From contig JAFZOY010000040.1 in assembly GCA_017552705.1 (NCBI GenBank), forward strand, positions 1 through 64,000: a stretch of DNA of 64,000 nt, read 5' to 3'. Both the position numbers and the translations under genes were made by a program. Position 1 is the first letter of the stretch; every line of letters starts with the position of its first letter. Under the pieces are notes generated by a model. That model ran no database searches and was not told the DNA's origin. It worked only from the letters and a program-made list of their open reading frames with translations. This stretch comes from Bacteroidales bacterium (GTDB taxonomy: Bacteria; Bacteroidota; Bacteroidia; Bacteroidales; UBA1715). Of this stretch, positions 1-64,000 are shown piece after piece.

Positions 1-1190
1 AACAGTCACTTTTATCGCCGTTTTCTCACTTTCACAACCATTAACTATTTGACTTACATAATATGTCGTATCTCCAACGGTTGCCGTATTTGGAACTGGT
101 GCGGTTGTGCTCGCTTCGTCACCGATGTACCATTTCTGTTCACCGTCAGCAGTTGCCGTTAAAATTTGAGCAACAGCATTTTGGCAATATGATACTGATT
201 GCGCAATTGGTTTTTCTGGGATAGCCTTAACCGTTATCGTTGTTGATGCCTCGCTTTCACAACCATTTTCGCCTGTAAATTTTAAATTAATCGACATCGT
301 TTCAGTTGGTGTTATGGTTATGCCACTACTATGCTCATCTATTTCAGCACCATTTCCAAACCATACATAAGACAGACCATTAAGTGGCATCGCCATCAAA
401 TATACTGTTTCACCAACACAAACTTCATCTTTATCCACAGCAATACCAACTGTTTGAACCGAATTAACAGTTGCTATAATTTCAGTACGTGCACTTTCGC
501 AACCATTCAATATTTGACTCACATAAAATGCTGTATCGCCTACTGTTGCCGTGCTTGGTACTGGTGCTTTTGTGCTTGCCACAACACTTTTTTCCGATTC
601 ATACCACAACAATGTAGCACCTTCACTCGCAGTTGCCATTAGCATTTCAGCAGTTTCGTTTTGGCAATACGAAACATCTTCAGCCGTTGGCGCAGTTGGA
701 ACAGGAAGGAATGTCACGGTGGCCGATGCTTGCGCTTCACAATTATATTCACTTACATAATTCAACGTAACCGTTATTGATTCTGCTGTTGTTGGCATTG
801 CAGTGACCGTTGCTGTATTTCCGTTTTCAGTAACGCCATCGCCCGACCACGTAAATGTGCCGCTATCGTCAGCATCGGCGGTCAATGTTATCGTTTCGCC
901 AGCACAAACTTCATCTTTATCAACCGATATGCTTATGCTTGGTAATTCATTGATTGTTACCGAAATAGCTGTTTTTTCACTTTCGCAACCATCAACTATT
1001 TGGCTTACATAATATGTTGTTTTCCCAACCTTTGTTGTATTTGGCCATGGTGCGGTTGTGCTTGCCACTCCGCCCATTGCCGATTCATACCACATCAATG
1101 TGCCTTCGTAGCTCGCCATTGCCGACAACTCTTCGGGAGCATCGCCATAGCAATATGTAGCATCTTCTACTACAGGTGCATTAGGGATTT
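1..1190 (-). repeat. Tandem Ig-like coding repeats, period about 465-486 bp
   Basis: Three homologous units lie inside the large surface-protein gene. The same block, encoding YYVSQIVNGCES or close variants, recurs with its CAACCAT/CAACC core at 35, 500 and 986. Each unit pairs a (S/T)YC.. Ig-like domain with a second domain starting near VDKDEVC. The array continues off the left edge, so the copy number is unknown. Confidence 0.75.
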
Positions 1191-4100
1191 CATATATAGT
1201 TATTGTAGAATCTGTTGTGCTTGTACAGCCGTTCACTGTTGCCGAAACGGTGTAGGTGGCAGTTTTGTCAACAGTTTGCGTTGCTTCCGTGCCACCGCTG
1301 CCCCACACATACGTTGCACCTGATAGGTTGCTCGAAGCGGTTAATGTTATGGTTTCTCCCTGACAAGCCCTTGCTTTGTCCGCTGTTATATACACCTCAG
1401 GAATTGGATTTTCAACCACCGTTACCGATTTTTCCATATTACAACTCAGGGCATCAGGGGCATTTTTATCGCGAACCAAAATTTTGTATTCGCCTGCGGA
1501 AGTTACTTCAAAACCGCTTGATGTATTTGCCACAGCTGGAGCTTGGACTATTTCTCCGTCTTTGTACCAAATATAATCAAAATTGCTACCCGATGTTGCC
1601 CATTCACTTGTAGTCAACGTGCAAGAACTGCCTTCGCACATGGCAATAACGCCATTGGAATAAGAAACGGCATCATCACAGTTTATCGAAAATTCCGAAG
1701 GTTTTGAACATGGACATTCCTCCGAAATCGTTACGGGAACAACCGCACAATACCCCACATTCGATTTTAATTTGAAATCAAACAATGGTCCTGATTTAGA
1801 TGTAGTATAATTGCCATATTCATCTGCACCATATATGGAAACAGCCCCATTCATATCGTCAACACTACCGACCAAACTACCATTATATACATAAAATTTA
1901 GTGTTATTAGTACTTATGTTCCCACTTACTGAACCAAAAACAGCAAAATAATATACATCACTTGCCAATGTTGTGTCTATCGGAATTTCTACCAATTCAA
2001 TTGGCAATGATATATCGGAGGAATTCCACCGCGGTTGGTAAGTATAAGTGGTAGTCCCATCCGAATTAAATGTAGGATTTTGCACGATATCCGATGGTGA
2101 CACATCGTAACTATATGGTAGAGTCTTTGTAATAGCCTTTTTAATATCCGAAGTGTTTGCCACCAATTTGCCATTCTGTGTTTTAGTACCGCACAATCTT
2201 ATAGTAATCGTAACATTTCCCGTTAAAGTTTGTATTTGAGCCTCAGCCTCTTCTCGTGTATTATAGTTGTCACCGGTGACAAATTTCCCTTGTAAAACAG
2301 GTAAAAGATATAACGAAGTTGATAAAAATGTTGTGTTTTCCGAAACTGTAACACCTATAGATGGAATTTGTTGATTGATAGCAATGTTACTTGCCGTTCT
2401 TTGCGCCTTTGTACCCGGAATCAGAGAGCCAGCACCGCTGGATGTTTCCTTTACATAAATAGTTTTGTCACCGTAAGAATTAGAAGGATATATTCCCGAA
2501 AGATCTATCGTTATTTCCTCATCACCAATAGATTTGCCCAATTCAGCAGTTGCAGATTGATTTGCATACCATGTGTATTCCGCAGTGCTGTTTGATGGAG
2601 TAACATTTACCGTTGCTTCATCACCGCAATATGTTACCGATGGTATTGAAAATTCCTGCTGCAATGCTGAAATAGTGATTTCATCTTCAGCATCATCATA
2701 TATCTGACACCCTCCATTTGCACCAACATACTTAACAACCACCCTATAGTTGCCTATTCCATCTTCACCCGCAGGGGTTTTGTACGTAACTTTTGAAGCA
2801 TTACCGGTCTGTACCTGCGTTCCATCTTTATACCATGTAATAGTATAGGAACTCAACAAATCAGCTTTTGAAATTGTAAAACCACAATCAAGCGTAACTC
2901 CCTCGAATGTCGAAGCGGCACAAGCAGTAACATTTCTTGGTGAGATAGAAGCTGTAGGATATGGATCCTTAAATGAGTTGCAAGCTGCAGGAGGATTCAT
3001 TTTTGTCGCATATCCAAAATTTGTACTGCTACCATTTCCCATTTGACCATATTCATTGTTCCCATACGCATACATGTCACCATCAGCCCTACAATAAAAA
3101 AGACACAATTTTCCTTGATCTATAGAAATAACATCGTTATGAATCTTCCCTGATGCATATTCAATATAACGTGGTAAATTAGATGTTGAACTACCCGAAG
3201 AGCCAAAAGTTCCCCACATAACAGGTTTGTTCGTTTTGGAAACAGCATATCCACACGATTGTCCTGCCCGAATGGATTTTGCAAGCAAATACGTGCCATC
3301 AGTATCATCGCTGCCCAACAAACCAGCCACGACTTTCTTAGGATACGGAGAACCCGTTTCACCAACTCCAGTAGCGTTATTCCAAGCATCACCCCAGCCC
3401 CAAACATATCCGTCTTTATCAAGAGCTTGACAGTTCACTCCACCAGCCGCTATTTGTACTATATCGGAAAGAGGTTCGTTCTCGGCGACATACACCATTC
3501 CAAATTTTGAACTTCCCGTAGTACTCGCAGTTGCCGCATAGCCACCAGTAGCTTTACGTCCCAGTGTCGATGGGTACATTCCTCCTCCTGCCGTCCATAC
3601 ATGTCCATCCTCGTCCAACAACATAGCAGCATTATCCGATGCAAACACCTGAACTATATTTTGAACGTGATTCCCATTTAAGTCAATACACCATACTGGA
3701 GAAATTTGATTCGTTGTTGTGCCATCACCAAGACTCGAAACATAATTATCGTTTATATTTCCACCCCATGCGACAACCATTCCTTCATACGCTCCAGGTC
3801 CCAATATCGCAAACGAGTTACAATTTCCTGCACTTACCACGGCAACATTACTCAAATACCCACCATCATCGTATTCTGTTCCTTCGAGGACACCCGCAGG
3901 AACCTGCATGGGCTGAGATGTAATTCTACTATCTACTGTATCTTGTCCACACTGACCGTAAATATTCAATCCCCAACACCAGACTTTATATTGACAATCT
4001 AAGGCGACAAAATGAGCACCACAACTACTTACTTGCTGAACAGTTGTATTATTAGGAAAATTAACTTGTGTCCATCTAGAAACATATTGTTCTGAACTAC

Positions 4101-4278
4101 CTACTCCTAAAACCCCTGTTCCATAAGTAACTTTATTTTCTCCAGCAACAAACACATAATTATTTGAGCAAACCACAGCAGATACATGATTTCCCCCCGA
4201 AATAATCACATCTTTCTGTGCGAAAGAATACAAACTAAAAATCACAAGAATCGTCGAAATAATAGAAAACCGTTTCAT
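1..4278 (-). CDS. Large secreted RCC1-propeller / Ig-like repeat protein (C-terminus outside window)
   Basis: The reading frame is open from ATG at 4278 to the window edge (1426 codons, no stop), so the 3' end is missing. Residues 1-21 form a signal peptide ending in SFAQ. Residues about 22-426 contain six or so RCC1-like units (for example WCWGLNIYGQCG, VWGWGDAWNN, MYAYGNNEYGQMGNG), probably one beta-propeller. From about residue 427 come Cys-containing Ig/PKD-like domains, of which the last three SYCQN-type domains are close repeats. Proteins of this kind in Bacteroidota are usually exported by T9SS and end in a CHU_C or sorting domain. That end is not visible here, so the secretion route is inferred. 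The role is probably adhesion or surface binding; the ligand is unknown. Confidence 0.85.
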   Translation of the reverse strand, partial: MKRFSIISTILVIFSLYSFAQKDVIISGGNHVSAVVCSNNYVFVAGENKVTYGTGVLGVGSSEQYVSRWTQVNFPNNTTVQQVSSCGAHFVALDCQYKVWCWGLNIYGQCGQDTVDSRITSQPMQVPAGVLEGTEYDDGGYLSNVAVVSAGNCNSFAILGPGAYEGMVVAWGGNINDNYVSSLGDGTTTNQISPVWCIDLNGNHVQNIVQVFASDNAAMLLDEDGHVWTAGGGMYPSTLGRKATGGYAATASTTGSSKFGMVYVAENEPLSDIVQIAAGGVNCQALDKDGYVWGWGDAWNNATGVGETGSPYPKKVVAGLLGSDDTDGTYLLAKSIRAGQSCGYAVSKTNKPVMWGTFGSSGSSTSNLPRYIEYASGKIHNDVISIDQGKLCLFYCRADGDMYAYGNNEYGQMGNGSSTNFGYATKMNPPAACNSFKDPYPTASISPRNVTACAASTFEGVTLDCGFTISKADLLSSYTITWYKDGTQVQTGNASKVTYKTPAGEDGIGNYRVVVKYVGANGGCQIYDDAEDEITISALQQEFSIPSVTYCGDEATVNVTPSNSTAEYTWYANQSATAELGKSIGDEEITIDLSGIYPSNSYGDKTIYVKETSSGAGSLIPGTKAQRTASNIAINQQIPSIGVTVSENTTFLSTSLYLLPVLQGKFVTGDNYNTREEAEAQIQTLTGNVTITIRLCGTKTQNGKLVANTSDIKKAITKTLPYSYDVSPSDIVQNPTFNSDGTTTYTYQPRWNSSDISLPIELVEIPIDTTLASDVYYFAVFGSVSGNISTNNTKFYVYNGSLVGSVDDMNGAVSIYGADEYGNYTTSKSGPLFDFKLKSNVGYCAVVPVTISEECPCSKPSEFSINCDDAVSYSNGVIAMCEGSSCTLTTSEWATSGSNFDYIWYKDGEIVQAPAVANTSSGFEVTSAGEYKILVRDKNAPDALSCNMEKSVTVVENPIPEVYITADKARACQGETITLTASSNLSGATYVWGSGGTEATQTVDKTATYTVSATVNGCTSTTDSTITIYEIPNAPVVEDATYCYGDAPEELSAMASYEGTLMWYESAMGGVASTTAPWPNTTKVGKTTYYVSQIVDGCESEKTAISVTINELPSISISVDKDEVCAGETITLTADADDSGTFTWSGDGVTENGNTATVTAMPTTAESITVTLNYVSEYNCEAQASATVTFLPVPTAPTAEDVSYCQNETAEMLMATASEGATLLWYESEKSVVASTKAPVPSTATVGDTAFYVSQILNGCESARTEIIATVNSVQTVGIAVDKDEVCVGETVYLMAMPLNGLSYVWFGNGAEIDEHSSGITITPTETMSINLKFTGENGCESEASTTITVKAIPEKPIAQSVSYCQNAVAQILTATADGEQKWYIGDEASTTAPVPNTATVGDTTYYVSQIVNGCESEKTAIKVTV

Positions 4279-4439
4279 AGGCACATAATTAGGTTTGAAC
4301 TGATTACAAAAACACTTTTTTCTGTTGGTTTGAACAAAAAAATGCCTCACAACAGAGCTGGTAAAGATATAAAAAGTATTTTGAAATACAAACGGATTTT
4401 CTATATTTTGTCGGCTACCGAATGTGTTTTTTCGGACTG

Positions 4440-4997
4440 TTATTTCAAACTTGAATATTGGTTTTGCCAATCGGGGTCTTGGGAATCCTTAACCAGCCGC
4501 CACATATCTTCACCATACAGGAATTGGTCCATTGCGCTATAATTATAATTGCGTTTCAAAAAACTCCACTGTGCTTCGCTTGGGGCAAAATCGCGCCCAG
4601 CCCAGCCTTTTTCTTCGGTTCCGTCGTATGGATATTCAGCATAACGGAGTTTCCAAAGGTTTTCGAACGACTGCCACATGATTTCTTTCTCTTCAAGCAA
4701 ATTCTTTTTTTCCGGATTTGCCTTCGAAACTACCTGTCCCGAAGCCTGTTGCAGGAATTGGTCGCGCGAAAGCCACGTGAGCTGCTGCTCGCCCGTTGAT
4801 TTTATTTGAATGTATCCATAACGGATAAATCCTGTGTAGCTTGTCATCAGGCTAATGCCAAAATATCCTGTCACCGTAACCTTCAGTTCGGGATTGTCTT
4901 CTTTACGAACAAATATGTTGTTGTTCTGCCCTATGCTTCCATACGCCATAAGCGCAAACAATACCATTATTATAACCCGCTTGCAAAACATATTCAT
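4440..4997 (-). CDS. Small secreted protein of unknown function
   Basis: This encodes 185 aa. The N-terminus is a clear signal peptide (basic start, hydrophobic stretch, cleavage likely after AYGSIGQ). The mature part is Trp/Tyr-rich and acidic, with repeated W/Y-containing segments (GWAGRDFAP, QDPDWQNQY) and no motif I recognise. A second ATG two codons in is an equally possible start. It lies between the large surface protein and the divergent cold-shock gene. It is probably periplasmic or outer-membrane associated; the function is unknown. Confidence 0.6.
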   Translation of the reverse strand: MNMFCKRVIIMVLFALMAYGSIGQNNNIFVRKEDNPELKVTVTGYFGISLMTSYTGFIRYGYIQIKSTGEQQLTWLSRDQFLQQASGQVVSKANPEKKNLLEEKEIMWQSFENLWKLRYAEYPYDGTEEKGWAGRDFAPSEAQWSFLKRNYNYSAMDQFLYGEDMWRLVKDSQDPDWQNQYSSLK

Positions 4998-5109
4998 TTT
5001 TTTTACGAAAATAACTAAAAATCAACGTATTCCAAATTTTAGACCAAAAACTTCGACACTTCACGCAAAAAAACTTCAAATTATGCACAAACCATACTAT
5101 TTTTTTATT

Positions 5110-5117
5110 ATATTTGG
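5110..5117 (+). promoter_or_regulatory. Bacteroidota -7 box for the cold-shock gene
   Basis: TATATTTG matches TAnnTTTG, 28 nt before the cold-shock ATG. The leader after it is A/T-only in long runs. No convincing -33 TTG is seen at the usual distance. Confidence 0.45.
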
Positions 5118-5145
5118 ATATTATTAACATTAATTTTTTTTCATT

Positions 5146-5343
5146 ATGAAAGGTACAGTAAAATTCTTTAACAAAACTAAAGGTTATGGTTTTATTAAAG
5201 AGGCTGAAACAGACAAAGAATGGTTTGTCCACGTTTCAGGTTTAGTTGACAAAATTGCCGACAACGACAATGTAGAGTTCGAAATCGATCCGAACGGCAA
5301 AAAAGGACCTTGTGCTGTTAACGTAAAAAAAGTAACAGAATAA
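5146..5343 (+). CDS. Cold-shock domain protein (CspA family)
   Basis: This is 65 aa, the usual length for a single cold-shock domain. It has the RNP1-type motif KGYGFI and the RNP2-type motif WFVHV of the five-stranded OB fold that binds single-stranded RNA and DNA. Family members melt RNA secondary structure and act in the cytoplasm, often after temperature downshift. The gene stands alone, with its own -7 box and a terminator 26 nt after the stop. The acidic insertion ETDKEW is typical of the Bacteroidota branch. The domain call is secure; which stress induces it is not visible. Confidence 0.95.
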   Translation: MKGTVKFFNKTKGYGFIKEAETDKEWFVHVSGLVDKIADNDNVEFEIDPNGKKGPCAVNVKKVTE

Positions 5344-5368
5344 TATCTTTTTTCAACAAATGAATTGA

Positions 5369-5398
5369 GAGGCTATAGTTTTCTATAGTCTCTTTTTT
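5369..5398 (+). terminator. Intrinsic terminator of the cold-shock gene
   Basis: A 10-bp stem (GAGGCTATAG / CTATAGTCTC, one G-T wobble) with a TTTT loop is followed by six T residues. Confidence 0.85.
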
Positions 5399-5433
5399 GT
5401 CCAAATTCTTCTTTGTTTCCGACTTAGCTGATT

Positions 5434-5555
5434 GGCGTCAAGGAAATCAACGGAGTGCAGCGTGAAAAAGGCGTTGGTGCCTTCTAACGAGATTCTTTAT
5501 TATACGATAATGTGGCACTTCAACGCCTTTAGCGGAACGCAGTTGATTTTTAGCC
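5434..5555. repeat. Long imperfect inverted repeat in a convergent intergenic region
   Basis: The arms at about 5434-5482 and 5514-5555 are inverted copies of each other: AATCAAC, AAAGGCGTTG and GTGCC blocks match in order, with small gaps. The loop is about 31 nt. It is richer in G+C than its surroundings and lies between the 3' ends of the cold-shock gene and the HhH gene. No reading frame is supported. It may be a dispersed intergenic repeat or a degenerate small mobile element. Confidence 0.6.
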
Positions 5556-5584
5556 AAGCAGGTACGTCGGCGGCCTTTCTTTGG

Positions 5585-5618
5585 GTTCCGTTTCTTTCGC
5601 CGCCGAAAGAAATGGAAC
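5585..5618. repeat. 15-bp hairpin next to the stop codon of the HhH gene
   Basis: GTTCCGTTTCTTTCG pairs with CGAAAGAAATGGAAC (one G-T wobble) around a CCGC loop. It begins five bases beyond the - strand stop codon at 5623 and could stabilise or terminate that transcript. A GGCGGC just upstream (near 5570) can alternatively pair with GCCGCC in the loop. Confidence 0.65.
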
Positions 5619-5622
5619 AAAA

Positions 5623-7560
5623 TCATAACGAAACTTGCACCAAAACATGTACTGCAAGTTTTCGGTTATCTTTATATAAATCATACGCTTCGGGCAATTC
5701 ATATTTGTCGGAATAGTTGGTTTGCATCAGTTTGGTTTGCAGATTGATGTTTGATGTTGGCTTCCATTTCAGTAGCACGTACCAATACGTCCCCGCATAG
5801 AAATACTGCGAACTCGAAAACGCATACATCACATTGTCCTCCCACGCATATAATCTATTGTCGTACGAGGCATCGAATTGAGCATACCGCACACTCAATG
5901 AAAATGGACGTTTGGGTACACGCACTATCACATCCTCATAAACCAAATACCCTACCTCATCGCCCTGCGAGGAACGTTGCGCCGAGATTTTGAACTGCAC
6001 TGCCTTATCGGGAAAAGACGAAACCATCGCTATATGCTTCCGCTTCCTACACATCTCAAACCCTGTTTCCGCCTTCTGCATCTGCGTGGTTAGCGAATAC
6101 TGATAATATGCCGATAAAAACGACATTCGCACATAGGAAAGTTTCATACGCACCACATCGCCCTGCGTGGGCACCCGCATTGTGGTGCGCTCGTGGGGCA
6201 TTGCAAATAAATCATTGTCGAGAATCAAGGTAACATTCTGACTGAGAGTGAGTTTTAAGTTCGAACGCCATCCAACTTCATTTTCCACAGCAGACTGCCG
6301 TCCTTCCGCTGATGCATTAAAACTTTGAAATTCATATTGATACAGACGCACATTCGTTGAGAATAATGCTCCGTCGGTTAGGGAATACTGCAAACCATGT
6401 ATAGTGGCAAAACGGAAATGCGTATCGAACGCACATTCGCCGTACAACCTCACATGCCGTTTGCAATAATTATACATGAAACTGGCATTGCGCACAGCAT
6501 AGTCAACGGAATCCTTTGAAAAACGATGCTGCAAAACCGCAAAACCTACCCGCAACCGTTGTGTTTCAAACTGAAGATGCGTACCAACCACAGAATAATC
6601 TATCGCCTGTTTTGTAGCACATTCCGATTCGGTTCGGTGATAGCCAGTTTTTTGTATGGTAAATGGAAAATCTTTTTTGTCGCTGATTTTGCCGTCTAAT
6701 TTCCTCTGCGAGAAAAAAGGCGTTATCTGTATCTGTTTCAATTTGATAGTCGCGCCAAATCCCCTGAAATAGGCAAATTCCGAACTTGAACTATGCTTTG
6801 TGAGCACATACGATTGTTTTCCCCCGGCCTGTTCTATGGAACTGCCGCCAAATCCGCCCTGCGAGGCTATCAGACCCTGTCCTATATTCAACAGATAGTC
6901 ACCGAGCACAATATTTGAAAACACCCCAGTGTTTTTCTTTTGTATGTAAGCGGAACGGGAATCAAATCCATCGCGAAAAGTCAAACGCTCGCCCATATCC
7001 TTTTTCAGAGTGAAACCGACATACAGCTCGTTGTGCGACTGGAACCGATAACGGACAATTTCCTTATTCGCACCGCCCTGATAGCCGTTTTCGCTTTTAT
7101 ATTCATCGTTGGAAACCGCATTCACAGTGGACTGCACGGAAAACAAATGGGTGCCGTCATCCAAGAAATCGGAGAGAGATTTCCGCGGTTTCACAGGCTC
7201 TGCCACACAAAACAAAGCCAACAAACGCGCTTTTTCCAATGGAAGCCCCAGCACATTCTGCAATTCATACACACTGAGCAACGGCTTGTTGTGTTCCACA
7301 TAAAACAACAAGCTCCGCTTTTCAAATTCTGTAAGGAAGAAAAATTGTTGGCAATCAGGTTCGGTGAGTTCATTCAAGTTGCATTTATGCGAAAACAATT
7401 CCTCAAGCACAGCAATTTCCTCATCCGAAACCTCGTCGGAAGCCTCTCCCACCACGGCATACAAAACCTCGTCCCAGTCCTGCGCATAGCAGGTCAAGGA
7501 AACACATAAGCATATATACACCAAGCTTATGAAACTCCATGGAACACGCGGCATTCCCAT
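5623..7560 (-). CDS. Helix-hairpin-helix, probable outer-membrane beta-barrel protein
   Basis: This encodes 645 aa from the chosen ATG at 7560. A longer frame exists, but this ATG follows the -7 box and begins a good signal peptide (ISLVYICLCVSLTCYAQ). After it comes an HhH/ComEA-like region (EDWNELT-type helices, then LLSVYELQNVLGLPLEKAR). The long C-terminal part has alternating aromatic/polar strands ending in VLVQVSL, as in outer-membrane barrels. The architecture is common and uncharacterised in Bacteroidota. The HhH may touch DNA or another ligand outside the cell; that is inference from fold only. Confidence 0.75.
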   Translation of the reverse strand: MGMPRVPWSFISLVYICLCVSLTCYAQDWDEVLYAVVGEASDEVSDEEIAVLEELFSHKCNLNELTEPDCQQFFFLTEFEKRSLLFYVEHNKPLLSVYELQNVLGLPLEKARLLALFCVAEPVKPRKSLSDFLDDGTHLFSVQSTVNAVSNDEYKSENGYQGGANKEIVRYRFQSHNELYVGFTLKKDMGERLTFRDGFDSRSAYIQKKNTGVFSNIVLGDYLLNIGQGLIASQGGFGGSSIEQAGGKQSYVLTKHSSSSEFAYFRGFGATIKLKQIQITPFFSQRKLDGKISDKKDFPFTIQKTGYHRTESECATKQAIDYSVVGTHLQFETQRLRVGFAVLQHRFSKDSVDYAVRNASFMYNYCKRHVRLYGECAFDTHFRFATIHGLQYSLTDGALFSTNVRLYQYEFQSFNASAEGRQSAVENEVGWRSNLKLTLSQNVTLILDNDLFAMPHERTTMRVPTQGDVVRMKLSYVRMSFLSAYYQYSLTTQMQKAETGFEMCRKRKHIAMVSSFPDKAVQFKISAQRSSQGDEVGYLVYEDVIVRVPKRPFSLSVRYAQFDASYDNRLYAWEDNVMYAFSSSQYFYAGTYWYVLLKWKPTSNINLQTKLMQTNYSDKYELPEAYDLYKDNRKLAVHVLVQVSL

Positions 7561-7565
7561 ATATG

Positions 7566-7573
7566 CAAAGATA
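7566..7573 (-). promoter_or_regulatory. -7 box of the HhH gene
   Basis: TATCTTTG (- strand) ends only five bases before the ATG at 7560. Transcription would therefore start at or very near the start codon, leaving almost no leader. Confidence 0.5.
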
Positions 7574-7585
7574 GAAATTTTGATT

Positions 7586-7630
7586 ATATCCACCCACGAT
7601 TTCCTAAAAATCTCGAATCTGGGTGGATAT
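7586..7630. repeat. Perfect 10-bp inverted repeat in a divergent intergenic region
   Basis: ATATCCACCC (7586-7595) and GGGTGGATAT (7621-7630) are exact reverse complements, 25 nt apart, with a further GATTT/AAATC pair inside. The repeat lies directly upstream of the -7 box of the HhH gene. It may be an operator or an RNA stem; no T-run follows it. Confidence 0.55.
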
Positions 7631-7694
7631 TTTCCACAAAAGCCCAAGATATTATTTTTTATTAACACCGTGTTTTTAATACACGTATATTAAC

Positions 7695-7702
7695 TACTTT
7701 TG
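7695..7702 (+). promoter_or_regulatory. -7 box of the 7724 operon
   Basis: TACTTTTG matches TAnnTTTG, 21 nt before the ATG at 7724. It would drive the Lys-rich protein, the TPR protein and polA. Confidence 0.5.
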
Positions 7703-7723
7703 GCTCGAAAATAGATTGTAGAG

Positions 7724-8263
7724 ATGAGATTACAGAAATTAGTCCTATTATTCGGTTTATTGGCGGTCGGAACGGCTGCATTCGCCCAATACGACGACGA
7801 CGAAACTGTTCAGTCACGAAAGACAAGCCATCGTAAGGAAAAAGTGAGCGCTCCAAAGGCTTCGCGCGCAAGTCAGAAACAGATGAAGCAACAGGACAAC
7901 TTCAAATCGAGCGTGAACAAAACCACCCATTTGAGTAAAAAAGAGCAAGCAAAACTTCAGGCTAAAAAAGAAAAAGAACACAATGAACGCTACGAGGCAA
8001 GCCGTAAGCGTATGCAAAATAAAAAGACGGTAAAACGAATGAAGAAAAACGAAAAGTATTCGTACCGTTATAATTCAGCAAAACACAACCAAATGGGTTC
8101 ACACCCGAATGCAGCGACGCGAAAACGTGCAAAAGCTCTCGAAAAGAAGCAGGACGAAGCTCGCGACCGCTACGAAAACAAGGATTACAAACCAGGAGCA
8201 CGGAAAACAACGAAAAAAGGAAAGATTAGAGAATTTTATAATCCATTCAAGAAGAATGATTAG
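7724..8263 (+). CDS. Exported Lys/Arg-rich protein of unknown function
   Basis: This encodes 179 aa. A signal peptide (LLFGLLAVGTAAFAQ) is followed by a short acidic patch YDDDE. The rest is extremely basic and hydrophilic, with heptad-like K/E/Q segments suggesting coiled coil (LSKKEQAKLQAKKEKEHNE) and a final KIREFYNPFKKND. No enzymatic motif is seen. It is the first gene of an apparent operon with a TPR gene 5 nt downstream and then polA. A nucleic-acid or polyanion-binding envelope protein would fit the charge, but this is inference only. Confidence 0.65.
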   Translation: MRLQKLVLLFGLLAVGTAAFAQYDDDETVQSRKTSHRKEKVSAPKASRASQKQMKQQDNFKSSVNKTTHLSKKEQAKLQAKKEKEHNERYEASRKRMQNKKTVKRMKKNEKYSYRYNSAKHNQMGSHPNAATRKRAKALEKKQDEARDRYENKDYKPGARKTTKKGKIREFYNPFKKND

Positions 8264-8268
8264 TTCGT

Positions 8269-9210
8269 ATGGCGAGGCATATTGTTGGGATATTAACCTT
8301 TTGCGTACTGGCGTTTTCCGTTCAGGCGCAAAGATGTGATTCCTTGTATGCTATTTCTCTAAACCTATTCGATAAAAAAGATTACCAAGCCTCGCTTGAG
8401 GCTATGAATACGGTGATTTCGCTTTGCCCATCCCAAACAGACTATTATGTGCATCGGGCAAAGTGCTATAAAGAACTGAGGAATTACGCGGCTGGAATCC
8501 ATTCCCTAAATGCCGCCATTTCCATTGATTCCAATTGTGTTGAGGCGTGGACTGAGAAGGCGTTGTGGGAATTTGACTTCCAACAATACAAAGAGGCTAT
8601 CCAAAGTCATCAGAAAGTGTTGTCGCTTTTGTATTCCGGCGATTCCACAAGACAGTTTTTCGTGATGAATTTGGGCGCGTTATACGTGCTTACCAATCAA
8701 AACGAAAAGGCGTTTAACCTTCTACAACCTCTTTGCCACAAGGACACCACCAATGTCAGCCTACTGAATTTTGCGGCAAGTGCGATTTACACAAAACAAT
8801 TCTCCGAAGCGGAATGGGCATTGGAGAAAATTCTCTCGCATTCGCCCGACAGCGTTGAGGCTTTGGTGAATCTGGGTTTGTGTAAATCGGAACAGGAAGA
8901 TTATGAATCTGCTCTTTCCTATTTCGACAAAGTGCTGAAAATCAACCCAAACGATGCGTATGCACTGAACAATGCAGGATATGCGTTGCTGAAAATCGGA
9001 AAAATCCAAAATGCGTTGGATTACATAAACAAATCAATACAAATAGATTCTTCTAATTCCTATGCATATCGAAACAAAGTATATGTGTTGCGGGCTCAGG
9101 GTGCATCTTCAAAAGAAATCTGCAAATCCATAAAACTCGCTCTCGACAAAGGCTTTACCGATATGTACGGCGATGAGATGCTTCGGATGCAACAAGAATT
9201 ATGTAAATAA
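8269..9210 (+). CDS. Secreted/periplasmic TPR-repeat protein
   Basis: This encodes 313 aa with a signal peptide (ILTFCVLAFSVQA) and then about seven tetratricopeptide repeats. The clearest are residues about 175-270, with typical A..NLG.....Y..AL..Y...L..NP pattern (ALVNLGLCKSEQEDYESALS, YALNNAGYALLKIGK). TPRs form a helical protein-binding scaffold; the partner is not visible. The gene lies between the Lys-rich exported protein and polA with gaps of 5 and 8 nt, so co-transcription is very likely. Confidence 0.85.
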   Translation: MARHIVGILTFCVLAFSVQAQRCDSLYAISLNLFDKKDYQASLEAMNTVISLCPSQTDYYVHRAKCYKELRNYAAGIHSLNAAISIDSNCVEAWTEKALWEFDFQQYKEAIQSHQKVLSLLYSGDSTRQFFVMNLGALYVLTNQNEKAFNLLQPLCHKDTTNVSLLNFAASAIYTKQFSEAEWALEKILSHSPDSVEALVNLGLCKSEQEDYESALSYFDKVLKINPNDAYALNNAGYALLKIGKIQNALDYINKSIQIDSSNSYAYRNKVYVLRAQGASSKEICKSIKLALDKGFTDMYGDEMLRMQQELCK

Positions 9211-9218
9211 GTTCTGCT

Positions 9219-11984
9219 ATGGAAGAAAAAAGACTTTTTTTGATTGACGGCCATGCGGTTTTGTACCGTTCGTATTTTGCGTTCATCAACAATCCGCGCA
9301 TAAATTCCAAAGGTGTGAACACATCGGCTGTGTTTGGTTTCGTGAATACTCTGTACGATATGCTTCGCACGCAAAAACCAACTCATATTGGCGTGGTGTT
9401 CGATCCGAAAGGGAAAACGTTCCGCCACGAAATGTACGAGGCCTACAAAGCAAACCGTCAAGCGACTCCCGAGGACTTGAAAGCATCGATTCCCGAAGTC
9501 ATCGAGATTATACATGCCATGAATATTCCTGTGGTCCAAGTTGAGGGCTACGAGGCCGACGACGTGATTGGAACCCTTTCGAAACAGGCTGCCAGAAAAG
9601 GTTTTATGGTGTATATGGTAACTCCCGATAAAGATTATGCCCAACTTGTTGAAGACAACATTTACATGTACCGACTGGGACATTCGGGAGTAGATATTAT
9701 GGGACCGAAACAGGTTGCCGATAAATTCAGCATACAACGACCTGAGCAAGTCATTGATTTATTAGGCCTTTGGGGCGACAGTTCCGACAACATTCCCGGT
9801 GCTCCAGGCGTTGGCGAAAAAACTGCCAAGGCGTTGATTTCGCAATTTGACAGCATTGAAGGCATTTACGAGCATATCGAAGAACTGAAGGGCAAGCAAA
9901 AAGAAAAACTCATTGAAGCAAAGGAACAAGTGCTTCTGTCGAAAAAATTGGCAACAATCTGCACAAATGTTCCAATTGATTTTGATTCGTATAACTTTGA
10001 AAAAGAGGAATATAACAAAGATTTACTCCAAGCGAAATTCAACGAACTCGAACTATTCGGACTGGCGCAACGAATGTTGCAAACAACCGTGGAACCGAAA
10101 AAAGTTGTCGTAAAAAAAGATGAAAAGAACGACGGCTCCTTACAATTGGATTTGTTTGCCACGGAAGTGCCACAAGCGCAAAAACAAACTGAGACTCAAC
10201 AAATTACAGGAAATTATCGGTTTGTAACACAATTCGATTCGTTTGCGAAGAAACTGTCCAAACAGTTGGATTACTCCTTCGCCGTATGCGGAAGCACACA
10301 GGAAGCAATCAACGCAAAAATAGTCGGTATTGCTTTTTCGTGGGAAAACGGTGAGGCTCAATATCTTCCGTTTCCGAATGACGAAAACGCTGTAAACGAA
10401 TTAGTTACAAAACTTTCGCCCATTTTTGCCTCATGTAGCAAAAAATACACCTACGACCTCAAACATGCTGTGTCACTCTTATCGAAATATGGCATTCAGT
10501 TAGGTGGCGAACTACACGACATTATGCTGGCGCACTACATTCTGCAACCTGAAACCCGACATTCCTTGGAGACCATTGTCCGCCAATCGCTGTCGCGTAC
10601 GTGCATTCGGATAGAAGATGTGATGGGTAAAAAAATCGGACAATTTTCGTTTGCCGACGTACCAACCAACGACATGCGGAATTATCTCGGAGAACAAGCC
10701 GACTGCATTTTTCAAGCAGCGCCGCTGTTGGAAAATGAATTGAAACATCTTGGTCAGTATGAGTTATACCAAACAATAGAATGCAAGTTGGCACCTGTTT
10801 TGAGCGATATGGAAATGACAGGCGTCAGAATTGATTCCGATGCATTAAAAGAATTGTCGAAAGTAATCACATCGAAGGTTGCCGAAATTGAATCTAAGAT
10901 ATACGAACATGCTGGTACACAGTTCAATATAGGTTCTCCAAAACAATTAGGCGAAATCTTGTTCGATAGACTTGAAATCACCGAAAAGGCTAAAAAAACA
11001 AAGACAAAACAATACGCCACAGGCGAGGAAGTGCTTGATAAACTGAGAGATGCACACCCAATTGTGCCACTTATCCTTGAATATCGGGAAATGAAAAAAC
11101 TGCTATCGACATATATCGACAGTTTCCCGCAGTTGGTAAACAAGCAAACGGGCAACATCCATGCATCGTTCAACCAGGCAGTGGTGGCAACCGGGCGATT
11201 GAGTTCTACGAATCCTAATCTGCAAAATATTCCTGTACGCACGGAAATGGGACGGGAAATCCGCAAGGTTTTCATTCCATCGAAACCCGACAACTATTTT
11301 CTTTCCGCCGACTATTCACAAATTGAACTACGACTGATTGCACATTTCAGCGGTGATGAGCATTTTATCTCCGCATTTCAAAATGGAGAGGACATCCATA
11401 GCGCCACAGCAGCAAAGATTTTCAACGTGCCACTCGCCGAAGTCACATCAGACCAACGCAGAAAGGCGAAATCGGCGAATTTTGCCATTTCCTACGGAAC
11501 AACAGCGTTTGGATTATCACAAAACTTGAATATCCCACGCAAAGAGGCGCAGGAGTTAATCGACAGTTATTTTGCGAATTATCCCAAAGTGAAAGCGTTG
11601 ATGGATTCCTACATCAACTCGGCACGGGAAAAAGGCTTTGTGGAGACAATGTTTGCCCGCCGTCGCTACGTTCCCGACATCAATTCGCAGAACGCAACTA
11701 TTCGCGGCGTTGCAGAACGAAATGCCATAAATGCGCCTGTGCAAGGTTCCGCAGCCGACATAATAAAAATTGCGATGATTCGCATTTTCGAGCGGATGAA
11801 ATCAATGAATATGCGTAGCCGCATGATTTTGCAAGTTCACGACGAATTGAATTTCGATGTGTTCCCCGAAGAATTGGAACTAATGAAAACTATCGTTTCA
11901 GAGGAAATGCAAAATGCAGTTTCCTTACAAGTTCCTTTGATTGCCGAAATGGGAGTTGGAAAAAACTGGCTCGAAGCCCATTAA
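9219..11984 (+). CDS. polA: DNA polymerase I
   Basis: This is a 921-aa family A polymerase, full length. The 5'-3' exonuclease domain (about 1-290) has the GYEADDVIGT and DSSDNIPG motifs. The polymerase domain has motif A DYSQIELR (Asp698), motif B RRKAKSANFAISYG and motif C VHDEL (Asp875), all intact. It fills gaps and removes primers during replication and repair. The central 3'-5' exonuclease domain is odd: the DxE ligands of the E. coli enzyme (Asp355, Glu357) align with Ala355 and Cys357 in FAVCGSTQE, although the later Asp in TYDLK and EQADC remain. Proofreading is therefore probably lost. Its stop is 18 bp from the stop of the convergent gene. Confidence 0.97.
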   Translation: MEEKRLFLIDGHAVLYRSYFAFINNPRINSKGVNTSAVFGFVNTLYDMLRTQKPTHIGVVFDPKGKTFRHEMYEAYKANRQATPEDLKASIPEVIEIIHAMNIPVVQVEGYEADDVIGTLSKQAARKGFMVYMVTPDKDYAQLVEDNIYMYRLGHSGVDIMGPKQVADKFSIQRPEQVIDLLGLWGDSSDNIPGAPGVGEKTAKALISQFDSIEGIYEHIEELKGKQKEKLIEAKEQVLLSKKLATICTNVPIDFDSYNFEKEEYNKDLLQAKFNELELFGLAQRMLQTTVEPKKVVVKKDEKNDGSLQLDLFATEVPQAQKQTETQQITGNYRFVTQFDSFAKKLSKQLDYSFAVCGSTQEAINAKIVGIAFSWENGEAQYLPFPNDENAVNELVTKLSPIFASCSKKYTYDLKHAVSLLSKYGIQLGGELHDIMLAHYILQPETRHSLETIVRQSLSRTCIRIEDVMGKKIGQFSFADVPTNDMRNYLGEQADCIFQAAPLLENELKHLGQYELYQTIECKLAPVLSDMEMTGVRIDSDALKELSKVITSKVAEIESKIYEHAGTQFNIGSPKQLGEILFDRLEITEKAKKTKTKQYATGEEVLDKLRDAHPIVPLILEYREMKKLLSTYIDSFPQLVNKQTGNIHASFNQAVVATGRLSSTNPNLQNIPVRTEMGREIRKVFIPSKPDNYFLSADYSQIELRLIAHFSGDEHFISAFQNGEDIHSATAAKIFNVPLAEVTSDQRRKAKSANFAISYGTTAFGLSQNLNIPRKEAQELIDSYFANYPKVKALMDSYINSAREKGFVETMFARRRYVPDINSQNATIRGVAERNAINAPVQGSAADIIKIAMIRIFERMKSMNMRSRMILQVHDELNFDVFPEELELMKTIVSEEMQNAVSLQVPLIAEMGVGKNWLEAH

Positions 11985-12002
11985 ACGAACGACGAAACGG
12001 TT

Positions 12003-13049
12003 TTATATACCCAATCTTCGTAGAATCACATCAGCATCGAAAACAGAATCCAGCGCCGGGAAATACTGTTCCACAGCCTCTGTCTTCAGTTTTTTCGCAT
12101 AGCTGTCGGAAAAGAAATAGATGCCGTTGCTTATCACATAATGCAAGATAAAGAAACGGTAGGCTTCCTTTATAAAGCGGACTTCGTTTTCGGTCAGCGG
12201 GAAAATTGCATGGTATTCCTCCAAAAACATAAGAAAACGTTCCTCGTTGAGCTGCGTGGCGGTGTAGCTGAAATCGGTTTTGTCGCCAATATTCGAAACC
12301 ACGCGGCTGCACATATAAAAATCCATTATGCGGGAACTCATTCTAAACCAGTCATAATCCCAACGGGAAAACAATGTGCCGTCTTCGCGAACAGAAAAGT
12401 TTCCGATATTCCAGTCAACAAACACGGGTATTTTCGGGAAAGAATTGAAACCCAATTTGTCGATGTTTTCCAAAAAAACATTGCATTGTTCACGGATTAA
12501 GTCAACATTGCCACGGAATTGTTCCGTATGTTCAGGATTTTCGAGATTGCGCATCAACTGCATAATGTCCTTTTGCAAGTTTTTCGACGAATGTGGTAAT
12601 ACAGGGGCCATGCGGTCGCACATAACATGGAATTTCGCCATTTCCCTTCCAAAAATCCGAACTTGGCTGTCGCTCAATCGTTTCGGTAATCGTTCCGCTA
12701 TACGAACAGGACGATAAAACACCATCCAGACATCGGCAACAGTGTCCTCGTAACGATATAAGAACAACTCATCATCTTTCATCAATGAACTCGACAAAAA
12801 CGATTCATACGGATATTCAAGATTATTTGCCAATACATTGATTATGGTATGGTCGTCCTTGAAATTCTCGAATTTCCCGAAACTCGAAACTTTCACCATC
12901 AGACAGCCTCCATCAACCAACGTGAGTTTAAACACCTTGTTGGTTGACACATTCACGCTCAAATCCTCCACGTCGGCAATCTCGCGACGAGAATTATATT
13001 CTTTCCATCCCAAACGGATAATACGCTGATAATCAATGTGTGTGTTCAT
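12003..13049 (-). CDS. APH-fold phosphotransferase-like protein
   Basis: This encodes 348 aa. The centre resembles the aminoglycoside phosphotransferase / choline kinase catalytic loop: FVDWNIGN (about 210-217) occupies the place of HGDxxxxN, keeping Asp and Asn. WDYDW (about 229-233) fits the metal-binding Asp region. The usual His before the catalytic Asp is Val. The N-lobe has the expected beta strands and a Lys in CLMVKVSS. The substrate is unknown; a small-molecule or sugar-type kinase is more likely than a resistance enzyme. It is the last gene of the AsmA-kinase operon, 8 nt after the histidine kinase. Confidence 0.65.
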   Translation of the reverse strand: MNTHIDYQRIIRLGWKEYNSRREIADVEDLSVNVSTNKVFKLTLVDGGCLMVKVSSFGKFENFKDDHTIINVLANNLEYPYESFLSSSLMKDDELFLYRYEDTVADVWMVFYRPVRIAERLPKRLSDSQVRIFGREMAKFHVMCDRMAPVLPHSSKNLQKDIMQLMRNLENPEHTEQFRGNVDLIREQCNVFLENIDKLGFNSFPKIPVFVDWNIGNFSVREDGTLFSRWDYDWFRMSSRIMDFYMCSRVVSNIGDKTDFSYTATQLNEERFLMFLEEYHAIFPLTENEVRFIKEAYRFFILHYVISNGIYFFSDSYAKKLKTEAVEQYFPALDSVFDADVILRRLGI

Positions 13050-13057
13050 ATTTAACT

Positions 13058-14578
13058 TTATGTGACAATTGGCAAACTCACGCGGATTGTGGTTCCTTTG
13101 TCGATTTCAGAAGATTTTACTATAATTTTTCCGTGATGATACTCTTTTATAATCCGTTTTGCCAAACTCAGTCCAAGTCCCCAACCTCGTGATTTAGTGG
13201 TATATCCAGGGTTGAAAATTGTCTTGAATTTCTTGCGGGGCAATCCTTTCCCAGTATCGGTAACATCAATGTTGACAAACGTATTTTCCTGCGAAACCTC
13301 AACCGTCAGATGGCCTTTCCCCTGCATGGCATCAATGGCATTTTTCCAAATATTTTCAATCACCCACGCGAGCAACGACGGATTTAGATTCGCATAGATT
13401 GGTTCCGACGGGACAATCGTTTCATATTCAACATTCTTCGATGTCCGTGTTTTCATATAGTTGACGGAATTCATCACGATTTCCACCACATTTTCCCGCG
13501 AAAGATTTGGACGGGAGCCAATTTTCGAGAATCGTCCCGCAATAGTTTCCAAACGGTTGATGTCCTTTCCAATTTCGTCAATCACCTCTGGCTCAATATC
13601 TTTCATCTTTAAAAGTTCCAGCCACGCCATCAACGACGAAATCGGCGTCCCCAACTGATGTGCTGTTTCTTTCGACATTCCCACCCAAAGTTGGTCTTTT
13701 TCGTGCTTGTCAAACGAGCGGAATGCGACATACGCGCCGAGCAAAATCAAAATGGAAATAATAATCAAAATGGTTGGATAATATGTCAATCGCGTAATAA
13801 GTTCTGAATCTTTGTAGAAAATCAGTCCCTCGTCATTCTGACCAATCATGATGGGAATTGCCTGATTTTCATACATATTCTCCAGCACGAAATTCTTTAC
13901 CGACTCAGAGGTAAGTTCATGAATGCGTTTTTCGGTAATGTTTCCGTAGGCAAAAATCGTTGTGGTGTCACTATTGGTAATCACCACAGGAACCGACACC
14001 GCATTTTGGGCAACTTCAACAATAAAAGAGTGAATCATATTGTTGATCATCTCCTGTAACTCGTTGAAAATCTGTGAATCAGAATAGAATAAGTAATTGA
14101 TAACCTTCCCTTTATACGAAACCTTCAGCGGCGGATATTTTTCGAACCGTTTTGCAATGCTGTCAGGAATATGATTGTTTGTTTCCAACGATGCATCAAG
14201 ATTCATCGTGGTAATCACCCGTTTATCGGCATCAGTCAGAATAATGGGAATATCTTTGTTGTTAGTGATAATCGACAATAAGAATGTAAGAAACTGAGAA
14301 TCTTCAACTTCCATAATCAATTGTTGCGATTCCCGCCACAATTCAACTTTTTGTAATTCTTCGTCCTTGAGCTTGTCGAACAATTTTGTGGCATATTCCA
14401 ACAATGAATTTCGCTGCTGCACCGCATCGGCCCACAACATTACTTTTGCCCGTTCCTCCTTACGAATATCGTTGATAGTTCTGTTGAAGAAAACAAAGCC
14501 CACAAGCAAGATAATGATGGCTATTGCGAAGAACAACCATTTTATCCGTCGTATGGTTCGGTAATTGGAGAAATTCAT
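13058..14578 (-). CDS. Membrane sensor histidine kinase
   Basis: This encodes 506 aa from the ATG at 14578, which overlaps the upstream stop as TAATG; an in-frame ATG three codons earlier is less likely. Two membrane spans (about 14-31 and 265-285) flank a roughly 230-aa periplasmic sensor region. The dimerisation/phosphoacceptor motif is TAHQLGTPISSL with His307. The ATPase part has an N-box (ENIWKNAIDAM), DTGKGLP and GWGLGLSLAKRI. It should autophosphorylate on His and pass phosphate to a response regulator, but no regulator gene is in this window. Its neighbours are an AsmA-like protein and an APH-fold protein, suggesting envelope sensing (inference). Confidence 0.9.
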   Translation of the reverse strand: MNFSNYRTIRRIKWLFFAIAIIILLVGFVFFNRTINDIRKEERAKVMLWADAVQQRNSLLEYATKLFDKLKDEELQKVELWRESQQLIMEVEDSQFLTFLLSIITNNKDIPIILTDADKRVITTMNLDASLETNNHIPDSIAKRFEKYPPLKVSYKGKVINYLFYSDSQIFNELQEMINNMIHSFIVEVAQNAVSVPVVITNSDTTTIFAYGNITEKRIHELTSESVKNFVLENMYENQAIPIMIGQNDEGLIFYKDSELITRLTYYPTILIIISILILLGAYVAFRSFDKHEKDQLWVGMSKETAHQLGTPISSLMAWLELLKMKDIEPEVIDEIGKDINRLETIAGRFSKIGSRPNLSRENVVEIVMNSVNYMKTRTSKNVEYETIVPSEPIYANLNPSLLAWVIENIWKNAIDAMQGKGHLTVEVSQENTFVNIDVTDTGKGLPRKKFKTIFNPGYTTKSRGWGLGLSLAKRIIKEYHHGKIIVKSSEIDKGTTIRVSLPIVT

Positions 14579-17106
14579 TAATCCCATTGTATTTGGAAAT
14601 CAGTTTCTACCTTTGGTTCTTCCTTTTTCTCTGGTTTTTCCTGCGTTCCGCCGTCCAAGTCCTTGCCGAGAATTTCTTTCCATTCTGATTTCTGCGACTC
14701 AAGGCTTGTCTTCACGTTCTCTTTCGATTTCTTGAAATCGTAGTCAACAGTGTAATCGTCAGGATTTCCTATGATTTTTATAGGTATCTTTAGATTTGTA
14801 TCGTTATTCTTCTCAATTTCACCAAAATCCTCTGTTTCTTTGTTTTTATTACGGAATTTTAATGACAATGTTTTCTTCAAAAATACTGTCACATAATAAC
14901 TAAATTCATTATTCTCAATATTGTGTTTGCCCGAAAACAACATCTCAAACGCACTTGCCGTGATGTTCATAGCAGGGATATACAACGTATCGTTTTTCAG
15001 ACAAATTGTGTTTTTCAGCGTTGAAAACGAAACATTTGTAAATTCCTCCTGCATTTTCATTTTCTTGCCGATTTCCATCAACGTTTCCACATTGTTCACC
15101 GAGCCATCTTCTATCACAATGTCGGCCAAGGCATTAGCGGTTGAGTAAATTGGATTGTAGTCGCTATCCATCAGCGACGAGAATTGCACGCTACCCGAAA
15201 GCGAGCCATCAATTTGATTTGCGGTGATGATGGATTGGTCGAAATTGTCGAACGTGGTGAAAATATCCTTTGCCGACATCTTCTCTATCTGTCCCGCAGC
15301 GACACACTTCACAGTATTATTTGGCATATCGGTCAATTGCAGACTACCCGCCGTAAGTCGTCCTTGCAACGTGGTAGCATTAACTTCCGAAAATTCAATC
15401 GAACGTTCTGTAAACCGTATGATTGACGCAAGATTCATTACATAATACGGATCAAAGTCAAGTTTCTTGGTTTCGAGCCGAATACTCCCGAGAAACTTAC
15501 CCGTACCCGACGATTCTTCAAGCGATTTATAATGATTATAGAACGGTGTAAGATTGATACTCTCTATGGTACAATTCATATTACAATGAGTATCAACATT
15601 ATCGAAATACAAATATTGCACAAAATCTGAAGCTTTACCTTGCAATGTGAATGCCTGGGACTGCAATTTTCCCGACACGTTATCAAGCGAAACAGTTCCG
15701 TTGGAAAACAGAATATGTCCATCCACATTACTAAAATCGTAGGGCGAATCTTCTGGAGCGGAAACCAACAAATTCGTGCACTGCAAATCAGCATCCAACT
15801 TTGTTTTCTTGAAGAAATCCTGCGAGAAATTCAGAACATCTTCAAATTTTCCCTCAGCGGAAACCGTTCCTTCAACGTTACCAGAAACACCATATCCGTT
15901 GATTTTCATCAACATGGCAATGTCATCAATATTCACGTTGAGACTTCCCGCTACCGAATACTTCGGATGTTCAAAATCAGAAACCACGCCCGACTGCACT
16001 GTCAGTTTCGAATTGCCTGTTTCAACCGCAGTAGCGCTCGATGTATACGAATACGACTTCAACTGCGAAACATCGTTTGCCTTCAACGTACCTTTCGTCG
16101 TGAAGCTATATTTTGTTTTCTCATATAGCACATTTCCTCGCGTACACGCCACATTGCATACAATTCCCGGCATGGATTTTTGGGTGATTTTCCCCTTCAC
16201 ATTACCTTCCACGAAAATATCGGAACGTAATTTATACGGTGCAAGGCTGTCAACAGTGGCTTGTGGAAGGACTTTCATGATTTTTTCGATCGTAGTTTCC
16301 ACATTAACAGACAGATTCACCGAATAGTCGTTGTTTTTCAATGTCTGCACCGTTCCTTCGGAAAGAACCAACCCAACAGGTGTTTCAAGTTTCAGCTGCT
16401 TCACCACGTACATCAAACTATCACGGAGCAACGACACATCACATTTGAACGAAGAACGGGGAAAATAATTCTTTGAATTATACACAAACCGCTTGTTGGT
16501 GAAGGCTGCGAACATATCCACAAAAAAGTCGTCGCCTTGAAATTTCCCAGCGAAATTGATTTTATCAAACCATTCCGAAGCAGAAATCTTCAACTTCGCA
16601 TCATGATATTCCAGCATAGTGTTGCGAAAACGGATTTTAGACAATTCCACAAACATATCATTGCCTGAGCTATCCGATTCTATTGAAAATCCCCAATTAT
16701 GGTGCGACTGGGAATCCATAAAGAAATTCACCTTCGCATCGTGCGCAACCACTTGTTGCACAACATAATTCTTAAACAAAAAGTCCAACACATTGAACGA
16801 CAGCAACACTCGTTCCGCATAAAAGGCAGTATCGGTCGAAAAGCCTGAAAATTCACTTCTACGGAACGTGTCAGTCGATTTGGCAAACACATCGTGCATC
16901 TGAATGGAAATGGTGGGAATGTTCCCAAACACACTTACATCAACCTTGCTCAACGAAATATCAGCTTTGATTTGCTTGCCGACCTTCTCGGTCACCACAT
17001 GCATAATTTCATCCTTGTAGAAATACGGAACAGCAACCGCCACCGCAACGAGAAGAAATACGACAACCGCAACGGTTATTCCTATTATTTTGAAAACAGT
17101 TCTCAT
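14578..17106 (-). CDS. AsmA-family protein
   Basis: This encodes 842 aa. One N-terminal membrane anchor (about 7-29, VVVFLLVAVAVAVPYF) is followed by a long beta-strand-rich periplasmic part beginning with the AsmA-type KADISLSKVDVSVFGNIPT. A C-terminal AsmA-2-like region and a charged tail (EKPEKKEEPKVETD) complete it. AsmA-like proteins form lipid-conducting bridges between membranes and affect outer-membrane lipid balance. It is the first gene of a three-gene - strand operon; its TAA overlaps the ATG of the kinase. Confidence 0.85.
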   Translation of the reverse strand: MRTVFKIIGITVAVVVFLLVAVAVAVPYFYKDEIMHVVTEKVGKQIKADISLSKVDVSVFGNIPTISIQMHDVFAKSTDTFRRSEFSGFSTDTAFYAERVLLSFNVLDFLFKNYVVQQVVAHDAKVNFFMDSQSHHNWGFSIESDSSGNDMFVELSKIRFRNTMLEYHDAKLKISASEWFDKINFAGKFQGDDFFVDMFAAFTNKRFVYNSKNYFPRSSFKCDVSLLRDSLMYVVKQLKLETPVGLVLSEGTVQTLKNNDYSVNLSVNVETTIEKIMKVLPQATVDSLAPYKLRSDIFVEGNVKGKITQKSMPGIVCNVACTRGNVLYEKTKYSFTTKGTLKANDVSQLKSYSYTSSATAVETGNSKLTVQSGVVSDFEHPKYSVAGSLNVNIDDIAMLMKINGYGVSGNVEGTVSAEGKFEDVLNFSQDFFKKTKLDADLQCTNLLVSAPEDSPYDFSNVDGHILFSNGTVSLDNVSGKLQSQAFTLQGKASDFVQYLYFDNVDTHCNMNCTIESINLTPFYNHYKSLEESSGTGKFLGSIRLETKKLDFDPYYVMNLASIIRFTERSIEFSEVNATTLQGRLTAGSLQLTDMPNNTVKCVAAGQIEKMSAKDIFTTFDNFDQSIITANQIDGSLSGSVQFSSLMDSDYNPIYSTANALADIVIEDGSVNNVETLMEIGKKMKMQEEFTNVSFSTLKNTICLKNDTLYIPAMNITASAFEMLFSGKHNIENNEFSYYVTVFLKKTLSLKFRNKNKETEDFGEIEKNNDTNLKIPIKIIGNPDDYTVDYDFKKSKENVKTSLESQKSEWKEILGKDLDGGTQEKPEKKEEPKVETDFQIQWD

Positions 17107-17113
17107 ACAAACG

Positions 17114-17121
17114 CAAATGTA
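17114..17121 (-). promoter_or_regulatory. -7 box of the AsmA-kinase operon
   Basis: TACATTTG (- strand) matches TAnnTTTG and lies seven bases upstream of the AsmA ATG. The divergent GNAT gene has a near-consensus TACTTTCG at about 17167. Confidence 0.4.
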
Positions 17122-17190
17122 TAAAAAACGGCAATGAATTACTGTTTCGTATAACGCAAAATTTCTTACTTTCGCTTTAAAATAGCAAGT

Positions 17191-17721
17191 ATGACATACG
17201 AACAGCTACTTGAAACGGATGAATTACGTCTTCGCGCCCTGGAGCCAAGCGACGAGGAACTGCTTTACCAATGGGAAAACGACACGAACATTTGGATGGT
17301 AAGTTCCACCATAGCACCTTTTTCGAGGAAAATGCTTCATGATTACATAGAATCGTCGCAAAACGATATTTATGCGGCGAAACAACTCCGTTTGATGATT
17401 GAAGATAAGGCGACACGAACCACTGTTGGAGCCATTGATTTATACGATTTTGACGCTCACAACCGTCGTGCCGGCATTGGGATTTTTGTGGCAGAAGCAT
17501 ATCAACAAAAACAATTTGCGACAAAAGCATTAGATTGTCTATTAATATACTGTCAATCAATGCTTTTACTCCATCAGGTATATGCAGAAATTCCTATTGA
17601 AAACACCGCAAGCATTTCTTTGTTTACCAAAGCCGGCTTTCAGAAAATTGGCATCAAAAAAGACTGGCTGATTCACGAAACAGGCTACGAAGATGTGATT
17701 GTGATGCAAAAAATTCTCTAA
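17191..17721 (+). CDS. GNAT-family N-acetyltransferase (RimJ/RimL type)
   Basis: This encodes 176 aa, the normal length. The start TDELRLRALEPSDEELLYQWEND is typical of the RimJ/RimL/SpeG group. The acetyl-CoA region is altered from R/QxxGxG/A: RAGIGIFVAEAYQQKQFATKAL. A later ENTASISLFTKAGFQ segment matches motif B (N..S..ly.k.GF). It should transfer acetyl from acetyl-CoA to an amine or protein N-terminus; the substrate is unknown. It is divergent from the AsmA operon and lies 54 nt before pssA. Confidence 0.85.
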   Translation: MTYEQLLETDELRLRALEPSDEELLYQWENDTNIWMVSSTIAPFSRKMLHDYIESSQNDIYAAKQLRLMIEDKATRTTVGAIDLYDFDAHNRRAGIGIFVAEAYQQKQFATKALDCLLIYCQSMLLLHQVYAEIPIENTASISLFTKAGFQKIGIKKDWLIHETGYEDVIVMQKIL

Positions 17722-17775
17722 AAAGAACCACGTATTCAAAATTTCCGCTAACTTGCATTTATAAAATTTCACAAG

Positions 17776-18513
17776 ATGAAGAAAAGGATTCCAAATATAC
17801 TTACGCTCTGCAATTTGCTCTGTGGAGTATTTGCTGTTGTTGTTGCCACTTCACAATTTGCATCGCTTGAATGGACAGTCGTGCTGATTTTCTGCGGTGC
17901 GCTTTTTGATTTTCTTGATGGTTTTTCAGCACGTTTGCTCAAAGTCTCATCGCCCATAGGCAAGGAACTTGACTCGCTTGCCGACCTCATCACATTTGGT
18001 TTCGCGCCGGCAGCAATCACATCGGGCATTATCCAGCACATATTATTTGCGGGAACACTGGTGGAAAACGAACCCCTTGAATGGTATTATTACCTATTGG
18101 TGTTCTTCCCATATATTATTGTGGCATTTTCGGCATTACGCCTTGCAAAATTCAACATCGACGAACGTCAGACCTGCTCATTCATTGGGCTGCCAACACC
18201 TGCAAACGCAATTTTCTTCGCATCGTTTGCGTTCATGCCCAATCTCGACTACATTCCTGTGGTAATAATCGATGTTCTCGTATTAGTATTTTCGGTGCTA
18301 TTAGTTTCCGAAATTCCAATGTTTTCGCTAAAATTCAAGAACTATAGTTGGAACGATAACAAAATCCGTTACGGATTTCTTATGTTGTCAATAGTGCTCC
18401 TTGCAATCTTGCAACTCAGAGCTCTAACATACATTATTCTCTGCTACATATTATTATCGGTGATAGAAGATTTGTTGCTGAAAAAGAACCCAAACGAATG
18501 CCAAACCCATTAA
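17776..18513 (+). CDS. pssA: CDP-diacylglycerol-serine O-phosphatidyltransferase
   Basis: This encodes 245 aa with six or more membrane helices. The CDP-alcohol phosphotransferase signature is complete: D45FLDGFSAR, then G...D...D in IGKELDSLAD. The RIPNILTLCNLLCGVFAV start and SLADLITFGFAPA are characteristic of the PssA type II enzyme. It condenses CDP-diacylglycerol with L-serine to phosphatidylserine, the precursor of phosphatidylethanolamine, at the inner membrane. A phosphatidylserine decarboxylase partner is not in this window. Confidence 0.93.
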   Translation: MKKRIPNILTLCNLLCGVFAVVVATSQFASLEWTVVLIFCGALFDFLDGFSARLLKVSSPIGKELDSLADLITFGFAPAAITSGIIQHILFAGTLVENEPLEWYYYLLVFFPYIIVAFSALRLAKFNIDERQTCSFIGLPTPANAIFFASFAFMPNLDYIPVVIIDVLVLVFSVLLVSEIPMFSLKFKNYSWNDNKIRYGFLMLSIVLLAILQLRALTYIILCYILLSVIEDLLLKKNPNECQTH

Positions 18514-18622
18514 TGTGATTGTTTTGCGGCGACTGAATCCGAACGGAGACATCCTTCAACAAATTTTGGTAAGGTTGCCGTGATATATACGACAAAATCC
18601 ATTCATTTTTCTAAATATTTTA

Positions 18623-18630
18623 TATTTTTG
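18623..18630 (+). promoter_or_regulatory. -7 box upstream of tRNA-Thr
   Basis: TATTTTTG lies 12 nt before the first base of the tRNA. The stretch between pssA and this box shows no other signal. Confidence 0.5.
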
Positions 18631-18641
18631 CAGTGGAATAA

Positions 18642-18713
18642 GCCTTTTTAGCTCAGCGGTAGAGCACTTCACTCGTAATGAAGGGGTCAACGGTTCAAAT
18701 CCGTTAAAAGGCT
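18642..18713 (+). tRNA. tRNA-Thr, anticodon CGU
   Basis: The full cloverleaf folds: acceptor stem GCCTTTT/AAAAGGC, D-arm GCTCAGCGGTAGAGC, anticodon arm CTTCA-CTCGTAA-TGAAG with anticodon CGT at 18674-18676 (reads ACG, threonine), T-arm with GTTCAAAT. CCA is not encoded. It is a single tRNA with its own -7 box and terminator. Confidence 0.97.
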
Positions 18714-18719
18714 CTTGAG

Positions 18720-18747
18720 GGATTCAATTAAAATTGAATCCTTTTTT
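18720..18747 (+). terminator. Terminator of tRNA-Thr
   Basis: A perfect 10-bp stem (GGATTCAATT / AATTGAATCC) with an AA loop is followed by six T. The next 150 bases up to frr show nothing recognisable. Confidence 0.9.
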
Positions 18748-18903
18748 ATTTTCAAGAACAGCTTAACAAAATACCAGAATACCTTTGCCAAACGTTTATC
18801 TACAACAACGCATGCGTAAGACAAACCATTATAGGCTATCTTCAATTATAGTCTCCGCTTACCACGTCGACCACTAACACAAAAAGATTTTGGACTTTAA
18901 GAA

Positions 18904-19464
18904 CTATACTTTCATTACATCGGCTTCTTTTGCGGCAGCTCTTTCGTCAACTTTCGCAATTGTAGCATCGATGATTTTTTGTATTGTAGCTTCTCCGTCT
19001 TTCGCCATATCCTCGGCAAGACCGTCTTTCTGAAGTTTTTTCAGCATTTCGTTTGCGTCGCGGCGAATATTTCTGATTACAACCTTTGTGTTTTCCGCTT
19101 CTGCACGCACCTGTTTACAGATTTCCTTACGGCGTTCCTCTGTCAGCACAGGAATACAAATACGAATCAACGATCCATCATTGATAGGAGTCAATCCCAA
19201 ATTAGCAGCCATAATAGCCTTCTCAATCGGGTCTATCATTTTCTTTTCCCATGGTTGAACCACCAATGTGCGAGCATCGGGAGTATTTACATTTGCCACT
19301 TGGTTAAGTGGAGTCATTGAGCCATAATAATCAACCTTCACAGAATCGAGCATAACAGGCGAAGCCTTTCCCGCCCGCAATTTAGTCAATTCTGAATCCA
19401 ATCGTTGCAAAGGGGCATTCATTCGCTCCTTTGTATCTTCTATAATAAGTTCTAATTCTTCCAT
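18904..19464 (-). CDS. frr: Ribosome recycling factor
   Basis: This is 186 aa, the standard length. It shows the triple-helix-bundle sequence LRAGKASPVMLDSVKVDYYG, the LVVQPWEKKMIDPIEKAI block and the conserved IRICIPVLTEERRKEICK. With EF-G it splits post-termination ribosomes in the cytoplasm. It lies 5 nt after tonB in the long - strand gene run, instead of next to pyrH as in many bacteria. Confidence 0.97.
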   Translation of the reverse strand: MEELELIIEDTKERMNAPLQRLDSELTKLRAGKASPVMLDSVKVDYYGSMTPLNQVANVNTPDARTLVVQPWEKKMIDPIEKAIMAANLGLTPINDGSLIRICIPVLTEERRKEICKQVRAEAENTKVVIRNIRRDANEMLKKLQKDGLAEDMAKDGEATIQKIIDATIAKVDERAAAKEADVMKV

Positions 19465-19469
19465 AAATA

Positions 19470-20165
19470 TTATTTACCTAACTTAAACTGAACCGGTAGA
19501 TTGAAATACACTGGAACTTTTTCACCAGCTTGCTCACCAGGTTCGAATGTTGGCAATTTAGCAACTACATCAAGTGCAGCTTTATCCAACAAAGGATGAA
19601 CAGATTTCAAGATTTCAGGATTTACCGCTTTTCCATGTTTATTTACGACAAACTTGACAACAACCGTACCTTCAACACCCAAGTCGGCAGCGTCCTGAGG
19701 ATAGTCAAGATTTTCGCCAATGAATTTAATCAAAGCGCCCATACCACCAGGGAATCCCGGCATTTTTTCAACGCGGATATGCACCTTTTCCTCAACTTCT
19801 TCATCTTCCCCGAATCCATAATCCTGCTGTTGAACTTCACTATTCACATCGTCATCGTTTGCCTTCAATTTGTCTGACTGGTCTTCTTCAGGATCTTCAA
19901 CCTCTTCGATAGATTCCGACTGTGGAGGTTCTGGCAAATCTGGCTTTGGTGGTTCTGGCTCTGGTTGTTGTTCCTCGCGGGTAACCTCAACCATTTCCAC
20001 ATCATCCTCGGCAATAGCACCACTTCGGTCAATTACCGTATTCGATTCACTTATACCTAATTCAAATGCTCCTAAAATCACTAAAAGGACAACAACAAAA
20101 CCTATCTCTTTAAAAATGAATCTCTTGTTCTCGAGATTCGCTTTTTCGCTTTTCTTAACTTCCAT
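19470..20165 (-). CDS. TonB-family energy transducer
   Basis: This encodes 231 aa. A single N-terminal membrane span (about 20-40, IGFVVVLLVILGAFELGI) leads to an acidic, Pro/Glu-rich periplasmic linker (EPEPPKPDLPEPPQ). The C-terminal TonB domain runs from about 140 to 231 (LDYPQDAADLGVEGTVVVKF, PVYFNLPVQFKLG). TonB couples the inner-membrane proton gradient, through ExbB/ExbD, to outer-membrane transporters. The exbB and exbD genes lie about 3 kb upstream in the same gene run, which supports a shared complex. Confidence 0.93.
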   Translation of the reverse strand: MEVKKSEKANLENKRFIFKEIGFVVVLLVILGAFELGISESNTVIDRSGAIAEDDVEMVEVTREEQQPEPEPPKPDLPEPPQSESIEEVEDPEEDQSDKLKANDDDVNSEVQQQDYGFGEDEEVEEKVHIRVEKMPGFPGGMGALIKFIGENLDYPQDAADLGVEGTVVVKFVVNKHGKAVNPEILKSVHPLLDKAALDVVAKLPTFEPGEQAGEKVPVYFNLPVQFKLGK

Positions 20166-20248
20166 TACCTTGAGTTTTTAACGTCAAAATTTTTGCTAAA
20201 AATAATAAATCATTTTGTATTTATTGAACGCTTTCAACTTTTTTTTCT

Positions 20249-21604
20249 TCAATCTGCCTGCTTTTTGAAAATTTCCCTAAAAGTTGAGTCAATACGTGCA
20301 CACGGTATCACCCTACAATTTGACCTTTGTTCAATATCTCCCGATGGAATGAACATCTTTTGTATGCCGAGTTTCGCCGATTCTTTTACTCGTTTTTCCA
20401 CCTGCGAAACTGTACGAATCTCGCCAGTCAACCCAACTTCGCCGGCAAAACAATAGGTGTTCGGAATATAGAAATCAAACAACGACGACAAGATTGCAGC
20501 AACTACCGCCAAATCAATGGCCGTATCCTGAACACGGATTCCCCCTGCTATATTTATAAACACGTCCTTTGTATAGATTTTCACACCGAGACGTTTTTCA
20601 ATCACTGCCAACAACATATTCAAACGTTTTCCATCGAATCCGTTCGCGGTACGTTGCGGGGTTCCGTAAGCAGCTGTACTCACAAGTGCCTGAACTTCAA
20701 TCATCAACGGACGAATCCCTTCCATAACCGATGCGATTGCCACACCACTCAACTTCTCGGGATTTCCGCTCAACATAATCTCCGATGGATTTGAAACCTC
20801 ACGCAACCCACTTTGTACCATCTCAAAAATACCGATTTCTGCAGTAGAGCCAAAACGATTCTTATTGCTTCGCAAGATACGATACACATTCTGCATATCA
20901 CCCTCGAACTGTAACACCACATCAACCATGTGCTCGAGGATTTTCGGTCCGGCTATGCTGCCTTCCTTATTTATATGACCGATAAGAATCATCGGTGTGT
21001 GTGTTTGCTTTGCCAATTCTATCAACAAATTCGAGGTTTCCCGTATCTGCGACACACTTCCAGGCGAAGCGTCGATATCAGGATGTTTCAACGTTTGCAC
21101 CGAATCTATTATAACTAATTCAGGAGCAAAGTTCTTGATTTCCTGAATAATGGCAGCTATATTCGTTTCACTATAAATATAGCAAGTGTTTGAAGGAACA
21201 TTCAGCCGTTGTGCGCGTAGGTAAATCTGTTGCGGGCTTTCCTCTCCCGACACATACAACACTTTTTTGTTCAGTGAAACTGCTACTTGTAAAAGCAATG
21301 TTGATTTTCCGATACCTGGCTCACCTCCAAGCAAAATCACAGAACCTGGCACAATTCCACCACCAACGACTTGGTCGAGTTCGTGGATTCCCGTTTTGAT
21401 TCTATCCAACTTTTCAGCTTTAATGTCGGACAAAACCATAGGGCGAACTAGCGACTTTGGAACGTAAGCCGTGCTCTTCACTGATGACTCTACTATTTCC
21501 TCTTCAAATGAATTCCATGCACCGCACGATGTGCATTTGCCCATCCATTTAGGTGATTGGGCACCACAACTTTTACAAACAAAAATGGTTTTTGATTTAG
21601 CCAC
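20249..21604 (-). CDS. radA: DNA repair protein RadA (Sms)
   Basis: This is 451 aa, full length. The N-terminal zinc finger is CKSCG...CTSCG (residues 10-30). The RecA-like ATPase has Walker A GGEPGIGKST, a Walker B-type LVIIDSVQT, and the RadA-specific KNRFG motif. The C-terminal part is Lon-protease-like (inactive). RadA processes recombination intermediates and promotes branch migration in the cytoplasm. It is 7 nt from the lipoprotein upstream and 84 nt from tonB downstream. Confidence 0.97.
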   Translation of the reverse strand: MAKSKTIFVCKSCGAQSPKWMGKCTSCGAWNSFEEEIVESSVKSTAYVPKSLVRPMVLSDIKAEKLDRIKTGIHELDQVVGGGIVPGSVILLGGEPGIGKSTLLLQVAVSLNKKVLYVSGEESPQQIYLRAQRLNVPSNTCYIYSETNIAAIIQEIKNFAPELVIIDSVQTLKHPDIDASPGSVSQIRETSNLLIELAKQTHTPMILIGHINKEGSIAGPKILEHMVDVVLQFEGDMQNVYRILRSNKNRFGSTAEIGIFEMVQSGLREVSNPSEIMLSGNPEKLSGVAIASVMEGIRPLMIEVQALVSTAAYGTPQRTANGFDGKRLNMLLAVIEKRLGVKIYTKDVFINIAGGIRVQDTAIDLAVVAAILSSLFDFYIPNTYCFAGEVGLTGEIRTVSQVEKRVKESAKLGIQKMFIPSGDIEQRSNCRVIPCARIDSTFREIFKKQAD

Positions 21605-21610
21605 CGAAAC

Positions 21611-22012
21611 CTACTTCTTCAAGAATTCTCTTCGTAAAAAGGCTCCTTTTTGACTTCCATCAGGAAACTCAAATCTTTGAAGGACTAATTTTTTAGTGTT
21701 TAGTTTTTCTATTCTCCAACGTCCATCCAAACCGCCAACATTACCACCGATTTCCAAATATGTATTTACCAACGAACGGGTAAGAATATCCCATGTTCCA
21801 TGCTGTGCAAGTTTTCCACTATTCATCACAGGGTCATACTTAACATATAAGTCACCTCCTGAATAAAATACCCACGATGCAGTATCAACCCAACCACAAT
21901 CACCGACCGAAACCAACGACCATTCACCCACAATTTTCGACTCGACACGTTTACTACAACTTGTCCCCAGCAAAAGCAACACCGATAATATTAATAGTAT
22001 ATATTTTTTCAT
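21611..22012 (-). CDS. Small lipoprotein, lipocalin-like
   Basis: This encodes 133 aa from the ATG at 22012, chosen because it begins directly with a lipoprotein signal (KKYILLILSVLLLLGTSC); a longer frame starts at 22033. After the lipobox Cys come SKIVGEWSLVSV and repeated beta-strand segments (GTWDIL, RWRIEKL, KLVLQRFEFPDGS). The pattern resembles the lipocalin-like small lipoproteins common in Bacteroidota. Function is unknown. It is probably co-transcribed with the TolA/TonB-like gene and radA. Confidence 0.7.
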   Translation of the reverse strand: MKKYILLILSVLLLLGTSCSKRVESKIVGEWSLVSVGDCGWVDTASWVFYSGGDLYVKYDPVMNSGKLAQHGTWDILTRSLVNTYLEIGGNVGGLDGRWRIEKLNTKKLVLQRFEFPDGSQKGAFLRREFLKK

Positions 22013-22044
22013 AGCAACTGATTTAATTCTCAAAGGTATAAAAA

Positions 22045-22809
22045 TTATTTAGACATTGTGTACTCGTATGTGATTTTTGCATAGCGAATTTCCTTGGAAT
22101 CTGACTGAAATGTTGTTTTTCTTGCCGCCGCTTTCGCTGCTTCAATACAACTTTGCTCCGATAAGGCAGTCTCAACTTTCTTTATGTCAACAACATAGCC
22201 TTGTGAATTAACCGTTACAGTCAAAACAATAGGATTATCGCAATTTTGTGTATTTGTCGGTTTCACCAGATGCACTGCATCACCATTTCCATACGGATTA
22301 CCCGGTGTACCCTTCGTATTTCCCGAATTCCCGCTTCCGCCAGGATTGCCCGGCGTACCAAATTCCGAACCGGTTGAAGAATTTCCCGCAGTACCTTCTC
22401 CTCCGTCTCCATGTTGATTCATTTTACCAGCAAGAGCATCCATCTTTGCCTTAAACTCTGCCTCTTGGCGAATACGCTCCTGCTCTTCGGGCGTAAGTTC
22501 TGGTTGTTTAGTCTCTTCAACCTTATTTTTATTCTCTCTTATAGAAATGGAAGGCTCAGCATTTTGTGTTACTACAGGCGCATCATTAACTTCAGGCTGG
22601 GCAGTCACGGACTCTGTAACGGATGCTGATGACTCCGCCCCCGTATTGTCGCCAACTACTAAATCTCCAAAATCAACAAGAATACCGTCTGGTTCGGGAA
22701 ATTCCACTTCTGGTGGTGCAAATCCAAACAATAATAAAACGGCAAGGACAATTGCGTGAACCACAATTGTCCCAATGATGCCATATCGTTTACTCTTGTC
22801 AATCTGCAT
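22045..22809 (-). CDS. TolA/TonB-like periplasmic-spanning protein
   Basis: This encodes 254 aa. A membrane anchor near the start (about 10-30, IIGTIVVHAIVLAVLLLFGF) precedes an E/K/Q helix-forming section (PEEQERIRQEAEFKAKM), a Gly/Asn/Pro-rich linker (about 138-178) and a compact C-terminal domain with two Cys residues (QNCDNPIVLTV...SEQSCIEAAKAA). The order matches energy-transducing TonB/TolA proteins. The adjacent exbD and exbB give strong context. The C-terminal domain is divergent, so a TolA-like role in envelope stability is as plausible as TonB-type import. Confidence 0.75.
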   Translation of the reverse strand: MQIDKSKRYGIIGTIVVHAIVLAVLLLFGFAPPEVEFPEPDGILVDFGDLVVGDNTGAESSASVTESVTAQPEVNDAPVVTQNAEPSISIRENKNKVEETKQPELTPEEQERIRQEAEFKAKMDALAGKMNQHGDGGEGTAGNSSTGSEFGTPGNPGGSGNSGNTKGTPGNPYGNGDAVHLVKPTNTQNCDNPIVLTVTVNSQGYVVDIKKVETALSEQSCIEAAKAAARKTTFQSDSKEIRYAKITYEYTMSK

Positions 22810-22815
22810 AGCCTG

Positions 22816-23205
22816 TCAAGGTTGAGTTGCCAATGTGAATTTCCACCTATTTCGATTCGCAATTTCCATTATTTTCACCGTCTCGCCAGTTGCCACATCT
22901 TTGTCAACACGCAACACAATGGCAGGTTCTTCTTGGTTCGCCAATTCTTGTTTCAGACGAGGTTCAACTTGTTCAAACGGCAATATGTCAGTGTTTACCG
23001 CATATTGTCCCGCCGCATTGATGGAAACCGAAACGTGCGGAATCAACTTTACCTGCGATGAACTCTGTGGCAAAGTTACTTGCAAACCATTCGGCGCTAT
23101 TTGCGTTGATGTTACCATAAAGAATATCAGCAACAAAAACACAATGTCCGTCATCGACGACATGTTGAAGCTTGTTCCAATTTTATTTCTTGCAACTATT
23201 GCCAT
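22816..23205 (-). CDS. exbD: ExbD/TolR-type biopolymer transport protein
   Basis: This encodes 129 aa with one N-terminal membrane helix containing the conserved proton-pathway Asp (MSSMTDIVFLLLIFFMV), then a periplasmic domain. With the upstream ExbB it forms the proton channel that powers TonB/TolA. Its ATG overlaps the exbB stop as TAATG, and it lies 6 nt before the TolA/TonB-like gene. The Exb versus Tol assignment is not separable from sequence alone. Confidence 0.92.
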   Translation of the reverse strand: MAIVARNKIGTSFNMSSMTDIVFLLLIFFMVTSTQIAPNGLQVTLPQSSSQVKLIPHVSVSINAAGQYAVNTDILPFEQVEPRLKQELANQEEPAIVLRVDKDVATGETVKIMEIANRNRWKFTLATQP

Positions 23206-23924
23206 TATGCTATAGGTTCGTTAAGCAAATCCATAAATTCAGTGGTACGAAGTTCCAACTTATTCACAACCTTTCCTATCTCCGCAACCAAAATATTATA
23301 TCCCAACATTGCAATCACGCCAACGATAAGACCTGCAACCGTTGTCACCATTGCGGTATAAATACCATTCGACAACATTGCGATGCTGAAGTTTCCACCA
23401 GCATTCGCCATATCATAAAATGCGGTAATCATACCCAAAACCGTTCCCAAGAAACCAATCATAGGGCCAACGCTCGAAATAGTCGCCAACATCGGTAATC
23501 CTTTTTCAAGATTAGCGACCTCCAACTTGCCGACATTTTCTATTGCTTCACGTACATCGGCAAGCGGTTTGCCGATACGGGAAATACCTTTGTCAATCAT
23601 GCGGGCCACAGGAGAATCCGTACTTTGGCAACGAATATGCGCTTCTTCGATTTTACCTTGAGCGACAAAGTTTTTAACCTCGTTCATGAAATTCACATCT
23701 TCCTTGGCTGCTTTTGTTATCGCAAATGCACGTTCAACAATGATATACACAGCGGCAATCGAGAACAATGCCAAGAAAATCATGATCCAGCCGCCCTTCA
23801 GCGCCATATTCCACAACGACAATTCCTCAACAGCAGGAGCAGTTTGTGCCGCAACGTCAGCAACAGACGCACTTTGCGTAACTGCTATATCTGCCAAAAA
23901 CTGTACTATTGATGCTAATACCAT
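23205..23924 (-). CDS. exbB: ExbB/TolQ/MotA-family proton channel protein
   Basis: This encodes 239 aa from the ATG at 23924, just 2 nt after the nhaD stop; an ATG at 23948 would overlap nhaD. It has three membrane helices (about 48-68, 150-172, 184-210) with the family block LGTVLGMITAFYDMA and GIYTAMVTTVAGLIVG. An N-terminal periplasmic Ala/Val-rich segment with a signal-like start is typical of Bacteroidota ExbB. It works with ExbD and TonB/TolA at the inner membrane. Confidence 0.92.
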   Translation of the reverse strand: MVLASIVQFLADIAVTQSASVADVAAQTAPAVEELSLWNMALKGGWIMIFLALFSIAAVYIIVERAFAITKAAKEDVNFMNEVKNFVAQGKIEEAHIRCQSTDSPVARMIDKGISRIGKPLADVREAIENVGKLEVANLEKGLPMLATISSVGPMIGFLGTVLGMITAFYDMANAGGNFSIAMLSNGIYTAMVTTVAGLIVGVIAMLGYNILVAEIGKVVNKLELRTTEFMDLLNEPIA

Positions 23925-23926
23925 AA

Positions 23927-25225
23927 TTATAATCCTAAATAAACACAAAATGCACCAGCCAAATAACCTACAAGAGCCAACCAGCTAATGTGCTTCAAAT
24001 ACCAGATAAAGTCGATTTTTTCCAATCCCATTGCAGCAACACCTGCAGCAGAACCGATAATCAAAATAGAACCACCAGTTCCCGCACAGTATGCAAGCAT
24101 GTGCCAGAATGTTCCGTCAACTGCGAAATCTGCAACAGATGGGTCGATTAAATACATTTTCATTGAAGCGGCTACAAGTGGCACATTGTCGATAATTGAC
24201 GACAAAACACCAATAACAGTGTCAATTACGTAAATATTTCCACCTGTTACCTCGCGCAACCATACCGAAAGTTTTCCCAACTGACCTGCGGCGCCAAGAG
24301 CACCAACAGCAGTCAAAATACCAAGGAAGAAGAAAATCGTTGGAGTTTCAACGTGTTTTAGAATGTGAACAACTGTCAAACGTTTTTTAATTTCCCATGA
24401 TTTTTTCTTGTGCATCAACTCTGTTACCATCCACATAACGCCCAAGCCAAGCAACATTCCCATGTATGGAGGCAAGTGAGTGATTGTTTTGAAAACAGGA
24501 ACGAACAACAACAAACCAACACCCAAAATCAACAATGCCATTTGTTCACCCGGAGTGGTGATTGATTCTGCTTCTTCGCTTTCTTCGGGACGTTCAATTT
24601 CTCCCTTCAAAGTGAATGACAAAATAATCAACGGAACAATCATTGAAACCAAACTTGGAATTATGATACCCGTAATAATTTTTGCTGCGGTGATTTGTCC
24701 GCCAATCCACAACATAATTGTTGTAACATCACCGATTGGAGACCATGCTCCACCTGCGTTAGCGGCAATTACCACGATACTTGCGTAAGTCCAACGGGTA
24801 TGTTGGTCATTTATAAGTTTTCGTAAAAGCGAAAGAATTACAATTGTTGTTGTAAGGTTGTCAAGCACAGCCGACATAAAGAATGTCAGGAAGCTAAGAA
24901 TCCATAACAATTTAACTTTGCTTGTGGCGGTAATTCTGTCGGTAATGATTTTGAAACCATTATGACGGTCAACGATTTCCACAATCGTCATTGCGGCAAA
25001 CAAGAAAAACAGGGTTTGCGCGGTTTCCGCCAAGTTTTCGTTCAATTGTTCCCCGACCAAATGAACGTCTGTTCCGCCGAACAAAATGAAAACTGCCCAA
25101 GTTAACACACCAATCAACAATGCTGAAGCTGCCTTGTCGATTTTTAACGGATGTTCCAATGCTATGCAGAGATAGCCCAGAACAAAAATCACAACCATTG
25201 CTACTGAATACATATCTATATACAT
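23927..25225 (-). CDS. nhaD: Na+/H+ antiporter, NhaD type
   Basis: This encodes 432 aa with about 12 predicted membrane helices. Blocks typical of NhaD/arsB-like IT-superfamily carriers are present: LDNLTTTIVILSLL, ANAGGAWSPIGDVTTIMLW, and near the end CAGTGGSILIIGSAAG. It exports Na+ in exchange for H+. It heads the - strand run with the Exb/Ton genes, so sodium and proton circuits may be co-expressed (inference). Confidence 0.92.
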   Translation of the reverse strand: MYIDMYSVAMVVIFVLGYLCIALEHPLKIDKAASALLIGVLTWAVFILFGGTDVHLVGEQLNENLAETAQTLFFLFAAMTIVEIVDRHNGFKIITDRITATSKVKLLWILSFLTFFMSAVLDNLTTTIVILSLLRKLINDQHTRWTYASIVVIAANAGGAWSPIGDVTTIMLWIGGQITAAKIITGIIIPSLVSMIVPLIILSFTLKGEIERPEESEEAESITTPGEQMALLILGVGLLLFVPVFKTITHLPPYMGMLLGLGVMWMVTELMHKKKSWEIKKRLTVVHILKHVETPTIFFFLGILTAVGALGAAGQLGKLSVWLREVTGGNIYVIDTVIGVLSSIIDNVPLVAASMKMYLIDPSVADFAVDGTFWHMLAYCAGTGGSILIIGSAAGVAAMGLEKIDFIWYLKHISWLALVGYLAGAFCVYLGL

Positions 25226-25310
25226 TAAATTTATACGCAGGCAAAAATACGTATTTTACGTAAATATTAAATTATAGACAAACGTTTTTCTGCAATAGAC
25301 GAAAATAATT

Positions 25311-26465
25311 TCACATTTCGGCTCCTTTTCGCAAGAAATATACCGCACGTATTACAAATACAACTATCAACGCCCACGTTGATGCCAAAATATGCTGTCC
25401 GAAAATCCACGAAAGCACGACAGACAAGAGCGTCATCGCTGCCGTGAACACAAAATACCACTTTAATTTATTCCTCCATGGACGCACCAACCACGCTACT
25501 GCAAACAAAACATGGGAAGGCATCATCCATAGTAGGTTGAAGTTCGGAAAGACAAACGAATGTACGCTGAAACACGAAATATACGCTATTATACAACTCA
25601 ACACGCCGGTGACGAAAAACAGAACAACATCACACCAAATCACACGTTTGCAGGTTTTTATTTCCCACAACGACAAAAATAGAAACAACAGGGCGACAAT
25701 CCACATAAACAAACAAGCATTGTTCTTTAAGGATGACTGCGGCTTCGCTACTACAGGAAGAATTTCTCTTGTCTGCGAGACTAACTTTCTATCGCCAACC
25801 ACCGCCGTTTCAAGGCTTTTTGCAAAATATTCGGGACTGAACATCATTCCACGTTGCGTCGCCATCTTATCTGCAGGCTGCCCCAGTGCCAATTGTATTC
25901 CCAATCCTATCCAAGAATTTTTGTCGGAATATTGAAAAACGACATTTTTCCAGGTATCGTTTTCATAGGGCTCGTTCCATTGAACTTGAGGGACAAACCG
26001 TTCGATAATGTCACGAAGACGCGTCGCACAGTTGTCCTCAAAAAAATTATATAAATATGCTTTGTTTGTCGCCCTCAGATTCCACCGCAAATACGAACAA
26101 ATACTCTGTTTTTCGGCCTGCGTCAGGTTCAACTTATATTCCGTAATGCCCCGACCTTCGGAAGAATACACCCAGTGCGTCAACAGAAAAGATTGGGATT
26201 CAACGGAATAAAACATTTTTCCCGTAAGGAAATTCTTTACAAAATCCACATAATCATATATGTAGAACACACCATAATCAAATACTTCGTCAATCTGTTT
26301 GGTTGTATCGCGCAAACGCAACGCCGCATGTCCGTATTGCGAATACATATCATTCCCCGGCGAACACACCAATATGGAAATTTCGGCCTGCTCCGAAGGC
26401 TGGTATGCCGCCATTGCGCTACATGCGCCAACGAGCACAAATATTATTGATAACAACCGTTTCAT
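25311..26465 (-). CDS. DUF4105 / Lnb-like N-terminal periplasmic domain membrane protein
   Basis: This encodes 384 aa from the ATG at 26465, which starts a signal peptide (RLLSIIFVLVGACSAMA); a longer frame begins at 26528. The periplasmic domain contains the DUF4105 features CSPGNDMYSQYGHAALR (possible catalytic His) and YNFFEDNCATRLRDI (conserved Asn-Cys). The C-terminal half has four to five membrane helices (from about residue 245). The family is related by sequence to Lnb, which N-acylates lipoproteins. A lipoprotein-modifying role here is inferred from family. It is a single - strand gene. Confidence 0.82.
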   Translation of the reverse strand: MKRLLSIIFVLVGACSAMAAYQPSEQAEISILVCSPGNDMYSQYGHAALRLRDTTKQIDEVFDYGVFYIYDYVDFVKNFLTGKMFYSVESQSFLLTHWVYSSEGRGITEYKLNLTQAEKQSICSYLRWNLRATNKAYLYNFFEDNCATRLRDIIERFVPQVQWNEPYENDTWKNVVFQYSDKNSWIGLGIQLALGQPADKMATQRGMMFSPEYFAKSLETAVVGDRKLVSQTREILPVVAKPQSSLKNNACLFMWIVALLFLFLSLWEIKTCKRVIWCDVVLFFVTGVLSCIIAYISCFSVHSFVFPNFNLLWMMPSHVLFAVAWLVRPWRNKLKWYFVFTAAMTLLSVVLSWIFGQHILASTWALIVVFVIRAVYFLRKGAEM

Positions 26466-26638
26466 ACGTTGATGCAAAAATAATAATTGTTTCAAAATCA
26501 ACCCACCAAAACTGATTGCGAAAATCAAAATACGTCCGTGGCGGTTGTTGATAACTTTTTAATAACTATAAATCAACCATTTAGAATTGATTTTGCCCCA
26601 ACATTCAAAAAGGGTACTTTCGGGACAAAGATTTTTTG

Positions 26639-26646
26639 TATTTTTG
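26639..26646 (+). promoter_or_regulatory. -7 box of parAB
   Basis: TATTTTTG matches TAnnTTTG, 23 nt before the parA ATG. Confidence 0.45.
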
Positions 26647-26669
26647 AGCCTACAAAAGTATAGTAAGAA

Positions 26670-27458
26670 ATGGGAAAAGTTATTGCGATAGCGAATCAAA
26701 AGGGCGGTGTAGGAAAAACCACCACGAGCATCAACTTGGGCGCAAGCCTTGCGGTTCTTGAATATTCAGTTTTGATTGTGGATTTCGACCCACAAGGTAA
26801 TTCATCAACTGGCTTAGGAATCGATATTAAAGATTCCAACATGCTCGGAATATATGAGTGTCTTGCCGGAAAATGTTCGCCAAAAGAAGCGATTCGTCAC
26901 TACGAAGACATTGATAAACTGGATATATTGCCTGCAAACATTGACTTGGTTGGATTAGAACTTGAGTTGGCCAACAGCGAAAATCGCAATATGTACTTGA
27001 AAAACGTGATTGACCAAGTACGAAACGACTACGATTTCATTATCATTGACTGTACCCCATCGCTTGGACTTTTGACAACAAACGCCCTTTCTGCCGCTGA
27101 TTCAGTGTTGCTTGCCATTCAATGTGAATATTTCGCACTTGAAGGTTTGACTCAACTTTTGAATACAATCAAATTAGTACAAGACAATTTTAACCCTTCA
27201 CTTTCGTACGAAGGATTCCTTATAACAATGTATGATGTGCGTCTCCGTTTGTCGAACCAGGTTGTAAACGAGGTTCGCAACCATTTCGAAGACCTTATGT
27301 TTGACACAATTATACAACGAAATGTGAAACTTGCCGAAGCTCCAAGTTTCGGAAAACCAATCATCACACACGATGCCACTTCAATCGGGGCAAAGAACTA
27401 TTTGAACTTGGCTCAGGAATTATTACGTAGAAACAATTTACCAGAAACTAAACAATAA
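26670..27458 (+). CDS. parA: Chromosome partitioning ATPase ParA (Soj)
   Basis: This encodes 262 aa with the deviant Walker A KGGVGKTTTSINLG, the Walker A' region VDFDPQGNSSTG and a Walker B-type IIIDCTPSLG. It is chromosomal Soj type without an N-terminal HTH. It binds DNA non-specifically as an ATP dimer and moves ParB-parS complexes. The stop overlaps the parB ATG as TAATG. Confidence 0.97.
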   Translation: MGKVIAIANQKGGVGKTTTSINLGASLAVLEYSVLIVDFDPQGNSSTGLGIDIKDSNMLGIYECLAGKCSPKEAIRHYEDIDKLDILPANIDLVGLELELANSENRNMYLKNVIDQVRNDYDFIIIDCTPSLGLLTTNALSAADSVLLAIQCEYFALEGLTQLLNTIKLVQDNFNPSLSYEGFLITMYDVRLRLSNQVVNEVRNHFEDLMFDTIIQRNVKLAEAPSFGKPIITHDATSIGAKNYLNLAQELLRRNNLPETKQ

Positions 27459-28336
27459 TGGCAGCAAAACCTTCAGGATTAGGAAAAGGACTTGATGCAC
27501 TCCTTGGTGGAGCAAATTCACAAGTAAAAAATGTTGTGGCAAACCGTGCCGGCGTATCGGAAATCGCGCTGGCTAAAATCACGCCCAATCCCGACCAACC
27601 ACGTAAAACATTTGACGAGGTTGCATTACAGGAATTGGCGGACTCAATCAAAGAACTCGATGTGCTTCAACCAATTACGGTAAGGGAAATCGGTGTAAAT
27701 TCATATCAGATTATCTCCGGGGAACGTAGATACCGTGCTTCGAAACTTGCTGGAAAAGAATCGATTCCAGCATACGTCCGCAAAGCCGACGACCAAAAAT
27801 TGCTAATCATGGGACTTGTGGAAAATCTTCAACGTGAAGACCTTGACCCAATCGAGATAGCACAATCATACCAGCGACTTATTGAAGAAGGCGGACTTAC
27901 CCAAGAAATGTTGGGAAAGAAAGTCGGGAAAAACCACGCTACCATAGCTAATTCACTGAGATTGTTGAAATTGCCACCTGAAATACAAACAGGACTTATT
28001 AATGGTGATATTTCTGAAGGACACGCAAAGGTTCTACTTTCGTTAAGTGACGAAAACCAACAAAAAGAAGTATATAGCGAAATTATTGATAAAGGTTTGT
28101 CTGTTCGTGCAACCGAAGAACTTGTGAAACGGAAAAAAGAAGCAACATCTTCAAAATCATCTAAATCACATCACAAAACGCAGAACCAGAAAGAGATTCA
28201 GACAAAACTCGAAAAGAAATTGAATGCAAAAGTTTCATTGAACATTTCATCAAAAGGAAACGGAAAGATTTCGATTGCGTTCAAGGACGCAAATCAAATG
28301 AACGCTATTGTTGCTTTGCTTGACAAAATTCAATAA
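27458..28336 (+). CDS. parB: Chromosome partitioning protein ParB (Spo0J)
   Basis: This encodes 292 aa. The N-terminal CTPase/ParB domain has ITPNPDQPRKTFDE and the signature GERRYRASKLAG. The HTH follows (LTQEMLGKKVGKNHATIANSL), and a short dimerisation domain closes the protein (AKVSLNISSKGNGKISIAF). It binds parS and spreads as a CTP-loaded clamp. No match to the usual parS palindrome was seen nearby. Its stop overlaps the next ATG as TAATG. Confidence 0.97.
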   Translation: MAAKPSGLGKGLDALLGGANSQVKNVVANRAGVSEIALAKITPNPDQPRKTFDEVALQELADSIKELDVLQPITVREIGVNSYQIISGERRYRASKLAGKESIPAYVRKADDQKLLIMGLVENLQREDLDPIEIAQSYQRLIEEGGLTQEMLGKKVGKNHATIANSLRLLKLPPEIQTGLINGDISEGHAKVLLSLSDENQQKEVYSEIIDKGLSVRATEELVKRKKEATSSKSSKSHHKTQNQKEIQTKLEKKLNAKVSLNISSKGNGKISIAFKDANQMNAIVALLDKIQ

Positions 28337-28956
28337 TGATGCGATCTATTCTTTTGATTGGATTAACTTGTATTCTCAGCCTCAATGTGCTGGCCCAACA
28401 AGACACCAGCATTGTTGAACTACAGGCTCTCCCCGAAGACTCCACAAGTGCCATCGAAAAGAAACATTCCCCCAAAACAGCAGCCTTGCTGTCAACATTT
28501 ATTCCAGGAGCCGGACAGATTTACAACGGTTCGTGGTGGAAAACGCCTATCGTATATGCTGGCTTTGCAGGTATTGGATATGGGTTGTATTTTTATCAGG
28601 ACTATTACAAATCATTCAAAACAGCATATAATGATTATCGGAATCCTTATCTGGAGCAAGGCCTTACGCCTCCTGCCGACACGATACTAACTGTCCGTGG
28701 CGAAGAAGGATATTCCCCTGTCAATGTGCAACAAGGACGCGATTACTATAGAAAATACCGTGATTTATGTATTATCGGTGTGGGATTATGGTATATAATC
28801 AACATTCTTGACGCATACACCGAGGCACATCTTTTTGAATTCGATGTTTCCGACGATTTATCGCTTCACTGGGAACCCGCATTCTACTATGCACCTGTTG
28901 GATTATCAACGCCCTCTCCATTACCCTCGGGCGTACGGATAGCCATGAACTTCTAA
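28336..28956 (+). CDS. DUF5683 membrane protein
   Basis: This encodes 206 aa. A signal peptide (LLIGLTCILSLNVLAQ) is followed by KTAALLSTFIPGAGQIYNG, the family hallmark, and two or three hydrophobic segments (GFAGIGYGLYFY; LCIIGVGLWYIINIL). DUF5683 genes commonly follow parAB in Bacteroidota; the function is unknown. It is translationally coupled to parB. Its stop overlaps the stop of the convergent lpxH by 3 nt, so no terminator separates them. Confidence 0.85.
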   Translation: MMRSILLIGLTCILSLNVLAQQDTSIVELQALPEDSTSAIEKKHSPKTAALLSTFIPGAGQIYNGSWWKTPIVYAGFAGIGYGLYFYQDYYKSFKTAYNDYRNPYLEQGLTPPADTILTVRGEEGYSPVNVQQGRDYYRKYRDLCIIGVGLWYIINILDAYTEAHLFEFDVSDDLSLHWEPAFYYAPVGLSTPSPLPSGVRIAMNF

Positions 28957-29723
28957 CGGACAATCAAATCGCCACCCTTAAACGATAAGACTTCCATGCC
29001 TTGTTCCGAAAGAACTGCATAGGTTGAATTTGTAATCCAATTTCCTGTGTTAATATAACGGCTGTCAGCATTAATTGCCTTATCCACAGCAACATGACGA
29101 TGTCCGAAGATAAAATAATCGTAATGCTCGGTTTGCAATTGTTCCTTTGCAAAAAGGAGTAAGAATTCTTTTTCATCGCCCAAATAATTCGCCGATTCGT
29201 ACACCTTCGCATTTCTATTGTGTGTTGACCACGCATGAGCGAAACCAAACGCCCAATTGACGGGCACAAACTTAAAGCACCATTGCAGGAATTTGCAAGA
29301 GAAAATCTTATCAAGAAACACCATTCCTTTATCGTGGGAACCTAAAGCATGTCCATGATGGATAAACAATTTTTTTCCAAAACACTCCCGTATTTCGGGT
29401 TCATTATGAATCACAGCGCCAACCTCTTTTGCTAGATAGTCGCCGTACCATAAATCGTGGTTGCCCGAAAAAATATGTACAGGAATTCCTGATTCAGAAA
29501 AATCGGCGAGCTTTGCCAGCAAACGGATATATCCTTTGGGGGCAACCCATTTATACTCAAACCAAAAATCGAACACATCGCCAAGCAAATATAATTCCGC
29601 GCAAGTGGGCTTTATAAAATCAAGCCACGAAATTATCACCGCTTCCCGCGAACGACTTTCCTCATCGTTGGGAAAACCAAGATGAAAATCCGATGCGAAA
29701 TATATTTTTTTGCCAGTTTCCAT
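28953..29723 (-). CDS. lpxH: UDP-2,3-diacylglucosamine diphosphatase (LpxH-type)
   Basis: This 256-aa calcineurin-like phosphoesterase has all metal motifs in order: DFHLG, GDVFDFW, GNHD, HHGH and GHRH. It hydrolyses UDP-2,3-diacylglucosamine to lipid X in lipid A synthesis, at the membrane surface. The FDFWFEYKW segment is typical for LpxH. It lies 47 nt downstream of ispD on the same strand. Confidence 0.88.
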   Translation of the reverse strand: METGKKIYFASDFHLGFPNDEESRSREAVIISWLDFIKPTCAELYLLGDVFDFWFEYKWVAPKGYIRLLAKLADFSESGIPVHIFSGNHDLWYGDYLAKEVGAVIHNEPEIRECFGKKLFIHHGHALGSHDKGMVFLDKIFSCKFLQWCFKFVPVNWAFGFAHAWSTHNRNAKVYESANYLGDEKEFLLLFAKEQLQTEHYDYFIFGHRHVAVDKAINADSRYINTGNWITNSTYAVLSEQGMEVLSFKGGDLIVR

Positions 29724-29770
29724 ATCATCAATCTATACGCAAAGGTAGCAAATCTATTGATATTTCAATA

Positions 29771-30427
29771 TCACCAGATTTCAGCTATGCGTAAATCATC
29801 AGGAGTGGTGATTTTTATATTTTTTGCGTCGCCATTATAAAAATGTAGTTTTTCTCCTGCCAATTCCCACACTGTGGCTTCATCGGTAAACTGAGGTTGG
29901 TAATCCACATTCATAATGGAACAAAGCTTGCGGCTATTGAAAATCTGCGGTGTTTGTATTCGTTTTATTTTGCTTCTGTCGAGAGTTTTGGTCTGTTCCC
30001 CGTCAATTACACGCAACGAATCAACAGAATCAACATACGGCACGGCAGAGCCAAACTTTTCTGCCATTTCAAATCCTTCGCGGAGCATTTTTTCAGTCAA
30101 CAGCGGACGGACACCATCGTGCACAGCAACAACGCCATCGTTTGTGATAGCCGCCAATCCATTCCGAACCGAAAGGAAACGCTCACTTCCTCCTTCCACA
30201 ACCTTATGCGGAATCTTGCAATTGTATTGACAGCACAATTGTTTCCAATAGTCAATCTGCGCCTTCGGCAAAACTATCACACATTCAATCGCAGAATCGA
30301 ACGAATGGAATGCCTCCAGACTTTGCATAAGAATCGGTTTGCCTTTTAGCAAAAGGAATTGTTTGGGAATATCATTCCCCATTCTCACGCCTTTTCCTCC
30401 GGCTACTATGACTGCGTATCGCTTCAT
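29771..30427 (-). CDS. ispD: 2-C-methyl-D-erythritol 4-phosphate cytidylyltransferase
   Basis: This encodes 218 aa from the ATG at 30427, which starts the catalytic motif directly (MKRYAVIVAGGKGVRMG); an alternative start 24 nt upstream would lie in the terminator stem. Family motifs present are IPKQF, HDGVRPL, QTPQIF and TDEATVWE. It makes CDP-methylerythritol in the MEP isoprenoid pathway. A strong terminator hairpin sits just before the start codon. Confidence 0.95.
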   Translation of the reverse strand: MKRYAVIVAGGKGVRMGNDIPKQFLLLKGKPILMQSLEAFHSFDSAIECVIVLPKAQIDYWKQLCCQYNCKIPHKVVEGGSERFLSVRNGLAAITNDGVVAVHDGVRPLLTEKMLREGFEMAEKFGSAVPYVDSVDSLRVIDGEQTKTLDRSKIKRIQTPQIFNSRKLCSIMNVDYQPQFTDEATVWELAGEKLHFYNGDAKNIKITTPDDLRIAEIW

Positions 30428-30429
30428 TT

Positions 30430-30467
30430 GTAAAAAGAAAGAGAGTATCAATTCCTTGATACTCTCT
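30430..30467 (-). terminator. Intrinsic terminator between secDF and ispD
   Basis: A perfect 12-bp stem (AGAGAGTATCAA / TTGATACTCTCT) with a 4-nt loop is followed on the - strand by TTTCTTTTT. It sits downstream of secDF and ends 3 nt before the ispD ATG. Confidence 0.9.
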
Positions 30468-30489
30468 CTGGTTTATAATTCAAATTCAA

Positions 30490-33400
30490 CTATTCTTCTC
30501 CGTTGTTTTTCTGCATGAATGCATAAGAAATTGGAGATGCCACGAACAATGAAGAGTATGTACCTACAATAACACCAATTGCCATCGAGAATACGAAACC
30601 TTTGATTGAGTCGGCACCGAAGAAGAACATAATCAACAACGTAAGGAATGTTGTCATAGACGTATTGATAGTACGACTTACGGTACTGTTGATACCTTGA
30701 TTGAACAACATTTTTGTATTACGTTTTGGATATTCTCTTGTGAACTCACGAATACGGTCGAATACAACCACAGTATCGTTGATTGAGTAACCGATAATCG
30801 TAAGGATTGCAGCAACGAATGTTTGTCCGATTTCCATTGAGAATGGAACAATGCCATACAATATTGAATAGATACCGATAACAATGATTGTATCGTGGAA
30901 CAATGCCGCAACAGCGCCAAGACCATATTGCCATTTCGAGAATCGAACGAAGATGTACAAGAACATACATATCAATGCGATGATGATTGCGATAATTGCT
31001 CCGTAGATAATATCATTTGCAATTGTAGGACCAACCATATCGGATTGTTTCAAGTTATTTTGTTTGAATGATTCCAAAGTAACATCTTGTCCCAAGAAAT
31101 CTTTCATACCATCGAACAATTTTTGTTCTATCTCAGCATCAATGTCGTGGTTTGATTTCTCGTTGATCTTATAGTTTGTCGTAACTTTAATGTCAGTTGC
31201 ACCATACGTTTTCACCTCAGCCGAAGCACCTTCGAATTGAGCGTTCAAAGCCGTAGAGATAGCTTCCACATTACGTTCGCCTTGCATTTCAATTACGAAA
31301 GAACGACCACCAGCAAAGTCAACACCTACATCGAATCCTCTCACACAGATTGAAAGTATCGAAACAAGAATCATTGCACATGAGATAAATGCAGTTATTT
31401 TTCCTGATTTAATAAAGTCGATATTTACATTTTTGAATGCACCACGAGTCAAATTGCTGTCGAATGAGATTTCTTTCTTCTTGTCCAAGAATCTTTCGAA
31501 GATCAAACGAGTGATAAAGATACCGCAGAACAACGAAGTCAAAATACCAATCAACAATGTAGTTGCGAAACCTTGGATAGGTCCTGTACCGAAGATGAAC
31601 AAAATCAAACCAGTAAGGAATGTCGTAACCTGACCATCGATGATTGCAGAATATGCATTTTTGAAACCATCGGCAATAGCAAGCCTTGTGCCCTTGCCGG
31701 CTGCAAGTTCCTCACGAATACGTTCGTAGATAATCACATTGGCATCGACCGCCATACCAAGAGTAAGCACGATACCTGCAATACCCGACAATGTAAGAAC
31801 TGCACCAAGAGAAGCAAGCACACCGAAGATGAGGAACAAGTTCAGCAACAAAGCAACACTTGCCACAGCACCTGCTTTTCTGTAGTAGAAAATCATATAA
31901 ATCAGCACGAGGATAAATGCGCCGATAAATGAAAGAATACCTGTTCTGATAGATTCTTTACCAAGAGAAGGACCGACAAACTCAGCATTCATAATGTGAG
32001 CGCGAGCCGACAACTTACCAGATTTCAAAATGTTAGCCAAGTCGGTTGCCTGTGCGATAGAGAAATCACCAGTGATAGAAGAAATACCATCGCTGATTTC
32101 ACTTTGAACTGTTGGATATGAATAAACATAGCCATCAAGAACAATAGCAACTGAACGTTGGATATTTTCTTTAGTAAGACGTTTCCATTCTTTTGCGCCT
32201 TCGCTGTTCATCACCATACGAACGCTTGCGCCACCACCTGTGTTGGAGAACTCAGGACGAGCGTCAACAACGATATCGCCTTCAAGAGAAGCATGACCGT
32301 CCAAATCAACATCCTTCAACGCAATCAACGTATAGACGCCATTTTCAGCTTTTTTCGACCATGTTAACTTCAATTCAGGAGCATTTTCCAACAAAATAGC
32401 TTTGATTTCTGGCATTGCCAAGATAGAATCAATCTTAGCGACATCGATTGACGATGCGTAACCAACCACTGGTCCATATCCTACACGACCTTCACGATCA
32501 ATGTTTGGAATCAAGCGGGCGAAGAATGGATTTGCTTTCTTGAATTCTTCAGCATTTTGAGCCATCATTTGGGCAGAATCAACTGCTGCAGAATCGCCTT
32601 GTTGAATTTGTTCCTTCAAAGAAAGATCTTTCGAAGTTGTGTCGGCTTCTGCTTTTTCAGTTGTTGCTGCAGGTTCTTTTTCAGCCTCAACTTTGTTCAT
32701 TGCAGCCAATGTGTTGTTGATTGAGAAAAGAATCTGATATACTTCAGAGTTGTTGTATGTTTCCCAGAATTCCAATTGTGCTGAACTTTCCAAGAGTTCA
32801 CGAACACGTTCGCGGTCCTCAACACCAGGAAGTTCTACCAAAATACGGCCACCGCCAACATTTTGAATGTTTGGTTGCGTAACACCGAAACGGTCGATAC
32901 GGGTTCTCAACACGTTGAATGTGTTTTCGATAGCTGAATTTTCTTCTGCTTCAAGCACTTTCAACACATCTTCGTTTGTAGAATTGTAGTTGATTTTACC
33001 CAACAAATCTTCATTTGCTACAAACAATGTTCTCAAGAAATTAGTTGGATACAATTGTTTGAAAGCTTTTCCAAACGCAGAAATATATGTTTCACCAGCT
33101 TCTTGTTCGATTTTGTCAGCAAGGTCAAGTGTTTTTATCAACATTGTGTCTGCATCGCCATCTGACGAAAGATTCTTAATCAAGTCGCGGGTTGAAATCT
33201 GCAAGGTCACGTTCATACCACCTTTCAAGTCCAAACCGAGGTTCAACTCATGTTGGCGACATTCGTTCAAACTAAATTTACGCAACCAAAAGAAATTGTA
33301 GTAATCTTTTTGTTGTGACAATGAATCTAAAAACTGTTTTTGATACGTTGCGTATGCGATATTATCGTCACCGGCCATTTCTTTGGCATATTTATCAGCA

Positions 33401-33501
33401 TCGCGATTTGCTTTCGATGTGTAGTAGGTGAACGATAGGGAATACAAAGCTGCTAACACCAAGCAGACTGTGAATACGCGGATAAATCCTCTGTTTTGCA
33501 T
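30490..33501 (-). CDS. secDF: SecDF fused protein-export membrane protein
   Basis: This encodes 1003 aa, SecD (about 1-660) joined to SecF (about 665-1003) as usual in Bacteroidota. SecD features are LGLDLKGGMNVTLQI, VELPGVEDRERVRELL and LTLGMAVDANVIIYERIREEL; SecF features are GVDFAGGRSFVIEMQG and YSINDTVVVFDRIRE. About 12 membrane helices and two large periplasmic domains are expected. It uses the proton motive force to pull preproteins from SecYEG. Confidence 0.96.
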   Translation of the reverse strand: MQNRGFIRVFTVCLVLAALYSLSFTYYTSKANRDADKYAKEMAGDDNIAYATYQKQFLDSLSQQKDYYNFFWLRKFSLNECRQHELNLGLDLKGGMNVTLQISTRDLIKNLSSDGDADTMLIKTLDLADKIEQEAGETYISAFGKAFKQLYPTNFLRTLFVANEDLLGKINYNSTNEDVLKVLEAEENSAIENTFNVLRTRIDRFGVTQPNIQNVGGGRILVELPGVEDRERVRELLESSAQLEFWETYNNSEVYQILFSINNTLAAMNKVEAEKEPAATTEKAEADTTSKDLSLKEQIQQGDSAAVDSAQMMAQNAEEFKKANPFFARLIPNIDREGRVGYGPVVGYASSIDVAKIDSILAMPEIKAILLENAPELKLTWSKKAENGVYTLIALKDVDLDGHASLEGDIVVDARPEFSNTGGGASVRMVMNSEGAKEWKRLTKENIQRSVAIVLDGYVYSYPTVQSEISDGISSITGDFSIAQATDLANILKSGKLSARAHIMNAEFVGPSLGKESIRTGILSFIGAFILVLIYMIFYYRKAGAVASVALLLNLFLIFGVLASLGAVLTLSGIAGIVLTLGMAVDANVIIYERIREELAAGKGTRLAIADGFKNAYSAIIDGQVTTFLTGLILFIFGTGPIQGFATTLLIGILTSLFCGIFITRLIFERFLDKKKEISFDSNLTRGAFKNVNIDFIKSGKITAFISCAMILVSILSICVRGFDVGVDFAGGRSFVIEMQGERNVEAISTALNAQFEGASAEVKTYGATDIKVTTNYKINEKSNHDIDAEIEQKLFDGMKDFLGQDVTLESFKQNNLKQSDMVGPTIANDIIYGAIIAIIIALICMFLYIFVRFSKWQYGLGAVAALFHDTIIVIGIYSILYGIVPFSMEIGQTFVAAILTIIGYSINDTVVVFDRIREFTREYPKRNTKMLFNQGINSTVSRTINTSMTTFLTLLIMFFFGADSIKGFVFSMAIGVIVGTYSSLFVASPISYAFMQKNNGEE

Positions 33502-33545
33502 TTTTATATTGTTTAAGTTAACCTAATTTTACTTTTTTTAGACGG

Positions 33546-33553
33546 CAAATATA
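33546..33553 (-). promoter_or_regulatory. -7 box of secDF
   Basis: TATATTTG (- strand) lies 44 nt before the secDF ATG, giving a leader of about 40 nt. Confidence 0.45.
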
Positions 33554-33609
33554 TACTTTAATTCGGAAATCGTATAGCAGATTTTTGAATTTTATTTTTC
33601 TTCAATGGT

Positions 33610-34986
33610 TTATAGCCTATTTTTGAAAGATTTTCTAAACGACTTCTTCGCAAATTTCGGGAATGCGCGCTTGCTTCCCCATACATTTTTGCCAAGACAT
33701 TTTGCCACAAGATTTTTCATGTCACCACCCACACAATCGGTTCGACTGGCTTTTTTGGTAAAGAAAGTGAATCCATCGATAAGTGGTTTTTCCATGGCAT
33801 GGAAATATCCTCCTTGAACCGCCAATTTGCGATTTTCGAGAATCAAATCGTTCAACGGCATCCTTACCGGACAAACACTTGCGCAATTTGCACACAACGA
33901 ACAAGCGGTGCAAAGATGTGCAAACGACTCAAATCCTCTCAAATGCGGAGAAATCACTGTTCCGATTGGACCTTGGTACGTCGTGTTATAGGTGTAGCCA
34001 CCAATATTTTTATATATCGGGCAAGCATTCAGGCACGCGCCGCATCGAATACACGACAAAGCCACACGAAAAGTATCCTGCTTATATATATTTGTACGGC
34101 CATTATCCAGCAAAATCACATACATTTTCTCAGGACCATGGGATTCATTTTCCTTTTTTGGACCACTAAACACCGACGAATATGCCGTGATTGGCTGCCC
34201 AGTACCGTTTTGCGCCAAATGTGGCCAAAACAACGCCAAATCCTTGTACGATGGTATCACTTTTTCAATACCGGCTATCGCAATTTGGATTTTTGGGAAC
34301 GAAGTTGACATCAGCGCATTGCCTTCATTTTCGGTCACTGCGATTGCGCCTTTATCGGCAATCACGAAATTTGCGCCAGTGATGCCAGCATCGGCTGCCA
34401 TATATTTTTCCCGCAATTTTGCACGGGCAAGCATTGTCATTTCCTCTGCGGAACTTTCCAACGGGAATCCAAAATGCTTGTTAAACAACTGTGCGACATC
34501 GGCTTTCGATTTGTGCATTGCCGGCGTAACGATATGATATGGCTTTTCGCCCGCAAGCTGTACTATGTATTCGCCCAAATCGGTTTCCACCGATTCCACA
34601 CCAATTTTCTTCAAGTTTTCGTTCAGTTCGATTTCCTCTGTCGTCATCGACTTACTTTTCACAACCGACTTCACATTGTTTTCCTGGAAAATCTGTGTGA
34701 TATATGCCACCGCATCATCGGCAGTCCGAGCCCACAGCACTGTACCACCGTTTCGGGTAAAATTCTTTTCAAACTGTTGAAGATATTCCGACAAATGCTC
34801 AAGCGTATGTCGTTTTATAGCGGCAGCTTTGTCACGGGCAGCCTCACGATCCTGATAGCGGGCAGCTCCCTTTGCAACGGCAGCATAGTATTTCCCCATA
34901 TTGAACCGAATGGTTTTTCGATGTTTTTCATCGAAAGAAACCCGTGCCGCATCTTTTTTAAACTGAATTTCTTTTGGATTTGACAT
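33610..34986 (-). CDS. LUD-domain iron-sulfur protein (LutB-like)
   Basis: This encodes 458 aa. The LUD domain (about 70-290) contains VKSKSMTTEEIELN and GITGANFVIADKGAIAVTENEGN. Two 4Fe-4S motifs follow: CIRCGACLNACPIY (about 310) and CTACSLCANCASVCPVRMP (about 360). LutB belongs to the LutABC lactate oxidation complex. Here no lutA or lutC is adjacent; instead rpiB is 5 nt upstream. An electron-transfer role in the cytoplasm is probable, the specific substrate uncertain. Confidence 0.88.
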   Translation of the reverse strand: MSNPKEIQFKKDAARVSFDEKHRKTIRFNMGKYYAAVAKGAARYQDREAARDKAAAIKRHTLEHLSEYLQQFEKNFTRNGGTVLWARTADDAVAYITQIFQENNVKSVVKSKSMTTEEIELNENLKKIGVESVETDLGEYIVQLAGEKPYHIVTPAMHKSKADVAQLFNKHFGFPLESSAEEMTMLARAKLREKYMAADAGITGANFVIADKGAIAVTENEGNALMSTSFPKIQIAIAGIEKVIPSYKDLALFWPHLAQNGTGQPITAYSSVFSGPKKENESHGPEKMYVILLDNGRTNIYKQDTFRVALSCIRCGACLNACPIYKNIGGYTYNTTYQGPIGTVISPHLRGFESFAHLCTACSLCANCASVCPVRMPLNDLILENRKLAVQGGYFHAMEKPLIDGFTFFTKKASRTDCVGGDMKNLVAKCLGKNVWGSKRAFPKFAKKSFRKSFKNRL

Positions 34987-34991
34987 AACTT

Positions 34992-35429
34992 CTACAAATC
35001 AATTTTGTTGACTCTGTTACTGTGGCGACCGCCCTCAAATTCCGAGTTCAAAAACATTTTTACAATTCTCCAGGCATCATCGGCAGAAATGAAACGTGCC
35101 GGAATTGCACATACATTCGCATTGTTGTGAGCCCGTGCAAGCCGAGCGATTTCCTCGTTCCAACAAAGTGCGGAACGAACGCCCTTGTGCTTGTTGACAG
35201 TCATATTTACGCCATTCCCTGAACCGCACAATACAAGTCCTGTAGAAAATTCTCCCGAACTAATTGCGTTTCCAACCTTGTGGGCAAAATCGGGGTAATC
35301 AACGGAATCATTACTGTTTGTCCCAAAATCTACGGGCTCGTAACCATTCTCAACAAGAAGTTTCTTAATGTATTCCTTCATTTGGAAACCTGCGTGGTCG
35401 CAAGCCATAGCGATTTTTTTGTTTTCCAT
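34992..35429 (-). CDS. rpiB: Ribose-5-phosphate isomerase B
   Basis: This encodes 145 aa with the RpiB/LacAB fold. Phosphate-binding DHAGF is at residues 11-15, and the active-site motif CGSGNGVNM contains the catalytic Cys. NNANVCAIPARFIS and GGRHSNRV are conserved. It interconverts ribose 5-phosphate and ribulose 5-phosphate. It has a good promoter and the LUD gene 5 nt downstream. Confidence 0.96.
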   Translation of the reverse strand: MENKKIAMACDHAGFQMKEYIKKLLVENGYEPVDFGTNSNDSVDYPDFAHKVGNAISSGEFSTGLVLCGSGNGVNMTVNKHKGVRSALCWNEEIARLARAHNNANVCAIPARFISADDAWRIVKMFLNSEFEGGRHSNRVNKIDL

Positions 35430-35452
35430 TTGTAAATCGTTTTTTCGTCCGA

Positions 35453-35482
35453 CAAAATTACGGGATTTTTATTATTTCGCAA
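35453..35482 (-). promoter_or_regulatory. Promoter of rpiB and the LUD gene
   Basis: On the - strand, TTG (35482-35480), 19 nt, then TAATTTTG (35460-35453), 23 nt before the rpiB ATG. Both boxes and spacing match the Bacteroidota consensus. Confidence 0.65.
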
Positions 35483-35543
35483 CGGGTTACATAATATAAT
35501 ATCCATTGTGCATTAAAATGCAACGAATTAAGGCTAAGGAACT

Positions 35544-36350
35544 CTACAATCCCCAAACGGAAAGATTGTACGTGCCTTCCACAACGTCCTCCACCTCGTC
35601 GGGCAATATTTGGAAGAAATCAATGTTTGTGATTGCTTCGATTTCGTCAACGGTCATCACATACGACGAAAGAGGTTTGTGGCCGCCATTATTCTGGAAC
35701 ACGAATCCAATGGTTTCGGTGCCTTTGGTTGTTTGTTTCAACAAAACTTTAAAAAAGCCTTCGGGAACCACAATTTTCTTTCTCCCAACTGTTTGCGGAT
35801 ATTCCGACACTATCGGGCCGCAAACAATATAAATACTGCCGCATTGGCTTGCCCATTTGCGAATCCGTTCTTCAAGAATTTTCCAGTCGCCATCGTTCAA
35901 ATTATGGTCTTGCGGACACATATTCGACATGTAGAAACTTTCTGCCATAGCCTGAGTGCTCCATTTCATATCCCCGGCAGGAGCCATGTGCCCTCTATCG
36001 TAACCTGAGCCAGAATAGTCTGAATGCGTTATGAAATCGCCTGTCACACTCGGGTCGTTGGTGAAAAAATCATTGCCTTTGCGTGGCACAACGCCTTTTG
36101 TTTCGGTGTCGGTAAGCTCGTACGCCACCCAATTGGGTATATGCCACTGCGAATTGTAACAAACCGTATATCCAATATGTTCAATCAGTTGACAGGGCTG
36201 GTTTTGCTGCACACACGCAATCTCCGCAAGATCTATATCGGCCCGCTGGGCTTTTGCCGAACACGATGACAAAACGAAAACAAAAAACAAGCAGAAAACC
36301 ATAGCGTTTAGTCTATTTTTCTTATGTAAACTATTGATTTGTAAATCCAT
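35544..36350 (-). CDS. Secreted DNA/RNA non-specific endonuclease
   Basis: This encodes 268 aa. The N-terminus has a basic start, a hydrophobic segment and a lipobox-like LSSC, so it is exported and possibly a lipoprotein. The nuclease signature YDRGHMAPAGDM carries the catalytic His, and MCPQDHNLNDGDWKILE supplies the metal-binding Asn. The family cleaves single- and double-stranded nucleic acid with Mg2+. It likely serves nutrient or phosphate scavenging (inference). It is a single - strand gene 114 nt upstream of rpiB. Confidence 0.92.
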   Translation of the reverse strand: MDLQINSLHKKNRLNAMVFCLFFVFVLSSCSAKAQRADIDLAEIACVQQNQPCQLIEHIGYTVCYNSQWHIPNWVAYELTDTETKGVVPRKGNDFFTNDPSVTGDFITHSDYSGSGYDRGHMAPAGDMKWSTQAMAESFYMSNMCPQDHNLNDGDWKILEERIRKWASQCGSIYIVCGPIVSEYPQTVGRKKIVVPEGFFKVLLKQTTKGTETIGFVFQNNGGHKPLSSYVMTVDEIEAITNIDFFQILPDEVEDVVEGTYNLSVWGL

Positions 36351-36454
36351 ATCTAAACAATATTTCTGAGTTGCAAGTTACGGATTTAACAGATTCATTC
36401 CACCACTTTGTTGAAAAATCAGCGACAACAATGCTGAAAATCCAGCAGATTCAT

Positions 36455-36462
36455 TATTTTTG
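36455..36462 (+). promoter_or_regulatory. -7 box of ribE-comF
   Basis: TATTTTTG followed by C, 21 nt before the ribE ATG. No FMN riboswitch fold was recognised in the short leader. Confidence 0.5.
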
Positions 36463-36483
36463 CGCCATAAAACCATATACGAT

Positions 36484-37086
36484 ATGTTCTCAGGAATAGT
36501 TGAAGAATGCGCCAAAGTAGTTGGCATTGAAAAAGACCAGACAAACATCCATTTCACGTTGAGTTGCAGTTTTGTGAATGAGTTGGGTATCGACCAAAGT
36601 GTGTCGCACAACGGTGTGTGCCTCACTGTTGTTCGGAAAACCGACACAACCTATACGGTAACCGCAATGCAGGAAACGCTCATCAAATCGAATTTGGGCG
36701 ATTTAACCATTGGCAGCGAAGTGAATGTGGAACGCAGCATGAACATGAACGGCCGCCTCGACGGACACATAGTCCAAGGACACGTTGACCAAACTGCTGT
36801 ATGCACGAACGTTGAATCAGCCGATGGAAGTTGGTACTACACATTTGAATATGAACCGGCACAAAAAGACTACATCACCGTGGAGAAAGGCTCGGTAACG
36901 GTAAATGGTGTGAGTCTTACGGTTGTAAATTCCCAACGGAAATCATTCCAAGTGGCAATCATTCCCTACACATACGAACACACTAATTTCCACGCAATTA
37001 CAGTTGGAACGCGGGTTAATATAGAATTCGACATTATCGGGAAATACATTGCCCGCTATTTGGAATTGCAGGGAACTGTTAAATAG
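36484..37086 (+). CDS. ribE: Riboflavin synthase alpha chain
   Basis: This encodes 200 aa from the ATG at 36484, giving the canonical MFSGIVEE start; the frame extends 24 nt upstream, but through the promoter. Two lumazine-binding repeats are visible, each with NGVCLTVV or NGVSLTVV. It dismutates two 6,7-dimethyl-8-ribityllumazine to riboflavin. Its TAG overlaps the GTG start of the next gene. Confidence 0.96.
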   Translation: MFSGIVEECAKVVGIEKDQTNIHFTLSCSFVNELGIDQSVSHNGVCLTVVRKTDTTYTVTAMQETLIKSNLGDLTIGSEVNVERSMNMNGRLDGHIVQGHVDQTAVCTNVESADGSWYYTFEYEPAQKDYITVEKGSVTVNGVSLTVVNSQRKSFQVAIIPYTYEHTNFHAITVGTRVNIEFDIIGKYIARYLELQGTVK

Positions 37087-37790
37087 TGAATGCTATTTTT
37101 GAGCGTCTTCGGGAGCTCTTTCAACTATTCTTTCCCGAAACGTGCGAAGTTTGCGGCAACAGCCTTCGATATGGTGAACACATTTTATGTACGGATTGTC
37201 TGCTCGACGTTCCCAAAATCCATTTGCACAATCTGGAGCATAATCCTGTGGAAAATATTTTTGCCGGACAAGTGCCATTTGTCCGTGCCACATCGTTTTT
37301 CAACTACCAAAAACACACCGAATATGCCCATCTTGTACACAAACTAAAATACCGCAACCGCGACGATATTGGGATTTTGTTAGGCGAATTGTTTGGCGTG
37401 GAACTGCAAAAATCTGGTTTTCTATCCGACATCGACGCAATAGTGCCGATACCTCTCCACCGCAAACGGGAACGCAAACGAGGCTATAACCAGAGCCGCA
37501 TTTTGGCGGAAGGGATTTCCAACGTAACGAACATTGCAATACTCGACAATGCCGTAATCCGTGCCGTACATACACAAACACAGACAAGAAAAAGCAAAGA
37601 GGAACGGGCGAAAAACGTGGAAGGCATCTTTGAAATCCGCGACGCTTCGCTGTTGGAAGGAAAGCATATCCTCATTCTTGACGATGTGATTACCACTGGT
37701 GCCACCTGTATTTCGTGTGCCGAAACAATCCTGCGGCAATCGAACGTGAAAGCCGTGAGTTTTGCCAGCATAGCATTGGCACAGCGATAA
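37086..37790 (+). CDS. ComF-family amidophosphoribosyltransferase-like protein
   Basis: This encodes 234 aa beginning with GTG at 37086, which overlaps the ribE stop (TAGTG). Zinc-finger-like CEVCG...LCTDC is followed by a type I phosphoribosyltransferase domain with the PRPP loop ILILDDVITTGATC. KRKRGYNQSRILA is the family block. ComF proteins take part in DNA uptake in competent bacteria; in others the role is unproven. Confidence 0.92.
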   Translation: MNAIFERLRELFQLFFPETCEVCGNSLRYGEHILCTDCLLDVPKIHLHNLEHNPVENIFAGQVPFVRATSFFNYQKHTEYAHLVHKLKYRNRDDIGILLGELFGVELQKSGFLSDIDAIVPIPLHRKRERKRGYNQSRILAEGISNVTNIAILDNAVIRAVHTQTQTRKSKEERAKNVEGIFEIRDASLLEGKHILILDDVITTGATCISCAETILRQSNVKAVSFASIALAQR

Positions 37791-37850
37791 AACGACTGAC
37801 GGGATTGACTAAATTCAAAACAAATTCGAGGGCTATTTCGATGTTTTTTA

Positions 37851-37858
37851 TAAATTTG
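37851..37858 (+). promoter_or_regulatory. -7 box of the TPR-SpoIIE gene
   Basis: TAAATTTG matches TAnnTTTG, 62 nt before the chosen ATG at 37921. Confidence 0.4.
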
Positions 37859-37920
37859 TAAGAAATTCGTTTACTGGCAAAACTGCATTGCCAAAACGAG
37901 CTGAATTTAAACTCAACTAT

Positions 37921-40539
37921 ATGAAACTGAAATATTTCGCAGTCGTACTGACATTGTATGTATCGTTGGGAGCTTCGGCAAACAACGAAAAATCCATTGA
38001 TAGTCTGAAACGTGTGGTGGAGTCGGCGAAGGGCAACGAAAAAATCCGTTCGTTAATGGAACTTTCCACGCTCTATTTGAACGAATCCCCCGAAAAGGCA
38101 TTCTTCTCAGCCTATAAGGCGTATTACTATGCCGCGTTCACTGCCGAACCAGCTATTCTTTCCGATGCATATTCCACCATTGGAATGCTGCACCATAAAA
38201 CCAGCTCGTTCGATTCGGCACTGGTATATTTAAACAAAGCATTGAAGACCAGCGAAACAAACGAACAAACAGCCACAATTCTCGACAACATCGGCACTGT
38301 GTATAAAGACCTGAGCCGCTACGATTCTGCGATAGTCTATCATAGTCAGTCGCTGAAACTGCAACAAACGTTAGGAAACCGCAAAGCAGTGGCGACGTGC
38401 TACAAAAACATCGGAAACGTGTATATGCAAATGGCTAAATACGAAGATGCGCTTAGCCAATATGAGATGGCAAAAATGGAATATCAGTCATGTCAGGACG
38501 AAAAGTCAATCTCCGCCTTGTGCAACAACATCAGTGCGGCATACGTGGGAATGCACAAATATTCCGAAGCGTTGTCACATCTGACAAATGCCGTGAATAT
38601 CCAGGAATCGATTGGCGACAAAACTGGCGAGGCTTATTCCCTCAACAGCATTGGAAATTTCTACTTCCGCCTGAAAGTATACGACAAAGCGCAGGAATAC
38701 TACAAACGCGCATTGGATTTGCGAATGAAATTGGACGACAAAAACGACATTGCCGCCTCGCAATTCAACATTGCCACAGTTCACCGCGATTTGGGAAATT
38801 ATCGCGAAGCCCTGAAATATTACAATCAGGCTTTGGAACTTCGCAAAAAAACCGACAACAAAGAGGCTCAGGCGTTGATTTACAATGCGATAGGAGGAAC
38901 GTATAAGAATCAAAAAATCTACGACAAGGCTATCGAAAATTACAAACATGCACTCGATATAAATCTTGCGATGACAAGTCCAAAGGCTATTGCCAGTTCG
39001 TATGAGCGGTTGGGAATGGTTTGCCGTGACTCTGCGTTGGTGGCTATACGGACTCCGTTGTTTCAACAAGCGAGCTTGTTTTATAGTAAATCCATAGAGG
39101 TATATCGGCAAATTGGCGATTCGGTGAATGCCGCTCGTGTTTGTAATTTCTATGGTAATTTATACAAGGATTTTGCTGATGATCATGCTGCTATGCGATG
39201 GTATGATGCCGCAAACGCACTCTATGGCAAAAATGAATTGGGAAAAGCGTATGTCGCTTATAATCAAGGAAAACTGATGCAGGGGCAACTGAATCCTTCA
39301 GCGGAAAATTATTTTACTTCGGCGCTGGGAATCGCTTTGAAATACGAAGAAAAAACATTGGCGTGCGATGCAGCCCAGTCGCTGTATCTACTAATGAAAT
39401 CACAAAATAAAACAGACAAAGCCCTGCAATATTACGAGAAATATGTGTCGCTCAAAGACGAACTCGAAACCGACAAAAACAAGGAACGCATTGCCGAAAT
39501 GGAGTTTGAATCCGACATTAAGGTTTTGGAACATATCAACGAAAACCAGCAATTAAAGATTCGGGAAGACGAGATGAAGCACTCGCAATTCCGTATGTAT
39601 ATTCTTATTTTAGTTTTGTTTTTGTTAGGTATAGCTGCATTTTCTATCATTTTGTATCGATTATTTACGCAAAAAAAGAATGCCTATGCACTACTGTCGC
39701 AAAAGCAATCGGAGCTTGAAGCTGCCTACGACGATGTGAAAACGATAAACGACACTCTGGAAAAGAAAAATACACAAATACTCGACAGCCTGATGTATGC
39801 AAAACGCATTCAAAAAGCAGTTTTGCCATCGGCAGAAGAATTGTCATCGCTGTTTCCACAAAATTTCGTGTATTATATGCCAAAGGAAATTGTAAGCGGA
39901 GATTTCTATTGGCTTTCGAAAACGAAAAATTATGTATTCTTTGCTGTGGTTGACTGCACGGGACACGGCGTGCCAGGCGCATGTATGTCGATGGTGGGCA
40001 ATACGCTGCTCAACCAGATTGTGAACGAAATGCACGAGGATAGTCCAGCAAAAATTCTACAAATTCTTGACGAGGAAGTGATTAAGAATCTGCGTCAGAA
40101 TGAGGGCGACGATACACAAGAGGATGGTATGGCGATTTCGCTGATTCGATACGATAAAAAACGCTCGGAAATTACATTTGCAGGTGCGGGACAGAAACTG
40201 TTGCTGGTTTCGGGAGGCGAATTGCAGACAGTTTCGTCATCGCTATTCACGATTGGCGGACTACATTCTGTAAAACAGTTGCAACAGGTTGTGTTCGAAG
40301 AAACTACACTTTCCGTAACGAGCGGCACGGCAGCGTATTTGTTTAGCGACGGCTATCTTGACCAATTTGGTGGCGAAGCAAACGAACGCTTCTCGAGCAA
40401 CCGTTTCGAGGATATGGTTCTCGAAATGCAGGAAATGGACATGTCGGAACAATATATCACGGTGTCGCGTCGAATGGATGCGTGGAAAGGTTCCGAAAAA
40501 CAAATCGATGATATTTTGGTTGTTGGGATAAAATTTTAG
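37921..40539 (+). CDS. TPR-SpoIIE membrane-bound serine phosphatase
   Basis: This encodes 872 aa from the ATG at 37921, which opens a signal peptide (KYFAVVLTLYVSLGASA). About eleven TPRs fill residues 35-500 (periplasmic), then a membrane helix (about 558-580), a coiled coil with ..LEKKNTQILDSLMYAKRIQ, and a SpoIIE/PP2C domain (about 640-872) with VDCTGHGVPGACM (Asp678) and YLFSDGYLDQFGG. These proteins dephosphorylate Ser/Thr targets, often anti-anti-sigma factors. No partner switch genes are adjacent. Extracellular sensing through TPRs with cytoplasmic output is inferred. Confidence 0.92.
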   Translation: MKLKYFAVVLTLYVSLGASANNEKSIDSLKRVVESAKGNEKIRSLMELSTLYLNESPEKAFFSAYKAYYYAAFTAEPAILSDAYSTIGMLHHKTSSFDSALVYLNKALKTSETNEQTATILDNIGTVYKDLSRYDSAIVYHSQSLKLQQTLGNRKAVATCYKNIGNVYMQMAKYEDALSQYEMAKMEYQSCQDEKSISALCNNISAAYVGMHKYSEALSHLTNAVNIQESIGDKTGEAYSLNSIGNFYFRLKVYDKAQEYYKRALDLRMKLDDKNDIAASQFNIATVHRDLGNYREALKYYNQALELRKKTDNKEAQALIYNAIGGTYKNQKIYDKAIENYKHALDINLAMTSPKAIASSYERLGMVCRDSALVAIRTPLFQQASLFYSKSIEVYRQIGDSVNAARVCNFYGNLYKDFADDHAAMRWYDAANALYGKNELGKAYVAYNQGKLMQGQLNPSAENYFTSALGIALKYEEKTLACDAAQSLYLLMKSQNKTDKALQYYEKYVSLKDELETDKNKERIAEMEFESDIKVLEHINENQQLKIREDEMKHSQFRMYILILVLFLLGIAAFSIILYRLFTQKKNAYALLSQKQSELEAAYDDVKTINDTLEKKNTQILDSLMYAKRIQKAVLPSAEELSSLFPQNFVYYMPKEIVSGDFYWLSKTKNYVFFAVVDCTGHGVPGACMSMVGNTLLNQIVNEMHEDSPAKILQILDEEVIKNLRQNEGDDTQEDGMAISLIRYDKKRSEITFAGAGQKLLLVSGGELQTVSSSLFTIGGLHSVKQLQQVVFEETTLSVTSGTAAYLFSDGYLDQFGGEANERFSSNRFEDMVLEMQEMDMSEQYITVSRRMDAWKGSEKQIDDILVVGIKF

Positions 40540-40576
40540 TTTATTGAAACAGAACTAATTTTAAAGCCTTTTAACA

Positions 40577-40693
40577 ATGAAACAAATAAATATTCTTTTT
40601 TTATTTCTAATATATTTTAACATAGGTTATTCTCAAGATAATACGCTTTCCGAACCTGCACAACTCGCTAAACCTTTGTGTCTTATGTACTGA
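40577..40693 (+). CDS. 38-aa signal-peptide ORF, possibly a gene remnant
   Basis: This short frame starts with a textbook signal peptide (KQINILFLFLIYFNIGYSQ) and stops after only about 18 more residues. The rest (DNTLSEPAQLAKPLCLMY) matches nothing I know. It could be the decayed start of an exported protein or a small exported peptide. It lies between the SpoIIE gene and the AlkD-like gene. Confidence 0.35.
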   Translation: MKQINILFLFLIYFNIGYSQDNTLSEPAQLAKPLCLMY

Positions 40694-40725
40694 AATAATG
40701 AAAAATTTAACTTTTTAAATCTAAT

Positions 40726-41388
40726 ATGCCTACCGAATTATCAAAAGCACTCACATTTATTCGTCATCATCAAGATGGCGAGATTGCGGAGAAAATCCGT
40801 AACAGCGGATTGAATTATAATATGAACTACGGCGTTTCGTCGCTGTTGTTGTCGAACTATGCGAAATCGGTGGGACGTAACCAGGAATTGGCAGACGCAT
40901 TATGGAAAGAGAATTTCCGCGAGGCAAAACTTATGACATTTATGTTTGCTGATTATCAAACAATTACCAATGAAACAGTGCAAACCTATATCTCAGGATG
41001 TGTAAACAATGAGATGGTAGAAATTGGTGTTATCCATCTATTTTCATTGTTGCCAACGGCTCTACAGACTGCCAAAAAGTGGATTTTTGACAGCCAACGA
41101 TATGTAAAAATGGCAGGCTATCTCACAATTGCACGTCTTTCCATGATGAAATCATTTGGCTCAGAAGACGACTTGCAGGAGATTTTCCAAGCATACGAGC
41201 GCGATATTGTCTCAACCGATTTCTTTGTATATCAGTCTGTTCAAAAAGCATTTCAGGAACTTGCGTTTCGTCGTCATGACTTAAAACCTTTGATTATCGA
41301 AAAAACAAAATATATTTGCACACAAAATAAAGGAACAGATTTTGAGTTACAGACAAAAGAAATGTTTCAGATTTTAGAATATTGTTAA
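40726..41388 (+). CDS. DNA alkylation repair (AlkD-like) HEAT-repeat protein
   Basis: This encodes 220 aa, all-helical, with HEAT-like pairs. MNYGVSSLLLSNYAKSVGRNQELADALW and YVKMAGYLTIARLSM resemble the AlkD family, which excises 3- and 7-alkylpurines without flipping the base. The catalytic Asp/Trp positions could not be fixed by eye, so this may be a related HEAT protein. It lies 16 nt before the Bax-inhibitor-like gene, and the two are probably co-transcribed. Confidence 0.6.
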   Translation: MPTELSKALTFIRHHQDGEIAEKIRNSGLNYNMNYGVSSLLLSNYAKSVGRNQELADALWKENFREAKLMTFMFADYQTITNETVQTYISGCVNNEMVEIGVIHLFSLLPTALQTAKKWIFDSQRYVKMAGYLTIARLSMMKSFGSEDDLQEIFQAYERDIVSTDFFVYQSVQKAFQELAFRRHDLKPLIIEKTKYICTQNKGTDFELQTKEMFQILEYC

Positions 41389-41404
41389 TTAAACTATAGA
41401 AATT

Positions 41405-42166
41405 ATGTTAGAGAAAACTTCCAATCCAGCCTTTTCCGACAGCGTGTTCAACAATCTGTCGTTTACGTATGGCGACACAATGACAATAAAAGGCACTGCA
41501 AATAAAGCACTTACGTTGTTAGCAACAATTTTAGTCGCCGCATTGGCAACATGGAAAATGGCATACGCCGGCAATGCGTTGGTAACTCCGTTGATGATGG
41601 GTGGCTTGATAGTGGGGACCATCTTTTCGTTTATCACGATTTTCAAACCAGAGAAAGCTAAATTCACTTCAATTGTATATGCAATCTGCGAAGGTCTGGT
41701 TCTTGGTGCTATTTCGGCATTCTACGAAATGAGCATGGTTGATCCTACCACTGGTGAAGGCCATGGTATCGTGTTCAATGCAATTTTATTGACTATCGGT
41801 GTATTTTTCGTTATGCTGTATTTGTATAAACAACGTATTATTGAACCGACTAGGAAATTCATGATAGGCTTGTGTGCAGCCATGGGCGCAATCGCAATCG
41901 TGTATCTCGTTGACATTGTAATGGGATTCTTCGGTTCATCGGTTGGCTTTTTACACAGCTCAGGACCACTTGGCATCGGCATTAGTTTGATAATTGTGGT
42001 TGTGGCAGCATTGAACTTCATTCTTGATTTCAAAAACGTGGAAAACTGCGTGGCACAAGGCGCTCCGTTGTATATGGAATGGTATTGCGCATTTGGTTTG
42101 ATGATGACATTGGTATGGCTATACCTTGAAATGCTGAGATTGCTGTCGAAATTAAATAGAGATTAA
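41405..42166 (+). CDS. Bax inhibitor-1 / YccA family membrane protein
   Basis: This encodes 253 aa with seven membrane helices. Family-typical segments are GLVLGAISAFYEM and the C-terminal EWYCAFGLMMTLVWLYLEMLRL. The N-terminal NPAFSDSVFNNLSF block is seen in bacterial YccA-like members. Relatives act as pH-sensitive Ca2+ leak channels or FtsH modulators; which applies here is unknown. A terminator follows. Confidence 0.9.
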   Translation: MLEKTSNPAFSDSVFNNLSFTYGDTMTIKGTANKALTLLATILVAALATWKMAYAGNALVTPLMMGGLIVGTIFSFITIFKPEKAKFTSIVYAICEGLVLGAISAFYEMSMVDPTTGEGHGIVFNAILLTIGVFFVMLYLYKQRIIEPTRKFMIGLCAAMGAIAIVYLVDIVMGFFGSSVGFLHSSGPLGIGISLIIVVVAALNFILDFKNVENCVAQGAPLYMEWYCAFGLMMTLVWLYLEMLRLLSKLNRD

Positions 42167-42184
42167 CATTAGTTTTGAACTATT

Positions 42185-42222
42185 AAAACGGTCGTTGCGC
42201 GTGTCGTAGCGACCGTTTTTTG
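42185..42222 (+). terminator. Terminator after the Bax-inhibitor-like gene
   Basis: A stem of AAAACGGTCG with CGACCGTTTT, extended by five inner pairs (two wobble) around a CGTGT loop, is followed by a T-run. Confidence 0.9.
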
Positions 42223-42239
42223 TTTTTTGAAAATCTTTT

Positions 42240-42247
42240 TATCTTTG
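42240..42247 (+). promoter_or_regulatory. -7 box of the esterase gene
   Basis: TATCTTTG, 15 nt before the ATG at 42263, immediately after the preceding terminator. Confidence 0.5.
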
Positions 42248-42262
42248 AAAAACTTTTGCAAA

Positions 42263-43372
42263 ATGAAAACAAGGGTAACTTTTCTAATTTTTCTTGCTTG
42301 TATGTCAATAAATTCGTTTGTTTGCAACGCACAAAATTCGCAAGGCGACCGGCTTGACGACTGTTGCTCCATCAGTAGTGGCAAAATTCCTTATAACGAC
42401 AAGAATATCCGTTACGACGGTCGTGTTCTTATAGATTCAACTGCGGCACATCTATTTTACCCAGGTACATCTATTTCTGTTACAGTGAAAAACGAAGGGA
42501 GTTTGTGTGCTGAATTCAGTTCGACGGGCGATGTGTTTTATTGGATTGAAGTTGACGGACACGAAGCATACAAAGTGAAATCATCAGATTTGGTTCCATT
42601 GCCAAAGCAAAAACCTCCATATACTGTAAAAATTACGTTGGCTTCGGAAGGTATTTACCATAATCCTAAATTTTACGGATTTATTTGTTGCGTAAAAGAC
42701 CCGTTTCCCGAAATATCTCGTCCAGCCGACAAAAAACTCAAGTTTGAATTCATAGGAAATTCCATCACGTGCGGCTACGGCACCGAAGTTACAGACCGTT
42801 CGCCGTTCAACGATTCCACGTCGAATTTCTGTCATGGTTTCGCATATCGGACAGCAAAGGCGTTTGATGCGGAAATTATGACAGTTGCCCGTTCCGGCAT
42901 TGGCATTTACCGCAACTACGGCGAAAAAGATTCCGCCTTGTATTACGGCTGTATGCCCGACAACTACGAAAAGCTCTGGCTCGACAGCGATAAGAAATGG
43001 GATTTTTCAAAATTCACTCCCGACCTACTGTTTATAAACCTTGGCACAAACGACACGTGGGAAATGTCGTCGTTCAATGCCGAAAAATACGAGAAGAATT
43101 TCCGTAAACTGATGGATATGGTGACGGCTCATTACCCCACCACGACCGTAGTGCTTCTTACTGGCAGTATGATGGGACCCGAGGCACTTGCCGCCGTGAA
43201 GCCGATTTTGGATAAATTACAAAAAGATTATAGCACCAAAAAACGACTGGTATATCGCTTCGATTTCACACCAGTTATGGGCGACGGAGCCGATTGGCAT
43301 CCAAGTGCCGCACAACAGGAAGCAATGAGCAAGGAATTGATTCCGTTTGTGAAAAAAATTTTGGAGAAATAA
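42263..43372 (+). CDS. Secreted SGNH-fold esterase, CE2-like
   Basis: This encodes 369 aa from the ATG at 42263, which begins a signal peptide (LIFLACMSINSFVCNAQ). An N-terminal jelly-roll-like region (about 35-150) precedes the SGNH hydrolase: block I FIGNSITCGYG (catalytic Ser), block III-type INLGTNDTW, and DGADWHPSAAQQ with the catalytic His. The two-domain order matches carbohydrate esterase family 2, which removes acetyl groups from plant polysaccharides. No polysaccharide utilisation locus is adjacent. Confidence 0.87.
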   Translation: MKTRVTFLIFLACMSINSFVCNAQNSQGDRLDDCCSISSGKIPYNDKNIRYDGRVLIDSTAAHLFYPGTSISVTVKNEGSLCAEFSSTGDVFYWIEVDGHEAYKVKSSDLVPLPKQKPPYTVKITLASEGIYHNPKFYGFICCVKDPFPEISRPADKKLKFEFIGNSITCGYGTEVTDRSPFNDSTSNFCHGFAYRTAKAFDAEIMTVARSGIGIYRNYGEKDSALYYGCMPDNYEKLWLDSDKKWDFSKFTPDLLFINLGTNDTWEMSSFNAEKYEKNFRKLMDMVTAHYPTTTVVLLTGSMMGPEALAAVKPILDKLQKDYSTKKRLVYRFDFTPVMGDGADWHPSAAQQEAMSKELIPFVKKILEK

Positions 43373-43383
43373 CCAAAAGTAGG

Positions 43384-43456
43384 AATTATGAGTTATGAAT
43401 TTTCATACCGTTTCACTAAACTATAACATATAACTAATAATTCATAACCCATAATT
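43384..43456. repeat. 18-bp inverted repeat between convergent genes
   Basis: AATTATGAGTTATGAATT (43384-43401) and AATTCATAACCCATAATT (43439-43456) are reverse complements at 17 of 18 positions, 37 nt apart. They could form a stem, but no T-run follows. Confidence 0.7.
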
Positions 43457-43495
43457 GCGCATTGCGCATTACACATTTCGCATTATGAATTGTGT
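43454..43495. repeat. Six heptad repeats anchored on ATT
   Basis: Six consecutive 7-mers begin with ATT: ATTGCGC twice, then ATTACAC, ATTTCGC, ATTATGA, ATTGTGT. The array overlaps the last codons and stop of the C_GCAxxG gene. It resembles short tandemly repeated repetitive sequences and is not CRISPR-like. Confidence 0.65.
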
Positions 43496-43872
43496 AAGCT
43501 TTCTTCCGTTGCAATCACCGCATTCCGCACGCAATCCTCACATTTGCAGAGGACTTTACCCGTCTCTATACCTTTGAGTTCCTTGCAGATAGTTGCTCCA
43601 CACAATGTTTTGAACCGATTATGGATTTCGCGGGTATAACGGACGGCATTTCCTTCTTTTGTGCGTAATCCGGCAATTATGCCAGCTCCCACAAGAGCGC
43701 CACACGTTGCTTCCATTGTTCCCATGCCCGAACCAAATCCGCTTCCAAGTTGGTGCGACGTCTGTTCGTCGAGCGACACCGTGTCGGCAAAAGCTTTAAC
43801 TACAGCCTGACAGCAATTCATAGACTTTTTATATTCAGCGGCAAGTTCCGCCCGTTCTTGTGGAGTTTTCAT
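43483..43872 (-). CDS. C_GCAxxG_C_C family redox-type protein
   Basis: This encodes 129 aa. The family Cys pattern is complete: NCCQAVV, ATCGALVGAG (GCAxxG-like), LCGATICKEL and CKCEDCV. The spaced Cys residues suggest a metal or redox cofactor; the biochemical role of the family is not established. Its ATG overlaps the stop of the NifX-like gene (ATGA), so the two are translationally coupled. The last residues and the stop lie within a heptad repeat array. Confidence 0.88.
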   Translation of the reverse strand: MKTPQERAELAAEYKKSMNCCQAVVKAFADTVSLDEQTSHQLGSGFGSGMGTMEATCGALVGAGIIAGLRTKEGNAVRYTREIHNRFKTLCGATICKELKGIETGKVLCKCEDCVRNAVIATEESLHNS

Positions 43873-44300
43873 ATATCTAATTGTGTAGGGTTAAATGATT
43901 GTTTTTCAGCGTGATTATGACACGAATGATGTTCTGAACCGCAGGAATGTTCGTGGCCTTCGCTGTGGTGGTTGCATTTCACATCGGGATTATACACAAG
44001 AGTTCCATTAAGCAATGCTTCAACTGCATCATCAGCATTGCCAGTCACTCCACCGAAAATGCGAATACCAACTTGGGATAAAGCCGTCATTGCTCCGCCT
44101 CCGATACCGCCACAGATGAGCGTATCAACACCGTTTTCTTGTAGAAATCCTGCCAAAGTTCCATGTCCTTGACCATTGGTTCCAACAATTTCGCTATTTG
44201 CAACAGCGTTGTTTTCGATATAGTAGAATTTAAACGTTGCTGTATGTCCAAAGTGCTGGAACACAGAACCATTTTCGTATGTGACTGCAATTTTCATATA
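43869..44300 (-). CDS. NifX/NifB-type dinitrogenase iron-molybdenum cofactor-binding family protein
   Basis: This encodes 143 aa from the ATG at 44300, giving the family start MKIAVTYENGSVFQHFGH; a longer frame begins at 44336. Conserved LICGGIGGGAMTAL and VTGNADDAVEALLNG follow. A His/Cys-rich tail (about 115-135: CNHHSEGHEHSCG, HHSCHNH) looks metal-binding. Such stand-alone proteins occur in anaerobes without nitrogenase. Coupled to the C_GCAxxG gene, it suggests a metal or Fe-S handling pair (inference). Confidence 0.85.
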   Translation of the reverse strand, partial: YMKIAVTYENGSVFQHFGHTATFKFYYIENNAVANSEIVGTNGQGHGTLAGFLQENGVDTLICGGIGGGAMTALSQVGIRIFGGVTGNADDAVEALLNGTLVYNPDVKCNHHSEGHEHSCGSEHHSCHNHAEKQSFNPTQLDI

Positions 44301-44487
44301 ATTATTTTTCACAAAGATAGCACATTTCCGAAACAATCGTAGAATCCCCCTATCAAAGTCATAACTGACAGATAATCAGCTATAACATTTTGAATTTTAG
44401 AGTATAATTGTATTTATATGATTATCAATTGTTTGTCTTTGTTTGAGAATTTAATGCGGTTGCCGTGGCAGGAATGTCATGTATATA

Positions 44488-44517
44488 TTGAAAATATAGA
44501 ATAAAAGCATATCTTTG
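44488..44517 (+). promoter_or_regulatory. Promoter of the A+T-rich lipoprotein gene set
   Basis: TTG (44488-44490), 19 nt, TATCTTTG (44510-44517); near-ideal Bacteroidota spacing, 55 nt before the ATG at 44573. The stretch 44301-44487 shows no other feature. Confidence 0.65.
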
Positions 44518-44572
44518 CCACCATTGAACAAGATAAACGGATTGTAGAGTTAGAAAATAAAAAGTAAACTCT

Positions 44573-45112
44573 ATGAAAGCATTTCATTATTGTATATTGC
44601 CTCTTGCAGTGGCAGTATGTTTTGTAGCATGTGATTTTCAAATTGGAGTATCTAATTGGGTTTTTATATATAAAGCAAAAGCAGATTATTCTAATCAGAT
44701 ATTCATATCGGTTGACTCTTCTCGGACCTATATATATCGAAGACCGAAAAAAAATGAAATAAAAGAATATTTGAAACACATAAAATTGCAAGATAATTAT
44801 TTTAAAGTAGAAGGAGCATGGAATCATAACGGTTGGTATGGTCTTAGCCATTGTGATTGTGTACCTATCTCGTTAACAATTGAACAAGTGGATTCTTTAG
44901 ATTCTTTAACAGATGAGGAATTATTAAAATTGGTTATAGACTTTGAACCATACTTGGAATTTTACTCAACCAATAGGAATAAGATTATTAGTAAATTAAA
45001 AGATGACAATAAGTGTAACAAAATAATTAAAGAAGGTAAACTTTCAGAATACATGGATAAACATAATGCGTGTAATACATGTCAAAAAAGTGATACACTT
45101 GAATATAAATGA
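44573..45112 (+). CDS. Lipoprotein of unknown function (A+T-rich island, 1 of 3)
   Basis: This encodes 179 aa with a lipoprotein signal (LAVAVCFVACD). The mature part is Lys/Asp/Ile-rich, with a HCDC motif in the middle and a C-terminal CNTCQ. No family was recognised. The gene and the next two are visibly richer in A+T than the flanking core genes, suggesting recent acquisition or relaxed composition. They share orientation and close spacing. Confidence 0.7.
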   Translation: MKAFHYCILPLAVAVCFVACDFQIGVSNWVFIYKAKADYSNQIFISVDSSRTYIYRRPKKNEIKEYLKHIKLQDNYFKVEGAWNHNGWYGLSHCDCVPISLTIEQVDSLDSLTDEELLKLVIDFEPYLEFYSTNRNKIISKLKDDNKCNKIIKEGKLSEYMDKHNACNTCQKSDTLEYK

Positions 45113-45127
45113 AATAAATGGATAACT

Positions 45128-45352
45128 ATGCACGATTTTAAAAAGATATTATTTATTATAGTTGTTATTTTATACAATTCTTTTCCTTGTGTTTCACAAA
45201 ATGTACAAGGTAATGAAGCCCAGCAGGTAGGTCAATTAGAATCTCAAATTGTTACCAGATATCTTGATTTATCCTTTATAGATAAAGGCGTATACCAAAT
45301 AGTTGTTACAATAGGAGATGTTCAATATCAGACTAAAATTATAAAACAATGA
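45128..45352 (+). CDS. 74-aa exported protein resembling a bare T9SS sorting tail
   Basis: After a signal peptide (ILFIIVVILYNSFPCVSQ) only about 50 residues remain. The last 30 (LDLSFIDKGVYQIVVT..., ending KIIKQ) closely resemble the end of T9SS type A sorting domains (LDLS.L.KGIY.V.I......KIIKQ). The first strands of that domain and any cargo are absent. It is either an eroded T9SS cargo gene or a real small tail-only protein. Its stop overlaps the next ATG (ATGA), so it is still in a translated operon. Confidence 0.65.
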   Translation: MHDFKKILFIIVVILYNSFPCVSQNVQGNEAQQVGQLESQIVTRYLDLSFIDKGVYQIVVTIGDVQYQTKIIKQ

Positions 45353-45834
45353 AAATCCTAATTTATAATTTATTGTTATGTTTAATAATGACCTCCTGTG
45401 GACGCATTGAGTATGGTCCGTTCCCGGACGTCCCTTTCTTTTCATATGAAAAAGATAGAGAATATCTCTTCATTAGTAAATATGATATGTTATCATTCTC
45501 AGTAACTGATTTTTCAAAAAGTGAAGCTTATTCTTTCAAAAAGAATTGCGATTGTGATGGCGGAATGTCAGCATTTGTCAAATTACTAAGTAAAACCAAT
45601 GAATATATATCTATAAATGGTATGTGTCAGACTGATAACCAAAAAGATTATTTCTTTCATTATAACATTATAGAAAACAATGATTTGAATTGTTTCGAGT
45701 TTTATGCAAAAAACATACGAATAGATACCCTTATTTCAAACGAAAGTAATCCCACCTACACATGGATGAAATTTTCCACAGAAAAGGGCTTTTACGGCTT
45801 TGGGAATGATACGGTGCAATATATGCTGAAATAG
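45349..45834 (+). CDS. Lipoprotein of unknown function (A+T-rich island, 3 of 3)
   Basis: This encodes 161 aa with a lipoprotein signal (YNLLLCLIMTSCG). The mature part is aromatic-rich with a CDCDGG motif and the end FYGFGNDTVQYMLK. No family was recognised. Its start overlaps the stop of the 74-aa gene, so the two are translationally coupled. The ffh promoter begins just after its stop. Confidence 0.7.
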   Translation: MKILIYNLLLCLIMTSCGRIEYGPFPDVPFFSYEKDREYLFISKYDMLSFSVTDFSKSEAYSFKKNCDCDGGMSAFVKLLSKTNEYISINGMCQTDNQKDYFFHYNIIENNDLNCFEFYAKNIRIDTLISNESNPTYTWMKFSTEKGFYGFGNDTVQYMLK

Positions 45835-45841
45835 CCGTGAT

Positions 45842-45873
45842 TTTGTATTGATTATCTTTTTATGTTATCTTTG
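45842..45873 (+). promoter_or_regulatory. ffh promoter
   Basis: TTTG (45842-45845), 20 nt, TATCTTTG (45866-45873), 23 nt before the ffh ATG. Confidence 0.65.
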
Positions 45874-45896
45874 CATCAGTTTGAAATCGATACAGC

Positions 45897-47228
45897 ATGT
45901 TTGAGAATTTATCGGAACGATTGGAGAAATCGTTCAAATTACTGAAAGGACAAGGAAAAATCACCGAAATCAACGTTGCCGAAACGTTGAAGGACGTTCG
46001 CCGTGCGTTGCTCGACGCCGACGTGAACTATAAGATTGCAAAACAATTTACCGAAGACGTTAAGCAGAAAGCCCTCGGTCAGAGTGTGCTTACGGCAGTG
46101 AAGCCGGGCGAAATGATGACGAAAATCGTCCACGATGAACTTACTGCCTTGATGGGCGGCCAGAAAACCGACATCAACCTGAAAGGCAACCCTACCGTAA
46201 TTTTGATGGCTGGTTTGCAAGGTTCTGGTAAGACGACCATGTCGGGGAAACTGGCGAATATGCTTAAATCGAAACAAGGCCGTCACCCGTTGTTGGTTGC
46301 CTGCGACGTGTATCGTCCAGCCGCAATCAATCAGTTGCAGGTGCTTGGCGAGCAAATCGGCGTGCCTGTTTTTGCCGACCTGAGCGACAGCAATCCTGTG
46401 AACATTGCCGAAAAGGCTATCCGTCAGGCAAAACTGAACGGTCAAGATGTGGTGATTGTCGATACTGCCGGTCGTTTGGCTGTTGACGAGGCTATGATGA
46501 CCGAAATCACAAATATTAAGAATGCCATCAATCCGCAGGAAATCCTGTTCGTAGTTGACTCAATGACTGGTCAGGATGCGGTGAACACTGCTAAGGAATT
46601 CAACGACAGACTGAATTTCGACGGCGTGGTGCTTACGAAACTTGACGGTGACACTCGTGGTGGTGCGGCGCTTTCCATCCGTTCTGTGGTTGACAAGCCG
46701 ATAAAATTCGTCGGTACGGGCGAAAAACTTGAGGCAATCGACGTGTTCTATCCCGAACGTATGGCAGACCGTATTTTGGGCATGGGCGACATTGTTTCGT
46801 TGGTGGAACGTGCCCAGGAACAATACGACGAGGAAGAAGCCCGCAAGTTGCAGAAGAAGATTTCGAAAAACCAGTTCAATTTTGAAGATTTTCTTGCCCA
46901 GATTCAGCAGATTAAGAAGATGGGTAATTTGAAAGACTTGGCTTCGATGATTCCTGGCATGGGCAAGGCATTGAAAAACATTGACATTGACGATGATGCG
47001 TTCAAAGGCGTTGAGGCGATTATCCGCTCAATGACTCCCGAAGAACGTGCGAATCCAATCATACTGAACGGTTCCCGTCGAAAACGAATCGCATTGGGTA
47101 GCGGCACCTCGGTGCAAGACGTGAACAAACTCATCAAGCAATTCGACGAGACGAAAAAAATGATGAAGATGATTACAGGCAGCAAAGGCAGCAGACTGAT
47201 GCAGAGCATGATGCCGAATATGAGGTAG
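45897..47228 (+). CDS. ffh: Signal recognition particle protein Ffh
   Basis: This is 443 aa, full length. The NG domain has G1 GLQGSGKTT, DTAGRLAVDE and TKLDGDTRGGAALS; the Met-rich M domain (about 330-443) has PGMGKALK and a RKRIALGSG-type RNA-binding helix. It binds signal sequences and 4.5S RNA and delivers ribosomes to FtsY. It is a single gene with its own promoter and terminator. Confidence 0.98.
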   Translation: MFENLSERLEKSFKLLKGQGKITEINVAETLKDVRRALLDADVNYKIAKQFTEDVKQKALGQSVLTAVKPGEMMTKIVHDELTALMGGQKTDINLKGNPTVILMAGLQGSGKTTMSGKLANMLKSKQGRHPLLVACDVYRPAAINQLQVLGEQIGVPVFADLSDSNPVNIAEKAIRQAKLNGQDVVIVDTAGRLAVDEAMMTEITNIKNAINPQEILFVVDSMTGQDAVNTAKEFNDRLNFDGVVLTKLDGDTRGGAALSIRSVVDKPIKFVGTGEKLEAIDVFYPERMADRILGMGDIVSLVERAQEQYDEEEARKLQKKISKNQFNFEDFLAQIQQIKKMGNLKDLASMIPGMGKALKNIDIDDDAFKGVEAIIRSMTPEERANPIILNGSRRKRIALGSGTSVQDVNKLIKQFDETKKMMKMITGSKGSRLMQSMMPNMR

Positions 47229-47253
47229 TTTCTGTCCTATATCATCTAAAAGT

Positions 47254-47280
47254 TATGTTGAATGTCAACATTTTATTATA
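47254..47280 (+). terminator. Terminator of ffh
   Basis: A perfect 7-bp stem, ATGTTGA / TCAACAT, with an ATG loop is followed by TTTATTATA. The T-run is weak. Confidence 0.6.
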
Positions 47281-47304
47281 AGAACTAAGCAATGCAAGAA
47301 ATTA

Positions 47305-50124
47305 TTACTCTGTTAGAGCATCGTCTACAGACTGTGACACAAGTATTGCTTTTGAAACGGAATCTGTAGTAACCCTAATATACGATTCTCGTGCCTGGTC
47401 CTTTGTGTTTTGCGAAACAGATACAATAATTTTGTCATTGCCCTTGCCCCCAATTGGAGTTACCGTAATCCAATCTGAATCGTTTTCAATATACCATACA
47501 TTTTGGGAGATTATACTCAACTCTTTGGAATCCGCATTTCGGGTGAAAAGCAATTCAGTTTTTGATACATCTAAATTTTTTTCGTCATCTTTTTTCAGAT
47601 CGCACACCAAACGTACGGAATAGCCATAGGGACGGATAGCCCCACTAACAAAAGCTTGTCCACTCTGAAAAAACAGATAACCTGCCCCATAACCAGCACT
47701 CTCAGATGAAGACCAATAATGTCCACTGGCTCCCACAAAGGATATTTTCAAACTATCGCGTTTTCCAGCAGCAGGAAGGAAAACAGCTCCGTTAGTTTCC
47801 ATTTTTGCCCAGTCTGTTATCGAATATATATTGGTTTCAAAATCTTTCATTCCGCTACTAAATGTAACACCTTCGGGAGTTGACCAATTATCTGGCAACA
47901 ATACTATACCGTTTATGTCATTAACTGTTGCAAAACCTTTCAAAACATTCGCATCAGTTCTTTTATCCAATATATAATTCCATTCACCATAAGTTAGGGT
48001 TCTCCACACACCAACAGTGTTTTCGCCATTGATTATTTTATTATATACGCCCCAGTCTGCATTTGCATAAGAACCAGTCAAATCATTGTTTTGCGAACCA
48101 CCAAACACATAATCTTCTTTGTCTTTGCTTGTTGAATATGGTTGATAGGCGTTTGCTCCGCTATTCCAACCGCTTGTCCCCCAACCAAATAAATCTATCC
48201 AATCGCTATATGTAGGAGATATGTTTTTGTTATTGTTACCAATGATATCGTATTGATTTTCCGCAAAACGCCAAGTATTTGAATTTGCTTGATATTGCAA
48301 GTTTCCCATAGAAAAAGCTATCTTGCTATTCTTACTAATAGAGAATACACCTTTTATTGATCCAGTAAAATATGAGTATAAATAGTTGTCGTCAGTATTG
48401 TTCCATTCGATAGTTTCTTCTGCTTCATTTTTTTCCGTTGTAGGGATATCGGTTGTGGATTGAGTCACAACTATTACTTTTTCCTCGGAATTTATCACTA
48501 TGCGAATATATGATTCACGAACTTGACCAGTGGGGTTTTGCAAAACCGAAACTGTTATCTCGCCATTTCCCTTGCCTCCAATTGGAGTTACCGTAATCCA
48601 ATCTGAATTGCTTTCGACATACCATACACTTTTTGTAGTTATGTTCAACGTTTGCGAATCTGCATTTTGGGAAAAACATATCTCAGCTTTTGATAAATTT
48701 ATTTTTTGTTCTTTCACATCACGCACTAAGCGCACTGATTGTCCGAAACGGCGATTGCTAGCCACCATATATGATTTATCATTAGTGAGCCGTAGGGAGT
48801 ACGAATGTCCAGGACAGGGAAGATTATACGCCTCCGAAGACCAATAAAACCCGATAGAACCAACATCTTTAACCTCCATACCATCCCGGTAGCCAGCAGC
48901 AGGAAGAAAAACGGCCCCATTCATTTCCATTTTCACCCACTCATTTATCGTATATATGTTATTTCCGAAATCGTTCAGTCCACTATTGAATGTTACACCA
49001 TGGGGAGTCGACCAATTATCTGGCAACAATACAATACCTTCCACACCATTAACTATTGCAGAACCACACAACGCACTCGCCCTAGTTCTTTTCGACAATA
49101 CATAGTCCCACTCCGTATATGTCAATGTTCTCCACTTGCCAGCTCTGTTTCCACCATTACTAATTTTATTATACACTCCCCAATCGGCATCTTCATAATT
49201 GCCCATTAGATGATAATTTAAATAGTCACCACTGTTTGTATTTGTCGACCAAGGCAGGTATGCAGGGGATCCACTCTTCCAACCACTCGTTCCCCATCCA
49301 AACAAATCAATCCACCCACTGTATGAAGAAGAAACGTTTGAATTTTCCTCACCCATAATATCATATTGATTATTAGCAAAACGCCATGATTTTGTACTTG
49401 CTTGATACTGCAAATTTCCTTGCGAAAAACACACTTGTTTTTTTCCTGAAACAGAAAATGCAAATTTTATGGTCCCTTCTTCATATTCTTTTTCAAATGT
49501 AAATATACATTCTTCATCTTCAATAATTAGAGCTCTTTTTATGTCGCTTTGTTTTTTGTAATATCCCGTAAATTCAAATTCTTCGCCTTCATTGAATGTG
49601 ATAATATCTTCAGCAGATTTCAAGAATACCATTGATTCTGTGGTCGTAATTTCAGAAATATTTGTTTGCTCATCATCTTTCAACAATAATTTTACAGATT
49701 CATATTGATTTCTTGCTGTCGCAACTAATACGTATACACCTGCTTTTGCTCCAATTTGGAAAGCATATTGTCCTGCATTTACGTTGTTTGCATAACGAGC
49801 GACAACCTTTCCTTCTGTAGAATACAACTTAAGATTTAATTCTGATGATTTTGCTACATTTACCACAACTTTGTTGTTTGCTGTTTGTTGTATAAAAGCA
49901 GAGTTATTTACAGTTGCAACAGATGTTTCTTGTTTTGCATTTTGTTGCAATGTAATCATATTGTCGGGAATATACAACATTTTAGATTCTCCTGTAATGG
50001 TATTTTTTACTTGTACGCTATCCATTTTAACGTTGGCAGAAAACGTACATGTGTAGTTAGTTTGTGCGAGCAATCCTGTCATTACAAACAAAATTGCACT
50101 TAAAAAGAATGTAAATCTTCTCAT
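47305..50124 (-). CDS. Surface protein with duplicated FISUMP-like module plus BACON domain
   Basis: This encodes 939 aa. A signal peptide (FFLSAILFVMTGLLAQ) leads to an N-terminal region containing a sorting-tail-like segment (about 95-150, LKLYSTEGKVVARY...GVYVLVATARNQ) in an unusual non-terminal place. Then come module 1 (about 219-470), BACON 1 (about 470-550), module 2 (about 590-845) and BACON 2 (about 855-939). Both modules have the GNLQYQ, WIDLFGWGTSGW, ILLPDNWS-type, GAVFLPAAG and YWSS...SVRLV blocks of the paralogous-domain (FISUMP-like) group. Both BACON copies contain SDWITVTPIGGKG. It is probably surface exposed and glycan- or protein-binding; no C-terminal sorting tail is present. 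Confidence 0.82.
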   Translation of the reverse strand: MRRFTFFLSAILFVMTGLLAQTNYTCTFSANVKMDSVQVKNTITGESKMLYIPDNMITLQQNAKQETSVATVNNSAFIQQTANNKVVVNVAKSSELNLKLYSTEGKVVARYANNVNAGQYAFQIGAKAGVYVLVATARNQYESVKLLLKDDEQTNISEITTTESMVFLKSAEDIITFNEGEEFEFTGYYKKQSDIKRALIIEDEECIFTFEKEYEEGTIKFAFSVSGKKQVCFSQGNLQYQASTKSWRFANNQYDIMGEENSNVSSSYSGWIDLFGWGTSGWKSGSPAYLPWSTNTNSGDYLNYHLMGNYEDADWGVYNKISNGGNRAGKWRTLTYTEWDYVLSKRTRASALCGSAIVNGVEGIVLLPDNWSTPHGVTFNSGLNDFGNNIYTINEWVKMEMNGAVFLPAAGYRDGMEVKDVGSIGFYWSSEAYNLPCPGHSYSLRLTNDKSYMVASNRRFGQSVRLVRDVKEQKINLSKAEICFSQNADSQTLNITTKSVWYVESNSDWITVTPIGGKGNGEITVSVLQNPTGQVRESYIRIVINSEEKVIVVTQSTTDIPTTEKNEAEETIEWNNTDDNYLYSYFTGSIKGVFSISKNSKIAFSMGNLQYQANSNTWRFAENQYDIIGNNNKNISPTYSDWIDLFGWGTSGWNSGANAYQPYSTSKDKEDYVFGGSQNNDLTGSYANADWGVYNKIINGENTVGVWRTLTYGEWNYILDKRTDANVLKGFATVNDINGIVLLPDNWSTPEGVTFSSGMKDFETNIYSITDWAKMETNGAVFLPAAGKRDSLKISFVGASGHYWSSSESAGYGAGYLFFQSGQAFVSGAIRPYGYSVRLVCDLKKDDEKNLDVSKTELLFTRNADSKELSIISQNVWYIENDSDWITVTPIGGKGNDKIIVSVSQNTKDQARESYIRVTTDSVSKAILVSQSVDDALTE

Positions 50125-50326
50125 AATAGTAGTTTTTTATCTTTAAGACAATTTTTAACCACAAAACCCTATGTTTGTCATTAAATTAATGGGGGATAAA
50201 GGTAGAGAAATCCTTTAGTAAAAGGATTAAATTGTTACATTTTTTTGAAGAAATTACTTTGGTTTATACTACATATTTATCATTCCGAAACCACCAACAC
50301 ATTTGAAAACTTCTAACGAATTATTA

Positions 50327-50555
50327 CAGTGCCCTGTTTTCAACTTGATATAATAATGCTAAATCTCTATCTATCATCACATTTTCCCTCGAACGTTATA
50401 AATTCTTGTCCATATTGTTGCCATATCAGCAACCGCAGGTATTTTACCGTTTCCCATTTTGGTAGTTTTAGTGTTGCAATAGTACTCTTTTTGTACAATC
50501 GCCCAAGAAAAAGAAACTGAAAAAAAGAAAAACAATGAAAGTTGTGGTGAGGTAA
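50327..50555 (-). pseudogene. Decayed partial copy of the ORF6N gene and its upstream region
   Basis: This 229-bp segment is a direct repeat of 51130-51359, which holds the promoter and N-terminus of the intact ORF6N gene. The copied frame starts with ATG at 50457 but loses one A in a poly-A run and meets TGA at 50389-50387. Its -7 box is also damaged (TACTATTG for TACTTTTG). Similarity ends at the codons for ENRALKQ. The bases 50125-50326 hold no gene, only the upstream region of the 939-aa gene with a weak TACCTTTA at 50197-50204. Confidence 0.85.
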
Positions 50556-50586
50556 GCGTTTTATTTCTTTCAGTGGCAACAAAAAC

Positions 50587-50614
50587 GTAGAGACGCGATT
50601 AATCGCATCTCTAC
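50587..50614. repeat. 28-bp near-perfect palindrome
   Basis: GTAGAGACGCGATT followed by AATCGCATCTCTAC; one mismatched pair. It lies 20 nt beyond the stop of the ORF6N gene. It may act as a terminator-like stem or be a dispersed palindrome. Confidence 0.75.
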
Positions 50615-50634
50615 AATAAACGCATGATAGTCAA

Positions 50635-51261
50635 TTATTTGTTTGTTGGAACAACAAATCCCACTGGTTTTCGTGGCTTTTTCTGCGTTTGTGTCATTGA
50701 ATCGACTTTTATGCTTAATTCTGTCATTGAATCGGTCAGGGCGTCTAACTGCCCTTGCATCAATTCGTTGCAATCATTTTGGTCGCGGAGAATATCCTCG
50801 ATATATGCTTTCTGGTTTTGCAGTTCCAAGCGAAGATTTTCTATCTGCAATGAATTTTCCGACAAACTCACAATTCGCTCTCGCATTTCTACAAATGCAC
50901 GCATAATATTCACGCTCATAATTGTTGCAATAGGACTTCGCAACACAGCAGAAAGCATAGCGACACCTTGTTCCGTAAAAACAAACATTTCTGAAGCCCC
51001 AATGTTGTACTGTGAGGGTATCACATTTTGTGACACCCCACTGAGTAACAAATAGTTACATTCATCTTTCGTCATACGAAACATAAAATCTTCGGGAAAT
51101 CTATCTGGATTTCTTCTAACGGCTTGTTTCAGTGCCCTGTTTTCAACTTGATATAATAATGCTAAATCTCTATCTATCATTACATTTTTCCCTCGGACGT
51201 TATAAATTCTTGTCCGAATAGTTGCCATATCGGCAACTGCTGATATTTTGTCTTTTCCCAT
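50635..51261 (-). CDS. ORF6N-domain DNA-binding protein
   Basis: This encodes 208 aa. The N-terminal ORF6N domain (about 12-105) reads TRIYNVRGKNVMIDRDLALLY, then RNPDRFPEDFMFRMTKDE and FTEQGVAMLSAVLRS. The C-terminal half (about 120-195) is coiled coil. ORF6N domains come from phage and plasmid regulators related to anti-repressors; free-standing copies are frequent in Bacteroidota. The target is unknown. It lies between the surface-protein gene and folD, with a decayed partial copy downstream. Confidence 0.88.
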   Translation of the reverse strand: MGKDKISAVADMATIRTRIYNVRGKNVMIDRDLALLYQVENRALKQAVRRNPDRFPEDFMFRMTKDECNYLLLSGVSQNVIPSQYNIGASEMFVFTEQGVAMLSAVLRSPIATIMSVNIMRAFVEMRERIVSLSENSLQIENLRLELQNQKAYIEDILRDQNDCNELMQGQLDALTDSMTELSIKVDSMTQTQKKPRKPVGFVVPTNK

Positions 51262-51359
51262 TTTGGTAGTTTTAGTGTTGCAAAAGTAGTCTTTTTATAC
51301 AATCGTCCAAGAAAAAGAAACTGAAAAAAAGAAAAACAATGAAGGTTGTGGTGAGGTAA
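51130..51359. repeat. Direct repeat, intact partner of 50327-50555
   Basis: Direct repeat with an offset of about 803 bp, covering the first 40-odd codons of the ORF6N gene plus its promoter. The two copies differ by scattered substitutions and at least one single-base indel. Confidence 0.85.
51281..51310 (-). promoter_or_regulatory. ORF6N promoter
   Basis: On the - strand TTG (51310-51308), 19 nt, TACTTTTG (51288-51281), 19 nt before the ATG. Confidence 0.65.
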
Positions 51360-51416
51360 AAAGTATTGTTTATAATGCAAATCCATAAAGTAAGATAATT
51401 GTTTCGTAAAATAAAG

Positions 51417-51424
51417 TATCTTTG
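51417..51424 (+). promoter_or_regulatory. -7 box of folD
   Basis: TATCTTTG followed by C, 24 nt before the ATG at 51449. It excludes the upstream TTG at 51422 as the start codon. Confidence 0.55.
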
Positions 51425-51448
51425 CCGTTGAACAATAAATATTTGGAT

Positions 51449-52321
51449 ATGGAACTGATTGACGGAAAGAAAGTGAGCGAGGCAATCAAACAACAGATTG
51501 CCGCCGAAGTGGAACAAATTAAAGCTCGTGGCGAAAAAGTGCCTCATTTGGCTGCAATTCTTGTGGGCAACGACGGCGGTAGCGTCACCTACGTGAACAA
51601 CAAGGTAAAAGCCTGCGAGCAATGCGGTTTCGTTTCCACATTGAAAACCTTCGATGAAAACATTTCAGAAGAAACACTTTTGAAAACGGTTGAGGAATTC
51701 AATAACAACGATGACATTGATGGTTTCATTGTTCAGCTTCCATTACCAAAACATATTGATTCACAGAAAGTTATAGAAACTATCAATCCAAACAAGGACG
51801 TTGACGGTTTTCACCCTATGAATGTGGGAAAAATGATGATTGGACTTCCTTGTTTCAAGTCTGCCACACCGGCCGGAATTCTTGAACTGTTGAAATTCTA
51901 CAACATAGAAACTGCCGGAAAACATTGTGTTATCATAGGCCGGAGCAATATTGTGGGAAAACCTATGAGCGTGCTTTTGAGCCAGAAAGGTTGGGACTGC
52001 ACAGTCACATTGTGTCATAGCCGCACAAAAAATCTTGACGAAGTTTGCGCTTCGGCCGACATTCTGATTGCCGCACTTGGTACGCCAGGTTTCGTAAAAG
52101 CGAATATGGTGAAGGAAGGCGCCGTAGTAATCGACGTGGGAACCACACGCGTTCCTGCTCCTGAAATTCCACGTGGCTGGCGCTTGAAAGGCGATGTGCT
52201 ATTCGACGAAGTTGCCCCGAAATGTAGTTACATCACGCCAGTTCCTGGCGGCGTTGGTCCAATGACAATCTGCTCGTTGATGATAAACACTCTACAAGCA
52301 GCAAAGGGAAAGAAGGCGTAG
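51449..52321 (+). CDS. folD: Methylenetetrahydrofolate dehydrogenase / methenyltetrahydrofolate cyclohydrolase
   Basis: This encodes 290 aa from the ATG at 51449, normal for FolD. The catalytic region [15 protein letters not shown] supplies the Tyr and Lys; [15 protein letters not shown], the cofactor loop [14 protein letters not shown] and [11 protein letters not shown] are conserved. It interconverts 5,10-methylene- and 10-formyl-THF in one-carbon metabolism. It is likely co-transcribed with queH 13 nt downstream. Confidence 0.97.
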
Positions 52322-52334
52322 AATTCGTCTCCTT

Positions 52335-52859
52335 ATGAAAAAAATTCTTCTTCATATTTGTTGCGCCCCTTGTGGCTCGGCATCGGTGGAACGTTTGCTT
52401 TCCGAGGAATGGGATGTGACGCTCTACTATTTTATGCCTAATATTTATCCAAAAGAAGAATGGGAAAAACGGAAATTGTACGTTGAAAAACTGGCACAAC
52501 ATTTCGGCGTCGAACTTATTGTGGGCGACTACGACCACGATTTTTGGCGGAAACAAGTCGTAGGTCTGGAACACGAAAAAGAAGGCGGACTTCGTTGCCA
52601 TGCGTGTTTTAAGACACTTTTGGCAGCCACGGCAGACAAGGCGCAAGAACTTGGTTTTGAGCATTTTGCGACAACCCTTACCATCAGTCCACATAAAAAC
52701 TCCGCCGTCATACAAGCAATCGGCGAACAATTTACCGGCTACACACACTACGATTTCAAGAAAAAAGACGGCTACAAACGTAGCATTGAATTGAGTAAGG
52801 AATTAGACTTGTACCGTCAGTGTTATTGTGCGTGTGAATTTAGTATGAATTCGCACTAA
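52335..52859 (+). CDS. queH: Epoxyqueuosine reductase QueH
   Basis: This encodes 174 aa. HICCAPCGSAS at the N-terminus gives the adjacent Cys9-Cys10 pair; RCHACFK (Cys88, Cys91) and a C-terminal CYCACEFS supply the remaining Cys for a 4Fe-4S cluster and metal. Non-orthologous to QueG, QueH performs the last step of tRNA queuosine synthesis. The length is typical of a minimal member. Confidence 0.92.
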   Translation: MKKILLHICCAPCGSASVERLLSEEWDVTLYYFMPNIYPKEEWEKRKLYVEKLAQHFGVELIVGDYDHDFWRKQVVGLEHEKEGGLRCHACFKTLLAATADKAQELGFEHFATTLTISPHKNSAVIQAIGEQFTGYTHYDFKKKDGYKRSIELSKELDLYRQCYCACEFSMNSH

Positions 52860-52907
52860 AAAGAGCTTCTTCTCCGATAACAACGTAGTGAAATCTGAAA
52901 TGTTTTA

Positions 52908-52915
52908 TATCTTTG
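52908..52915 (+). promoter_or_regulatory. -7 box of the RhuM-Fic gene
   Basis: TATCTTTG followed by C, 21 nt before the ATG at 52937. Confidence 0.55.
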
Positions 52916-52936
52916 CAGTAACCAAAATGCAAAAGT

Positions 52937-53881
52937 ATGAACACAAATAAGATTGAAATCTATCAGACAGAGGACGGCAAAATCCAATTGGATGTGCGGT
53001 TGGAAAATGAAACGGTCTGGTTGACCCAAGCCCAAATGGCAGAGTTGTTTCAAACAGACAGAACATCAATTGTACGACACATCAACAACATTTACAAAAC
53101 CGAAGAATTACAACGTGAGTCAACCTGTGCAAAAATTGCACAAGTTCAAATTGAGGGAAACAGAAAGGTTTCACGTAAAGTCCCATATTTTAATCTAGAT
53201 ATGATTATTTCGGTGGGCTACCGTGTAAACTCAAAGCGTGGCGTAAAATTCCGCCAATGGGCAAACTCCGTTCTTAAAGACTATCTGCTTCGGGGATATG
53301 CAATAAACGAAAAACGTACCGCTCAATTAGGACAGGTGATTCAAATTCTAAAACGTGCCGAAAACGTATTGGACAGCAAACAAGTGCTTTCCGTTGTGGA
53401 AAAATTCAACATAGCGTTGGATTTGCTTGATTCCTACGACCATCAAACAATGAAACGGCCCAAAGGCAGCAAAACGATTCATGTATTGACATACGAGGAA
53501 TGTATGTCGGTGATAGAATCAATGCGGTTTGGAGATGAATCATCGTTGTTTGGCAAAGAAAAAGACGATTCGTTCAAAGGTAGCATCGGAAACATCTACC
53601 AATCGTTCGGTGGAAGCGACGTGTATCCGTCGTTGGAGGAGAAAGCCGCCAACTTGTTGTATTTTGTGACCAAAAACCATAGTTTTATTGACGGAAACAA
53701 ACGCATTGCCGCCACAATGTTTCTGTATTTTCTCGACAAAAATGGTGCATTGTTCATCGACGGTAAAAAGACGATTGATGACTATACGCTTGTGGCTCTT
53801 ACGATTATGATTGCCGAATCCCGCAGCGAAGAAAAAGAAATGATGATTAGCGTGATTATGAACTGTTTAGGACAAAATTGA
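52937..53881 (+). CDS. RhuM-like / Fic-Doc family protein
   Basis: This encodes 314 aa. The N-terminal half (about 1-150) is RhuM-like: IQLDVRLENETVWLTQAQMA, then RGVKFRQWANSVLKDYLLRGYAINEKR. The C-terminal half has a Doc-type Fic core, HSFIDGNKRIA (His248-Arg256 region), matching HxFx(D)xNKR. Doc-like enzymes phosphorylate, and Fic enzymes AMPylate, target proteins; toxin-antitoxin roles are common. No separate antitoxin-sized gene is adjacent. The gene has its own -7 box. Confidence 0.85.
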   Translation: MNTNKIEIYQTEDGKIQLDVRLENETVWLTQAQMAELFQTDRTSIVRHINNIYKTEELQRESTCAKIAQVQIEGNRKVSRKVPYFNLDMIISVGYRVNSKRGVKFRQWANSVLKDYLLRGYAINEKRTAQLGQVIQILKRAENVLDSKQVLSVVEKFNIALDLLDSYDHQTMKRPKGSKTIHVLTYEECMSVIESMRFGDESSLFGKEKDDSFKGSIGNIYQSFGGSDVYPSLEEKAANLLYFVTKNHSFIDGNKRIAATMFLYFLDKNGALFIDGKKTIDDYTLVALTIMIAESRSEEKEMMISVIMNCLGQN

Positions 53882-53956
53882 AGTCGGTTTTTTGCAAAAA
53901 CACACTTTTTCTAACGTTTGTTTATTACTTTTACCATTGAAAATTTTTCTTCAGAA

Positions 53957-55075
53957 ATGAAAATAATTCTTGTTGGTACTGCATTCCCTTATCGTGGTGG
54001 CTTGGCAGCCTTCAACGAACGTCTTGCCCTGGAGTTTCAAAAGGAAGGCGAAGATATTTCCATTGAAACGTTCACGTTGCAATACCCGAACTTTTTGTTT
54101 CCGGGAAAAACGCAGTATTCCAACGGCACCGCTCCCGACTTGAAAATCCGCCGTTCTATCCACTCAGTCAATCCTTTCAATTGGTTGTCGGCGGCAAAAA
54201 AAATCGCAGAAAAACAACCCGACGTGGTGATTTTCGCCTATTGGATGTCATTTATGGCTCCATGTTTCGGCACCATCGCTCGAAGAATCAAAAGGAACTG
54301 TAATGCAAAATGTATCGGATTGATACATAATATGATAGCACACGAGCCTTCTATCCTTGACAAACTATTCGCTCCATATTTTGTGAACGCAATGGACGGT
54401 TTCTTCACATTATCGCAGTCGGTTTTTGGCGAGATAGAGCAATTTGAACGGAAATCAAAACAAAAATCGTGGTCGCCACATCCAATTTACGACACCTACG
54501 GAGCGTTAATTAGTAAGGAACAGGCGTGTCAGCATCTTGGGTTAAATCCTGACAAACGATACATTTTGTTTTTCGGTTTCATACGGGAATACAAGGGATT
54601 GGACTTGCTGCTCCACGCAATGGCAAACGAGCGAATCAAGTTTTCGAACATTCATCTGCTTGTGGCAGGGGAATTTTACGGCAACGAGGAAAAATACAAG
54701 AAACTCGCCGAACAACTTGGTTTAGAAAATATTATATGGTTCTCAGAATATATTCCCGACAACGAAGTCAACAATTATTTCTGTGCCGCCGACGTGATTG
54801 TCCAGCCGTATAAATCGGCAACGCAGTCGGGTGTGACGCAGGTTGGCTATCATTTTGAGAAACCTATGATTGTGACAAACGTGGGCGGTTTGGCTGAAAT
54901 TATTCCCGACGAGAAAGTGGGCTACGTGGTGGAACCGAACAGCCACGCATTGGCTAACGCCATTGTGAAATTCTTTGCTTCTGACAATGCCGTAAAAATG
55001 ACGGAAAACATCCGCGAGGAAAAGAAAAAATATGCATGGAATATCCTTACAGAGAAAATGAGAAGACTTTTTTAA
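53957..55075 (+). CDS. Glycosyltransferase, GT4-like
   Basis: This encodes 372 aa from the ATG at 53957. The N-terminal domain starts MKIILVGTAFPYRGGLAAFNERLA. The C-terminal Rossmann domain has YILFFGFIREYKGLDLLLHA and the nucleotide-sugar site VQPYKSATQSGVTQVGYHFEKP...NVGGLAEII. It transfers a sugar from a nucleotide donor, probably to an envelope glycan or lipid; donor and acceptor are unknown. The next gene is convergent, 10 nt away. Confidence 0.88.
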   Translation: MKIILVGTAFPYRGGLAAFNERLALEFQKEGEDISIETFTLQYPNFLFPGKTQYSNGTAPDLKIRRSIHSVNPFNWLSAAKKIAEKQPDVVIFAYWMSFMAPCFGTIARRIKRNCNAKCIGLIHNMIAHEPSILDKLFAPYFVNAMDGFFTLSQSVFGEIEQFERKSKQKSWSPHPIYDTYGALISKEQACQHLGLNPDKRYILFFGFIREYKGLDLLLHAMANERIKFSNIHLLVAGEFYGNEEKYKKLAEQLGLENIIWFSEYIPDNEVNNYFCAADVIVQPYKSATQSGVTQVGYHFEKPMIVTNVGGLAEIIPDEKVGYVVEPNSHALANAIVKFFASDNAVKMTENIREEKKKYAWNILTEKMRRLF

Positions 55076-55085
55076 TGTAGTCCCA

Positions 55086-55799
55086 CTATCTCACAACTTT
55101 CATCATTTCAGACAATAATTCCGGATTTTTTTCAATAATTGTTCCTACAACCGCAATGTCGGCTCCACTATCAAAAACGTTCCGCAACGACTCACACGAA
55201 CGTATGCCGCCACCAACAATCAAAGGGATGGAACAAGATTTTTTTACGGCAGAAATAATCTCGGGATTCACAAACGATTGTGCCCCACTGCCTCCTTCCA
55301 AATACAACGCCTTAAGACCGAGCATTTCGCCTGCTATGGCAGTAGCTACGGCAATGTCGGGTTTATCATACGGTATTGGCTGCGTGTTGCTCATATATTC
55401 CACCGAAGTGGTTTTTCCGCAATCAATCAACATGTAGCCTGTTGCAATAGCTTCAAGCCCACTGTTTTTTATGACTGGGGCGGAAAGAACCTGATTGCCA
55501 ATAAGAAATTCTGCGTTTCTGCCCGAAATCAACGACAAAAATAAAATTGCATCGGCATTCGCACTTACTTGATTTGCATTGCCTGGAAACAAAATCACAG
55601 GACCGGTGTACACACTCTTTATCACATCAATTGCATGCGATATACTTGACATTACCAAACTTCCGCCAACGAAAATCATATGCACACCTTCCCGCTCAGC
55701 ATTCATCGACACCGAACGCAACGAACTGTCGGAGTGTTTATCCGGATCGATTAAAAGAGCGAGTCGTTTCTGTTTTTGTAAAAATAAGTCGTACACCAT
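55086..55799 (-). CDS. Geranylgeranylglyceryl/heptaprenylglyceryl phosphate synthase family
   Basis: This 237-aa TIM-barrel protein has RLALLIDPDKHSD at the start, the phosphate-binding TGYMLIDCGKTTSVEYMS, YLEGGSGAQ and PLIVGGGIRS. This family joins glycerol-1-phosphate to a prenyl diphosphate; bacterial group II members are known in Bacteroidota. The physiological lipid in this phylum is not settled. It lies 6 nt after the protease gene. Confidence 0.9.
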   Translation of the reverse strand: MVYDLFLQKQKRLALLIDPDKHSDSSLRSVSMNAEREGVHMIFVGGSLVMSSISHAIDVIKSVYTGPVILFPGNANQVSANADAILFLSLISGRNAEFLIGNQVLSAPVIKNSGLEAIATGYMLIDCGKTTSVEYMSNTQPIPYDKPDIAVATAIAGEMLGLKALYLEGGSGAQSFVNPEIISAVKKSCSIPLIVGGGIRSCESLRNVFDSGADIAVVGTIIEKNPELLSEMMKVVR

Positions 55800-55805
55800 A
55801 TCGTT

Positions 55806-57410
55806 TTATCTTTTGTTTTGAAACACATCCAATGCTTTATTAATAATCTCATCTTCAGCATTATACATTTCGAAGAAAGCCGAATCGCCAAACACATTCC
55901 GAATCACATAGCAACGCGCCAACATTTCAACCCGTTGCTTTTCGGAAAGCGAAGCGTTTTTATCGAGCAGCAAACTTGTTTTTGAATGACTTTCAGCATA
56001 TTGCACAATGCCCTGCATCGTGATTTTCTCGGAAAGCCACTTGTAGGCATCATGGAATTCCATTGCCTGCAAGGCCGCACGGTGTTTTTCCGTGAAGGCA
56101 AACGAGTATTCGTACACAAAGCCACTATTCATAATTTTCTGATATGAAGGCGAATACGATGTGCTATCTATCGGAACAAACACATCAGGCATAATACCGC
56201 CGCCACCATACACAATTTTCCCTGTTTTCGTAACAAATTTCAGCGAATCAGGGAAATCCACACTGTCGGCGGAGTTAAGTTCTCCATGGGCGTAACGGTC
56301 GAGCAATTCCTGATTGTAATCGCTCAAACTGCCATTGTACGGCTTTTGAATACATCGCCCCGACGGCGTATAGAATTTCTTGATACTCAATCTCACAACC
56401 GAACTATCTGACAACGGGAAATCTTCATTTACAACACCTTTCCCATAGGAACGACGGCCAACAATTGTACCTCTGCCATTGTCCTGCATTGCTCCTGCAA
56501 ATATTTCGCTCGCCGAAGCTGAAAACTCATTTATCAACACAACAAGATTTAAATTTTCACAGCTTCCATCGCCTTCCGCCACATAATATTCAGGAAGCGT
56601 GTTTTTCCCTTGGGTGTAAACAATTGTATCGCCCGCTTGCAGGAATTCATTTGCCAAATGGATTACCGCAAGCAGCAACCCGCCACCATTATCACGCAAG
56701 TCAACAATAATGTTTTTCATATTTTGGCTTTTCGTGTTCAGTTTCGACACCGCCGACAAAAACTCATCTATCGTATTTTGTGAAAAACAATTAATTGCGA
56801 CATAGCCCGTTGAATCATCAATCAAATACGCCGCATCAACACTGGTTATCGGCACTGCATCGCGTATTATTTCAAAAGGAATCAAGTCCTTGACTCCAAC
56901 ACGGCGAATGCCAACCTTTACCGTTGTGCCGCGAGGCCCTTTGAGCAATTTCACCGTTTTTTCGTTGGTGATACCATTCCCTGCAATCACAGAGTCGTTC
57001 ACCGTAACGATTCTATCGCCGGCAAGAATGTTCAATTTTTCCGAAGGCCCACCGTGAATCACCTGAACAACCACAACAGTGTCGTTTTGTATGTTGAATT
57101 GAACGCCAATTCCTTCAAAAGAGCCCATAATCGGATCAATCATGTCGCGGTATTCGTCAGCCGAAATGTAAAACGAATGGGGATCAAGTTTCTCGAAAAG
57201 CGACGGCAAAAGTTCTTCGGTAAGGCTGTCAATATTCACATCTTCAACATATTCATCCGAGATGAGACGCATTATCACATCGTATTTTGACTGTCTGGGA
57301 GGCAGCTTGACTCCATTTCTTTGCGTCAGAAATGAATTCACCAACATACCAACCGCAAACGTTGTGGCAAGCAACAGCGGCAAAAGAATCGTGAGTGGTT
57401 TATTTTTCAT
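55806..57410 (-). CDS. C-terminal processing peptidase, S41 family
   Basis: This encodes 534 aa from the ATG at 57410. An N-terminal membrane anchor (TILLPLLLATTFAVGMLV) is followed by a helical cap, a PDZ domain (FEGIGVQFNIQND...HGGPSEKLNILAGDRIV) and the protease core. The catalytic Ser is in FSASASEIFAGA and the Lys in RSYGKGV. It cleaves hydrophobic C-termini of periplasmic proteins. The start overlaps the deaminase stop by 11 bp. Confidence 0.93.
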   Translation of the reverse strand: MKNKPLTILLPLLLATTFAVGMLVNSFLTQRNGVKLPPRQSKYDVIMRLISDEYVEDVNIDSLTEELLPSLFEKLDPHSFYISADEYRDMIDPIMGSFEGIGVQFNIQNDTVVVVQVIHGGPSEKLNILAGDRIVTVNDSVIAGNGITNEKTVKLLKGPRGTTVKVGIRRVGVKDLIPFEIIRDAVPITSVDAAYLIDDSTGYVAINCFSQNTIDEFLSAVSKLNTKSQNMKNIIVDLRDNGGGLLLAVIHLANEFLQAGDTIVYTQGKNTLPEYYVAEGDGSCENLNLVVLINEFSASASEIFAGAMQDNGRGTIVGRRSYGKGVVNEDFPLSDSSVVRLSIKKFYTPSGRCIQKPYNGSLSDYNQELLDRYAHGELNSADSVDFPDSLKFVTKTGKIVYGGGGIMPDVFVPIDSTSYSPSYQKIMNSGFVYEYSFAFTEKHRAALQAMEFHDAYKWLSEKITMQGIVQYAESHSKTSLLLDKNASLSEKQRVEMLARCYVIRNVFGDSAFFEMYNAEDEIINKALDVFQNKR

Positions 57411-57849
57411 TGATTTCCAATTGAACAACCTCAATATTTGCCCGTTTCAGCAACTGAATACCATCATCTACACGATATGGTTCGCAATACACCACTTTTT
57501 TTATACCCGACTGAATGATTAATTTTGCGCACTCAATGCAGGGCGAGGTGGTAACATACAATGTGGCTCCATCACTATTATTGGCTGACTTCGCAACCTT
57601 TGTGATTGCATTTGCCTCAGCATGAAGCACATACGGTTTTGTTTTACCTTCTTCATCCTCACACACATTTTCAAACCCCGAAGGAGTTCCATTGAATCCG
57701 TCGGAAATTATCATCTTATCCTTCACAATCAAGGCTCCCACCTGACGACGTTGGCAATAGGAATTTTCCGCCCAAATTTTCGCCATGCGGAGATAGCGCC
57801 TGTCAAGTTGTAACTGCTTTTCAGCCAATATTTTATAATCGCAAGCCAT
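57400..57849 (-). CDS. Deoxycytidylate (dCMP) deaminase family protein
   Basis: This 149-aa protein has zinc motifs HAEANAITK (His, catalytic Glu) and TTSPCIECAKLII (two Cys). The QVGALIVKDKMIISDGFNGTPSG block is typical of dCMP deaminases (ComEB type). It converts dCMP to dUMP for dTMP synthesis. It precedes the S41 protease with an 11-bp overlap. Confidence 0.93.
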   Translation of the reverse strand: MACDYKILAEKQLQLDRRYLRMAKIWAENSYCQRRQVGALIVKDKMIISDGFNGTPSGFENVCEDEEGKTKPYVLHAEANAITKVAKSANNSDGATLYVTTSPCIECAKLIIQSGIKKVVYCEPYRVDDGIQLLKRANIEVVQLEINEK

Positions 57850-57916
57850 ACTTTCATTCTAAAATTTGCACAAGGTACAAATTAATACTCAAAGCGAAAC
57901 GCACATTGCATAATTT

Positions 57917-57945
57917 TTGTTATTTCCTACTAATTCATACTTTTG
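57917..57945 (+). promoter_or_regulatory. Promoter of the 57950 TPR gene
   Basis: TTG (57917-57919), 18 nt, TACTTTTG (57938-57945). The box ends only 4 nt before the ATG, predicting an almost leaderless transcript. Confidence 0.6.
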
Positions 57946-57949
57946 TGAA

Positions 57950-58666
57950 ATGAAAAAATTGCTCTGCATAGTATTTCTCTTCTGCTCCGTGGGTTCATTT
58001 GCCCAGAAAAGCGACATTGACTGTCGTATAACCGAATCGTTCATCAACCAAAATATGAAAGATTGGAACAAATTTGTTGACGAACTTTCCGCAGAAATAA
58101 CAAAAACAGGCAGCGAGGATTTGCAGTTCAAAAGAATGATAGTCAGACATTTATATCTTGCCTATCTATTATTTAACAATCCTGAATCGAAACAAATCGA
58201 CATGCAGCTCGAAGGTTTGAACAAAGACATTGAAGAGTTGGAAAAATCGAAAAAATACGGCAAGCAAAGCCTTGCGTTCAAATCGCCTTATTTGGCGTAT
58301 GCCGCGTTAAACAATCCTGTAACCGCAGTGTACCGTTTGCCTATGAGTTTTTCGGCGGCAAAAACAGCAATCTCCGAATCTGAAAATTCCCCGTACAGCT
58401 GGGCGGAATACGGAAATCTGCAATATTGCTACGCATTGTTTATTGGCGGTAGTTTCGACGACGCAGTGAAATCCTTTCAAAAAGCAATCACTCTCATCGA
58501 ACAAAAAGGCGAAGGAACCAAATGCAACTGGTACTATATCAACACGTTGCTGTTTTTAGCCAAGAGCTATGAAGACGGCAAGCAATTCGACAAAGCCAAC
58601 GAAGTGTACGACAAAATTCTTCGCATCCGTCCCGACTACGAAGCGATTCATCGGTGGAAACACTAA
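57950..58666 (+). CDS. Secreted TPR-like protein
   Basis: This encodes 238 aa from the ATG at 57950 with a signal peptide (LCIVFLFCSVGSFAQ). The body is helical with tetratricopeptide-like pairs, clearest near the end (NTLLFLAKSYEDGKQFDKANEVYDKIL). A family member could not be named; the partner is unknown. It is a single gene with its own promoter. Confidence 0.75.
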   Translation: MKKLLCIVFLFCSVGSFAQKSDIDCRITESFINQNMKDWNKFVDELSAEITKTGSEDLQFKRMIVRHLYLAYLLFNNPESKQIDMQLEGLNKDIEELEKSKKYGKQSLAFKSPYLAYAALNNPVTAVYRLPMSFSAAKTAISESENSPYSWAEYGNLQYCYALFIGGSFDDAVKSFQKAITLIEQKGEGTKCNWYYINTLLFLAKSYEDGKQFDKANEVYDKILRIRPDYEAIHRWKH

Positions 58667-58680
58667 AACATTCTGACTTT

Positions 58681-58708
58681 TTGTTTCTGAAATTATTACA
58701 TATCTTTG
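58681..58708 (+). promoter_or_regulatory. Promoter of the 58730 surface-protein gene
   Basis: TTG (58681-58683, in a TTTTTG), 17 nt, TATCTTTG (58701-58708), 21 nt before the ATG. Confidence 0.65.
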
Positions 58709-58729
58709 TGATTACAAATATCTACTGAT

Positions 58730-59590
58730 ATGAAAAAAACGATACCTTTCTTTTTGCTTTTACTAATAACTATTATTGCGGCAGCACAAAACAACAATAC
58801 AGAAAACACATTGTCTATACCAACAGTATTTTCTCCGCAAAGTGACGATCAAAATATAAATACATTTCACCCTACGGGTTCAAATCTGGCAACATGTGAA
58901 ATCTCGGTTTACGACAAATGGGGAATAGAATTGTGGCATTCTGATGAGATTGTAAATGGAGAATTTGTCGGTTATTGGGATGGAAAACAAAATGGCGAGT
59001 TTGTAAAACCCGATACTTATATATGGAAAATGGAGGCTACATTTCTTGACGGCGAAGTATGGGAAGGTATTGATGATGGAAATGGAAATAAAACTAAATT
59101 TGGCAGTGTTATAGTATTGCCCAAACCATCTGTTACAATTCAATCCATAACAGTTCAAGCGCCAACGAAATTATACTATTACATAGGAGAGAACTTTGAC
59201 AGCAACGGGCTTTCTGTCGTGGCGAATTACAGCGACGGATCTTCTGATACAGTTTTCGACTACGACATTTCAGGCTTTGATTCCCAAATTGAAGGAGAGT
59301 CTGTTGTAACAATAACATACCAAAACTATACAGAAACCTTTTCTGTTTACATACAGAAAAAAGAGGATATTACAGAAATACAGTCGGTAAAACCAATTGC
59401 CGTATGGAATGTAGGTCGATTACTCTGTGTAAGCGCAAATCCTCAAACAAAAATCATCGTTTTCTCTATGTCAGGGCAAAAAATACATTCTTCAACAATG
59501 AAACAAGCCTATGAAGAACTTTCGATACAGAAACAAGGTTGTTATATTGTTGTCGCTGACGGAATGCGCTTCAAAATATGTGTAGAGTAA
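58730..59590 (+). CDS. T9SS cargo: CHU_C-like, Ig-like and sorting-tail domains
   Basis: This encodes 286 aa. Order: signal peptide; CHU_C/gliding-motility-like domain (about 22-125, IPTVFSPQSDDQN, VYDKWGIELWHS, GYWDGKQNGEFVKPDTYIW); Ig-like domain (about 125-215); and a type A-like sorting tail (about 222-286, KIIVFSMSGQKIHSS...GCYIVVADG). CHU_C domains are normally C-terminal, so the N-terminal position is unusual. It is predicted to be exported by T9SS and surface attached. A bidirectional terminator follows. Confidence 0.8.
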   Translation: MKKTIPFFLLLLITIIAAAQNNNTENTLSIPTVFSPQSDDQNINTFHPTGSNLATCEISVYDKWGIELWHSDEIVNGEFVGYWDGKQNGEFVKPDTYIWKMEATFLDGEVWEGIDDGNGNKTKFGSVIVLPKPSVTIQSITVQAPTKLYYYIGENFDSNGLSVVANYSDGSSDTVFDYDISGFDSQIEGESVVTITYQNYTETFSVYIQKKEDITEIQSVKPIAVWNVGRLLCVSANPQTKIIVFSMSGQKIHSSTMKQAYEELSIQKQGCYIVVADGMRFKICVE

Positions 59591-59592
59591 TC

Positions 59593-59629
59593 AAACAAAA
59601 AAAGCAGAACCTTTCGATTCTGCTTTTTC
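59593..59629. terminator. Bidirectional terminator, copy 1
   Basis: An 11-bp stem, AAAAAGCAGAA / TTCTGCTTTTT, flanked by A- and T-runs, lies between convergent genes. The 37-bp sequence is identical to 62666-62702. Confidence 0.9.
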
Positions 59630-59648
59630 ATATTTGATGCATTGAATA

Positions 59649-61313
59649 TTATTTCAAATCCTGAACTAATCGAACAGCCGAAGCGAATGCCCGAGTAAGA
59701 TCATCGATTTCAAGAAGCGCATCAACAACAACTCCTTCCTCTGTAAACACAAACCTGTCAATATCCAATCCATCACAAGTTGACGACCAATACATACCCA
59801 ATTCTCCGACACTAACGACAGTTGTAGACAAACGTAATCCAGCCGCCGGCAGGAATACAGCGCCGTTCTCTTCCATCTTTGTCCATTCTTCTGTAGAATA
59901 CACATTCGAATCAAAACCATTTAATCCTGCTATGAATTGAACGTCAGCAGGTTGAGTCCAATTGTCCGGCAAAAGTATTATTCCATGAACACCATCAATC
60001 GTACCAGAACCTTGTAATTTATCGGCATACAAACGTTCTTTTATCAAATATTCCCATTCTTCGTATTCAAGGGTACGCCACAAACCAACTTGATTGCCAC
60101 CATTTTGAATTGCATTATGCACGCCCCAATCGGCATTGGCAAACCTACCTGTTAAATCATTGAAATAATTGCCTCCAACCCAATAATCCTCCTCATCAGT
60201 GCTCACATTTGCAGGGTCGTATGCATTCACTCCGCCTTCCCAACCAGAAGCACCCCATCCAAACAAATCCATCGAAAACATAGAGTTCTCTGAAATCTGA
60301 TTATTCCCCAAACCAACAGCAGTATATTGATTACTAGCAAACTTCCATATCCCTGTCATTGGAACGTATTGAAGATTTCCCATTGAAAAAACGACCTTCT
60401 TATTATTTGCCACCGAAAAATAACCATTTTCTACACTTCCCGTTGGATACGTGTAATTTGCTAGAGACTTTGTCGTTACTTGAGTTTCACAACCATACCC
60501 AACGCCTTGCTCAGTAATTGCATACGAGCGAACATAGTATGTTGTGTTAGAATTTAATCCCACAAAATCGCCACTGAACGCCCCTGATGTCTCAGTAGAA
60601 ATAGCTCTTGTGCTTTCTATGGTTGGATTTGCCTCGAGTCCTATGCAAAATCCAGATTCTAAGATTGGATAACCACCATTGTTCCGAATAGCAGATGTTA
60701 CAGTAAATGCACTTGCAGTAATATCGGAAGCCACCGTTTCCGACAAAATTGGTGTTCCTTCTTCGTGGAATCCGCCGTTTATGTTAACTTCGTTGCCAAG
60801 AGCAACAACCGCATCGGAAATTGTCAGCATTGCTTCACTAATACTTTGAAAAGCGTCATTTAAGTTTTCCAACAAATCATCGATTTGTGCTTTCGTGTAA
60901 TATTTGCTCATATCAGCAACACCGGCCTTTTCGGCATATAGTGCGTACGGCACGCTCAGTAAAGGAGAAACGCCTGAGACAGAGCTAGTTCCGTCGCCAA
61001 AATCAACAGTTGTTTGCAAGAAATACGAACCAACCGACCAATCAATTGCGGAAAATGTTCCAACTGTCGGCGTCCCTTCTCCAATCACCATTGTAGCAAC
61101 ACCATTTGCATTAGTTGTTACAGTTTGTTGCTCGGAATAAACTGCTGTATTTGAAGCATTCATAACACTCACTTGAACAGAGATGGTTTGGTTCTTCACC
61201 AGTTCGTTGTTACTATTACGAATCAACGCTTGGAAATTCATTTTCTGAGGTGCCTGCGCAAATATGAAATTTGCAAGCAACAAAACATTAAAAAAAAGAA
61301 AAAATCGTCTCAT
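59649..61313 (-). CDS. Secreted FISUMP-like module protein
   Basis: This encodes 554 aa. A signal peptide (FLFFNVLLLANFIFAQ) precedes an N-terminal region common in Bacteroidota (KMNFQALIRNSNNELVKNQT; residues 20-130). A short helical segment (about 135-165), an Fn3-like domain (about 195-275, GFCIGLEANPT...TYYVRSYAI) and a FISUMP-like module (about 295-554) follow. The module shares the GNLQY, FGWGASGW, GAVFLPAAG and YWSS...SAVRLV blocks with the 47305-50124 protein. No sorting tail is seen. Surface binding is inferred. Confidence 0.8.
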   Translation of the reverse strand: MRRFFLFFNVLLLANFIFAQAPQKMNFQALIRNSNNELVKNQTISVQVSVMNASNTAVYSEQQTVTTNANGVATMVIGEGTPTVGTFSAIDWSVGSYFLQTTVDFGDGTSSVSGVSPLLSVPYALYAEKAGVADMSKYYTKAQIDDLLENLNDAFQSISEAMLTISDAVVALGNEVNINGGFHEEGTPILSETVASDITASAFTVTSAIRNNGGYPILESGFCIGLEANPTIESTRAISTETSGAFSGDFVGLNSNTTYYVRSYAITEQGVGYGCETQVTTKSLANYTYPTGSVENGYFSVANNKKVVFSMGNLQYVPMTGIWKFASNQYTAVGLGNNQISENSMFSMDLFGWGASGWEGGVNAYDPANVSTDEEDYWVGGNYFNDLTGRFANADWGVHNAIQNGGNQVGLWRTLEYEEWEYLIKERLYADKLQGSGTIDGVHGIILLPDNWTQPADVQFIAGLNGFDSNVYSTEEWTKMEENGAVFLPAAGLRLSTTVVSVGELGMYWSSTCDGLDIDRFVFTEEGVVVDALLEIDDLTRAFASAVRLVQDLK

Positions 61314-61342
61314 AGCTATAATAATATTATTGTTTACTTTTT

Positions 61343-62284
61343 TTATTTTATTACAATGGTTTTTCTTACTTCACCAACCATAACTATATATGTACCAGCG
61401 ACATTTACGATTGCCTCAATAGATTCTGCATTATGACAGGAGTAAATCTTCTTTCCAGTTATATCAAGAATAGCAACATGTTTTCCTTGAATATTGGAAA
61501 TACATACTGTATGTCCTTTCACCATAATTTTAACATCGGTTACAACATCGTATATTGCAGTTGGCTGCAACAAACGAATGTAATTCGACATTGATTGTTC
61601 CAATTGTGAATTCAAAAATTCGACTTCTTTGTTTGTTGCAGAAGTACTCAATAAAACATCTTTTGCTTGTTCTGTTAAATCATAAAGTATCTGGTGTTCC
61701 AAGTTTATATTCTCATTTTTTCTGTCGTACTCCATATTGAGTAACGTACACGCATTACCATAAAGAACTATCAAATGTTCTTTTGTGGCATCAGTTACAG
61801 GCTCGCTTTCCTCAACCGTCACGGTAAACGAGGCAGGGAATCGTTGACCATCCGAAGCTACAGCCACAACAATTATCCGTGCTGTCCCAATTTCACTAAG
61901 TTCAAACGAAAGCATTGTGCCATTCACTATAGGTTTTACTATGTCGTTGTCAGACGAAGTTGCGCTATAGGCAAGCATTCCATTAGAGACAAAGTAATCC
62001 GTTAAGTTTATATCTTTACTTTGTCCAAGTTCTACTGTGATGTTGGGTATTGGTTTTGTGGCAATAGCAAACTCCACATCGGAAAAATCCTGTTGTATGC
62101 CCAAAAGTACGCTTCCCGACGATTCCGAAAAAGTCTCTACCGCTGGTTGCCCCACGGTAACAGCGACTGTAGCACCCTGCGCAACTGAATAATCGCCACC
62201 TGAAGCTACAATTGAACTTTGCGCGCATACGCCCAAAGTTCCGCAAATCAACATACCAAACGAAAAGAGGTATTTTTGTTTCAT
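61343..62284 (-). CDS. Secreted protein with T9SS type A-like sorting tail
   Basis: This encodes 313 aa. A signal peptide (LFSFGMLICGTLGVCAQ) is followed by a repetitive start (GGDYSVAQGATVAVTVGQP), an Ig/cadherin-like domain (about 75-160), a helical stretch (about 165-245) and a sorting tail (about 250-313: GKHVAILDITGKKIYS, GTYIVMVGEVRKTIVIK). It is predicted T9SS cargo. It is 30 nt upstream of the 59649 gene on the same strand, so probably co-transcribed. A structured non-coding stretch precedes it. Confidence 0.82.
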   Translation of the reverse strand: MKQKYLFSFGMLICGTLGVCAQSSIVASGGDYSVAQGATVAVTVGQPAVETFSESSGSVLLGIQQDFSDVEFAIATKPIPNITVELGQSKDINLTDYFVSNGMLAYSATSSDNDIVKPIVNGTMLSFELSEIGTARIIVVAVASDGQRFPASFTVTVEESEPVTDATKEHLIVLYGNACTLLNMEYDRKNENINLEHQILYDLTEQAKDVLLSTSATNKEVEFLNSQLEQSMSNYIRLLQPTAIYDVVTDVKIMVKGHTVCISNIQGKHVAILDITGKKIYSCHNAESIEAIVNVAGTYIVMVGEVRKTIVIK

Positions 62285-62344
62285 ACAAAATTCTCTTTAG
62301 GTCTTTGCCGACTCCAAGCAAAATGAATACTGCTAAAATAAAAA

Positions 62345-62510
62345 AGCGTGGAATCCATACCCGAAACTCGTTCCACAATTCGAGGCTCTCGCATTGCCCT
62401 GTCAGTCAGAACGAGCAACGAAGAACCCACGCCGATATGGTACAACAATACGAGCGTATTGCGAATACATATCACTGGGCATCTTCCGCTGCTTTGATTT
62501 TGACTGACAT
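62345..62510. other. Structured intergenic region with four ordered inverted repeats
   Basis: Within the 441-bp gap between the T9SS gene and groEL lie: GTGGAA/TTCCAC (62348-62376); CGAG/CTCG (62381-62391); and TGTCAGTCA/TGACTGACA (62400-62408 / 62501-62509), which encloses the palindrome CAATACG-AG-CGTATTG (62446-62461). The arrangement resembles a folded RNA, perhaps the leader of the T9SS operon on the - strand or a small RNA. Short open frames cross it on both strands but none looks like a protein. Outside it the gap holds only the groEL terminator. Confidence 0.45.
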
Positions 62511-62665
62511 TGAAATTTTGCGAGAATTCCGAATTGTCAAAACAAAGCGTCAGATAAACGCCTTTCTATATGCCTATGGATTTCCCAAAATTTAAGAATC
62601 CAATAGGGTTGTGTAAAAATAAATAAAATCTCTAAATAACGATAGAATTTTTCTTTGATTTTTGG

Positions 62666-62702
62666 AAACAAAAAAAGCAGAACCTTTCGATTCTGCTTTT
62701 TC
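62666..62702 (-). terminator. Terminator of groEL (copy 2)
   Basis: Identical over 37 bp to 59593-59629; 11-bp stem with A/T-runs, 24 nt after the groEL stop. Confidence 0.9.
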
Positions 62703-62725
62703 TGTTATGAAAGAAATTGTATGTA

Positions 62726-64000
<1,275 letters not shown>

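What the first reader, a model, noticed from the sequence alone, without database searches (positions are those of the whole stretch)
45128..45352. Tail-only T9SS protein
The 74-aa product consists of a signal peptide plus what looks like the last strands of a type A sorting domain (ends KIIKQ). If intact it would be a cargo-free sorting-tail peptide, which could compete for or modulate the T9SS; otherwise it shows how such cargo genes decay.
Basis: inference. Interest (0 to 1): 0.5.

Follow-up and report, generated by a model that had tools for sequence, protein, structure and literature searches.

The report
Remnant of a secreted protease gene
This short gene is what is left of a secreted protease gene that lost its middle, keeping only its export signals, while the two neighbouring lipoprotein genes, one of which probably controls such proteases, stayed intact.

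Summary
The 74-aa ORF is real, and its end resembles the last strands of a type A T9SS sorting domain: TIGR04183 E=3.9e-4, 20.3 bits against a cut-off of 23. It is most likely not a stand-alone sorting-tail peptide. A sister genome (G006) carries an intact counterpart: a lipoprotein gene 64% identical to the window's upstream neighbour, then 22 bp, then a 669-aa C10 (streptopain-type) peptidase with Spi prodomain and a weak sorting tail. The ORF's first 35 residues align without a gap to that peptidase's N-terminus (13 identical, SQNVQ shared). About 595 codons are missing, in frame. The gene before the upstream lipoprotein is likewise reduced to its promoter region and last 14 codons. Both lipoprotein genes remain open. 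The upstream one's family has a C10 peptidase nearby on the same strand in 16 of 40 loci and is constrained (dN/dS 0.20). Best reading: a deletion-decayed T9SS protease gene whose probable inhibitor lipoprotein was kept. The tail may come from the same gene or a second T9SS gene. Whether the product is made or exported is unknown.

The parts
44395..45865 (.). Islet absent from the syntenic NifX-like/ffh interval of two sister genomes
   Evidence: blastn: left-flank homology ends at window 44394 (G007, L087/L045) or 44338 (G006, L044) and resumes at 45866 in both, with 0 and 33 bp between the two matches there. GC 27.6-31.1% in the three genes against 41.0% for the window.
44488..44517 (+). Promoter-like TTG-N19-TATCTTTG, shared with the region before the 508-aa gene in G006
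   Evidence: Pattern search: 5 in 64 kb, 1.7 expected, 6 of 100 shuffles with 5 or more; 32-nt match (87.5%) to G006 L160 263-294; consensus from a passage of PMC7366714. No transcript data.
44523..44567 (+). Last 14 codons and stop of an otherwise deleted upstream gene (IEQDKRIVELENKK*)
   Evidence: Aligned with the end of the 508-aa gene of G006 (IEQEKRIKELEMKK*), same 5-nt gap to the lipoprotein start.
44573..45112 (+). 179-aa lipoprotein ('lipo179'), probable C10-peptidase inhibitor or partner
   Evidence: Lipobox VACD by eye; 64% identical to G006; family beside a C10 peptidase in 16 of 40 loci; dN/dS 0.20 over 177 codons; no NCBIfam or PDB match, one Pfam line far under its cut-off.
45128..45352 (+). 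74-aa ORF: C10 peptidase remnant, signal peptide + start of prodomain (about residues 1-35) joined to the end of a type A sorting domain (about residues 45-74)
45349..45834 (+). 161-aa lipoprotein ('lipo161'), start overlaps the ORF stop (ATGA)
   Evidence: Lipobox TSCG by eye; matches at E<=0.01 in 10 other order genomes of 295, several weak or partial; a relative in G005 has the same ATGA overlap with a decayed sorting tail.

Best explanation
The ORF is the in-frame deletion remnant of a T9SS-type C10 (streptopain/PrtT-type) cysteine peptidase gene. The ancestral cassette was promoter - 508-aa-type gene - lipo179 - C10 peptidase with sorting tail - lipoprotein. In this genome deletions removed the bodies of the 508-aa-type gene and of the peptidase, leaving promoter, lipo179, a 74-codon fusion of peptidase 5' end and sorting-domain 3' end, and lipo161. 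Shown: the ORF, the sorting-tail similarity, the intact counterpart in G006, the N-terminal homology, the remnant of the first gene, and the lipo179-C10 linkage. Inferred: that the tail comes from the same peptidase gene rather than a second T9SS gene before lipo161; that lipo179 is a peptidase inhibitor kept as protection; and that the short ORF persists mainly because its ends border the neighbouring genes (its 3' end overlaps the lipo161 start). If translated, the product would probably be exported to the periplasm by Sec; its fate at the T9SS is unknown.
For: G006 L160: lipo179 orthologue (64% identity; DNA 73.7% over 539 columns), 22 bp, 669-aa C10 peptidase (PF01640 7.5e-26, PF13734 7.7e-12; sorting tail weak: PF18962 8.2e-4 and TIGR04183 1.1e-4, both under cut-off). 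Window gap 15 bp. Ungapped N-terminal alignment, 13 of 35 identical, SQNVQ identical; with the signal peptide held fixed, 3 of 5000 shuffles of the rest score as well. Independently, the ORF as query in 393 order genomes hit, among five weak matches outside its own genome, residues 3-58 at the start of a 486-aa frame of G078 (E=0.0026) that is a C10 peptidase with sorting tail (C10 profile 7.4e-26, tail profile 3e-14). Three further loci have lipo179 directly before a C10 peptidase: L125 (tail TIGR04183 2.3e-9), L131, L134 (tails weak, 0.0017 and 0.032 in my profile). The upstream gene is reduced to its last 14 codons behind its promoter region. Other decayed cases: L089 tail frame without C10 before lipo179, L131 stop at the end of the signal peptide, own C107 with one TAA inside, G005 40-aa tail frame before a lipo161 relative (33 residues of it hit TIGR04183 at E=0.001).
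Against: The G006 peptidase's own tail does not align to the ORF's tail better than shuffles (score 22; 2677 of 5000; 2281 of 5000), so the 3' part could stem from another T9SS gene. The 161-aa and 214-aa downstream lipoproteins of the two cassettes are not significantly similar (41 against a shuffle 95% point of 50). The prodomain-start profile gives about 1% by shuffles over its first 10-11 columns, chosen post hoc, and no signal over 14 or 19. 23 of 40 lipo179 loci have neither C10 peptidase nor tail in the stretch held. Frame, start and stop are intact, and codon-position GC (45/21/16%) looks coding. The cassette lies at another place in G006. This is a draft assembly of 160 contigs and the junction was not checked with reads.
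Confidence: 0.85

Rival explanations
1. Functional cargo-free sorting-tail peptide: exported by Sec, it occupies T9SS recognition sites (or is secreted) and modulates secretion.
For: Intact ORF in a tight gene set behind a promoter-like site. Retains the last 22 residues, the stretch to which the secretion signal was narrowed in P. gingivalis (passages of PMC5445135; section 2.2 of PMC11285876), and a lysine-bearing C-terminus. T9SS translocon gene present.
Against: No relative of the same make-up. Lacks the first strands and the b3-b4 loop that PMC11285876 (abstract, sections 2.1-2.2) reports as relevant. Single-sequence model of low confidence, pLDDT 54, three strands. Origin as a deletion product explains it.
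Confidence: 0.07
2. Deletion across two genes: N-terminus from the lipo179-linked C10 peptidase, tail from a different T9SS gene that stood before lipo161. This is a variant of the best explanation and lies inside its confidence.
For: The G006 peptidase tail is dissimilar while tails of other proteins score 52-53. In G005 a decayed tail overlaps the start of a lipo161 relative in the same ATGA manner.
Against: Sorting tails are short and diverge fast (inference), so the best-scoring tail does not identify the donor; a one-gene deletion is simpler.
Confidence: 0.3
3. Unrelated small secreted protein with chance similarity to both ends of T9SS peptidases.
For: Under the TIGR04183 cut-off; no Pfam tail line.
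Against: Both ends match independently and the position in an orthologous cassette is the expected one.
Confidence: 0.05

Closest known systems
C10 peptidases exported by the T9SS (P. gingivalis PrtT and periodontain, listed as T9SS effectors in PMC5445135; passage)
   Same: Signal peptide, Spi (I69) prodomain, C10 domain and sorting tail in the G006 counterpart
   Different: The window copy keeps only the two ends; no catalytic domain
Bacteroides fragilis Bfp peptidases with staphostatin-like Bfi proteins (PMC2873492, abstract and passages)
   Same: C10 peptidase gene beside a small exported or lipoprotein gene proposed as inhibitor; two of four peptidase genes co-transcribed with it
   Different: lipo179 is longer (179 against 116-138 aa); no link to staphostatins by Pfam or PDB sequence search; Bfp proteins are predicted lipoproteins in that paper, whereas the peptidases here carry sorting tails
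T9SS type A sorting domain TIGR04183
   Same: Last strands and lysine-rich end
   Different: First 26 of 72 profile positions missing; below cut-off

Membership tests
T9SS type A sorting domain (TIGR04183) | Score at or above curated cut-off | tested here: not met
   20.3 bits against 23, E=3.9e-4
T9SS type A sorting domain (TIGR04183) | Complete seven-stranded domain with N-terminal strands and b3-b4 loop | tested here: not met
   Profile 27-72 only; three strands in a low-confidence model
T9SS type A sorting domain (TIGR04183) | Conserved C-terminal end with GxY and lysine | tested here: met
   KGVYQIV...TKIIKQ at the very C-terminus; motifs as described in PMC5445135 and PMC11285876
T9SS type A sorting domain (TIGR04183) | Directs secretion | not testable with these tools
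   Needs a fusion experiment
C10 peptidase gene (PF01640) | Catalytic domain | tested here: not met
   No PF01640 line for the ORF at E<=10
C10 peptidase gene (PF01640) | Homology to the N-terminus of a C10 peptidase at the orthologous position | tested here: met
   G006 L160; also G078 by unguided search
C10 peptidase inhibitor (lipo179 as Bfi/staphostatin type) | Gene next to a C10 peptidase gene | tested here: met
   16 of 40 loci, 16 of 16 on the same strand; neither C10 nor tail in 23 of 40
C10 peptidase inhibitor (lipo179 as Bfi/staphostatin type) | Staphostatin-like sequence or fold | tested here: inconclusive
   No PDB sequence match of note (none; one at E=0.46, unrelated); model pLDDT 35, unusable
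C10 peptidase inhibitor (lipo179 as Bfi/staphostatin type) | Inhibits the peptidase | not testable with these tools
   Needs an assay

The most novel reading that the evidence does not exclude
The islet is an 'orphan immunity' locus: the cell has shed its own T9SS protease but keeps, under constraint and behind the old promoter, lipoproteins that neutralise such proteases when sister species (as G006) secrete them; the leftover 74-aa sorting-tail peptide is co-produced and still touches the T9SS.
Probability: 0.15. Interest if true: 0.6.

Novelty: new member of a known kind. Interest (0 to 1): 0.3.

Why it matters
It shows how a T9SS cargo gene is lost: the effector body goes, the ends that abut neighbouring genes stay, and the linked lipoprotein survives. 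It also points to an unnamed lipoprotein family that often travels with C10 peptidases in this order and is a good candidate for a peptidase inhibitor. As a regulator peptide the ORF itself is probably ordinary debris.

Tried and rejected
Chance similarity of the tail: disfavoured by shuffles and by position. A second copy in the same genome: the only match to the ORF there at E<=10 is itself. Comparable short sorting-tail frames in the genome: C154 (68 aa) shows no signal peptide by eye, C64 (69 aa) runs into the contig end. Weak matches of the ORF elsewhere, looked at one by one: G013, G002 and G014 are ends of longer sorting-tail proteins; G005 (78-aa frame) is a tail frame without signal peptide beside another tail-bearing frame; G078 is a C10 peptidase; G266, G201 and G359 hit neither my tail nor my C10 profile. 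RNA families in 44300-46000: none at the gathering scores. Carriage by viruses: no relatives of the ORF or of lipo179 in viral contigs by the pattern-based scan, which finds close relatives only. Fold of the ORF and of lipo179 from single sequences: too poor to use, so no fold search was made. Similarity of the window's two lipoproteins to each other: none of note. Printed precedent: (listings only) showed no title on decayed sorting-tail genes or lipoprotein inhibitors of T9SS C10 peptidases; this covers only the open library and those terms. PMC12618676 (passages) was seen and states that type A tails of about 100 aa are necessary and sufficient for secretion.

Full report
Observation. The ORF 45128-45352 (+) encodes 74 aa with a signal-peptide-like start (by eye) and the end KIIKQ. 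NCBIfam TIGR04183 matches residues 25-74 over profile positions 27-72 of 72 with E=3.9e-4 and 20.3 bits, under the cut-off of 23. Pfam's tail model gives no line. A home-made profile from 25 of the 30 fetched own-genome tails gives 9.6 bits; it ranks fourth of 772 window frames, and 5 of 2000 shuffles of the mature part reach that score. The genome has SprA (TIGR04189, 2313 bits) and 79 TIGR04183 matches including this ORF, so it is very likely a T9SS organism; I tested no other T9SS component.

Surroundings. The ORF lies between two lipoprotein genes, 15 bp after the 179-aa one (44573-45112) and overlapping the start of the 161-aa one (45349-45834) by ATGA. The set forms an AT-rich islet (27.6-31.1% GC per gene, window 41.0%) between a NifX-like gene (my label, not searched) and ffh. 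Two sister genomes (G006, G007) with the same flanks lack it there. Three more with an ffh match (G005, G008, G010) show no left-flank match in the 1.5 kb held, and G009 gave no ffh match at the threshold.

The upstream lipoprotein's family. It gave 49 matches in 44 of 393 order genomes at E<=0.01. I fetched wider stretches covering 45 of these 49 places in 43 loci (left out: the window itself and one place each in G014, G173 and G264); 40 of the 43 loci held a member by my profile. Of these 40, 16 have a C10 peptidase, in 16 of 16 on the same strand (13 upstream, 3 downstream), 1 has only a sorting tail, and 23 have neither. Some stretches end early at contig ends, so absences are upper bounds. 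Within the genus, five C10 loci also hold a member: L156, L157, L158, L160, L162. As a rough yardstick, the own genome has five C10 matches in 2.95 Mb.

The intact counterpart. In sister genome G006, contig C66 (L160), a 182-aa orthologue (64% identity) is followed after 22 bp by a 669-aa protein with Spi prodomain and C10 domain (PF13734 7.7e-12, PF01640 7.5e-26) and a sorting tail under both cut-offs, then by a 214-aa lipoprotein not significantly similar to the window's 161-aa one. Its first 35 residues align with those of the window ORF without a gap, 13 identical, with SQNVQ shared; with the signal peptide held fixed, 3 of 5000 shuffles of the rest score as well. By pairwise search at E<=0.001 the lipoprotein is in 2 of 14 family genomes, G000 and G006; the profile adds the distant members named above. 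The ORF is thus best read as the peptidase gene less about 595 codons, in frame.

An unguided check. Searching 393 order genomes with the ORF gave five weak matches outside its own genome (E 8.8e-4 to 0.0098), and 14 family genomes gave three (E 0.011 to 0.042). Looking at all eight: three (G014, G013, G002) are ends of long sorting-tail proteins; one (G078, query residues 3-58) is the start of a C10 peptidase with a sorting tail; one (G005) is a 78-aa tail frame without signal peptide; three (G266, G201, G359) hit neither profile. So the two halves of the ORF find the two ends of such proteins.

A second deletion. In G006 the lipoprotein is preceded by a 508-aa gene. In the window, the promoter-like TTG-N19-TATCTTTG (44488-44517), which matches the region before that gene, is followed closely by the last 14 codons of the gene (44523-44567), with the same 5-nt gap to the lipoprotein start. 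The -7/-33 consensus is from a passage of PMC7366714; the pattern itself is not rare (5 in the window, 1.7 expected).

Where the tail comes from. Residues 45-74 match a 177-aa sorting-tail protein of a family-level relative (score 53, 1 of 5000 shuffles) and an own-genome tail (52, 0 of 5000) but not the G006 peptidase's tail (22, 2677 of 5000). The first two were picked after seeing many tails; over 47 tails the best score is 52 against a shuffle maximum of 53 and 99% point of 45. So the tail may belong to the same gene in an older form or to a second T9SS gene before lipo161. In G005 a decayed tail frame overlaps the start of a lipo161 relative in the same way.

The prodomain start. A 14-member profile of C10 mature N-termini, cut to 11 columns post hoc, puts the ORF in the top 1.4% of shuffles (277 of 20000), and fifth of 55 mature N-termini collected by a crude signal-peptide pattern. 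The four above it are C10 peptidases: three are in the profile itself, the fourth is G078, which had been fetched by its similarity to this ORF. Over 14 or more columns there is no signal, as expected if homology stops near residue 35.

Decay is recurrent. A tail frame without C10 domain stands before the lipoprotein in L089; a stop lies at the end of the signal peptide in L131; the own C107 peptidase match contains a TAA. The lipoprotein itself shows dN/dS 0.20 between window and G006, though most of that divergence may predate the deletion.

Function. Published work says both that the secretion signal was narrowed to the last 22 residues in P. gingivalis (passages of PMC5445135; PMC11285876 section 2.2) and that an intact sandwich and a b3-b4 loop matter (PMC11285876, abstract and section 2.1). 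The ORF keeps the former and lacks the latter, so export through the T9SS cannot be predicted. I therefore regard the peptide as probable debris, and the retained lipoproteins, one likely a peptidase inhibitor by analogy with Bfi proteins (PMC2873492, abstract and passages), as the part under selection.

Noticed in passing
window 47305-50124 (-): 939-aa BACON-domain protein carries its sorting-domain-like stretch at residues 83-148, near the N-terminus, not at the C-terminus.
   Followed up: no
L086, L088, L091-L093, L104, L105, L113, L119 and others: Unnamed lipoprotein family linked to sorting-tail C10 peptidases in the order; the four members scanned (window, L091, L093, L125) reach no Pfam or NCBIfam cut-off. 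Three tandem copies in L088.
   Followed up: partly
L178 1705-2238 (+): 177-aa sorting-tail protein directly after a gene whose end resembles that of the 508-aa gene of G006; a possible relative of the cassette in another genus of the family.
   Followed up: partly
L156 79-198 (+): 40-aa decayed sorting-tail frame without signal peptide overlapping (ATGA) the start of a lipo161 relative in G005.
   Followed up: yes
L033 / L040 (own contig C154:10599-10763, minus strand): 68-aa sorting-tail frame without visible signal peptide, another likely remnant.
   Followed up: partly
L003 (G005 C23:49525-49683, minus strand): 78-aa sorting-tail frame without signal peptide beside another tail-bearing frame in a sister genome.
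   Followed up: partly
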